Source: Synechococcus sp. HK05 (lineage in GTDB: Bacteria > Cyanobacteriota > Cyanobacteriia > PCC-6307 > Cyanobiaceae). Taken from it: DNA of 37,004 nucleotides. Made by a program: the position numbers and the translations under genes. The stretch spans positions 1-37,004 of the forward strand of contig NZ_JAHRXJ010000003.1 of NCBI RefSeq assembly GCF_019104765.1. The letters are read 5' to 3'. Numbering within the stretch: position 1 is the first letter of the stretch; the number at the start of each line of letters is the position of its first letter. The notes below the pieces were generated by a model. The model was not told where the DNA came from, did no database searches, and saw nothing but the letters and a program-made list of their open reading frames with translations. This document shows, one piece after another, positions 1 through 37,004 of this stretch.

Positions 1-133
1 CTACATCACCGAGTGTCTCGGCTTTCAGTTCCGCGTGGCCTCTCGGCCACCCGTTGAACCTACAACACCGATTGCTCGGGGTTTTCGGTTCCTGCGGCGT
101 TCGCCTCTCGGCTCCCGCGCAGTCCAAAACCAT
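1..133 (+). repeat. Degenerate tandem quasi-repeat, possible remnant of a gene end
   Basis: Two similar units of about 60 bp lie head to tail, one beginning at 1 (CTACATCACCGAGTG) and one at 60 (CTACAACACCGATTG). They share CTCGG, GTTCC and GCCTCTCGG blocks, with small insertions in the second. One frame of the first unit reads GF-x-FRVASR and one frame of the second reads GF...ASRLP before a TAA at 133. This resembles the GFRVAS tail common in formylglycine-generating-enzyme (SUMF1) domains. The two units are not in the same frame, so they could be decayed copies of a gene 3' end, but only the tail is visible here. Both the assignment and the strand are weak. Confidence 0.25.
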
Positions 134-155
134 AACACCTGTGGCCGCTTGCCTG

Positions 156-965
156 TCAAGTGGACGACACCAGCGCGTCAGCCCAGGGCTTGAACGTGGC
201 CAGCGTTTCGGCATCGCGGGCCGCCAGCACTGGGAAGTTGGCCTGCGATAAATCCTCACCGGCCTGGAGCTGAGCGGGATCACGCACGAGCCAACGCATC
301 GGGCAGTTCAGCTCCTGCAACACCAGCCAGGCTGCCGCCAGATCCCAGATCTTGGGTGTGGCCTCGAGCGCTGAGATGGTTTGCCCCATGCCCACGCTCA
401 CCAGATTGAGACTGGCCACCCCCAGTAAGCGGATCTTTCCGGGGAAGCGCTGGTTGGGCAGCTTCTGCAACACGCCGATCGAGCGGCTGCAGAGGGAGGC
501 ACAGCCGGCCACCTGGTTCCGGGCCGCCGGGGGATTCAACTTGTTGTGCTTCCGCCAGGCCCCACCCCCTCGGATCGCCACGATGCGCTGACGCAGCGGT
601 GGAACATCGAGCACAGCCAGCACCGGCACGCCACCTTCAAAGCGCGCCAGTGAGATGGCCCAATAGGGAATGCCGGCCGCGAAGTTGGTGGTGCCATCGA
701 GCGGATCCACCACCCAGTAGGCCGCACTGGTCGGTACGCATTGGCTGCCTTCCTCACTCAACACCCCTTCACCGGGGTAGAGCTGAGCCAAGCCTTCCAC
801 CAGGGCCGCATCACTCCAACGGTCGCAGGCGGTGATCAGGCTGCCGTCGGCTTTGGCTTCGGAATCGAGCTGACCAAAATCCTGGCGTTGGCGCTCGGCC
901 ACCCGATCCAGCAACAGGCCAAGGGCGTCGAGCCCCTCGGGCATGCAAATGGGCGAAGCGGTCAT
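156..965 (-). CDS. Inositol monophosphatase family protein
   Basis: This 269-residue protein is a Mg2+/Li+-sensitive phosphatase of the IMPase/FBPase/CysQ superfamily. The metal-binding signatures are in order: EEG at 71-73, WVVDPLDGTTNF at 84-95 and WDLAAAW at 207-213. The length is normal for the family. The substrate (inositol phosphate, histidinol phosphate or PAP) cannot be decided from these motifs. The ATG start overlaps the stop of the upstream PucC-like gene as ATGA, so the two are probably translationally coupled. No terminator is visible between its stop and the left edge. Confidence 0.93.
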   Translation of the reverse strand: MTASPICMPEGLDALGLLLDRVAERQRQDFGQLDSEAKADGSLITACDRWSDAALVEGLAQLYPGEGVLSEEGSQCVPTSAAYWVVDPLDGTTNFAAGIPYWAISLARFEGGVPVLAVLDVPPLRQRIVAIRGGGAWRKHNKLNPPAARNQVAGCASLCSRSIGVLQKLPNQRFPGKIRLLGVASLNLVSVGMGQTISALEATPKIWDLAAAWLVLQELNCPMRWLVRDPAQLQAGEDLSQANFPVLAARDAETLATFKPWADALVSST

Positions 966-2287
966 CCGAGCTCCATGGCAAGAACGCGATCAAGGCTGCG
1001 GCCGGTGTCGTCGCGGAACTGACGCAGATTCACGCGGCTGAGCAGCACCAGCGCCAACACGGCGATGGCCGCCTCCACAACAAACACCGCGGCATAGGCG
1101 GGAAACGCCTGATCAGAAGGGCTGAACGAGCGCGCCAAATCAAGCAGACCGCCCCCGAGCACCTTGCCGGCCGCGCGGGAATAGGCCTGCGCCAAGCCCC
1201 ACACCCCCACGAAGGTGCCAGCCACTTCCGGCAGGGTGAGATCCAGCATCAACACCAGCGTGGCATTGGTACCGATCCCCGTGGCCAAACCAAACAGAAA
1301 AAGCACCAGCTTGAGCAGCTGAGGCTCTGCGCTCACACCCACCACGGTGAGCAGCAGCAACGAGACCAGGATCAACTGACAACCCAGGCGAGCACAGGCA
1401 AATTTGCCCAAGCGGGGCACCAGCCAGAGCCCAGCCAGCAGCAAGCCCACCAGCGTGCCGATCCCCCACACCGCACTGAGGGAGGCTGTGGCTGCAATCG
1501 GCAGGCCAAACACCTCAGCGCCGTAGCTCTCCAGGATCGGGTCCTGCAGAAACACCGCCAGGGTGAAGGCCAGCAGGAAGCAGAAAAACACCAACACCTG
1601 TCGGCTGGAGGTGATCAGCCGCCAAGCGAGGCCCAGGGTGATGGCATCGTCGCGATCGGCGGCCCGGCTCAGCTGCTGCCGGCGCCCAGGCATTTCAATC
1701 CCCCAGGTGGCAACCAGGGTGAGGGCGAACACCACCAGAGCAACCCGGCCCATAAAGGTGAACAGGACCGCTTCCAGCTGCCCGGGATCGGTCACGCCGT
1801 CGAGCCCCTTCAGGCAGATCGAGCTGGCGATGGCTCCCACCACGATTCCCACGGTGAGCAAACACCAGATCAGGCCCACCGCCCGGGGGCGCTCCTGTTC
1901 GGTGGTGCTGTCGATCACAAGGGCCAGATAGGGGGTCGTCGCCAACGACACCGCAAGCCCGTAGCAGGCGGTGAGGCCGCAGAGAGCCGCCACCCCGAGG
2001 CCAATGCCCCAGGCCGCACCAGCCTCCAAGGCTGAATGCAAGCGAAAGATCAGCGGAATCAGGAGCACCGCCAGGCTGCAAAACAGCGCTGCACCGATCC
2101 AGATGTAGGGCGTGCGGTGCCGGCCCGCCAGAGGATGCGCATCCGACACCTGGCCAAACAGGATGCGGGAGGGCGCCACCAGCTGCTCAAACGCAAGGGC
2201 ACCGCCCACCAGCAACCCAGGGAACCCCAACTCGGTGAGCATCACCCGGTTGAGTAGCCCCACAAAAATCACGGCGAGGCAGCCCAC
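962..2287 (-). CDS. PucC/BCD-family MFS transporter (chlorophyll-associated carrier)
   Basis: This is a very hydrophobic 12-helix-type protein of 441 residues from a GTG start. The family signature GQVSDAHPLAGRHRTPYIW lies at residues 45-63 and marks the PucC/LhaA branch of the major facilitator superfamily, linked to assembly or delivery of (bacterio)chlorophyll complexes in photosynthetic membranes. The GTG at 2287 is the only conventional start, but the frame stays open upstream to 2365. It encodes a basic leader (LPRLLRLGLFQGC) that looks like the true amino terminus of this family, so the protein may begin upstream at a CTG near 2338. It overlaps the IMPase gene by 4 bp and follows the TolC gene closely. 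Confidence 0.88.
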   Translation of the reverse strand: MGCLAVIFVGLLNRVMLTELGFPGLLVGGALAFEQLVAPSRILFGQVSDAHPLAGRHRTPYIWIGAALFCSLAVLLIPLIFRLHSALEAGAAWGIGLGVAALCGLTACYGLAVSLATTPYLALVIDSTTEQERPRAVGLIWCLLTVGIVVGAIASSICLKGLDGVTDPGQLEAVLFTFMGRVALVVFALTLVATWGIEMPGRRQQLSRAADRDDAITLGLAWRLITSSRQVLVFFCFLLAFTLAVFLQDPILESYGAEVFGLPIAATASLSAVWGIGTLVGLLLAGLWLVPRLGKFACARLGCQLILVSLLLLTVVGVSAEPQLLKLVLFLFGLATGIGTNATLVLMLDLTLPEVAGTFVGVWGLAQAYSRAAGKVLGGGLLDLARSFSPSDQAFPAYAAVFVVEAAIAVLALVLLSRVNLRQFRDDTGRSLDRVLAMELG

Positions 2288-2382
2288 GCAGCCTTGAAAC
2301 AGGCCCAGCCGCAGCAGACGAGGAAGAGGAAGTGACAGCTGTGAGCCTTCAGCTGACCACTGACGTTAGGACGGCTTGACCG

Positions 2383-4065
2383 TCAAGAGGCAGGCTGAGC
2401 GGCAGCCGCAACCTGACAGGCCGGCTGCAGCGGCTCGGGTGGCACCGGCACGTTCTCCAGATCGTCGAGCACCTGCTTCGTGGCACCCAGGCTGGGGGGC
2501 TGACAGACCGCCACCTGATCGAGGCCAGTGCGGCGACGCAGCAGTGCCAGGTTGTTGTTGTACTCAGCCAGGGCATTGGCATAGCGAACCTCCGCCTGGG
2601 TGAGGTCGCGCTGGTTGTCCACCACTTCGCGCTGGGTGCTTACACCGGCTTGGAAGCGCAGGCGCGCCAGACGCAGCGACTCTCGTGAGGAGATAACTTC
2701 ACGAGAGGTGGTCTGGATGTTTCGATTGGCCTGACGCAGTTGATAGAAACTTTCTTCAACTTCGAAGCGCAGTTCGTCGCGCGTTTGAGCGAAGCGGAAG
2801 CTGTTTTCCTGAGCTTGCTGCTTGGCGCGGCGGTATTGCGCACGAGCAGCTCCGCCATCAAAAATATTCCACGTTGCCTGCAAGCCTACTGCGTTTTCGA
2901 CAGCCCAGCCACTACTGCCAGGTAAATCGACCAAAACCTGTTCATTGCCCTGAAAGCGGAAACCGCTGAGATTATTGAAGATGGAGAGAAAAGGCTGCAC
3001 GGCGCCGAGCGCACTGTTGGCCTGGCTATTGGCCGCAGAGATGTCGAGAAGGGCATTATCAAGCTCCTCTCGAAAGGCGTAGGCAGCGATCACGCTCTCC
3101 TGAAGAGAAGCGGTCCATACGCCAAGGGGTCTTAGCTGTTCTTTAGCCGTGGGACTCACATTCTGGGGAAGGTCGAGCAGCCGGGCGAGCCTGCGGCGAG
3201 CAATGGACTGATCGGCCAAGGAGTCAGTGAGAAGCTGCTGATCGCGAGCAAGCTGTGTTTCGGCTTCCAACACCTCGAGTTTTGTAGCCACACCAGCCTG
3301 GAAGCGTGCGCGGGCATCACGAAGGCTTACTAACGATGCCCGCACCGACTCCTGACCAATTCGAACCTTGTCGTCGGAGAGCTGGAGCAGGAAATAAAAT
3401 TGCGCAGCTTGTAGGCGGAGCTCACGCAAACCGATGAGGTATTGATTCTTAAACTGTTCAAACTGATCGCGAGCGGCAGCAATCTGGGGAACCCGCTGAG
3501 GGTTAATCAATGCCCACTCAGCAGAAAGCTGGGCGCCCATGGCCCAGCGGCTTGAAAAGGTGTAGCTCTTCTGAGTTGTGGTCTCACCGGTGAATTGATT
3601 CGTCGTTGGCGAGATGGTGCGCTGATTCCCACCGGTGTAGCCCGGCAGATTCTGAGCGCTAATACCAACCGTGGGGTACCAGGCTGCAATCTGTGTACGC
3701 AACTGGCTCTGAGCCTGATCTACCTGGCTGGCGATTGCCTTGAGGTTGGGGTTATTAACTTCAGCCAGATTTTCTACATCTTTCAGCGAGAGCGGTCGCA
3801 ATTCGGCGATGCGCACCTGATCAGGCTTGTTTGGTAGAGCCAGGGTGGCGGGTGCGGCCAGGTTTTGCAGGCTGGGGTCGAGCTTGGTGGCCGCGGGTGC
3901 CAGCACACTGGCGTCCGACTTGGGGCGTGCCCCCTTCACCTGCGGTGCCAGAGGCAGAGGCTCCTGAACACTGGCCGTTGGCTGCTCTTGCGCAAAGCCG
4001 GTGCTCGAGAGTGCCAGCAGACCGGAGCCAGCTGCAGCGAGCCAGGTCTGGAAGGATCGCGTCAC
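2383..4065 (-). CDS. TolC family outer membrane efflux protein
   Basis: This 560-residue protein is predicted to form the trimeric outer-membrane channel of a type I secretion or RND efflux system. A signal peptide occupies residues 1 to about 25 (ending STGFAQ). The two OEP repeats are seen in the paired motifs ARFQAGVATKLEVLEAETQL (253-272) and LRFQAGVSTQREVV (469-482), which sit at equivalent places in the two halves. A proline-rich linker follows the signal peptide and a short variable tail ends the protein. The start is GTG. The minus strand just upstream carries an AT-rich TTTTATAC (about 4080-4087) that could be part of a promoter in this GC-rich sequence. The partner inner-membrane and adaptor genes are not in the window. 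Confidence 0.93.
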   Translation of the reverse strand: MTRSFQTWLAAAGSGLLALSSTGFAQEQPTASVQEPLPLAPQVKGARPKSDASVLAPAATKLDPSLQNLAAPATLALPNKPDQVRIAELRPLSLKDVENLAEVNNPNLKAIASQVDQAQSQLRTQIAAWYPTVGISAQNLPGYTGGNQRTISPTTNQFTGETTTQKSYTFSSRWAMGAQLSAEWALINPQRVPQIAAARDQFEQFKNQYLIGLRELRLQAAQFYFLLQLSDDKVRIGQESVRASLVSLRDARARFQAGVATKLEVLEAETQLARDQQLLTDSLADQSIARRRLARLLDLPQNVSPTAKEQLRPLGVWTASLQESVIAAYAFREELDNALLDISAANSQANSALGAVQPFLSIFNNLSGFRFQGNEQVLVDLPGSSGWAVENAVGLQATWNIFDGGAARAQYRRAKQQAQENSFRFAQTRDELRFEVEESFYQLRQANRNIQTTSREVISSRESLRLARLRFQAGVSTQREVVDNQRDLTQAEVRYANALAEYNNNLALLRRRTGLDQVAVCQPPSLGATKQVLDDLENVPVPPEPLQPACQVAAAAQPAS

Positions 4066-4112
4066 CGAAAAACTCTGCCCGTATAAAAGTCGTCCCGGCG
4101 AGCTTAGTCAGT

Positions 4113-5444
4113 TCAGGTGGCGATGCCCAGACAGGCGGCCACGATCTCATCTGCACCTCCCACCAGCTGCACGGGCACCGGCAGCTGGGCTGCAACTGCC
4201 TCGAGGGTTTGGTCGTCGAGAAACACCGGCTCCCCTTGCCGCAGCATCACAGCAGGCAGCAGCAGTTCCTCACCCAGATCGCGGCCCGCGAGTCCCTCCA
4301 GGAGGTCGGACCCTGTCAGCAGGCCTGTCACCACTTGGTCCTGCCCCCAGTAAGGGCTCGGCAGGCCATGCAACAACACATCCAACCCCTCCACCGCATT
4401 CAGCCGATCCACAGCAGGTTGCAGCGCTTCCGCCACCAGCAAGCCCACCACCCAGCTCACCCGCCGCGGCTGTGGCAGAGCGGCGGGAAGGGAGGCGGTG
4501 GCCTCATCCATCGCTTCGAGAAAGGCGCGGATGCTGCCCACACCGTTGCCTTCCTGCGGCAAATCCTCGTAATCGTCGCGAGGGGGCAGCGGATAGCCCG
4601 CCATCAGATACCACTCATCGGAGAGCCAGGCGAAGCGACTGCCGAGCTCCCCCTGGAAACGCTGCTGCAGCGGCTCCACCTGGGCGATCACCCGCTGGGC
4701 GCAAGTGCGATCCACCGGCATCAGCCCATCCCCCTCGGGCCGGTAGCGGGTTAAGCCCACGGGCACCACCGCAGCTGACAGCACCGCCGGCCACTCACCG
4801 GCGGCGAAGCTCGCTAGGTCCGTGAGCGTGCGCTCCAGGGCATCGCCATCGTTGAGCCCAGGGCACACCACCACCTGGGCATGGATCTGCAACTCCCGTT
4901 GCTGGAACCAGGCCAACTGCTCCATCAGCAGGGCGGCCCTGGGATTCACCAACAACTTCGAGCGCAGCTCCGGTTCGGTGGCGTGCACCGACACAAACAG
5001 GGGGGAGAGCCGCTGCTCCTCAATGCGCTGCCAGTCAGCGGCGGTGAGGTTGGTGAGGGTGAGATAGGAGCCGTAAAGGAAGCTGAGGCGGTAGTCGTCG
5101 TCTTTGAGATAGAGGCTGCGGCGATGGCCAGGGGGCTGCTGATCGATGAAGCAGAACGGGCAATGGTTGTTGCACTGCCTGAGGCCATCAAACAGGGCCT
5201 CGCTGAAGGCCAAACCCAGCCCCTCATCGGCATCCTTCTCCAGCTCCACCACGTGCACGGTGCCGTCTGGGTCCTGCACTTCAAGGGTGAGGTCTTCGGC
5301 GCAGACCAAAAACTGCAGATCAATCAGATCACGGGGGCGAACGCCATTCACGCTCAGCAACCGATCACCGGGCTGGATGCCCAGCTCGTCGCCGATCGAT
5401 TCCGGCTCCACCGCATCCACCAACGCTGGCTGCGGCAGCCGCAT
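4113..5444 (-). CDS. DUF512 radical SAM/PDZ protein, cyanobacterial FeS oxidoreductase family
   Basis: This 443-residue protein starts at an ATG (5444). The frame is open further upstream, but conservation begins here. Residues 5-45 form a PDZ-like segment (ELGIQPGDRLLSVNGV). A radical-SAM-like cysteine cluster C91-x3-C95-x2-C98 (CNNHCPFCFIDQ) follows, then the conserved YGSYLTLTNL. The carboxyl end is the DUF512 region. This combination is a cyanobacterial family of putative iron-sulfur oxidoreductases with no established substrate. It lies about 90 bp downstream of uppP and 48 bp upstream of the TolC gene on the same strand. A GTG at 5459 is an alternative start. Confidence 0.9.
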   Translation of the reverse strand: MRLPQPALVDAVEPESIGDELGIQPGDRLLSVNGVRPRDLIDLQFLVCAEDLTLEVQDPDGTVHVVELEKDADEGLGLAFSEALFDGLRQCNNHCPFCFIDQQPPGHRRSLYLKDDDYRLSFLYGSYLTLTNLTAADWQRIEEQRLSPLFVSVHATEPELRSKLLVNPRAALLMEQLAWFQQRELQIHAQVVVCPGLNDGDALERTLTDLASFAAGEWPAVLSAAVVPVGLTRYRPEGDGLMPVDRTCAQRVIAQVEPLQQRFQGELGSRFAWLSDEWYLMAGYPLPPRDDYEDLPQEGNGVGSIRAFLEAMDEATASLPAALPQPRRVSWVVGLLVAEALQPAVDRLNAVEGLDVLLHGLPSPYWGQDQVVTGLLTGSDLLEGLAGRDLGEELLLPAVMLRQGEPVFLDDQTLEAVAAQLPVPVQLVGGADEIVAACLGIAT

Positions 5445-5533
5445 GTGCTCCGCATCCACCAGGGGAACACCGGCCGAGGGTTCCTTCCACACAGGCGCTG
5501 CCCGTTTGTGCTTGCTGCACCCAGTGTGAGCGC

Positions 5534-6388
5534 TCAGCCCGCCAGGCGACCAACCCAGAGCAGCAGCCCAACGCCGAAAAAGAGTCGGTAGCCCACAAAC
5601 CACCAGGTGCTGTGGTGCTGCAGAAAGCGCAACAGCCAGGCAATCGCTAGCCACGACACCACCGCTGAGGTGGCAATGCCCACCAGCAGAGGCAGCACCC
5701 CACCAGCGAGGGGCTGGCTGAAGGCGTCTTTGAGCTCCACCAGGCCGGCCAGGGTGATCGCCGGAATCCCCAACAAAAACGAAAAGCGGGCGGCATCGGC
5801 GCGCTGCCAGCCATCCAACAGCGCTGCCGTGAGGGTGCTGCCGGAGCGGGAGACCCCCGGAATCAAGGCCAGGGCCTGCGCCAGGCCCACCCACACGCCA
5901 TCGCGTACAGCCACCTGCTCCAGCACACGGCGGCGGCGGCCCACGCGCTCCGCCAAGGCCAGCAACAGCGCCATCACGATCGACACCAGCGCAATCGAGG
6001 TGAGGCTGCGCAGGGGCGACTGGTCAAAGTTGGGCACGCAGAGCTTGATCGCCAGGCCCGCCACCAGGATCGGGAGCGTGCCCAACGCGATCGCCAAGCC
6101 GAGCCGGGCTTGGGGATCGTCCCAACGGCGCTGGCGCAAGCCCTGGCTCACGCCGGCCAGCACCTGGCGCAGGTCGTCGCGGAAAAAACCCACCACAGCA
6201 AGGATGCTGCCGAGCTGGATCACCGCGGTCACCGCCACACCCGGATCACCCCAGCCCAGCAGCACCGGCACAACCTTCAGATGGGCGGTACTGCTGATCG
6301 GCAGGAATTCCGTGAGCCCTTGCACCACGCCCAAGACGAAAAAGCGCCAGCAGGCTTGAAGCACCCCGAACGGGTCCGTCGGGGGCAT
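5534..6388 (-). CDS. uppP: Undecaprenyl-diphosphate phosphatase
   Basis: This integral membrane phosphatase converts undecaprenyl diphosphate to the monophosphate, recycling the lipid carrier for peptidoglycan and polysaccharide synthesis. Both catalytic signatures are present: QGLTEFLPISSTAHL at residues 23-37 and PGVSRSGST at 177-185. The length of 284 residues is normal for BacA/UppP. The ATG at 6388 is preferred, and a GTG four codons upstream (6400) is an alternative. It is probably co-transcribed with the downstream DUF512 gene. Confidence 0.96.
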   Translation of the reverse strand: MPPTDPFGVLQACWRFFVLGVVQGLTEFLPISSTAHLKVVPVLLGWGDPGVAVTAVIQLGSILAVVGFFRDDLRQVLAGVSQGLRQRRWDDPQARLGLAIALGTLPILVAGLAIKLCVPNFDQSPLRSLTSIALVSIVMALLLALAERVGRRRRVLEQVAVRDGVWVGLAQALALIPGVSRSGSTLTAALLDGWQRADAARFSFLLGIPAITLAGLVELKDAFSQPLAGGVLPLLVGIATSAVVSWLAIAWLLRFLQHHSTWWFVGYRLFFGVGLLLWVGRLAG

Positions 6389-6544
6389 GGCAGCGAACAC
6401 CGCAAGAGAGGCAGCACTTCGGCGACCCTATGGCGCCAAGGCGGCACTGACCAGCAACGGGAACACCAGAGGCGTCCTTTAAGGTTGCACAACTTTCTTC
6501 ACACACCGGTGATCGGGGTTCCGCCCAACCTCACGGTGGCCGCG

Positions 6545-7243
6545 ATGCCCCCCAACGCCCGCCTGGCCTCGAGCCGCGAGCAGGCCAGCGTTGGAATTGG
6601 AATCAGCCTGGCGGGTGCTCTTCTGGTAGCCCTGCCCGTGTTCCTGCAGGCTCCCTGGGTGCGGTTGGCCCCCTTCAGCGCCGCCCTGTTCACCGCTCCG
6701 CTCCTCGTGCTTGGCCTGGTGCTGGCGGAGCACACCAACCCCAACGTGAGCCGCGCCGGCACGCTTCTGGTGGGGTTCAGCGGCAGCTGGCTGGGGGGCT
6801 GCTTGTTCTGGGGCTGGTGCCGGCTGCATCCGCTCTGGCACCTGCCGATCGAAGCCTTTGCCTTTCCGTTGGCTCTGGGCGGGCTGAAGACCCGCTGGCG
6901 CCTGGCGGCCAGTTTTTATCTCGCCTCGCTGCTGGGCACCGCCTGCACCGACGGCGTGATGGCGATCACGGGCGTGATGCGCCACTGGACCGAGGTGCTG
7001 CTCGCCCCCACCCACCAGGCGCCTCTCCAGTTGCAGATGGCCGCACTGGAAGTGATGCAGCCCATGCCACTGGCGGTCACGCTGCTGGCCGGTGCCCTAC
7101 TGCTGGGCCTCTGCCGGCGCTTTTGGCAGCATCCAGATCCCGCCTGGCGACTGGCGGCGTCAGCGATGGCCACCACCCTGGCGGTGGACGGTCTGTTTCT
7201 GGCGGCTGCCCTCTGGGCACCGCAGCTGAGCGGCCTGATCTGA
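6545..7243 (+). CDS. DUF3120 family integral membrane protein
   Basis: This 232-residue hydrophobic protein has about six predicted membrane segments. I recognise it as the cyanobacterial DUF3120 family, whose function is unknown. Conserved-looking features include FWGWCRLHPLWHLPIEAFAF in the middle and a TACTDGVMAITGVM stretch. The ATG at 6545 is chosen because the amino terminus becomes hydrophobic and family-like from there. The upstream part of the frame only overlaps uppP antisense. It lies about 100 bp upstream of psbU on the same strand. Confidence 0.82.
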   Translation: MPPNARLASSREQASVGIGISLAGALLVALPVFLQAPWVRLAPFSAALFTAPLLVLGLVLAEHTNPNVSRAGTLLVGFSGSWLGGCLFWGWCRLHPLWHLPIEAFAFPLALGGLKTRWRLAASFYLASLLGTACTDGVMAITGVMRHWTEVLLAPTHQAPLQLQMAALEVMQPMPLAVTLLAGALLLGLCRRFWQHPDPAWRLAASAMATTLAVDGLFLAAALWAPQLSGLI

Positions 7244-7299
7244 AGAACTGCAAAAGCCTGTCCGCCGCGCTTCAACGGGCAGGCATCTCACCTGTAGCT

Positions 7300-7328
7300 T
7301 TGCAAAGCTGCTTGGCAGTCCCTGTGAT
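7300..7328 (+). promoter_or_regulatory. Candidate sigma-70-type promoter of psbU
   Basis: TTGCAA at 7300-7305 and TGTGAT at 7323-7328 are separated by exactly 17 bases, about 22 bases upstream of the psbU start codon. The -35 is close to TTGACA, and the -10 differs from TATAAT at two positions. This is a pattern match only. Confidence 0.33.
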
Positions 7329-7350
7329 TCCCGTTCAGACGGAGACTTCG

Positions 7351-7728
7351 ATGAAACGGCTGGTTTCGTGGCTCATGAGTGGCGTGCTGCTGGCCAGCCT
7401 GCTCTTCGGCCTGGTGATGGCACCCACAGCCCAGGCCGCCGATCTCAGCAACGTTGCCGACGAGAAAATCGCCGAGCGCGGCGACAAGGTGGACCTGAAC
7501 AACTGCTCGGTGCGCCGCTTCCAGGCCTTCCCTGGCATGTATCCCACCCTCGCCGGCAAGATCGTGCTGGGCGGGCCCTACAACAGTGTTGACGATCTGT
7601 TCAACCTGGATCTCACCGATCGCCAGAAGGAACTGGTGGAGAAGTACAAGAACAACTTCACGGTGACCCCGGCTTCCATCGCCCTTAACGAAGGTTTCGA
7701 CCGCATCAACGACGGTCAGTACCGCTGA
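7351..7728 (+). CDS. psbU: Photosystem II 12 kDa extrinsic protein PsbU
   Basis: PsbU is a lumenal extrinsic subunit that stabilises the oxygen-evolving Mn4Ca cluster together with PsbO and PsbV. The 125-residue precursor has a signal peptide (MKRLVSW..., hydrophobic core, TAQA cleavage near residue 29). The mature protein contains a helix-hairpin-helix-like core with VDLNNCSVRRFQAFPGMYPT and GGPYNSVDDLFNL. A good ribosome-binding site, GGAGA, ends five bases before the ATG. The gene ends with its own strong terminator. PsbU is missing from most Prochlorococcus, which fits a Synechococcus/Cyanobium source. Confidence 0.98.
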   Translation: MKRLVSWLMSGVLLASLLFGLVMAPTAQAADLSNVADEKIAERGDKVDLNNCSVRRFQAFPGMYPTLAGKIVLGGPYNSVDDLFNLDLTDRQKELVEKYKNNFTVTPASIALNEGFDRINDGQYR

Positions 7729-7774
7729 TGGCGTCGACGTTGAACGTCGAGCTGTAAATTCCCTCATCGGTTCA

Positions 7775-7804
7775 AGCCGTCGGGCCATCCCGGCGGCTTT
7801 TTTT
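7775..7804 (+). terminator. Rho-independent terminator of psbU
   Basis: The stem GCCGTCGGG / CCCGGCGGC (7777-7785 and 7790-7798, with one G-U pair) closes a CCAT loop and is followed directly by six T residues (7799-7804). It lies 46 bases after the psbU stop and only about 25 bases before the nadB start. Confidence 0.88.
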
Positions 7805-7828
7805 GTTGCCCTTCACGCTTCGGGCTCC

Positions 7829-9475
7829 GTGGTTCAGCTGCCCTCCAACTGGGATGTGATCGTGGTGGGCGGGGGCGCCGCAGGGCTGATGGCGGCCCTG
7901 GAGCTGCCGGCGGAGCTGCGGGTGCTGCTGCTCAGCAAAGACCATGCCCCCCGCTCTTCCAGCCGCTGGGCCCAGGGGGGCATCGCGGCCGTCACCAATG
8001 CCGACGACAGCTTCACCAGCCATCGCGACGACACCCTGAACGCCGGAGGCGGCCTGTGTGATCCACCCGCGGTGGAGCTGCTGGTGCGGGAGGCCCCAGC
8101 CTGCGTGGAGAGGCTGCTGGAACTGGGGATGGACTTCGATCGCCATCACGGCACACTGAGCACAACCCTGGAGGCAGCCCACAGCCACAGGCGCGTGCTG
8201 CACGCCCAGGACCGCACCGGTGGCGCCCTGGTGGATGCCCTGGAACGCCGGGTGCTGCAGCGCCCGGGGCTGGTGCGCCTGCAGGGGGCCCTGGCCCTGC
8301 AGCTCTGGATCGATGCCGGCCGCTGCTGCGGCCTGCAGATGCTGCATGCGGGCAGCCTGCGCTGGCTGCAGGCCGGGGCCGTGGTGCTGGCCACCGGCGG
8401 CGGCGGCCACCTCTACGCGAACACCACCAACCCATCCCAGGCCAGCGGCGACGGCATCGCCATGGCCTGGCAGGCCGGAGCGGCAATCCGCGATCTGGAG
8501 TTTGTGCAGTTCCACCCCACGGCGCTGATGCTGCCGGGGGCGCCCCACTTCCTGATCTCAGAGGCGGTGCGCGGAGAGGGGGCACGCCTGATCGATGGCC
8601 ATGGCGCCAGTCCGGTGAGCCATCTCCCCCAAGGCGACCTGGCCCCGCGGGATGCGGTGAGCCGCGCCCTGGTGCAGTGCATGCGCGAGCAACACCTGGA
8701 GCATGTATGGCTGGATCTGCGTCCGGTGGGCCGGGCCCGGCTTGAGCAGCAGTTCCCCACGATCCTCGGGCGATGCCGGGAACTGGGCCTCGAGCCCACC
8801 AGCAGCCCCATCCCGGTCGCACCGGCGGCCCACTACTGGATGGGCGGCGTGCGCACCAACGCAACCGCTGCCACCACCGTGGAGGGGCTCTACGCCGTGG
8901 GGGAGGCCGCCAGCACCGGCGTGCATGGGGCCAATCGCCTGGCCAGCAATTCCCTGATGGAGTGCCTGGTGTTTGCCCGTCAGCTGCGGCAGCTCGACTG
9001 TGCGCCAGCGCGTGCTCCACAACCCGCCACAGAGCAACCCCTCAGCGGCCTACCGGTGCCCACCGGCGAGCAATTCCGGCAAGTGGAGCGCAGCCTCGGC
9101 GAGCTGCGCCAGCTCTGCTGGCAGGTGGCGGGCGTGGAACGACAGGGCCATGCACTGCGGGAGGGCTTGCGTCGGATCCCGGCCCTGCGCGAACCGATCC
9201 AAGGCGACCCTTGGCTCCGGGCTTCGGCGGCGTTACCGCAGACCCGAACCTGCGCGCTAGGCACCACAGCCAGCGCCTGGATCAGCCGTGCGCACGACCT
9301 GCAGCAACGGCTGGTGGTGACCCAACTCCTCCTGGAGGCGGCCCTGTTTCGACAGGAGAGCCGGGGGGGGCATTTTCGGGTGGATGCCCCATCAGCCCAG
9401 CCGTTCTGGCAAAGACACACGCTGCAGCAACGCCATCAGCCGATTCACACCGAGGCCGTGGCCCCGCTCAGTTGA
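7829..9475 (+). CDS. nadB: L-aspartate oxidase
   Basis: NadB is a flavoenzyme that oxidises L-aspartate to iminoaspartate, the first step of de novo NAD synthesis, feeding NadA. The dinucleotide-binding motif VIVVGGGAAGL is at residues 10-20 and SSSRWAQGGIAA at 43-54. The active-site region FVQFHPTAL and the later AAHYWMGGVRTN are intact, followed by the helical C-terminal domain. The length of 548 residues is typical. The start is GTG, only 25 bp beyond the psbU terminator, so it needs terminator read-through or a promoter within the psbU 3' end. Its last 8 bp overlap the convergent VKOR gene. Confidence 0.96.
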   Translation: MVQLPSNWDVIVVGGGAAGLMAALELPAELRVLLLSKDHAPRSSSRWAQGGIAAVTNADDSFTSHRDDTLNAGGGLCDPPAVELLVREAPACVERLLELGMDFDRHHGTLSTTLEAAHSHRRVLHAQDRTGGALVDALERRVLQRPGLVRLQGALALQLWIDAGRCCGLQMLHAGSLRWLQAGAVVLATGGGGHLYANTTNPSQASGDGIAMAWQAGAAIRDLEFVQFHPTALMLPGAPHFLISEAVRGEGARLIDGHGASPVSHLPQGDLAPRDAVSRALVQCMREQHLEHVWLDLRPVGRARLEQQFPTILGRCRELGLEPTSSPIPVAPAAHYWMGGVRTNATAATTVEGLYAVGEAASTGVHGANRLASNSLMECLVFARQLRQLDCAPARAPQPATEQPLSGLPVPTGEQFRQVERSLGELRQLCWQVAGVERQGHALREGLRRIPALREPIQGDPWLRASAALPQTRTCALGTTASAWISRAHDLQQRLVVTQLLLEAALFRQESRGGHFRVDAPSAQPFWQRHTLQQRHQPIHTEAVAPLS

Positions 9476-10409
9476 GCGCAGGGCCCTTGTAGCCGATCAG
9501 TTCAGCCAACTTGAGCAGCGGCTTCACACCGGAATCGAGGGAACCGTTGATTTCCCAGGTGGGGTAACCCTCAATCTTCTTGGCCTCACACAGCTCCTTC
9601 TGGCTGTTGCGGCCATCGGGGGCACACTCGATCACCGTGAGCTTTTCAGTGGCTTCCCGGCCGAACAGTTCCTTCTGGTCGTGGCAGTGAGGGCACCAGT
9701 AGGCGGTATACATCTTGGCCCCCTTGGCCGTGAGCTGCTCGGCCAGGGCGATGGTGGCAGCCGTGCTCTCGGCGCGCACAGGCGGGGCCACACCCTTGCC
9801 GGTCTCCAGCGCAGGCTGCCCCACGGAGGCCGCCCAGCCCAGCCCGATCACCCCCACCACCAGGGCGGTGATCAAGCCACGGAACAGCAGCTGGCCGCGA
9901 TCCTCCCAGTCGCCCCCAAACAGGCTGAGCACCAGCAAACCGGTGCTGAGGGCCGCCGAGAGGATGCAGAAGGGGCAGCAATCGCGGATGGCAAAGGCCA
10001 TCACCCCGATCAGCACAGCGCTGAACACCGTCATCCCGGTACCGAGCAGGGCCATCCCCCACCAGCTCGGTTGCGCCAGCCTCTGCCGGGCCTCTCCCTG
10101 CAGCACCAGCGGCACCACGGCCATCAGCAACATGGCGGCGTAGGCCAAAAAGCCAAACAGTGACAGGGGCTGGCCAAACAGGCTTCCCCAATCACTGGAG
10201 AGCACCTTCTCGCAGCCGTTGCAGCCGAAAAAGCCCTTGCTGCTGCAGCTCAGCGACGGCAGCACGCCCCACGCTTTCAAGGTGATCGAGCCGGTATCGA
10301 TCACACCGATGGTGGCCAGCACGGCCATCACCACCCGGATCCATTTGCTGCCGGAGTCGCCGCGGCGCCGCTGGCCGGCTAGGCGCTCGCTGAGGCGAGA
10401 GGAGGTCAC
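9468..10409 (-). CDS. Vitamin K epoxide reductase-thioredoxin fusion (bacterial VKOR)
   Basis: This is a membrane oxidoreductase that makes disulfides in exported proteins using quinone, the cyanobacterial counterpart of DsbB fused to a DsbA-like domain. The first ~200 residues are a VKOR domain of about five helices with loop cysteines C55, C63 and C66 and the active-site CPFC at 145-148. A carboxyl-terminal thioredoxin-like domain has WCPHC (CPHC at 239-242) and two further cysteines, C262 and C274. The length of 313 residues matches the Synechococcus fusion form. The start is GTG. It is divergent from rimO and overlaps nadB tail to tail. Confidence 0.95.
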   Translation of the reverse strand: MTSSRLSERLAGQRRRGDSGSKWIRVVMAVLATIGVIDTGSITLKAWGVLPSLSCSSKGFFGCNGCEKVLSSDWGSLFGQPLSLFGFLAYAAMLLMAVVPLVLQGEARQRLAQPSWWGMALLGTGMTVFSAVLIGVMAFAIRDCCPFCILSAALSTGLLVLSLFGGDWEDRGQLLFRGLITALVVGVIGLGWAASVGQPALETGKGVAPPVRAESTAATIALAEQLTAKGAKMYTAYWCPHCHDQKELFGREATEKLTVIECAPDGRNSQKELCEAKKIEGYPTWEINGSLDSGVKPLLKLAELIGYKGPALN

Positions 10410-10429
10410 TCAGGAGAACTCACTGCTGG

Positions 10430-10454
10430 GCTGATTGTGGCAGGCACAATCGGC
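10430..10454. promoter_or_regulatory. Dyad in the VKOR/rimO divergent region
   Basis: GCTGATTGTG (10430-10439) and CACAATCGGC (10445-10454) form an inverted repeat pairing at 9 of 10 positions with a 5-base spacer. It lies in the 108-bp gap between two divergent genes and has no T-run, so it looks more like a protein-binding site than a terminator. No regulator is identified. Confidence 0.35.
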
Positions 10455-10517
10455 ATGAGGTGAAGCTGATCGGTAGGGTTGGGGATTGGCCAGCGCGCGG
10501 CCCCTACCTTCAATCCG

Positions 10518-11930
10518 ATGAGCCAAAGCACCGCGGCATCCACGGCGGCCCCATCCAGCAAACCCACCGTGGCTTTCGCCCATCTGGGCTGCGAAAAAAA
10601 CCGGGTGGACACCGAGCACATGCTCGGTTTGCTGGCCCAGGCCGGCTACGGCGTGAGCGCTGATGAAACCGACGCCAACGTGGTGGTGGTGAACACCTGC
10701 AGCTTCATCCAAGACGCCCGCGAGGAATCGGTGCGCACCCTGGTGGAGCTGGCCGAACAGGGCAAGGAGCTGATCATTGCCGGCTGCCTGGCCCAGCACT
10801 TTCAAGACGAATTGCTCGAAAGCCTTCCTGAGGCCAAAGCAATCGTGGGAACCGGCGACTACCAGCACATCGTGAGTGTGCTGGAGCGGGTGGAAGCCGG
10901 CGAGCGGGTGAAGCAGGTGAGCGCCAATCCCACCTTCGTGGCGGATGAGCACCTGCCCCGCTACCGCACCACCAGCGAAGCGGTGGCTTATTTGAAGGTG
11001 GCCGAAGGCTGCGACTACCGCTGCGCCTTCTGCATCATTCCGCACCTGCGCGGCGATCAACGCTCCCGCACGATCGAGAGCATCGTGGCTGAAGCCCAGC
11101 AGCTGGCAGCCCAGGGGGTGAAGGAACTGGTGCTGATCAGCCAGATCACCACCAACTACGGCCTCGACCTAGCCGGCAAACCGCAGCTGGCGGAGCTGCT
11201 GCGGGCCCTGGGCGAAGTGGAGATCCCCTGGATCCGCGTGCATTACGCCTATCCCACCGGTCTCACCGAAGCGGTGCTCGAGGCCTACCGCGACGTGCCA
11301 AACGTGCTGCCCTACCTCGATCTGCCGCTGCAACACAGCCATCCGGAGGTGCTGCGGGCGATGAACCGCCCCTGGCAGGCGGATGTGACCGGTGGCGTGT
11401 TGCGCCGCATCCGTGAGCAGCTGCCCGATGCGGTGCTGCGCACCACCTTCATCGTGGGCTTCCCCGGGGAAACCGAGGAGCACTTCCAGCATCTGCTCGA
11501 TTTCGTGGCCGAGCAGCGCTTTGATCACGTGGGCGTGTTCACCTTCTCGCCAGAAGAAGGCACCCCCGCCGCTGATCTGCCGAACCAGGTGCCCGCCGAG
11601 GTGGCAGCCGAGCGCAAAGACCGCCTGATGGCGCTGCAACAACCGATCGCCGCCGAGCGCAACGCGGCCTGGGTGGGCCGGATCGTGGATGTGCTGATCG
11701 AACAAGAGAACCCCAGCAGCGGCGAGATGATCGGCCGCTGCGCCCGCTTTGCCCCGGAGGTGGACGGCGAGGTACGGGTGCTGCCGGGAGAAGGCGGTCT
11801 CTGCGCCGCACCGGGCACGATGGTGCCGGTGCGCATCACCGCTGCTGACACCTACGACCTGATCGGTGAGGTGGTGGGAGCCCGGGCGATGGTGAGCGAT
11901 GCGCTCGCCGCCCTGCAGGCAGAGGCTTGA
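10518..11930 (+). CDS. rimO: Ribosomal protein S12 methylthiotransferase
   Basis: RimO is a radical SAM enzyme with two 4Fe-4S clusters that adds a methylthio group to the conserved aspartate of ribosomal protein S12. The MTTase-domain cysteines are C25 (LGCEKNRVD), C61 (VNTCSF) and C90 (IAGC). The radical SAM cluster is C165-x3-C169-x2-C172 ([13 protein letters not shown]), and LRGDQRSR follows. A TRAM domain closes the protein. From the ATG at 10518 the length is 470 residues. A TTG at 10479 is in frame, but the extra residues look non-conserved. The stop overlaps the TTG start of the next gene. Confidence 0.96.
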
Positions 11931-13168
11931 GCCTGATCGCACAGGCCGGACGGATCCGCCGGCAGCTCACCCGCCACCAGCGCACCACATTTCTGTTGGC
12001 ATCGGGATTGAGCACCGCCGGCTCCTTTGCCGGGCTCACCGCCAAAGGCTGGCTGCTGATGGAGGGATCGGGCAATCCGTTCCTGCTGGCTGCGAATTTC
12101 GCGCTGCTCACCCTGCCCACGCTGCTGGTGAGCGGGCCAGCCGGCGTGCTCACCGATCGGCTGGGCAGCGAGCGGGTGTTGATCCGGGCCCAGTGGGCGC
12201 TGCTGCTCGCTGCAGTGCTGGGAGCTATTGCGATTCCGATCAGCAGCGGCGGCCAGCAGGATGCGCTGCTGCTGCTGAGCACGCTGGGGGTGGGGGTGGC
12301 CAGCACCTATGAGCTCACCGCACGCAACAAATACGTGGCGTTGCTTGTGGATGAGCCGGAGCAGCTGGGGCCCTATCTGGCCAGTTTTTCGGTGATCTTC
12401 AACGTGGGCAAGCTGGTGGGTCCGCCGATCGGCGGCCTGCTGCTGGCCGCCACCGGCCCCACCCTGGCCCTCAGCCTCGACGCGGCCACCTACCTGTTGC
12501 CGATCGCCACCTTGCTCTGGCTCATGGCGCCGTACCGCGACCGGGAACGGCGCAGTCAACGCGGCAGTGAGGCCAGCCTGGCCACCGCCTGGCGCGACTG
12601 CGGCCCCGCCCTGCGCCATGTGTTGGTGTTTTGCGGCCTGGCTTGTTTGGTGGGCTTCTTCCATCCCGGCCTGGCCCCGCTGATGGCCCTCAAGCTGCTC
12701 GGCCCCAGCCCGGTGGCCCTGGGGTTGTTCACCAGCGTGATCGCCTGCGGCAGCATTAGCGCCGGCGTGGTGCTGCAACGCAATGCCCAGGCCCTGAGCC
12801 GGCGCCCAGGCCTCCTCCTCGGCGGCAGCACGGTGATCACCGCCCTCGGTCAGCTGGGTCTGGGCCTGCCGGCTCCGCAGCAATGGGACCTCGCCATGGC
12901 CTTTCTGATCGGCGCCGGTACCGCTTCCCTTCTGGCGGGCACCAACTTGATCATCCAGGTGCACGCTCCCCAGGTGATTCGCGGGCGCATGGCCGGCCTG
13001 GGACAGATTGCGTTTTTGGGGGGCGGAGGCCTCAGCGGGCTGATCGCTGCCGGCCTCACCGTGTGGCTTCCCGGAGGGCTATGGAGCTGCTTTGCCCTGC
13101 TGGGAAGCCTCGGTGCAGCGCTAGGCGTTGTGGAGCTGCTGCGTCAGGGGCGCACCCGCCTGGCCTGA
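11927..13168 (+). CDS. MFS transporter, EntS/MFS_3-like exporter
   Basis: This 413-residue membrane protein has about 12 hydrophobic segments. The loop [17 protein letters not shown] after helix 2 matches the MFS signature G-x3-D-R-x-G, and [10 protein letters not shown] after helix 4 is typical of the EntS-like MFS_3 group. Its substrate is unknown. The start is TTG within TTGA, overlapping the rimO stop by 4 bp, so it should be translationally coupled to rimO. Confidence 0.88.
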
Positions 13169-13174
13169 CGCCGC

Positions 13175-13267
13175 TCAGATCAGCTTGACGCCGCGCAGCA
13201 CGAAAGAAATCGCCGCTGCAGCCACCAGGCCGCCGCCCACCAGGGCGAGATAAATCACAGGACCCAT
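13175..13267 (-). CDS. petL: Cytochrome b6-f complex subunit PetL (probable)
   Basis: This 30-residue single-helix peptide begins MGPVIYLAL, continues with a glycine/alanine-rich hydrophobic segment, and ends VLRGVKLI. The length, single transmembrane helix and terminal (R)-x-(V/I)-KLI match cyanobacterial PetL, a small peripheral helix that stabilises the cytochrome b6f dimer. The ATG at 13267 and the TGA at 13175 lie in an otherwise gene-free gap between the MFS gene and the radical SAM gene. Another single-helix b6f or photosystem subunit cannot be fully excluded. Confidence 0.72.
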   Translation of the reverse strand: MGPVIYLALVGGGLVAAAAISFVLRGVKLI

Positions 13268-13295
13268 CGCTGGATGTGTTGGGAAAGTCACAGCC

Positions 13296-13304
13296 ATTAC
13301 AGCA
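13296..13304 (-). promoter_or_regulatory. Candidate extended -10 promoter of petL
   Basis: On the minus strand TGCTGTAAT reads as an extended -10 (TGn plus TGTAAT, one mismatch to TATAAT). It is about 28 bases upstream of the petL ATG. I see no matching -35, as is usual for extended -10 promoters. Confidence 0.35.
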
Positions 13305-13348
13305 GAACCCCACTGCTACCTGGCGCCCCGCCTAGGGTTGTGGCTAAC

Positions 13349-13399
13349 CACCTTCGGTGAAGCCCGTTCGGGCACGCCGTAGCTCTGATCCATCGGATC
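13349..13399 (+). promoter_or_regulatory. Three small hairpins in the leader of the radical SAM gene
   Basis: The leader contains three consecutive short dyads: CACC-TTC-GGTG (13349-13359), GCCCG-TT-CGGGC (13362-13373) and GATCC-ATC-GGATC (13387-13399). The last ends 13 bases before the ATG. No T-run follows any of them. They could give the mRNA leader a defined fold, but I do not recognise a known riboswitch class. Confidence 0.3.
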
Positions 13400-13412
13400 G
13401 CTGAATCGCGGC

Positions 13413-15026
13413 ATGCGCACACTGCTGATCTACCCGGAGTTCCCCAAGACCTTCTGGAGCTACGAGAAGATCCTGGAGCTGGTGAACCGCAAGGTGCTCC
13501 TCCCGCCCCTGGGGATGGTGACGGTGGCCGCGCTGCTGCCGCAGCACTGGGAGATGAAGCTGGTGGATCGCAATGTGCGTGAAGTCACCGAAGCCGAGTG
13601 GGACTGGGCCCAGCTGGTGGTGATCTCCGGAATGATCGTGCAGAAGGCCGACATGGCCGTGCAGATCGCCCGGGCCAAGGAGCGGGGCCTCCCTGTGGCC
13701 GTGGGCGGCCCGTTTGCGAGCTCCACCCCGGATGCGCCCGAGCTGGAACTGGCCGATTTCAAGGTGCTCGATGAGGGTGAAATCACCCTGCCGATGTTCA
13801 TCGAAGCAATCGAGCGTGGCGAGTCCGGCGGACGCTTCTCCGCCAATGGCGACAAACCGGATGTGACCGGCACGCCGATCCCCCGCTTCGATCTGCTCGA
13901 GCTCGATGCCTACGACTCGATGAGCGTGCAGTTCTCCCGGGGCTGCCCGTTTCAGTGCGAGTTCTGCGACATCATCGTGCTCTACGGGCGCAAGCCACGC
14001 ACCAAAACGCCCGAGCAGCTGGTGGCTGAGCTGCAGTATCTCTACGACCTGGGTTGGCGCCGCGCCATCTTCCTGGTGGACGACAACTTCATCGGCAACA
14101 AACGCAACGCCAAGCTGCTGTTACCGGCCATCAAGGAGTGGCAGATCGAACGGGGCTATCCCTTCAGCTTCACCACGGAAGCATCAGTTGATCTCGCCTC
14201 AGATGAGGAGATGATGCGGATGATGGCTGAAGCCCGCTTTGAAGCGGTGTTCCTTGGGATCGAAACACCGGATGAAGCGAGCCTCTCGGTGGCGGGCAAG
14301 CACCAAAACACCCGTAGCTCCCTCGAGGAATCCGTAGACCGGATCACCAGCTACGGCATCCGCGTGATGGCCGGCTTCATCATCGGCTTCGATGGCGAAA
14401 AGACCGGTGCGGGCGATCGCATCGTGCGCTTCGTGAGCCAAACCGGCATTCCCGCCGCGATGATGGGCATGCTGCAGGCACTGCCCAACACCGGCCTCTG
14501 GCATCGCCTGGAGAAGGAAGGTCGGCTGATTCAGGAGAAGGCTGACGCCAAGGGCGTGAACCAAACCAACCTGCTCAACTTCGTGCCCACCCGGCCGATC
14601 CGCGATATCGCCAACGAATACGTGGACGCCTTCTGCCGGCTGTATGAGCCCAACGCCTACATCGATCGGGTGACGCACTACTACGCCAACAAGGTGGGTG
14701 CGCCCCGCTGGAAGGCCTTCTTTAAGCCGGAAAACTCCGACAAACCGGTGCTCCCACCGATGAGCGACGTGAAAGCCTTGGCCACGGTGCTCTGGCGGCA
14801 AGGCTTCAAGCGCAACACACGCTTCCGCTTCTGGCGCTCTCTGGCACGGGTGGCACGCCGCAACCCCGCCAGCTTCGAGCAGTACGTGGTGACGCTCGCC
14901 CACAACGAGCATTTCCAGGAATACCGGGCAGTTGTGACCCGAGAAATTCAGGAGCAGCTGGCCTGCTTGCCGCCAGAGCCTCCCTCAACACCCGCTTCAC
15001 CCGCCCGCGAACTGCAGCCGGTTTAA
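13413..15026 (+). CDS. Cobalamin-binding-domain radical SAM protein (DUF4070-type)
   Basis: This 537-residue protein has an amino-terminal Rossmann-like B12-binding-type domain (about 1-150, with VGGPFAS near 98-104). A radical SAM core follows with C178-x3-C182-x2-C185 (RGCPFQCEFC), and the C-terminal extension is of the DUF4070 type. The B12 domain lacks the base-off DxHxxG motif, which is common in this branch. The reaction is unknown. The hopanoid methylase HpnP shares this architecture, but the motifs do not prove that function and no hopanoid genes are nearby. The leader contains small hairpins. Confidence 0.85.
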   Translation: MRTLLIYPEFPKTFWSYEKILELVNRKVLLPPLGMVTVAALLPQHWEMKLVDRNVREVTEAEWDWAQLVVISGMIVQKADMAVQIARAKERGLPVAVGGPFASSTPDAPELELADFKVLDEGEITLPMFIEAIERGESGGRFSANGDKPDVTGTPIPRFDLLELDAYDSMSVQFSRGCPFQCEFCDIIVLYGRKPRTKTPEQLVAELQYLYDLGWRRAIFLVDDNFIGNKRNAKLLLPAIKEWQIERGYPFSFTTEASVDLASDEEMMRMMAEARFEAVFLGIETPDEASLSVAGKHQNTRSSLEESVDRITSYGIRVMAGFIIGFDGEKTGAGDRIVRFVSQTGIPAAMMGMLQALPNTGLWHRLEKEGRLIQEKADAKGVNQTNLLNFVPTRPIRDIANEYVDAFCRLYEPNAYIDRVTHYYANKVGAPRWKAFFKPENSDKPVLPPMSDVKALATVLWRQGFKRNTRFRFWRSLARVARRNPASFEQYVVTLAHNEHFQEYRAVVTREIQEQLACLPPEPPSTPASPARELQPV

Positions 15027-15033
15027 TCAGGCT

Positions 15034-15420
15034 CTAATCCTGGGTGTAGGGGCTGCCCTCCTCCAGGCAACGCTCGGCTTTCTGAAGCTCCCGGCCCAAA
15101 TAGAGGGCGTGATCGAGGCAGCTGATCGGATGGGGACCAGCGCCCTCGGTGAGGGCCATGCCCAGTTCCTTGGCGGAGCGGCCGCGGTACACCTTCAACG
15201 GTTCGCGCGGGCCTGCGCCGCGGCAGCTGATCACCTCGCCGGTGTCGGGGTCGGTGGCGAGGCCCCGTTCATCGATGCCATTGCCGTAGTGCTCGGCGAT
15301 CAACTCACCGGCTTGCGGATCGAGCTTGATCAGGAAATAGCCGGCCGGATCCAGGGCGATGAAACGCTGCGAGAGACGCTCATCGAGGCTGCGGCGCTGC
15401 TCCACTGAAAAGCTCGTCAT
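15034..15420 (-). CDS. DUF4346 family protein
   Basis: This 128-residue soluble protein matches the cyanobacterial DUF4346 pattern: AGYFLIKLDPQAGELIAEHY near residues 26-45, DPDTGEVI, VYRGRSAKELG, then LDHALYLGRELQKAE near the end. Its function is not established. It lies 9 bp downstream of the FemAB-like gene on the same strand, probably in one transcript, and is convergent with the radical SAM gene with only a 7-bp gap. Confidence 0.82.
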   Translation of the reverse strand: MTSFSVEQRRSLDERLSQRFIALDPAGYFLIKLDPQAGELIAEHYGNGIDERGLATDPDTGEVISCRGAGPREPLKVYRGRSAKELGMALTEGAGPHPISCLDHALYLGRELQKAERCLEEGSPYTQD

Positions 15421-15429
15421 GGGCGGATG

Positions 15430-16614
15430 TTACGCAGCCGTGCCCAGCAGATCTGCAGCCCGGGCCTTGAAGGGGAGCTCGGCATTGATCGCCTCGATCT
15501 CGTCGAGCTGCTCAGCATTGGCCTCCGGCAGCCAGCGCCGCACGATCGCCTCAAAACGCGGGTGATACCAGCGATGCAAGGAGGCATGGGGGCGGGCCAG
15601 AAAACCGCGGCGGCGTTTGTGGCTGCCGCCGGCGCCGGGGTCGAACTGCTGGATGCCGCGGCTGATCGCCCATTCGATCGGTGCGTAGTAACACACCTCG
15701 AAATGGAGGTTGTCGATCTCCTCATCACTGCCCCAGTAGCGGCCCCAGAGCTGCTGCTGGCTGTGCACACACAGCGACATCGCCACCGGCTGCTCCGGAT
15801 CACCGCGATGGGCACTGAACAGCACCAGGTGCTGACGCAGCGCCGCGGCGGCGTGATCGAAGAAGGCTTCCGTGAGGTACTTGCTACCCCAAGGGCCCCA
15901 GCGGGCGCAGTGCTGCTCATAAAAGCCATGCATGCGGCTCAGCAGCGCGGGGGTGATCGCCTCTCCCACCATGGGAGTGACCTGCAAGCCAGCAGCCTGA
16001 ACCGCCTTGCGTTCGCGTTTGATGTTGCGGCGCTGGTTGGCGTTGAAACTGCTGAGGTAGGCCTCGAAATCGGCGTAGCCCTGGTTGCTCCACAGGCTCT
16101 GCTGATTCAGCCAGGTGGCACAGCCCGCTGCCTCGGCCAAGGGCTGCCAGGCCGGATCCACATAGAGGAAATTGCAGCTGAAGATCTGGTGCTCGCGGCA
16201 GAACACATCGATCAGCTCGAGCATCAACGGGGTGAGGGCGGCGGCGTCTTCGCCAGGGGCCGTGAAAAAGCGATAGCCCACCACCGGGCTCACCGGGCTC
16301 ATGCCGAGCAGCTTGGGGTAGTAGCGCTGGCCCAGCTGCGCCGCCAGCTGCGCAAACGACTGATCAAAGACAAATTCGCCGTAGCTATGGCCCTTGAGAT
16401 AGAGCGGGGCCACCGCCAACAGGCGCTCACCCTCCCAGATCCCAAGATGGCAGGGCTGCCAGCCCTGACGCGGCACCACACTTCCACTGCTCTCCAGCCC
16501 CACCAGCCACGACCAGGAGTAAAAGGGGAGGGCTTCCGCCGAAACCAGGGCATGCCATTGCGCCTCGGGGATCTCCGCCAGGGAGCGATGCCAGCGGGCG
16601 GTGAGCTCTGCCAT
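15430..16614 (-). CDS. FemAB-like (GNAT-fold) protein, peptidoglycan biosynthesis/recognition family
   Basis: This 394-residue protein belongs to the FemAB-like DUF482 (PF04339) group, predicted acyl- or aminoacyl-transferases of the GNAT fold. Seen in the sequence are SWSWLVGLE near residues 34-42, the basic NANQRRNIKRERK at 191-203, WGRYWG, and the late FDPGAGGSHKRRRGF block typical of the family. Its substrate in cyanobacteria is unknown, and a role in cell-envelope or peptide modification is inference. The ATG at 16614 is chosen over the TTG directly before it. Confidence 0.85.
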   Translation of the reverse strand: MAELTARWHRSLAEIPEAQWHALVSAEALPFYSWSWLVGLESSGSVVPRQGWQPCHLGIWEGERLLAVAPLYLKGHSYGEFVFDQSFAQLAAQLGQRYYPKLLGMSPVSPVVGYRFFTAPGEDAAALTPLMLELIDVFCREHQIFSCNFLYVDPAWQPLAEAAGCATWLNQQSLWSNQGYADFEAYLSSFNANQRRNIKRERKAVQAAGLQVTPMVGEAITPALLSRMHGFYEQHCARWGPWGSKYLTEAFFDHAAAALRQHLVLFSAHRGDPEQPVAMSLCVHSQQQLWGRYWGSDEEIDNLHFEVCYYAPIEWAISRGIQQFDPGAGGSHKRRRGFLARPHASLHRWYHPRFEAIVRRWLPEANAEQLDEIEAINAELPFKARAADLLGTAA

Positions 16615-16680
16615 CAACCCTGGGCGGCACGGCGCAATGGGCTCGCCAAGCTAGGCGCTGCACGGCTATCGGCGGCGTTG

Positions 16681-17085
16681 ATGGGCTTGGGCCTGATCAG
16701 CGGCACCACACCGGCCGCGCAAGCCGGACTGTTGGGGCCCCTGCTCAACCTGATGCGGCCCCAGCTCGAAGTGCGGATCACCTCGGCCTGTCAGCAATGG
16801 GCTAGCGGTGGCGACCGGAACCTGGAGGCGCGGATGGCACCCCCCTGCCGGGCCCTGGCCGGCCCCACCAGCCGCTGCCTGATCGAAGAAACCGAGCGCA
16901 GCGGCCGCAGCTTTGGGGTGATGACCGAGCTGCTCGCTGGGCGCTTCGGCGACGACAGCGAGGTGGTGGTGAAGCGCTGCGCCGGGCGCCTGCTGGGCCT
17001 CCCGGCCGACAGCTTCATGGAGGTGCCCATCCGCGACCTCGCCCGGCGCTTCAAAGATGCAGCGGCCCCGGCCCTCAATCCCTAA
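16681..17085 (+). CDS. Small exported cysteine-containing protein, unknown function
   Basis: The 134-residue product has a short signal-like start (GLGLISGTTPAAQAG) and a helical, charged mature part with four cysteines (C37, C56, C66, C100). Motifs I recall from uncharacterised picocyanobacterial proteins are PTSRCLIEETERSGRSFGV and GRFGDDSEVVVKRC. The signal peptide from the ATG is short and lacks a positive n-region, so a TTG at 16678 or a start further upstream is possible. Its last 11 bp overlap the convergent RibD_C gene. The even cysteine number suggests two disulfides in the periplasm or lumen (inference). Confidence 0.68.
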   Translation: MGLGLISGTTPAAQAGLLGPLLNLMRPQLEVRITSACQQWASGGDRNLEARMAPPCRALAGPTSRCLIEETERSGRSFGVMTELLAGRFGDDSEVVVKRCAGRLLGLPADSFMEVPIRDLARRFKDAAAPALNP

Positions 17086-17716
17086 GGCGGCGGTAGCGCA
17101 GCAGCAGTTCCTCGCCCTCGAGCAAGCGTTGCTCCTGCAGCTGCCAGCGCGCCGGCTCGAGAGCCACCCCAGCGGGCAACCAGCTGTGGGGACCACCCAG
17201 TAGCAGCGGGCAGACGGTGAGCTGCAGCTCATCCACCAACTGCTCCTGGAGCAGCGCGCCCGCCAGATCAGCACCCCCCAACAGCACCAAACGCTCCAGC
17301 CCTTGATCCGCCAGGGCCGCCAGGGCTTCGGGCCAGCTCGGCAGCGGCAATGCAGCGTGAAAGCCAGCAGGAGCGGAGGTGGCTGCGGGCATGAGCAGCC
17401 AACGCTGCAGCGGCTGCTGGAAAAAGCGCAGCGCTGGATCAAAACGGCCAAGGCGGCTCACCACCACCGCCGCCGGCTGCTCCGGGCGACCCTGCCGGCG
17501 GCGCTGCTCCAGCAGCGGCGGGGTGTGAAGCAAACAGGTGCAACCGTGCAAGCGCAGGGTGCGGCCACCGATCAGACAGGCATCAGCCCAGGCCAGGGCT
17601 TCCTCCAACACCACACGGTCGCCGCGGCCACCGATCTGGGCGGCGCCACCGACGGGTGGTGCCAGGCGGCCATCCAGGCTGACCGCCAACACCAGGCGCA
17701 GTTCAGGCCGAGGCAA
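17075..17716 (-). CDS. RibD_C-domain (dihydrofolate-reductase-fold) reductase
   Basis: This 213-residue stand-alone RibD C-terminal domain has the DHFR fold. Family motifs are LRLVLAVSLDGRLAP at the start, ADACLIGGRTLR in the middle and LERLVLLGGADLAGALLQEQLVDELQLT towards the end (the last two parts of the NADPH site and DEL motif). It probably reduces a pteridine- or pyrimidine-type substrate with NADPH. The best start is a TTG at 17716, 14 bp inside the upstream PTPS gene, and a GTG at 17692 is an alternative. The overlap with the PTPS gene suggests the two act in the same pterin pathway. Confidence 0.85.
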   Translation of the reverse strand: MPRPELRLVLAVSLDGRLAPPVGGAAQIGGRGDRVVLEEALAWADACLIGGRTLRLHGCTCLLHTPPLLEQRRRQGRPEQPAAVVVSRLGRFDPALRFFQQPLQRWLLMPAATSAPAGFHAALPLPSWPEALAALADQGLERLVLLGGADLAGALLQEQLVDELQLTVCPLLLGGPHSWLPAGVALEPARWQLQEQRLLEGEELLLRYRRLRD

Positions 17717-18677
17717 GGGCCTCAAGGGCCTGGGGCTGCATGCCGAGGGCCGGCACCTCGGCGTATACCTCGGCGGCGTTGTTGGGGCTTTCCTGCAGGC
17801 GCACCTTGTGCAGGCTCGCGCCAAGGCCAGCGATCGGAGCGCTGAGCAGATCGGCGATGTGCAGAGCGATGTTCTCGGCCGTGGGCACGGTGGTGCCGAA
17901 GTGAGCCACGTCCTTGTTGAGGAAGGTGTGGTCGAAGGGTTCCACCACCAGCTCATCCACCAGGCCCTGCAGGGCTGCGAGGTCGCAAACCATGCCGGTG
18001 CGGGGATCAATGGCGCCGCGCACGCTCACTTCGAGTATGTAGTTGTGGCCGTGGCCATGGGGCCGGGCGCACTTGCCGTAGATGGCGTCGTTCTCCTCCG
18101 GGCTCAGCTCGGGCCGCGCCAGGCGGTGGGCCGCCGCGAAGTGGGTCTTGATGGTGAGGAACGCTTCCATGGAATCGCCGAGCACATCGGCCCAGAGCTT
18201 GTCGGTTTCGTAAAGGCGCAGCCCCATCAGCGGCAGGTGGGGCTGCAGGCGACGCCAGATCGCCAGGGTGAGGGCTTCGGTGGTGGGCAGGATCCCGCTG
18301 GGCTGCTGCAGGTCGAATTCCGGCCAGGCCTCGTTGAGGAAGCGGAAATCGAGCTGGGCGGTGACTTGCTCGCGGATGGCGTGCTTCACATCCGAGAGGT
18401 TGAGCACCATGCCATCGGCATCGAGCGGCCCGCCCATCGCCACGATCAACTCGTAGTTGTGGCCGTGGCCGGGCGCCTGGCTGCAGGCACCGAAACGGGC
18501 CTGGTTGTCAGCGTCGCTGAGCTCGGGCAGCCAGTAGCGATGGCTGGCGCTGAAACAGGCGCGGCGTGTGATCACACACGGGCGCCCAGCACCATGCGGG
18601 TGGGGTTCGGGCCGAGCTGTTGCAGGAACGGCGGGCACCGGGCTCGCCGGAGGCGCCGCCACGGGGGGCGGAGTCAT
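17703..18677 (-). CDS. queD: Tandem 6-carboxytetrahydropterin/6-pyruvoyl-tetrahydropterin synthase
   Basis: This 324-residue protein has a proline-rich leader (1-30) and two PTPS domains. Domain 1 (about 34-165) has the zinc ligands H46 and H71/H73 (GHGHNY), C65 and E157. Domain 2 (about 176-300) has H184, C203, H209/H211, the catalytic FDH (D249-H250) and E296. In domain 1 the corresponding LDHxxLN motif reads LDFRFLN, so its catalytic His is Phe111. Domain 2 is therefore probably the active unit. PTPS enzymes convert dihydroneopterin triphosphate to a tetrahydropterin for queuosine or pterin cofactors. The ATG at 18677 is used. The gene overlaps the RibD_C reductase by 14 bp. Confidence 0.92.
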   Translation of the reverse strand: MTPPPVAAPPASPVPAVPATARPEPHPHGAGRPCVITRRACFSASHRYWLPELSDADNQARFGACSQAPGHGHNYELIVAMGGPLDADGMVLNLSDVKHAIREQVTAQLDFRFLNEAWPEFDLQQPSGILPTTEALTLAIWRRLQPHLPLMGLRLYETDKLWADVLGDSMEAFLTIKTHFAAAHRLARPELSPEENDAIYGKCARPHGHGHNYILEVSVRGAIDPRTGMVCDLAALQGLVDELVVEPFDHTFLNKDVAHFGTTVPTAENIALHIADLLSAPIAGLGASLHKVRLQESPNNAAEVYAEVPALGMQPQALEALASA

Positions 18678-18736
18678 AGCTGCAAGAAGCAAGGGCGCAT
18701 CCTAGGAATGTGAACCGCAGCGCTGCCTGAGCACCG

Positions 18737-19360
18737 ATGGCCAACCCACACGCTGAGCTTCGCCAGCGCCTGGAGGGGCTCAACCTCTATTTGGTGGGGA
18801 TGATGGGCAGCGGCAAGAGCACCGCCGGGCGGCACCTGGCGGAGCTGCTGGGCTACCGCTTCCTCGACGCCGACAGCAGCATCGAGCAGGTGGCCGGCCG
18901 CAGCATCCCGGAGGTGTTTGCCAGTGAGGGCGAAGCGGGCTTTCGTGCGCTGGAAGCGGCTGTGCTCAACCAGATCGCCAGTTGGCATTCGCTGGTGGTG
19001 GCCACCGGCGGCGGCGTGGTGACCCGCCCGGACAACTGGGGCCAGCTCCACCAGGGCGTGGTGATCTGGCTGGATGCACCGGAGGCTCTGCTGCTGGAGC
19101 GGCTGAGCAGCGATCCCACCCCACGCCCCCTGCTCCAAGCCGATGATCCAGCGGCGCGCCTGACGGCCCTGTTGGCGGAGCGCCGGCCCCTCTATGCCCA
19201 GGCCGATCTGCACATCGTTCAAGACGGGCGCGCGGCGGATCAGGTGGCCGTGCAGATCCTCGAAGCCCTGCCCAGCGTGCTGAAGGAGCGCACGGCAGCA
19301 CCACAGCACCGCCTGCAGGTGATCAATGAAGCAGGCGAGGTGGGCCGCTCGATCAACTAA
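18737..19360 (+). CDS. aroK: Shikimate kinase
   Basis: Shikimate kinase phosphorylates shikimate with ATP, step five of the chorismate pathway to aromatic amino acids, quinones and folate. The Walker A motif GMMGSGKST is at residues 21-29, FLDADSSIE at 42-50, the substrate-binding ATGGGVV at 89-95, and RRPLYAQ in the lid region. The length of 207 residues includes a short C-terminal extension. It is divergent from the PTPS gene (59-bp gap), and its stop overlaps the convergent CRR7-like gene by 4 bp. Confidence 0.96.
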   Translation: MANPHAELRQRLEGLNLYLVGMMGSGKSTAGRHLAELLGYRFLDADSSIEQVAGRSIPEVFASEGEAGFRALEAAVLNQIASWHSLVVATGGGVVTRPDNWGQLHQGVVIWLDAPEALLLERLSSDPTPRPLLQADDPAARLTALLAERRPLYAQADLHIVQDGRAADQVAVQILEALPSVLKERTAAPQHRLQVINEAGEVGRSIN

Positions 19361-19620
19361 GCGCCAGGGGGCTCCAGGCGGATGGCAAACCACTGCACCA
19401 CCACGCCCGGCTCAAGCTCCAGTTCACAGGCGGTTTCCAGCAGGCGCTGGGCCCTGGCCTCCGCGTCGGGCAGATCACGCAGATCGGGGGGCAGCGGCTC
19501 CAGGCGCGTGAGCTGCTGGGCCAGCCAAGCCAGCGTGTCAGCCGCGCTGAGCAGCTTCTGGGGCAAGCCCGGCTCCAGCACCACGTAGTGATCCAGTTCC
19601 CGGATCAGCGGATCAGACAT
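19357..19620 (-). CDS. Chlororespiratory reduction 7 (CRR7)-like protein
   Basis: This 87-residue acidic protein has the pattern DHYVVLEPGLPQKLLSAADT, LPPDLRDL, and TACELELEPGVVVQWFAIRLE at the end. I match it to the CRR7 family, which in plants is needed for assembly of the chloroplast NDH-1 complex. A link to NDH-1 here is by homology only, though ndhS is also in this window. The ATG at 19620 is chosen because conservation starts with MSDPLIRELDHYVV, although the frame is open further upstream. It is divergent from the DUF6816 gene (52-bp gap). Confidence 0.75.
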   Translation of the reverse strand: MSDPLIRELDHYVVLEPGLPQKLLSAADTLAWLAQQLTRLEPLPPDLRDLPDAEARAQRLLETACELELEPGVVVQWFAIRLEPPGA

Positions 19621-19672
19621 GGGGCTGGTGCGTGGCGCCAGGATCAGCGCAGCCTGCCACGCCTGATCAACC

Positions 19673-20362
19673 ATGGGGATCGCCCTGTTGCGCAGCCTGC
19701 TGGTGGCAGCGATGCTGCTGATGCCGGCACCACAGGCACTGGCCGCAGCGGGCGCCAGCGCCGAACCGCTGCAGCAGCGGCTGGCCAGCTGGCCGAACTG
19801 GAGCCTGCCGGCGCCACTGCCGCGGCCGGGTCAGCAGGATCTGATCTACCCGGCCTGGTTTAACGGCCACTGGCAGGCCACCAACCACGACCCCAGCGGC
19901 CGAGAACCTGATCTGCACTACGAAGTGCGCTTCAGCGCCGACCCGCAGGGCCAGGTGGTGGGGGATCGCGCCTTCAACGCCGCGGCCATCGGCCAGGCGC
20001 TGCTGGGGGCGCAGCTGCTGCAGGTGCGCAACGATCCGCTCAACCCCAACCGGCAGCTGGCCCTGCTGGCCGGCGATCAGCAACTGGAATCCACGGTGGT
20101 GGGCCGACGCAGTGGGCTGCTCAGCGGGGAGTGCTTCCTGGCGGATGAACTGGCCCTGCAGGTGATGCATGGCCCGGGCGATCCACGGGTGAGCCGCGTG
20201 GAAACCCTCAGCCGCTACCAGTTGGTGGCACCGGATCGCATCGAAGCCGAGCAGTGGCAAGCCAGCTACGGCTCACCCGCGGAGGGGCTGGCGGCCGAGG
20301 CCCGGCACAGCTGGCGAGGCGTGCTGGTGCTGGAGCGCCTGGATCAGGAGCGACCCACCTGA
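19673..20362 (+). CDS. DUF6816-type exported protein
   Basis: This 229-residue precursor has a clear signal peptide (MGIALLRSLLVAAMLL..., cleavage near ALA/AAG, residues 23-27). The mature part contains WPNWSLPAPLPRPG, DLIYPAWFNGHWQATNHD, GDRAFNAAAIGQALLG and DPLNPNRQLALL. I associate these with the cyanobacterial and plastid DUF6816 family, of unknown function and predicted to be lumenal or periplasmic. The last 19 bp overlap the convergent GST gene. Confidence 0.7.
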   Translation: MGIALLRSLLVAAMLLMPAPQALAAAGASAEPLQQRLASWPNWSLPAPLPRPGQQDLIYPAWFNGHWQATNHDPSGREPDLHYEVRFSADPQGQVVGDRAFNAAAIGQALLGAQLLQVRNDPLNPNRQLALLAGDQQLESTVVGRRSGLLSGECFLADELALQVMHGPGDPRVSRVETLSRYQLVAPDRIEAEQWQASYGSPAEGLAAEARHSWRGVLVLERLDQERPT

Positions 20363-21054
20363 GTGCCGATGGCATCGCGCCACTGCCAGAGCGGCGCGAG
20401 CAGAGGATCGTCGGCCAGGCCCGCCACGCCACGGCCCGCCAGGGGGGCACCGGCACTGGCAGGGAAGCTCAAGAGCGAGAGCTGGGCCACCACCGCCAGA
20501 TCCGCCAGGCTGAGCTGATCACCCACCAGATAAGGCTGCTGCTGCACCAGGGCGCAGAGCTGCTCGAGGTTGGCGCGCAACTGCTCCAGGCCGCCGTGAT
20601 CGATCACCTGGCCAAGGCCACTGAGCACGCCGGAGGGCAGGGCCCCCACCAGGGTGCGCAGCGGCGCCGGCGTGGCATCCGGCAGCAAGCCGCCGCGCAA
20701 CACCGGATCGGCGGCAGCCGCCTGCACCAGCGCCAACCGGGCACCGGCCGCCAGGGCTGTATCGGCCCAGTCTTCAAGGATCAGCACCTGGGCCCGCAGG
20801 GCAGGATCGGCCGGCAGCAGGGCCGGTGATGCTGTGTGGCGCTCCAGGTACTGCGCGATGGCGGTGGAATCAGCGATCACCTCGGAGCCGTCGACCAGCA
20901 CCGGCACCTGACGCTGCCCCGAGAGGCGATAGAGCTCCACCTGCCCAACCCCGGGAGTGACCTCCAGCACGCTGTAGAGGAGGCCCTTCGCCGCCAACAC
21001 CAGGCGCACCTTCTCGCAGAAGGCGGAGTGGCGGAACTGATGAAGCTCCAGCAT
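20344..21054 (-). CDS. Glutathione S-transferase family protein
   Basis: This 236-residue protein has a thioredoxin-fold N-terminal domain with [14 protein letters not shown] (7-20, candidate catalytic C13), the cis-proline VPVL (P51) and the glutathione-binding DST (62-64). An all-helical GST C-terminal domain follows with [18 protein letters not shown], the N-capping and hydrophobic-staple motif. The substrate is unknown. The C13 position resembles glutaredoxin-like or omega-type enzymes more than Tyr/Ser GSTs. Confidence 0.9.
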
Positions 21055-21110
21055 CGGACCCTTTTCGCGGCAGAGTAGCCAGCACTCAACGGCCAGCGCC
21101 CGAGCCCCCG

Positions 21111-21317
21111 ATGCGGGATTTCTTCCTCAACGTCACGCGTTATCCGCGCTATTTGATCGCGTTCGGGCTGGGCGTGGCCAACTCCGTGCTCGAGCCCCTG
21201 GCGAAGCGCCGCAGCAATCCGGTCACGGCGGTGGCGCTGGTGGGTGCGCTGGTGAGCGGCCTGGTGAGCCTGGGGCTGATCCTGCGTGCCATGGTGAGCA
21301 CAGATGTAATCGCCTAG
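21111..21317 (+). CDS. DUF751/Ycf33 family small membrane protein
   Basis: This 68-residue protein with two hydrophobic segments starts [20 protein letters not shown] and continues [22 protein letters not shown]. This matches the conserved DUF751 family, which I equate with the plastid-encoded Ycf33. It is probably a thylakoid or plasma-membrane protein of unknown role. Its stop is only 2 bp before the rbfA start, so the two are probably co-translated. Confidence 0.85.
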
Positions 21318-21319
21318 GC

Positions 21320-21730
21320 ATGGCGCAGGGCAGGCGGGTGGAACGGGTGGCGGCCCTCATCCGCCGCGAGGTGAGCGAGCTGCTGGTGAACGGGATCAAA
21401 GACGATCGCGTCAGCCTCGGGATGGTGAGCGTCACCAACGTGGAGGTGGCAGGTGATCTGCAGCACTGCAAGATCTACGTGAGCGTGTACGGCAGTCCCG
21501 AGGTGCAGCAACAGGCGCTAGCCGGTCTGCGTTCAGCGGGGAGTTACGTGAAAGGGGAACTGGGGCGCCGCCTCAACATGCGCCGCACGCCGGAGGTGAT
21601 CTTCCACCTCGATCGGGGCATTGAAAAGGGCACCTCCGTGCTCGGGCTGCTCAACCAGCTGGAGGAGCAACGGCAGGAGCGCGGCGAGATTCCTGAGGGC
21701 ACAGGCCAGCTAGACGATGACCTCAGCTGA
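21320..21730 (+). CDS. rbfA: 30S ribosome-binding factor A
   Basis: RbfA is a cold-shock-related factor that binds the 30S subunit during late 16S rRNA maturation. The 136-residue protein has the KH-type fold features: [18 protein letters not shown] at the start, [20 protein letters not shown] in the centre, and [21 protein letters not shown] near residues 85-105. The stop lies 14 bp inside the following GH3 gene. Confidence 0.96.
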
Positions 21731-23330
21731 GCGGCGTCGCCAACTGGCCCAGCTGCTGGTGGTGCGCGGCAGCGGCTTCAGCCGCGACAGCCAGCGCCGC
21801 TATCCCCGCTGGGAGCTCACCAACGCTGAGCTGAAGCAGCTCCTGGAAGCCGGCGTTGGTGGTGTGATCCTGCTGGGGGGCAGCAGCGAAGATCTGCGCC
21901 TGCGTTGCGCCCAGCTGCAGTTCTGGGCCGACCAGCCCCTGCTGCTCTGCGCCGATGTGGAAGAGGGCGTAGGCCAACGCTTTGAGGGCGCGAGTTGGCT
22001 GGTGCCGCCCCTGGCCCTGGGGCGACTGCATGGCCGCGATCCTCAGCGGGCTGTGGCCCTGGCAGAGCGCTATGGGCGCTGCTGCGGCCGGCAGGCGCGG
22101 CTTGTAGGGCTCAACTGGGTGCTGGGGCCCGTGTGTGATGTGAACAACAACCCCGCCAACCCGGTGATCAATGTGCGGGCCTGGGCAGAAACACCCGAGA
22201 GCGCCGGTGCGCTGGCGGCGGCCTTTGTGCGCGGCTGCCAGGGCGAAGGCGTCCTGGCCTGCGCCAAGCACTTCCCCGGCCATGGCGACACCAGCACCGA
22301 CTCCCACCTGGAGCTGCCCCTTATTCCCCACAGCCGGGAGCGGCTGGAGGCGGTGGAGCTGCCCCCCTTCCGCGCTGCCATCGCGGCGGATGTGGCCTCC
22401 GTGATGACAGCCCATCTGCAGCTGCCCGCCTTCGACACCACCCATCCCGCCACCCTCTCGGCCGCGGTACTCACAACGCTGCTGCGGCGCGATCTCGGCT
22501 TCAAGGGGCTGGTGGTGACCGATGCGCTGGTGATGGAGGCGATCACCCAGCAATACGGCGCGGCGGAAGCGGCGGTGCTGGCCTTTGAAGCCGGTGCGGA
22601 TCTGATCCTGATGCCGGCCGATGCCAGCGCAGCCCTTGATGGCCTGGAGGCGGCGGTGGCCAGCGGACGCATCAGCCTGGCCCGCGTTCAAAAAAGCCTG
22701 GAGCGCCGCCAGGCGGCCCTGGCCCGCTGCGGCCCTAGCGCCGCGGCTCACCTGGAGACGGTGGTTCAGGAGCTGAGAGATCTGGTGAACCCGGAGGAGC
22801 GCCAGCTCAGCCAGGAGCTGCTGGCGCTGAGCCTGGAGCACCAGGGCGGTTCGGTGGCGCCTGCTGCGCCCGGGGTGAACCTGATCCGGCTTGATACCCA
22901 ACTCAATGCGCCCCAGCTGCCGGCGATGGCCCCGGCGCTGCTGCGGCCCGCCGCCCAGGGCTATGGCGCCGTGGTGCTTGATGGCCGCAGCCCCAGCCCC
23001 TGGAGCGGCAACCCGGAAGCCCCCCTGGCCCTAGAGCGGCTGGGGGATGGCCCGGTGCTGCTGCAACTACTGGTGCGGGGCAATCCCTTCCGCGGCAGCG
23101 CCGGCGGCGATGAACCCTGGCCCCAGGTGGTGCAGCAGCTGCTGGAGGCCAACCGCTTGGCCGGCCTGGCGGTGTACGGCAGCCCCTATCTCTGGGAGCA
23201 GCTGCGGGCGCTGCTGCCGCCGGAGCTGCCGGCGGCCTACAGCCCGGGCCAGATGCCCCAGGCCCAGGCGGCCGTCTTGGAGCGCCTGGGCCTCGGCGCC
23301 GCGGCCCTGGAAGGCGGCTTCACCGACTGA
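21717..23330 (+). CDS. nagZ: Glycoside hydrolase family 3, NagZ-like beta-N-acetylglucosaminidase
   Basis: This 537-residue protein is a predicted beta-N-acetylglucosaminidase of peptidoglycan recycling. The NagZ signature [14 protein letters not shown] is at residues 184-197, containing the catalytic loop His and Asp, and the nucleophile Asp269 is in VTDALVMEA. Proteobacterial NagZ has about 340 residues. Here roughly 190 extra residues form a C-terminal domain with no motif I recognise, as in other cyanobacterial and Gram-positive relatives. No signal peptide is visible. The start overlaps rbfA by 14 bp. Confidence 0.9.
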
Positions 23331-23383
23331 GCCGTTACACCGCAGCGACCTGCCACTAACCTCAGGCCGCCTGCACCGCCGCC

Positions 23384-24577
23384 ATGCTCAGCCTCTCGAT
23401 GATCGTGCGCGATGAAGCAGCACAGATCGAAGACTGCCTGCGTTCGGTGCAGGGCTTCGTCGACGAGATGGTGGTGGTGGACACCGGCTCCACCGACAAC
23501 ACACCGGCCCTGGCACAGGCGATGGGCGCGCGCGTGGAGCAGATCGAATGGCCGGGCGACTTTGCCCCAGCCCGCAACCAGGCCCTGCAGTGGGTGAGCG
23601 GCGACTGGGTGCTGGTGCTCGATGCCGATGAGCGCCTGCGGCCCGAGGCGATGGCGCCGCTGCGGGCCCTGATGGCCCAGCCGGATGTGCTGCTGGTCAA
23701 CCTGCTGCGCCACGAGCGCGGGGCCGTGCAATCCCCCTACTCGAATGTGAGCCGCCTGTTCCGGCGTCACCCAGCGATCCGCTGGAGCCGCGCCTACCAC
23801 TCGATGGTGGACGACAGCGTGGCGGAACTGCTCCAGCAGGAGAGCCATTGGCGCATCGCCGACTGCCCCGAACCTGCTCTGCTGCACGACGGCTACCGGC
23901 CGGAGCTGCTGGCCCAGGGCAACAAGCCGCAGCGGCTGCGCGAAGCGATGGAAGCCGAACTGCTGGAGCGCCCCGGTGATCCTTACGCCTGCGCCAAGCT
24001 CGGCAGCCTGGAGGTGGCCGAAGGCAACCTGGAACGCGGCACAGCGCTGCTGCGTCAGGGGCTGGAGCAGTGCCCGGCAGGCGCCCACCCTGAGCGCTAC
24101 GAGCTGCTGCTGCACCTGGCCCTAGCGGAAGCGCCGCGCGATCCCGCCGCGGCAGTCGCCCTCTATCGCGAAGCCCTGGCGCTGCCGCTGGCAGCCCGCC
24201 TAAGCCTCGCCGCCCGGCTCAACCTGGCGGCCCTCCTGCTCCAGCAGGGCCAGGCGCAGGAGGCCGAAACGCTCTGCCAGCGCGCCACCGCCGCGGCCCC
24301 TGAGATCAGCCTGGGCTGGTACAACCTCGGCCTGATCCGCCGCCGCCTGGGCGACATCGCCGGTGCCCTGGAGGCCTACCGGGAGGCGCGGCGGCTGCAG
24401 CCCGAGCACCCTGAAACCCATCAGAACTTGGCGGTAGCCCTGCTGCTCGGCGGCGATATCGACGGTGCCCGCAACAGCTTCCGACAGGCGATCGAGCTGC
24501 TGGGGCAGCAGGGCCGCAGCGCTGAAGCCGCCCAGCTGCGCCAGCAGGCCGGGGCGATGGTGAAGCTGGAGGGCTGA
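23384..24577 (+). CDS. Family 2 glycosyltransferase with TPR repeats
   Basis: The amino-terminal ~230 residues are a GT-A domain of the GT2/SunS type: SLSMIVRDEAAQIEDCLRS, VVVDTGSTDNT (31-40) and the metal-binding DAD at 80-82 (VLVLDADERL). From about residue 190 to 385 there are tetratricopeptide-like helical repeats, with ISLGWYNLGLIRRRLGDIAG and HPETHQNLAVALLLGGDIDG as the clearest units. The acceptor is unknown, and glycan or protein modification in the envelope is inference. It ends 5 bp before hemD. Confidence 0.92.
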   Translation: MLSLSMIVRDEAAQIEDCLRSVQGFVDEMVVVDTGSTDNTPALAQAMGARVEQIEWPGDFAPARNQALQWVSGDWVLVLDADERLRPEAMAPLRALMAQPDVLLVNLLRHERGAVQSPYSNVSRLFRRHPAIRWSRAYHSMVDDSVAELLQQESHWRIADCPEPALLHDGYRPELLAQGNKPQRLREAMEAELLERPGDPYACAKLGSLEVAEGNLERGTALLRQGLEQCPAGAHPERYELLLHLALAEAPRDPAAAVALYREALALPLAARLSLAARLNLAALLLQQGQAQEAETLCQRATAAAPEISLGWYNLGLIRRRLGDIAGALEAYREARRLQPEHPETHQNLAVALLLGGDIDGARNSFRQAIELLGQQGRSAEAAQLRQQAGAMVKLEG

Positions 24578-24582
24578 TCCCG

Positions 24583-25401
24583 ATGCCGAACTCCGCCCCT
24601 CTGAAGGGCCGCACCATTGCCGTGACCCGCGCCGAGCAGCAGCTGGGCGAAGCGCGGCGCCTGTTTGAGCAGGCCGAGGCCGCGGTGCTGGATCTGCCGG
24701 CGCTGGTGATCGGGCCGCCGGATGAATGGGGCCCGCTCGACGACGCCCTGGCCGAGCTCGATGAATTCCACTGGCTGGTGGTGTCGAGCAGCAACGGTGT
24801 GGATGCGGTGGAGCAGCGGCTACAACGGCTGGGCGGCAGCCTGGCCCGCCGGCCCCAGAGCCTGAAGATCGCCGCCGTGGGCCGCAAAACCGCCGCCCGC
24901 CTCGAAGCGCTGGGGGCGCCCGCGGATTTCGTGCCACCACAGTTTGTGGCCGACAGCCTGATCGATCACTTCCCGGTGTCGGGCTGGGGGCTGCGGCTGC
25001 TGCTGCCGCGGGTGCAGAGCGGCGGGCGCACCGTGCTGGCTGAAGCCTTCGGTGAAGCGGGCGCTCGGGTGGTGGAGGTGGCCGCCTACGAATCCCGCTG
25101 CCCCGCATCGCTGCCGCCAGCCACCGCCGCCGCCCTGGCCGCAGGCAGCGTGGACGCCATCACCTTCAGCAGTGGGAAAACCGTGCAACACACCGCCCAG
25201 CTGCTGGAACAGCAGTTCGGCGCGGACTGGTCGCAGCAACTCAACGGGGTGGCCTTGGTGTCGATCGGGCCACAAACCAGCCACACCTGCCGCGCCCAGC
25301 TGGGCCGCGTCGACGCGGAAGCCGATCCCCACGACCTCGACGGCCTGGTGACGGCCTGCGCTCAGGCGTTGGCGGGGCGGCCGCTCAGAGCTCCAGGGTG
25401 A
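24583..25401 (+). CDS. hemD: Uroporphyrinogen-III synthase
   Basis: HemD cyclises hydroxymethylbilane with inversion of ring D to uroporphyrinogen III, the common precursor of chlorophyll, heme, bilins and cobalamin. The 272-residue sequence shows the divergent two-domain family features: GRTIAVTRAEQQ at 9-20, SSSNGVDAV at 68-76, VAAYES with the conserved Tyr169, TFSSGKTV at 194-201 and SIGPQTS at 227-233. The last 17 bp overlap the convergent lipoprotein gene. Confidence 0.93.
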   Translation: MPNSAPLKGRTIAVTRAEQQLGEARRLFEQAEAAVLDLPALVIGPPDEWGPLDDALAELDEFHWLVVSSSNGVDAVEQRLQRLGGSLARRPQSLKIAAVGRKTAARLEALGAPADFVPPQFVADSLIDHFPVSGWGLRLLLPRVQSGGRTVLAEAFGEAGARVVEVAAYESRCPASLPPATAAALAAGSVDAITFSSGKTVQHTAQLLEQQFGADWSQQLNGVALVSIGPQTSHTCRAQLGRVDAEADPHDLDGLVTACAQALAGRPLRAPG

Positions 25402-25930
25402 TCTTGGGGCTGCTGGGCTCAGGTCCTGTCGCAAGGGTCAAGCGCCCCTGAGCAACATCGACGGCCGCCACCTTCCAAGCCTGTGGCAGGAGATCGGTGG
25501 TGCGACCGCCCTGATCACCCACCACTAGGGAGCCGGCATTGCCCTGGAACTGAACCAAAGCCTGAGCATGCCCGCTGGCGAGAATCACGCCGCTGAATTT
25601 CAAGCCCTCGGGCAGCACTGGTGGAGCTTCGCCTGAGGACGGAGGCAGCGGCGCGAAAGGATCCACACGACCCACGCCCACCTCGCTGATCACCTGCTGC
25701 GGCGTGGGCAGCGGCGTAAAGCCAGCGGCAGGCCGCGGGGTGGCGTTAACCGGGTTTCCCGCGGCCGGCTTAGAGGGGGGCGAAGACAGGCTGATGCTCT
25801 CGGGCCCGGAGCTCGAACCGCAAGCGGTCAGGGCGGGCAACAATGCCAGGGCAACGATCCAGCCCCACCAGGAGCCACAGCCGCTCATCAAGCGTCGAGA
25901 ATCGGATGCGTCATCCCTGCTGTTGGCCAT
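25385..25930 (-). CDS. Predicted lipoprotein with PilP-like C-terminal region
   Basis: This protein of up to 181 residues has a lipobox LTAC (Cys37), a proline/serine-rich linker and a small C-terminal beta domain. The pattern there (GVILASGHAQALVQF, VVGDQGG, LPQAWKVAAVD, GRLTLATG) resembles PilP-type type IV pilus lipoproteins. That resemblance is weak and is not a family assignment. An internal ATG at 25888 would put the lipobox Cys at residue 23, which is more usual for a lipoprotein signal, so the true start may be there. It overlaps the SRPBCC gene upstream by 20 bp if the longer start is used. Confidence 0.75.
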   Translation of the reverse strand: MANSRDDASDSRRLMSGCGSWWGWIVALALLPALTACGSSSGPESISLSSPPSKPAAGNPVNATPRPAAGFTPLPTPQQVISEVGVGRVDPFAPLPPSSGEAPPVLPEGLKFSGVILASGHAQALVQFQGNAGSLVVGDQGGRTTDLLPQAWKVAAVDVAQGRLTLATGPEPSSPKITLEL

Positions 25931-26366
25931 ACCCGCTTTGCACGAGATCGCGGAAGCGATCCAGATTGGCCTGGAGCTCCTTGGTCACGATCCCCCCCAG
26001 GATGGAGGGTTCCATCAAGGGTGCCAACACCCCCGGCAGCTCGTAGCTCACCGTGAGCTTCACGGCGGTGAGATCTGGCCCCTGGGGATAGAAGCGCACG
26101 GCGCCTTTGGTGGGCAGGCCACCCACCGACTCCCAGTGCAGCTGCTGAGCCTCCACACGCTGGGTGATGCGCGCTTTCCAGTGGAAGCGGAAGCCTTGAG
26201 CCGCCAGGGTCCAGTCGGTGAGATCGGGATCGCCGGGTTCGGTGACCACCGATTCGATCCAGTTCATCCAGCGAGGCATCGCCTCGAGATCGCTCCACAC
26301 CTGCCATACCCGCTCAGCTGAGGCCTTCACCTCCGTGGTGACGCTGTGTTCAAGCCAACGGCCCAT
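25911..26366 (-). CDS. SRPBCC (START-like, polyketide cyclase/dehydrase) family protein
   Basis: This 151-residue protein has the START-like lipid-binding fold. It begins LEHSVTTEVKASAERVWQVW, then LEAMPRWMNWIESV, and a C-terminal helix (ELQANLDRFRDLV). These proteins bind hydrophobic ligands. The position directly downstream of crtQ (35-bp gap, same strand) makes a link with carotenoid or membrane-lipid handling possible but unproven. The ATG at 26366 is preferred over an in-frame TTG three codons upstream. Confidence 0.88.
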   Translation of the reverse strand: MGRWLEHSVTTEVKASAERVWQVWSDLEAMPRWMNWIESVVTEPGDPDLTDWTLAAQGFRFHWKARITQRVEAQQLHWESVGGLPTKGAVRFYPQGPDLTAVKLTVSYELPGVLAPLMEPSILGGIVTKELQANLDRFRDLVQSGYGQQQG

Positions 26367-26401
26367 GGGAATCAAGCGAAGGGGTGATCAGGCTGCAGTG
26401 A

Positions 26402-27895
26402 TCAAGCCACAGCCGCATTGGTAGCCAGCTCGGCCGTCCTGCCCAGGATGGCGGCGGCCGCAAGTCGTCCACTCATGGTGGCGCCTTCCATCGAATCGAT
26501 GTAGTCCTGCTTCGTGTAGCTGCCGGCCAGGAAGAAGTTGCCCACCGGTGTGGCCTGATCCGGGCGATAGGGCTCCATGCCCGGTGCTTCGCGGTAGAGC
26601 GACTGGGCCAGCTTCACCACGTTGCTCCACACCAGTTTGAGGTTGCGGGCGGAGGGGAACAGGCGCCGCACCTGCTCGTCGGTGGCGGCCACGATCTCCT
26701 CGGTTTTCTTGGGGATCCAGGGATCACCAGGGGTGAGCACGCACTGCAGCAACGAGCCCACGCCCTCCTTGCGGTAGTCCACCGGGCTGGCCAGGGCCAG
26801 ATCAGCGAAGCAGCTGAAGTCGGCGTCAGCGGTGTAGAGGAGGTTGTCGAGGCCGGCGGGGCGCTCCACATCGCGGCGGGCCGCTTCTTCCAGGGCACCG
26901 TCGCCCAGTTCGGTCACCCAGCCGTCGTAGCGAAGTTGCACAGTGGCAACCGGCACGGCCTCGAGCTTGTAGAGGTTGTCGAACAGGGGCCAGCGGCGCC
27001 AGGACTCGGGAATCATCCGCTGGATGCCGGGCACATCACAGGCCGCCAGATAGGCATCGGCTTTCACTTCGATGTCGCCATCGGGGGTGCCGAGCTTGAG
27101 GGCACTCACCTGGGTGGAAGGCAGGCCATCCGCGCCCGCTGCCCCTTCTTCAAACACCACCTCCGTCACGCGGTGGCGCAGGTGCAGCTTGCCGCCGCGC
27201 TCCTGGATGTACTCGAGGATCGGGCCGGTGAGCCAGCGATGCGGCGAACCCTTGAGCAGGTTGAGCTTGGAGGCTTCTGTTTTGGCCGCAAACATCATGA
27301 AGATGGTGAGCATGCAGCGGGCCGAAATCGCCTCGCAGTCGATGAAGCCGAGGGCGTAGGCAATCGGATTCCACATCCGCTTGATGCTCTGCTCGCTGCC
27401 GCCGTGGCCGAGGAACCACTGCTGGAAGCTGATGCGATCGAGATCGCGAATCACCTTCATCGCCCCCTCGTAATCCACCAGGCCGCGCACAATCGGGCTG
27501 GTGCCCAGGGCCAGGGCGTTGCGCAGCTTGTCGAGCCAGTCGAGCTGGGGGGTGGTGAAGAAGGCCTTGAGGCCGTTGAAGGGCGCGCCGAGGGCGAAGC
27601 GGAAATCGAGCTCACGCAGGTCGCCGCCGGCGTTCACAAACAGGTGGGTGTGGTCTTTGGGGAGCAGGTTGTCGATCGCTCCCACCTTGCGCAGCAGGGC
27701 AAAAAGGTTGGCGTAGTTGAAGAAGAACACGTGCAGCCCCATCTCGATGTGGTTGCCGCCTTCATCCACCCAGCTGCCCACCTTGCCGCCCATGAACGGC
27801 CGGGCCTCATAGAGATCAACCTGATGGCCGGCATCCACCAGATCCACCGCCGCCGCCAACCCGGCCAACCCCGAACCCACGATGGCGACGCGCAC
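26402..27895 (-). CDS. crtQ: Zeta-carotene desaturase (plant type)
   Basis: CrtQ/ZDS is a membrane-associated FAD enzyme that introduces two double bases-of-conjugation in zeta-carotene on the way to lycopene. The 497-residue protein has the FAD motif [14 protein letters not shown] (3-16) with acidic E30, [12 protein letters not shown] at 31-42, the plant-type [15 protein letters not shown] region, and the C-terminal FAD-contact [19 protein letters not shown]. Phytoene desaturase (CrtP) is the close alternative, but the [10 protein letters not shown] and [13 protein letters not shown] patterns fit ZDS. The start is GTG. It is divergent from the IscA-like gene. Confidence 0.93.
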
Positions 27896-27999
27896 CCTGC
27901 TGCTCCCACTGAATGGGCACGACTCTATGGAGACGCCCTACGCGGCGGCAGGTGTGGGTTGCGCTCCATACGATGGGTGCATCAGGCCAGGGCCTTTCG

Positions 28000-28416
28000 A
28001 TGACCAGCGAGACCGCTACTACACCCGTCGCCGCTCAACCCGCGCAGGCCACCCACACCGGCCGCGACGGCAAAGGGATCCTGATCACCGAATCGGCGAT
28101 GAAGCAGCTGGCGACGCTGCTGCCAGCCCAGGGCGAGGGCAAGGTGCTGCGGGTAGGCGTGCGCTCCGGCGGCTGCAGCGGCATGAGCTACACGATGGAT
28201 TTCATCGATGCGGCCGACATCCAGGCCGACGATGAGCGCTACATCTACGAGCCCGCCGGCGCCCCCAGCTTCACGGTGGTGAGCGATCCCAAGAGCCTCC
28301 TCTACATCTATGGCATGCAGCTGGATTTCTCCAGCGCCCTGATCGGCGGAGGCTTCAACTTCACCAACCCCAACGCCACCCAAACCTGCGGCTGTGGCAG
28401 CTCGTTTGCGGTGTGA
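28000..28416 (+). CDS. Iron-sulfur cluster assembly accessory protein (IscA/SufA/HesB-like)
   Basis: This A-type Fe-S carrier protein has 138 residues. The three conserved cysteines are present: C59 in GGCSGMSY and C130/C132 in TCGCGSSF. A ~22-residue hydrophilic leader precedes the core (ILITESAMKQL). Such proteins deliver or store Fe-S clusters for targets such as photosystem I, NDH-1 and radical SAM enzymes. The ATG at 28000 is chosen since the upstream part of the frame is unlike the family. Confidence 0.95.
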   Translation: MTSETATTPVAAQPAQATHTGRDGKGILITESAMKQLATLLPAQGEGKVLRVGVRSGGCSGMSYTMDFIDAADIQADDERYIYEPAGAPSFTVVSDPKSLLYIYGMQLDFSSALIGGGFNFTNPNATQTCGCGSSFAV

Positions 28417-28475
28417 GCGATGGCCAGTCCCCCCGGGTGCGAACCTGAGGGCACGACCAGGCCCGCTGCCACCCC

Positions 28476-28904
28476 ATGACCGACGCCGTTGCTGAAGCCC
28501 CCTCGCTGTTTGAGCAGGCCCTGCAGCGCTACCAGGAAGGCGCGCCTCTGCCGGAGGTGATCGACAGCTTCCTCACCATCACCCAGCAGGAGCCGCGGCT
28601 TTCGGCGGGCTGGACCTGCCTGGCCTGGCTGCAACTGCTCGATAACCAGCCCCAGGTGGCCCTGCGCTCGGCCCGCAACGCCGTGAAGCTCAATCCCCAG
28701 GACCCCCAGGCGCGGATCAACCTCAGCCTGGCGATGCTGGAAACCAACGCCAAAGGCGTGCGCGAACACATCGAGTGGGTGCTGCGCGTGCGGGCGATGG
28801 CACCGGAACTGGCCGAAGAGCTGGATGGCTCGATTGCGGATGGCCTGGCCCGCCGCCCCGACTGGCAGGCCCTGCAGAAGGTGCAGGCTTGGCTCAAGGG
28901 TTGA
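28476..28904 (+). CDS. Tetratricopeptide-repeat protein
   Basis: This 142-residue soluble helical protein has about two TPR-like units, the clearest being AGWTCLAWLQLLDNQPQVAL and then SARNAVKLNPQDPQARINLS. No catalytic motif is seen, so a scaffolding role is likely. The stop TGA overlaps the TTG start of the LpxB-like gene (TTGA), suggesting coupled translation. Confidence 0.88.
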   Translation: MTDAVAEAPSLFEQALQRYQEGAPLPEVIDSFLTITQQEPRLSAGWTCLAWLQLLDNQPQVALRSARNAVKLNPQDPQARINLSLAMLETNAKGVREHIEWVLRVRAMAPELAEELDGSIADGLARRPDWQALQKVQAWLKG

Positions 28905-30121
28905 ACCCACCCAGCAGCGATCCAAGGCCGATCCTGCTGCTGAGCAACGGCCATGGCGAAGACCTCAGCGGCGCCCTGATCGGCCAAGCCCTGCAACAGC
29001 GAGGCCTGGCGGTAGAAGCGCTGCCTCTGGTGGGCCATGGCCGCGCCTACAGCCAGGCGGGGATCCGTGTGCGGGGGCGCACCCGTGAATACAGCACCGG
29101 CGGGCTGGGCTACACGAGCCTGCTGGGCCGCATCACCGAGGTGGTGCAAGGGCAGATCCTCTATCTGCTCAGCCGGCTGCTGCTGCTGCTCCGCATCGCC
29201 CGCCGCTACCAGCTGATCGTGGTGGTGGGCGATGTGATCCCAGTGGTGGCGGCATGGTTGAGCCGGCGCCCCCAAGCGGTGTATCTCGTGGCCTACTCCA
29301 GCCACTACGAAGGCAAGCTTCGCCTGCCCTGGCCTAGTGCCCCGTGCCTGCGCGGGCGATGCACCCGGGCGATCTACAGCCGCGACGCCCTCACCGCCGC
29401 CGACCTCACCGGCCAGCTGCAGCGACCGGTGTATTTTCTGGGCAATCCCTTTTTTGATGGGGCCCTGACCCCCAGCGAGCGGCTGCAAGGTGCACCCCAG
29501 CAACGGCTCGGCCTGCTGCCGGGCAGCCGTCTGCCGGAAGCGCTGCACAACCTCGAGCTGATGCTGCGGGTGTTGGAGCGCCTGCCGGAAGCCCTCAGGC
29601 CTGCGCAGCGCCTGGGGCTCCATGCCGCCTTGGTGGGCAAACTCACGCCGCAAGAGGTGGCGCCATTGGCCAGCCGGCTGGGCTGGAAGCTGCAACTGGA
29701 GGGCGAGGAACGCTGCTGCCTGCAGCGGGGCCCGCTGCTCTTGCAGTTGGAGTGGGGCCGCTTTGCGGCTGTGGTGCAGCAGTGCGACCTGCTGCTTTCC
29801 ATGACCGGCACCGCCGCTGAGCAATGCGTGGGGCTGGGAAAACCGGTGCTGCAGCTGGTGGGCGAGGGCCCCCAATTCACCGCAAATTTCGCCGAGGCCC
29901 AACGCCGGCTGCTGGGGCCAGGCCTGTTCTGTGCCGGAGGCGAACCGGGCAGCGATGCGCAGCTCGATGCCACGGCCGAACTGCTGGAGCAGCTGCTGGA
30001 GCGACTGCTTCAAGATTCCAGCTGGCGGGCCGCGCTGCAACAACTCGGGCGCGAACGCATCGGCAGCGGCGGTGGTGCCGCCAGGATGGCCGCCGATCTG
30101 AACACCCGCCTGGATGGCTGA
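28901..30121 (+). CDS. LpxB-related glycosyltransferase (lipid-A-disaccharide synthase-like)
   Basis: This 406-residue protein is related to lipid-A-disaccharide synthase and belongs to the cyanobacterial LpxB-like family rather than to LpxB itself. Features are LLLSNGHGEDLSGALIGQAL near the start, VVVGDVIPVVAAW, LGLLPGSRLPEA in the middle, and the nucleotide-sugar-binding-like SMTGTAAEQCVGLGKPVLQL near the end. The donor and acceptor are unknown, and an envelope or glycolipid role is inferred. The TTG start overlaps the TPR stop by 4 bp, and the frame is open upstream only as an antisense-like shadow. The last 8 bp overlap the next gene. Confidence 0.88.
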   Translation: MNPPSSDPRPILLLSNGHGEDLSGALIGQALQQRGLAVEALPLVGHGRAYSQAGIRVRGRTREYSTGGLGYTSLLGRITEVVQGQILYLLSRLLLLLRIARRYQLIVVVGDVIPVVAAWLSRRPQAVYLVAYSSHYEGKLRLPWPSAPCLRGRCTRAIYSRDALTAADLTGQLQRPVYFLGNPFFDGALTPSERLQGAPQQRLGLLPGSRLPEALHNLELMLRVLERLPEALRPAQRLGLHAALVGKLTPQEVAPLASRLGWKLQLEGEERCCLQRGPLLLQLEWGRFAAVVQQCDLLLSMTGTAAEQCVGLGKPVLQLVGEGPQFTANFAEAQRRLLGPGLFCAGGEPGSDAQLDATAELLEQLLERLLQDSSWRAALQQLGRERIGSGGGAARMAADLNTRLDG

Positions 30122-30395
30122 ACCCACCGCCAGCAGCATCCCCCTCGGCCAACGCCTGAAGGGCTGGATCGACACCCTGCTGGTGGTGGATGTGTTTGTG
30201 GTGATCGCCGGGGCGATCTGGTTTGGCGTGGCCGTGCTCTGCCACAGCCGCGGCATCGAGACACCGCTGGATTGGTTTCAGCGGCTGTGGGAGCCGCTGT
30301 TTACCCCGGCGATCGGGCTACTGATGGGGGCCGCGATTCTCAGCGGTGTGCTCGGCTGGGCGCTCAACTGGTGGCAGAAGCGAGTGCAGCGCTGA
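30114..30395 (+). CDS. Small two-helix membrane protein, unknown
   Basis: This 93-residue protein has two hydrophobic segments, about residues 20-43 (DTLLVVDVFVVIAGAIWFGV) and 64-86, and a basic C-terminus (WWQKRVQR). I do not assign a family, but its coupling to the LpxB-like gene (8-bp overlap) and coding character support it as real. The last 32 bp overlap the convergent TIGR01777 gene. Confidence 0.8.
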   Translation: MAEPTASSIPLGQRLKGWIDTLLVVDVFVVIAGAIWFGVAVLCHSRGIETPLDWFQRLWEPLFTPAIGLLMGAAILSGVLGWALNWWQKRVQR

Positions 30396-31293
30396 GCTCG
30401 CCGTAGCGGAAGGAAAAGCCTTGCTGCTCCAGGCGCTTGGGCAGCACCTTCTGGCCCTCCAGCACCACCTTGGCGCCATCGCCCAGCAACAGCTGCAGCA
30501 GGGGCCCTGGCACCGGCAGCAGGCTGGGGCGCCCGAGGCAACGGCCCAGGGCGGCAGCGAAGGAGGCCATGCTGCAAGGCTGCGGCGCCACAGCGTTGTA
30601 CACACCGCTGTAGGCGCCATCGGCGAGGGCGGTGCTGATCAGCTGGCAGAGGTCGGGGCGGGCGATCCAGCTCATCCACTGCTGGCCATCGCCGATGGGC
30701 CCGCCGAAGCCCATGCGGAACACCGGCAGCATCTTGCCGAGGGCACCGCCATCGCCGCCGAGCACAATGCCGATGCGCAGGATCACCACGCGGCAGAAGG
30801 CTGCTGCGGCCTGAGCTTCCTGCTCCCAGGCCACACACAGCCGGCCGAGCACATCGGTGCCTGCGGGGCTGGATTCGCTGAACTCCTGGCTGGTGCTGGT
30901 GCCGTAGTAGCCGATGGCCGAGCCATTGATCAGCACGCCTGGACGCTGCTCCTCCGGCAGAGCGGCCATGGCCGCCACCAGGGCACGGGTGGTGTCGATG
31001 CGGCTGCGGTGGAGCAGCTGCAGGTGCTGCGGCGTCCAGCGCTTCTCGGCGATCGGCTCACCAGCCAGGTTCACCACCGCCTCAGCCTTGGCGAGGGCCT
31101 GCTGCAAAGGCGGTTGCTGCCAGCTGGCGGGGTTGGAGGGATCAGCCTGGAGCCGCTGCAGCTGCGGATGCTGCACAGCAGGCAGCGGTTGCGGGGCACG
31201 GCTCACCAGGGTGAGGCTGTGGCCGCCCTCCAGCAACTGGGGCACCAGGGCGCGGCCCACAAAGCCGCTGCAGCCCACCAACAGAATCCGCAC
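30364..31293 (-). CDS. TIGR01777 family NAD-dependent epimerase-like protein
   Basis: This 309-residue protein is of the short-chain dehydrogenase/epimerase superfamily, TIGR01777 group (often mis-annotated as cell division inhibitor SulA). The nucleotide-binding LLVGCSGFVGRALV is at residues 4-17, followed by VVNLAGEPIAEKRW and the active-site-like INGSAIGYYG. The typical C-terminal DUF1731 domain ends near PKRLEQQGFSFRY. In plants the homologue is a plastid protein tied to the inner envelope. The start is GTG. Confidence 0.92.
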   Translation of the reverse strand: MRILLVGCSGFVGRALVPQLLEGGHSLTLVSRAPQPLPAVQHPQLQRLQADPSNPASWQQPPLQQALAKAEAVVNLAGEPIAEKRWTPQHLQLLHRSRIDTTRALVAAMAALPEEQRPGVLINGSAIGYYGTSTSQEFSESSPAGTDVLGRLCVAWEQEAQAAAAFCRVVILRIGIVLGGDGGALGKMLPVFRMGFGGPIGDGQQWMSWIARPDLCQLISTALADGAYSGVYNAVAPQPCSMASFAAALGRCLGRPSLLPVPGPLLQLLLGDGAKVVLEGQKVLPKRLEQQGFSFRYGELSAALASATS

Positions 31294-31321
31294 GCGCTCA
31301 GCTCACGATCACCGGCCAACG

Positions 31322-32551
31322 CTAGGGATGGGCGCTGCCCACCAGGCCGAGGCGCCGCGCCAGGGGGCTGAGCAGCGAGCCCTGCAGCACCAGGCCCAGC
31401 AGCACCACCGCCAGCGCAAAGGCGGGCATCGCATCACCCCAGGGCAGATCAGAAGCGGCGGCCTGGAGGGCGATAGCCACCGGCACCGCCCCGCGCAAGC
31501 CCGCCAATGCCGTGAACTGGCAATCAGCTCGGCTGAAGCCCGAGCGCAGCAGCAACAGCTCCACCACCAACCAACGCACCAGCAGCAGCACCAACAGGAG
31601 CACCAGCGCCGTGGGCAGTAGCTCCACCACATCGGTGGGTTGCACCACCAGGCCCAGGCAGAGAAACAGCATCAATTCCGCCAACTTGGCAAAGCCGGCC
31701 TGACTGGCCTCCAGCTGCTCTTGATCCACCTCCTCGCTATTGCCGAGCACCAGACCCATCACATAAGCCGCGAGCAGGGGACTTGCACCCACCAGGCTGC
31801 TGCCGCCTGCGATCAGCATCAGCGCCGCCAGGGCCATCACCGTGACCTGGCTGAGGTTGAGGCGCTGGCGGCGGCGGCCCAGCAGCAGCACAGCGGCCTT
31901 ACCGCCCAGAAAACCCACAAAGGCCCCCAACAAGAACTGCCGCACCACCTCCACGAGCAGGGGAGCAATGGCTGTGTCGTGGCTGTGGGGCAGCGCAATC
32001 GCCAAGCCGGCCAGCACCACCGCGATGGGGTCATTGAAGCCCGATTCGCACTCGAGCAGATCAAGCAGGCGCTGAGGCAGGCGCTGCCGCAGCGGCCTGA
32101 GCAGGCTCAGCACGGCGGAAGCATCGGTGCTGCAAAACATCGCGCCGATGAACAGGGCGCCTGCCACCCCCAACGGGTGATGCCGCCACGGAAGGTGCTG
32201 AGTGAGCGCCACCACAAGGGCCAACGCTCCGGCCGTGAGCAGGGAACCAAGGGTGGCCAGCCGTATCGAGGGCACGAGCACCTGCCGCATCTGCTGCCAG
32301 TTGGCCGCAAGCCCCCCGAAAAACAGCACCAACACCAACGCCACCTGGGCCAACTGATCGGCCTGGGCCAGGTTGAGCAACGCCGCCGGCTGATCGGGTC
32401 CGGCGTTGATGTTGTTGTCGATCAGCAAACCGAGCACCAGCACCAGCAGGATGCCGGGCATGCGGATCTGGGAGGCGATGTCGTCGAGGAAGAGGGCGAG
32501 CAGCAGCAGGCCGCCGAAGAGCACCAGCAGCAGAGCCAGGCTGGGGGGCAC
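31322..32551 (-). CDS. CPA1-type cation:proton antiporter
   Basis: This 409-residue membrane protein has about 12 helices. The antiporter signatures STDASAV (141-147) and ESGFNDP (169-175, with the Asn-Asp ion-binding pair) place it in the NhaP/CvrA (CPA1) branch exchanging Na+ or K+ for H+. No C-terminal regulatory (TrkA_C) domain is present, which is a short form. The GTG start is 54 bp from the divergent ndhS gene. Confidence 0.93.
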   Translation of the reverse strand: MPPSLALLLVLFGGLLLLALFLDDIASQIRMPGILLVLVLGLLIDNNINAGPDQPAALLNLAQADQLAQVALVLVLFFGGLAANWQQMRQVLVPSIRLATLGSLLTAGALALVVALTQHLPWRHHPLGVAGALFIGAMFCSTDASAVLSLLRPLRQRLPQRLLDLLECESGFNDPIAVVLAGLAIALPHSHDTAIAPLLVEVVRQFLLGAFVGFLGGKAAVLLLGRRRQRLNLSQVTVMALAALMLIAGGSSLVGASPLLAAYVMGLVLGNSEEVDQEQLEASQAGFAKLAELMLFLCLGLVVQPTDVVELLPTALVLLLVLLLVRWLVVELLLLRSGFSRADCQFTALAGLRGAVPVAIALQAAASDLPWGDAMPAFALAVVLLGLVLQGSLLSPLARRLGLVGSAHP

Positions 32552-32605
32552 AAAACCAGGAGCGAGGAGCGGGCTCTAGCCTGCCTGGGAGCACGCCACA
32601 ACGCC

Positions 32606-32857
32606 ATGGCTGAAACGCCCGCGGCAGCACCCGAAGCCGCCGCCAAGAGCACCATCAAGAAGGGCAGTCTGGTGAAGGTGAACCGCAGCGCTTACGCCAA
32701 TAGCCTCGAAGCGCAGGCGAGCGACACCGTGGCGCCCGCTTACATCTTTGAAGGCCCCGCCGAGGTGCTGGTGATCAAAGGCGATTACGCCCAGCTCCGC
32801 TTCCGCAGGCCGGTGCCGGATGTGTGGCTGCGGACGGATCAGCTGGAGAGCGTCTAG
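32606..32857 (+). CDS. ndhS: NAD(P)H-quinone oxidoreductase subunit S
   Basis: NdhS is the ferredoxin-binding subunit of the cyanobacterial/plastid NDH-1 complex, active in cyclic electron flow. The 83-residue protein has an alanine-rich leader, then an SH3-like core with KKGSLVKVNRSAYANSLEA, PAYIFEGPAEVLVIKGDYAQ and RFRRPVPDVWLRTDQLE, which matches the family closely. The last 4 bp overlap the convergent J-domain gene. Confidence 0.93.
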   Translation: MAETPAAAPEAAAKSTIKKGSLVKVNRSAYANSLEAQASDTVAPAYIFEGPAEVLVIKGDYAQLRFRRPVPDVWLRTDQLESV

Positions 32858-33552
32858 ATCTCCAAACGCCGCCGCTCCTCCTGCAGGCGCGTGCGGCGTT
32901 GCTTGGCTTCGCGCAGCATCTCGCGGCCGTCGCGGAGGTAGCTATCCACGTAGCCCATGGTGTATCGCTCCAGTTCCGTAAGCGCGTCTTGCACCTGGGA
33001 GAGGCAGTGATACACGCTCAGGCTGAAGCCCTGGGCTGAGGCGGGGGCCGCCATCGAGCGATACAGCGCGTCCACCTTCTCCAGCTTCGCCTGGCTCTGC
33101 TCAAGGAAGGTGCAGAAGCTTTCCATCAGCTGATCGTCGTAGGGATCGGCGGAGAGGGCGCGCAGCTGGGCCGGGAAGGGATTGATCACCTGGGCCAGCA
33201 GGCGATCGATCGGGGCGTATACCGTCTGCAGCCAAGCGAGCAGCTCGGCATCGCCGCGGGCAGCCTGGGCTGTGGCCTTGCGGGCAGCGCGGCCTGCGGC
33301 GGCGGAGCGTGCCGAGCGGGCGGAGCCTGCTGTTGTGAGGGGATGGGCGCGGTCATGGGCAGCACGCCTTTCGGCATCGCCCAGCACTTCCCAGGCCGCA
33401 TTGAGCTCCAGGATTCGATGCTCGTCCCCCCCCGCATCAGGGTGGTGCTGCTTCACCAGAGCGCGGTAGGCAGCCTTGATCTCAGCCCCACTGGCCGAGG
33501 CGGCCACCCCAAGTACCTGATACGGGTCGCGAGCAGAAGAAGACCTGGGCAA
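32854..33552 (-). CDS. J-domain (DnaJ-like) protein
   Basis: This 232-residue protein begins with a J domain (about residues 8-68) carrying the essential HPD motif at 37-39 (KQHHPDAGG), which stimulates an Hsp70/DnaK partner. There is no Gly/Phe region or zinc domain, so it is a type III J protein. An alanine-rich linker and a mainly helical, charged C-terminus follow, the latter rich in Arg/Glu (REAKQRRTRLQEERRR). The start is uncertain. TTG at 33552 is used, and GTG at 33573 is possible. The open frame further upstream runs into the porin terminator and should not be coding. Confidence 0.88.
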   Translation of the reverse strand: MPRSSSARDPYQVLGVAASASGAEIKAAYRALVKQHHPDAGGDEHRILELNAAWEVLGDAERRAAHDRAHPLTTAGSARSARSAAAGRAARKATAQAARGDAELLAWLQTVYAPIDRLLAQVINPFPAQLRALSADPYDDQLMESFCTFLEQSQAKLEKVDALYRSMAAPASAQGFSLSVYHCLSQVQDALTELERYTMGYVDSYLRDGREMLREAKQRRTRLQEERRRLEI

Positions 33553-33623
33553 GAGCAGGCAAAGGCAAGCCACATCCTCGCGCCCGAGAACGGGCACCGG
33601 TACCCGGCCTGAAGCGTGGCCAC

Positions 33624-33651
33624 AAAAAAGCCCCCCGCCGAAGCGGGAGGC
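33624..33651 (-). terminator. Rho-independent terminator of the first porin gene
   Basis: Read on the minus strand, GCCTCCCGC-TTCG-GCGGGGGGC (33651-33630, one G-U pair) forms a stable UUCG-tetraloop hairpin followed by six U residues (33629-33624). It lies about 60 bases after the porin stop. Confidence 0.9.
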
Positions 33652-33712
33652 TTGAGTTTTTGGTGTGTGAGTGTGCGCGAGGACGCGCGTGAGGAGTGAG
33701 CGGATCAGACGA
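33652..33712 (-). other. CU-rich 3' untranslated region of the first porin
   Basis: The minus-strand RNA between the porin stop and its terminator contains ACUCCUCAC (33697-33689), a short hairpin with GCGCG/CGCGC arms and a UCCU loop (about 33675-33688), then CUCACAC (33671-33665). ACUCCUCAC matches nine bases of the Yfr1 core ACUCCUCACAC. Confidence 0.4.
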
Positions 33713-35305
33713 TCAGAACTTGAAGCCCACCTGAACCAGGCCACCGAAGGCGTTGAAGGTTTCGCCTTTGGGGGTGTTCTGACCAGCGGGGCGGCTCAGG
33801 TAGATCAGAGCGGGTGTCACGCTGATGTTGTCGGTGACTTGGAAGTTGTACCACCACTCCCAGGCGTAGTTGCCGTCGTAGGGGGTGCTGCCGTCGAAGG
33901 TGGAGGTGGTGAAGGGCGACTGACCCACACCCATACCAGCAGAGTTGCCGTCGACAAAGACGTCATCCCACTGCAGGCCCACCATCCAGGACTGAGCGTT
34001 CTTGGTGTTGATGGCTACTTCGTATCCATCGGTGAAGGTGGTGATCCCCCAGCCGGCACTGATGGAAGGCACCCAGCCGCTCTCAGAGGGCTGCCAGTAA
34101 CCGTTGATAGCGAAGCTATTGGTGGCAGCGCTGCTGCCAAGTTCAGCACACTTGGTCTTGGAGTTGTCGTAGGTGTACTGCGTGCCAGAGCGAATGTTGG
34201 TGCCGCACTGGCCGTAGCGATAAGCACCGGTCAGGGCCCAACCCTTACCAGCACCACCGAGCTGAGCCAGGAAGGATCCAGCCGAGTTATCGGTCATGAT
34301 GCCGCCCTCGTCAGGGTTGCCTTTCTGAGCGTTCTTCGCCACATAGTTCACAGCAGCGGCAAGATAGGGATTACCCTTCTTCACCTTTTGCTTCCAAACC
34401 AGACCCACACCAGAGCCGGTTTCCTTGTTGTAGGTACCGGAGGTGCCGTAGGTGCCGTAGAGGAAGTCGGTGATGTACGACTTGTAGGCGGAGGGAGTGA
34501 TCGCCAGCATCTCGGTGTTACGAACACGAGCACCAAGGGTCGCCTTCAGTTCGTTACCGACCGGGAAGGTGTAGTACAGACGGTCAATGTCGACCACATT
34601 GGGTCCAGCCTCAGACTCGAACGACTTATCGAGCTTGGTGGAGCGGTACTGACCGCCGTCAAAGGCTGAGTTGGCGTAGTTACCGGCGCGCAGACGGGTG
34701 CGCAGCAGGTCCTTACCGGTGAAGCTGGTGTCGAAGTTCAGACGAACTTGGTAGTTGAACACCATGGCGTCGAGCAGGCTCTCACCATCCAGGCCGGGGC
34801 CGGTGTTGCCGTTCTTGGCCGAACCGCCGTAGGTGTAGGCACCGATGTCAAAGGTGGCTTCACCCTTGAGCTTGGTGGTGGTGGAGAACTGGGTGGCTTC
34901 CAGCTCAGCAACCTTGGCCTCGAGGCCATCCACGCGGCCCTTCAGAACGGCGAGTTCCTTTTCGAACTCCTTCATCAGGCGCTTCAGCTCGTCGGTCACT
35001 TCAGTGATCCGGTCGAGGCAAGCGTTCAGCAGGGCGGCCGCTTCAAAACGGGTCATCGCACGGCTGCCGCGGTAGGTGCCGTTGGGGTAGCCGGCCACAC
35101 AGCCGTAGCGCTCGATCAGGTTGCTCAGAGCCTGATAAGCCCAGTCGGTGGGCTGCACATCGGAGAACTGGGTGATCGAAGTCACCTGCTCCTCAGAGCC
35201 GTACTGGCTGACGCCAGCGATGTTGAGTTCAGAGGCAGATGCAGCCACGGGAGCCATCAGGCCCAGGGCAGCAGGTGCCAGAAGAAGCTTCTGGAACAGT
35301 TTCAT
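33713..35305 (-). CDS. SLH-domain outer-membrane porin (Som/OprB-type)
   Basis: This 530-residue outer-membrane porin has a signal peptide (1-25, ending AASAS) and an S-layer-homology domain at about 47-97 (FSDVQPTDWAYQALSNLIER, YRGSRAMTRFEAAALL) that anchors to the peptidoglycan. A coiled coil occupies about 98-138 (EFEKELAVLKGRVDGLEAKV), followed by an OprB-type beta barrel ending in the aromatic GFKF. Carbohydrate, iron or general solute uptake are possible. The ATG at 35305 has a strong site, GAGG, two bases before it (GTGTGAGGACC then ATG). The frame is open upstream, but the extra residues precede a classical signal peptide and are not used. It ends with its own terminator. Confidence 0.95.
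   Translation of the reverse strand: MKLFQKLLLAPAALGLMAPVAASASELNIAGVSQYGSEEQVTSITQFSDVQPTDWAYQALSNLIERYGCVAGYPNGTYRGSRAMTRFEAAALLNACLDRITEVTDELKRLMKEFEKELAVLKGRVDGLEAKVAELEATQFSTTTKLKGEATFDIGAYTYGGSAKNGNTGPGLDGESLLDAMVFNYQVRLNFDTSFTGKDLLRTRLRAGNYANSAFDGGQYRSTKLDKSFESEAGPNVVDIDRLYYTFPVGNELKATLGARVRNTEMLAITPSAYKSYITDFLYGTYGTSGTYNKETGSGVGLVWKQKVKKGNPYLAAAVNYVAKNAQKGNPDEGGIMTDNSAGSFLAQLGGAGKGWALTGAYRYGQCGTNIRSGTQYTYDNSKTKCAELGSSAATNSFAINGYWQPSESGWVPSISAGWGITTFTDGYEVAINTKNAQSWMVGLQWDDVFVDGNSAGMGVGQSPFTTSTFDGSTPYDGNYAWEWWYNFQVTDNISVTPALIYLSRPAGQNTPKGETFNAFGGLVQVGFKF
34869..35144 (-). repeat. Near-identical duplicated block (porin copy 1)
   Basis: This 276-bp block repeats at 36729-37004 with three mismatches (34946, and one each near 34985 and 35048). 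It encodes the SLH domain end and the coiled coil of both porins, and the 94 protein residues are identical. The match continues to the window edge, so the second copy may be longer. Confidence 0.95.
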
Positions 35306-35317
35306 GGTCCTCACACC
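35306..35317 (-). promoter_or_regulatory. Ribosome-binding region complementary to the Yfr1 sRNA core
   Basis: The porin mRNA reads GGUGUGAGGACC just before AUG. GUGUGAGGA (35316-35308) pairs perfectly over nine bases with UCCUCACAC, part of the conserved unpaired core ACUCCUCACAC of the cyanobacterial small RNA Yfr1. It covers the Shine-Dalgarno GAGG. In Prochlorococcus, Yfr1 is reported to target the start region of porin mRNAs. Confidence 0.55.
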
Positions 35318-35362
35318 AATTGAGGGAATTCCTGAACCAAGGCACAGGAATGGGCCGACGTT

Positions 35363-35391
35363 ACCGGTGAGATGACACCGCAAAACCGGTG
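35363..35391. promoter_or_regulatory. Three alternating half-sites upstream of the porin (possible operator)
   Basis: CGGTG (35365-35369), CACCG (35376-35380) and CGGTG (35387-35391) alternate in orientation with an exact 11-base spacing. Two of them sit in ACCGGT palindromes (35363-35368 and 35385-35390). The site lies about 60-85 bases upstream of the porin start codon. The factor is unknown. Confidence 0.35.
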
Positions 35392-35445
35392 CGGAACACC
35401 ATCAGATGTGCCCTGCGCTACAACTCCTGATGATGGCTTGACAAG

Positions 35446-35472
35446 AAAAAAGCCCTGGCCGAAGCCAGGGCT
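35446..35472 (-). terminator. Rho-independent terminator of the second porin gene
   Basis: On the minus strand AGCCCTGGC-TTCG-GCCAGGGCT (35472-35451) is a perfect 9-bp stem with a UUCG loop, followed by a U-run (35451-35446). Confidence 0.92.
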
Positions 35473-35548
35473 GATCACGAGGAATGAGGACTGTGTGAGG
35501 AAAGAGCTCGAAAAGTGTGAGAAACGAGCTCTGTTTGAGATCAAACGA
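35473..35548 (-). ncRNA. Yfr1-like 3'UTR module of the second porin (candidate 3'UTR-derived sRNA)
   Basis: On the minus-strand RNA, an 8-bp stem AGAGCUCG/CGAGCUCU (35532-35525 and 35510-35503) closes a 14-base loop containing CUCACAC. The unpaired stretch that follows carries UCCUCACAC (35501-35493) and two more UCCUC-like elements, then the terminator. Hairpin, unpaired UCCUCACAC and terminator hairpin is the Yfr1 layout. UCCUCACAC also matches the neighbouring porin's ribosome-binding region perfectly. Expression as a separate RNA is not shown by the sequence. Confidence 0.4.
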
Positions 35549-37004
35549 TCAGAACTTGAAGGTGGTCTTGACGATACCACCGAAGTTGTTGAGAGGAGCG
35601 CTGTCGTTCTTACGACCGTTGTCCAGCCAACCGAGGTGACCCAGGGGGTTGGAGAGGTAGTAAAGGGCGGGGGTCACGCTGATGTTGTCGGTGACCTGGA
35701 ACTTGTACCACCATTCCCAAGCCCAGTTGCCGTCCTTGGGCGAGTCGCCGCAGATCGCATTGCGGCCCTTGTTGAGGTTGCCGCAGGCGGTCAGGAAGGT
35801 GGGCTGACCCAGAGCCATACCCAGGGCGTTGCCCTTGATGAAAGCGTCGTCCCACTGAAGACCGACATACCAGCTGTTGGCAGTCGCGCCGTCGAAGTCG
35901 AAGGCGTTGTCATCGGTGCTGTAACCGGTGATGCCCCAGCCAGCACTGATGGAGGGGATAAAGCCGCTCTCAGAGGGCTGCCAATAGGCGCTCACTGCAA
36001 CAGAGTTGTTGCTGCCGGAAGCCACACCCAGAAGAACGGAGGCGGGGGTACCAGAGGCAGGGCCTACACCGTTGCCGTAGTTGTAAGCAACAGCTGCTCC
36101 GAAGTTGTTACCCGCGTAGCCAATCTGAGCGGTGAAGGTCTGGTTGGCACCATCGGTACCGATGCCACCCTCGTTGGGATCACCAATCTGAGCGTTAGAA
36201 GACACGTAGTTGAGGCTGAAGCTCCAACCGTTGTCCTGGTACCACACACCAGCACCAGCACCCAGGTTCAGGCTGTAGGTACCAGGGGAGCCGGCATAGG
36301 TGAAGACGTCGAGGACGGTGTCAGCGGGATACACGCTGGGCCACATAGCCAGCATGTCGTCCTGACGGACACGGCCACCGAAGGTAACGGTGACTTTATC
36401 GCCAACGGGGAACTGGTAGAAGAGGCGGTTGATGCCTACGGTGTTACCACCGGGAACTTCACCTTCCTGGAAGGCCACTTCCAGAGCGTTCAGAGCGGTG
36501 TTGGCGCCGTTAGCGCCAACAGGCTGACCGCTCCAAGGAGAGGCTCCAAAGTTACCGGCACGCAGGGTGGTGCGCAGCAGGTCCTTACCGGTGAAGCTGG
36601 TGTCGAAGTTCAGACGAACGTCATAAGCAAAGGCGGCAGCACCAGTGCCGGCCTTGGCATCGTCAACGATGCGGCTGTTGCTACCGCCGTAGGCGTTACC
36701 GCCCAGCACGAAGGTGGCAATACCCTTCAGCTTGGTGGTGGTGGAGAACTGGGTGGCTTCCAGCTCAGCAACCTTGGCCTCGAGGCCATCCACGCGGCCC
36801 TTCAGTACGGCGAGTTCCTTTTCGAACTCCTTCATCAGGCGCTTTAGCTCGTCGGTCACTTCAGTGATCCGGTCGAGGCAAGCGTTCAGCAGGGCGGCCG
36901 CTTCAAAGCGGGTCATCGCACGGCTGCCGCGGTAGGTGCCGTTGGGGTAGCCGGCCACACAGCCGTAGCGCTCGATCAGGTTGCTCAGAGCCTGATAAGC
37001 CCAG
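35549..37004 (-). CDS. SLH-domain outer-membrane porin, second copy (5' end beyond the window)
   Basis: The visible 484 residues start inside the SLH domain (WAYQALSNLIERYGC, from 37003) and continue through the coiled coil and an OprB-type barrel to the terminal TFKF. The first ~94 visible residues are identical to porin 1, while the barrel has diverged in loops but keeps blocks such as VRLNFDTSFTGKDLLRT, WQPSESG and WAWEWWY. The signal peptide and start are beyond the right edge. It lies directly upstream of porin 1 on the same strand and has its own terminator. Confidence 0.95.
   Translation of the reverse strand, partial: WAYQALSNLIERYGCVAGYPNGTYRGSRAMTRFEAAALLNACLDRITEVTDELKRLMKEFEKELAVLKGRVDGLEAKVAELEATQFSTTTKLKGIATFVLGGNAYGGSNSRIVDDAKAGTGAAAFAYDVRLNFDTSFTGKDLLRTTLRAGNFGASPWSGQPVGANGANTALNALEVAFQEGEVPGGNTVGINRLFYQFPVGDKVTVTFGGRVRQDDMLAMWPSVYPADTVLDVFTYAGSPGTYSLNLGAGAGVWYQDNGWSFSLNYVSSNAQIGDPNEGGIGTDGANQTFTAQIGYAGNNFGAAVAYNYGNGVGPASGTPASVLLGVASGSNNSVAVSAYWQPSESGFIPSISAGWGITGYSTDDNAFDFDGATANSWYVGLQWDDAFIKGNALGMALGQPTFLTACGNLNKGRNAICGDSPKDGNWAWEWWYKFQVTDNISVTPALYYLSNPLGHLGWLDNGRKNDSAPLNNFGGIVKTTFKF
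36729..37004 (-). repeat. Near-identical duplicated block (porin copy 2)
   Basis: This is the partner of the block at 34869-35144, with three mismatches in 276 bp. The duplication reaches the window edge and may extend to the signal-peptide region. Confidence 0.95.

Follow-up and report, generated by a model that had tools for sequence, protein, structure and literature searches.

Based on the collective evidence from one porin locus and its relatives, the 3′ untranslated regions (3′UTRs) of porin mRNAs in one cyanobacterial family contain a real, conserved and structured RNA element that has no entry in Rfam. As we read it, such a 3′UTR displays the core of the small RNA (sRNA) Yfr1 (CUCACAC, often CCUCACACA) in a hairpin loop, and often has a further C/U-rich word of like kind ahead of the terminator. 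To this element we assign, at a probability of about 0.5 and on sequence grounds, a negative feedback on porin synthesis through pairing of CUCACAC with GUGUGAGG; the porin messages would probably help to limit their own production.

The element came to light in a 37,004-nucleotide stretch of Synechococcus sp. HK05 DNA (hereafter, the window), closed on the minus strand by two tandem genes for SLH/OprB-type porins, separated by the upstream gene's 3′UTR and the downstream gene's leader (Table 1). The two porins are paralogues with 61% identity; the upstream one, which we take to be of the Som type, has its stop codon at 35551-35549 on the minus strand. Across roughly their first hundred codons the porin paralogues of this genome are near-identical (36740-37004; ends of contigs C4, C5 and C7), and four contig ends lie inside porin genes, as expected if the assembly broke at the porin repeat.

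Table 1. Features of the porin locus at the end of the window.
Feature	Position	Strand	Basis and remarks
Upstream porin, SLH/OprB-like	35549..37004	-	ORF 35549-37003, open at contig end; 5′ part cut by contig end
3′UTR hairpin, 8-bp stem, 14-nt loop UUUCUCACACUUUU	35503..35532	-	Fold; 19.8-bit match to model R1; stem covariation across relatives
CUCACAC core in hairpin loop	35515..35521	-	Sequence; invariant in 23 aligned hairpins (chosen for holding CUCACAC)
Second core UCCUCACAC, unpaired	35493..35501	-	Sequence; fold
Intrinsic terminator, 9-bp stem and T run	35445..35472	-	Stem 35472-35451, T run after it
GUGUGAGGA over Shine-Dalgarno of downstream porin	35308..35316	-	Complementary to Yfr1 and to the 3′UTR core; GTGTGAGG in 83 of 89 porin leaders
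Downstream porin	33713..35305	-	ORF listing; ATG 35305-35303
Downstream porin 3′UTR: CACUCCUCAC and ACUCACACACC, then terminator	33628..33712	-	Sequence; Yfr2 match; terminator

A preliminary description of this DNA had proposed that the 3′UTR of the upstream porin forms, in this order, a hairpin of 8 bp whose loop holds CUCACAC, a single-stranded UCCUCACAC and a terminator hairpin, and both the sequence and the minimum-free-energy fold (-36.9 kcal/mol; z -4.8; none of 200 shuffles equally good) bear this out. The fold further comprises a 5-bp hairpin immediately downstream of the stop codon, with a 4-bp helix enclosing both, features absent from that description. While one copy of the core sits in the loop, the UCCUCACAC copy is left unpaired between a hairpin and a terminator that are 30 nt apart (26 of them unpaired, four in the closing helix). 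The claim that UCCUCACAC is the complement of GUGUGAGGA over the Shine-Dalgarno of the next porin is likewise correct in sequence. Counted on both strands of the genome, TCCTCACAC occurs 12 times and its reversed control seven times; the lone 9-mer match is of little weight, and its significance comes from the relatives. The downstream porin has a 3′UTR of a different type, built from CACUCCUCACGCGC, a short GC repeat, ACUCACACACC and a terminator, which is kept with small changes in relatives such as L030, L033, L042 and L043. Its CACUCCUCAC, at 33698-33689, matches a 10-nt stretch of Yfr1 exactly, and its ACUCACACACC has the core at 33671-33665.

Conservation in relatives, which the preliminary description had named as a check, was assessed on porin loci from 25 genomes of the genus (21 with a match, part of their loci being taken) together with 75 named loci that include Vulcanococcus, Cyanobium and Synechococcus records. 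These yielded 144 porin ORF ends with a stop codon, 126 distinct 3′UTRs of at least 100 nt and, among them, 93 with a T5 run within 170 nt. The module is conserved: CTCACAC occurs in 54 of the 93 3′UTRs with a T run, compared to a mean of 5.0 and a maximum of 12 in 200 dinucleotide shuffles, and in 48 of 83 after removal of near-duplicates (4.5 expected from dinucleotide shuffles). Within the window and the named loci, the motif lies no more than 100 nt upstream of 40 of 77 porin terminators, as against 1 of 36 others. The lone non-porin terminator with the motif (locus L049) was considered as an exception and rejected as such, for it sits in a long porin 3′UTR. The presence of the motif in porin 3′UTRs is not due to chance. 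At least two CUCAC words are found in 28 of the 54 motif-bearing 3′UTRs, and the mean unpaired probability of the core in computed folds is 0.92 (64 copies), compared to 0.48 for other 7-mers. Two close relatives carry variants of the core, namely UUCACAC and CUCACGC in place of CUCACAC at L016 and CUCAUAC in the loop at L019.

The motif stands in a structured context with clear covariation. In 28 3′UTRs, six or more base pairs close a loop, 16 nt long at most, that contains CUCACAC; these 28 hairpins have 23 different 5′ arms, with 4 to 6 pair types at each of the six loop-proximal pairs. A stem of at least 8 bp surrounds the motif in 21 of 55 motif-bearing 3′UTRs, against a mean of 0.6 and a maximum of 4 when the flanks are shuffled. 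Since a MAFFT alignment of 23 hairpins left the stems out of register, a covariance model (R1) was built from eight hairpins of equal geometry; these were selected for having motif and stem, a selection that the flank shuffles address. In the 37 matches realigned with R1 (29 of them distinct), a set that is fitted to the model and includes a few non-porin matches, the covariation score is 0.990, compared to 0.262 in shuffled alignments, and none of 500 shuffles reaches it. A slide of the pairing partner by a single column abolishes the score. The number of pairs changed on both sides, counted in alignment A3, is not above that in shuffles (231 of 500 reach it). The hairpin of the window is itself a weak match to R1; in its own genome it falls below the E 0.1 level, which a non-porin hairpin reaches there.

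The same evidence bears on the caution, expressed in the preliminary description, that part of the match might be trivial because CCUC is a plain anti-Shine-Dalgarno. A functionless origin in anti-Shine-Dalgarno likeness or in the C/U-rich composition of the 3′UTR would draw on CCUC being the anti-Shine-Dalgarno core and on energies of pairing that some Shine-Dalgarno-like controls equal. We consider it scarcely probable at all, because dinucleotide shuffles, flank shuffles, covariation and the non-porin terminators all oppose it, and the word kept in evolution, CUCACAC, has a CACAC part that falls outside a Shine-Dalgarno.

Under stricter filters and at E ≤0.02, R1 has matches in 45 of 300 genomes of the family, belonging to 10 of 59 genera; the genome of the window has none, either in this search or in that of the phylum. 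Direct inspection of 30 loci from the family search placed 29 immediately after a porin stop codon, the porin upstream being confirmed by reading frames where the gene was frameshifted (L198) or at a contig edge (L213); the remaining match (L215) does not follow a porin. With the apparent training copies among the 30 left out (L175, L196, L197, L199, L202, L205 and L209), 22 of 23 loci follow a porin. One of the matches examined (L183) lacks CTCACAC at the matched site. Within the genus, 8 of 10 matches at E ≤0.02, and 9 of 20 at E ≤0.1, follow porins. The phylum sample gave a match in one of 194 genomes (L252), with no porin-like ORF near it, and CTCACAC was found in none of the 29 porin-like 3′UTRs of that sample, two of which come from the same family. 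Two loci of Synechococcus WH7803 gave no R1 match. The porin element is, in these samples, confined to one cyanobacterial family and is patchy within it. At one locus of WH7803, a marine strain (L069, after 7617), the porin 3′UTR has CCUCACACA and CUUCACACAC, judged by eye to lie apparently after a hairpin and not in its loop.

The core of the 3′UTR element is that of Yfr1, as the preliminary description had it. The genome has its genuine Yfr1 elsewhere (G000:C9; 65.2 bits; core CACUCCUCACACC), and on contig C11 it has Rfam Cyano-1, which we take to be Yfr2, with GUGUGAGGAGUG, which complements the Yfr1 core perfectly. The Yfr1 and Yfr2 of the genome carry CUCCUCACAC and GUGUGAGGAG, respectively, and UCCUCACAC together with its next base (35492) makes a 10-nt complement of Yfr2. 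The hallmark of Yfr1 is a pair of stem-loops that flank a single-stranded section of 16-20 nt containing the undecanucleotide ACUCCUCACAC (PMC2190773). That full 11-nt core is present in only 1 of the 93 porin 3′UTRs, and the porin element is therefore not a Yfr1 gene. The candidate of a Yfr1 gene in the 3′UTR of the window was also rejected there: no model match was obtained at the gathering score, and ACUCCUCACAC is absent from the window, which has UUUCCUCACAC. Across the whole window, and in the eight loci with the clearest hairpins, not one Rfam family attains its gathering cut-off; for RF01116 (Yfr1), relaxing the threshold to E 10 still gave no match within 33600-35600. The likeness to Yfr1 consists in an exposed core (CUCCUCACAC/CUCACAC), flanked by a 5′ hairpin and a terminator, that is complementary to the porin ribosome-binding site (RBS); the difference is that Yfr1 is a free-standing RNA, an abundant transcript of 54-69 nt, with its core in a single-stranded linker, whereas the porin 3′UTR has a copy in a hairpin loop.

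Through this core, the porin element would act by base pairing with GUGUGAGG, a sequence that two sorts of transcript in the genome present at suitable positions: porin mRNAs, both of the element's own kind and of its neighbour's, at the RBS, and the sRNA Yfr2. When the Prochlorococcus RNAs were assayed with reporters in E. coli, Yfr1 repressed the PMM1121 porin leader 4.7-fold and Yfr2 restored expression (PMC6778093). A core placed in the porin mRNA would hence be expected to repress by either route: directly, by pairing with porin leaders, or indirectly, by pairing with Yfr2 so that Yfr1 is freed to repress porin translation. By one route or both, more porin mRNA would lead to less porin translation. 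The pairing in the cell, whether within the mRNA or by a released 3′UTR fragment, and the repression that would result are what we infer.

Evidence for the leader as partner comes from the distribution of its complement. Among 91 porins, two were dropped for want of an SLH anchor, and 83 of the remaining 89, in which the genome of the window is represented only by the downstream porin, have GTGTGAGG before the start codon. In that genome, GTGTGAGG is also present in the 5′ fragment of a porin gene cut by the contig C7 end; the counterpart at the contig C4 end carries GATATGAGG in that place. The earlier suggestion that one porin paralogue could regulate the other agrees with the complementarity to the RBS of the neighbour (9 nt with the downstream porin), but it is too narrow, the target not being neighbour-specific. 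The corresponding match of the upstream porin to its own leader may be deduced from the contig C7 end. CTCACAC is present in the 3′UTR of 49 of the 83 porins with the GTGTGAGG leader and in none of the six without (p 0.007, from start calls corrected post hoc; p 0.13 with the earlier, misassigned starts). The six porins that have no leader site also have no terminator close by, and they could form a subclass of their own; the leader site is present in every one of the 78 porins that do have a terminator. Given these facts, and that the sequences are related, the link between leader and 3′UTR is no more than suggestive, fitting pairing with porin leaders of the element's own kind as much as with those of the neighbour.

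The bases flanking the core are less accommodating to any single partner. In 26 of 41 cases, the base preceding CCUCACAC could form a pair with the leader of its own porin; Yfr2 shares that partner base, so the position does not decide between the partners. Among 58 non-redundant cases, 47 have A directly after CUCACAC. The G common in leaders would need a C there, and 12 of 56 cases would pair; most leaders would fail to pair with the A, not every Yfr2 copy would pair with it either, and it does not follow the variable neighbouring base of Yfr2. This prevalent A, for which no RNA partner accounts, and the combination of a constant loop with a stem free to vary would both be explained if the loop were a binding site for a protein (e.g., an RRM-type Rbp) that stabilises or localises the porin mRNA, the likeness to Yfr1 then arising from a shared protein. 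Protein binding was named as an alternative for the Yfr1 core by Voss et al. 2007 (PMC2190773). We hold this to be distinctly unlikely for the porin element, considering that 83 of 89 porin leaders hold an exact complement of the core and that Yfr1 reportedly exerts its effect on a leader of this sort through pairing.

Further 5′, the base before TCCTCAC tends to fit Yfr2. In non-redundant 3′UTRs (n = 36), it is C in 23 cases, T in 11 and G in two, at a 3′UTR composition of 39% C and 23% G; C is the base found in Yfr1 and in the complement of Yfr2, and G that in the common leader complement. Correspondingly, CACTCCTCAC occurs in 8 of 83 3′UTRs (0.2 expected) and GGTCCTCAC in one. Within the same genome, the longest complement of the 3′UTR to Yfr2 exceeds that to the leader in 16 of 23 3′UTRs, equals it in seven and is shorter in none, a comparison that favours Yfr2 by design, as a stretch of 72 nt of Yfr2 was set against one 20-nt leader consensus for all genomes, and in which a few of the longest Yfr2 matches lie outside the core. 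Together these trends would support a Yfr1 mimic that mainly captures Yfr2, such that the abundant porin mRNA frees Yfr1 for porins and other targets. As an account of the main function it appears to us somewhat unlikely: besides the bias just described, the unpaired copy in the window has U, not C, before UCCUCAC, and the A after the core does not track the Yfr2 base. The core of Yfr2, moreover, costs 7.8 kcal/mol to open, and in the computed pairing of the 3′UTR with Yfr2, as in that with the C7 leader, the best site uses a neighbouring CCUCAU word and not the core. Were capture nonetheless to take place, the three RNAs could form a circuit within the one family in which the Yfr1 mimic of the porin mRNA occupies Yfr2, the natural antagonist of Yfr1, so that the level of porin mRNA would determine how much Yfr1 is active and thereby how far porins and other Yfr1 targets are translated; this extended circuit we regard as unlikely.

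Interaction prediction, also called for in the preliminary description, did not make the porin leader stand out. Pairing of the 3′UTR with the downstream leader is computed at -7.2 kcal/mol net (-8.5 for Yfr1 with this leader); five of 50 Shine-Dalgarno-like control leaders do better than -7.2. The pairing energies, as modelled, do not discriminate between partners. The predicted pairing with the downstream leader also stops at 9 bp, and this counts against a stable sRNA, freed from the porin 3′UTR by RNase E or started at an internal promoter, that acts in trans to repress mRNAs of porins and of other genes; a simple sigma-70 scan, furthermore, found no promoter-like site in 33550-35800. A hairpin, an exposed seed and a strong terminator are the usual anatomy of 3′UTR-derived sRNAs, and all three are present here. 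Such an sRNA, which would be compatible with the feedback on porin synthesis, is a tentative yet credible possibility.

The proposed negative feedback has precedents in other bacteria. OppZ and CarZ of Vibrio cholerae are processed from 3′UTRs and repress their own transcripts (PMC7398697). The porin element resembles them as an mRNA 3′UTR element expected to repress its own translation; it differs in that processing and repression have been demonstrated in Vibrio, while the porin element is known from sequence and its repression would follow by analogy. In C-rich loop antisense RNAs (RNAIII of S. aureus, the cuckoo RNAs of alphaproteobacteria), a hairpin loop offers a CCUC-type seed to the RBS, as the porin loop would; these RNAs belong to other phyla, and the window has only sub-threshold matches to SorX (23.6 bits at a cut-off of 46.6; E 0.008) and to a betaproteobacterial sRNA (26.2 bits at a cut-off of 50; E 0.014). 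In Prochlorococcus MED4, the earliest Yfr1 targets to be demonstrated were two porin mRNAs (PMC6778093). A search of the open-licence literature (titles and abstract openings) found no porin-3′UTR element of this kind, which is weak evidence of absence. Our study has importance in presenting an RNA element new to Rfam 15, where it has no listing, and in showing the Yfr1 core, present in nearly all cyanobacteria, to be carried by porin mRNAs themselves, on a hairpin that covaries, in numerous members of one family. The feedback circuit would link Yfr1, Yfr2 and the composition of the outer membrane, and it is testable.

The Yfr1 core is also met on RNAs other than Yfr1 and the porin messages. 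This core, or a variant, is found in Yfr10, Yfr12 and Yfr18, which are separate genes beside Yfr2 homologues in MED4 (PMC2518516). They have in common with the porin element a Yfr1 core on an otherwise different RNA, and they differ from it as separate sRNA genes, not porin 3′UTRs, in the account of PMC2518516. Four genomes of the genus have a weak second Yfr1-like copy with the core UUCCUCACACCC or CUCCUCACACCC (L171, L172, L173 and L174, near 1500), perhaps of the Yfr10 kind. A second hairpin type, GGGCYGC-ACUCCUCACACC-GCRGCCC, has the Yfr1 core in its loop and does not follow a porin; it was observed at seven loci in five genomes of the genus (G000:C4:479315-479338 (-); L184, L185, L186, L188, L191, L193 and L194, near 1500), and the frames at two of these (L185 and L188) show a small, uncharacterised ORF (SVFFCDxxRCSIQPVRAMDP...) that the hairpin either overlaps or precedes.
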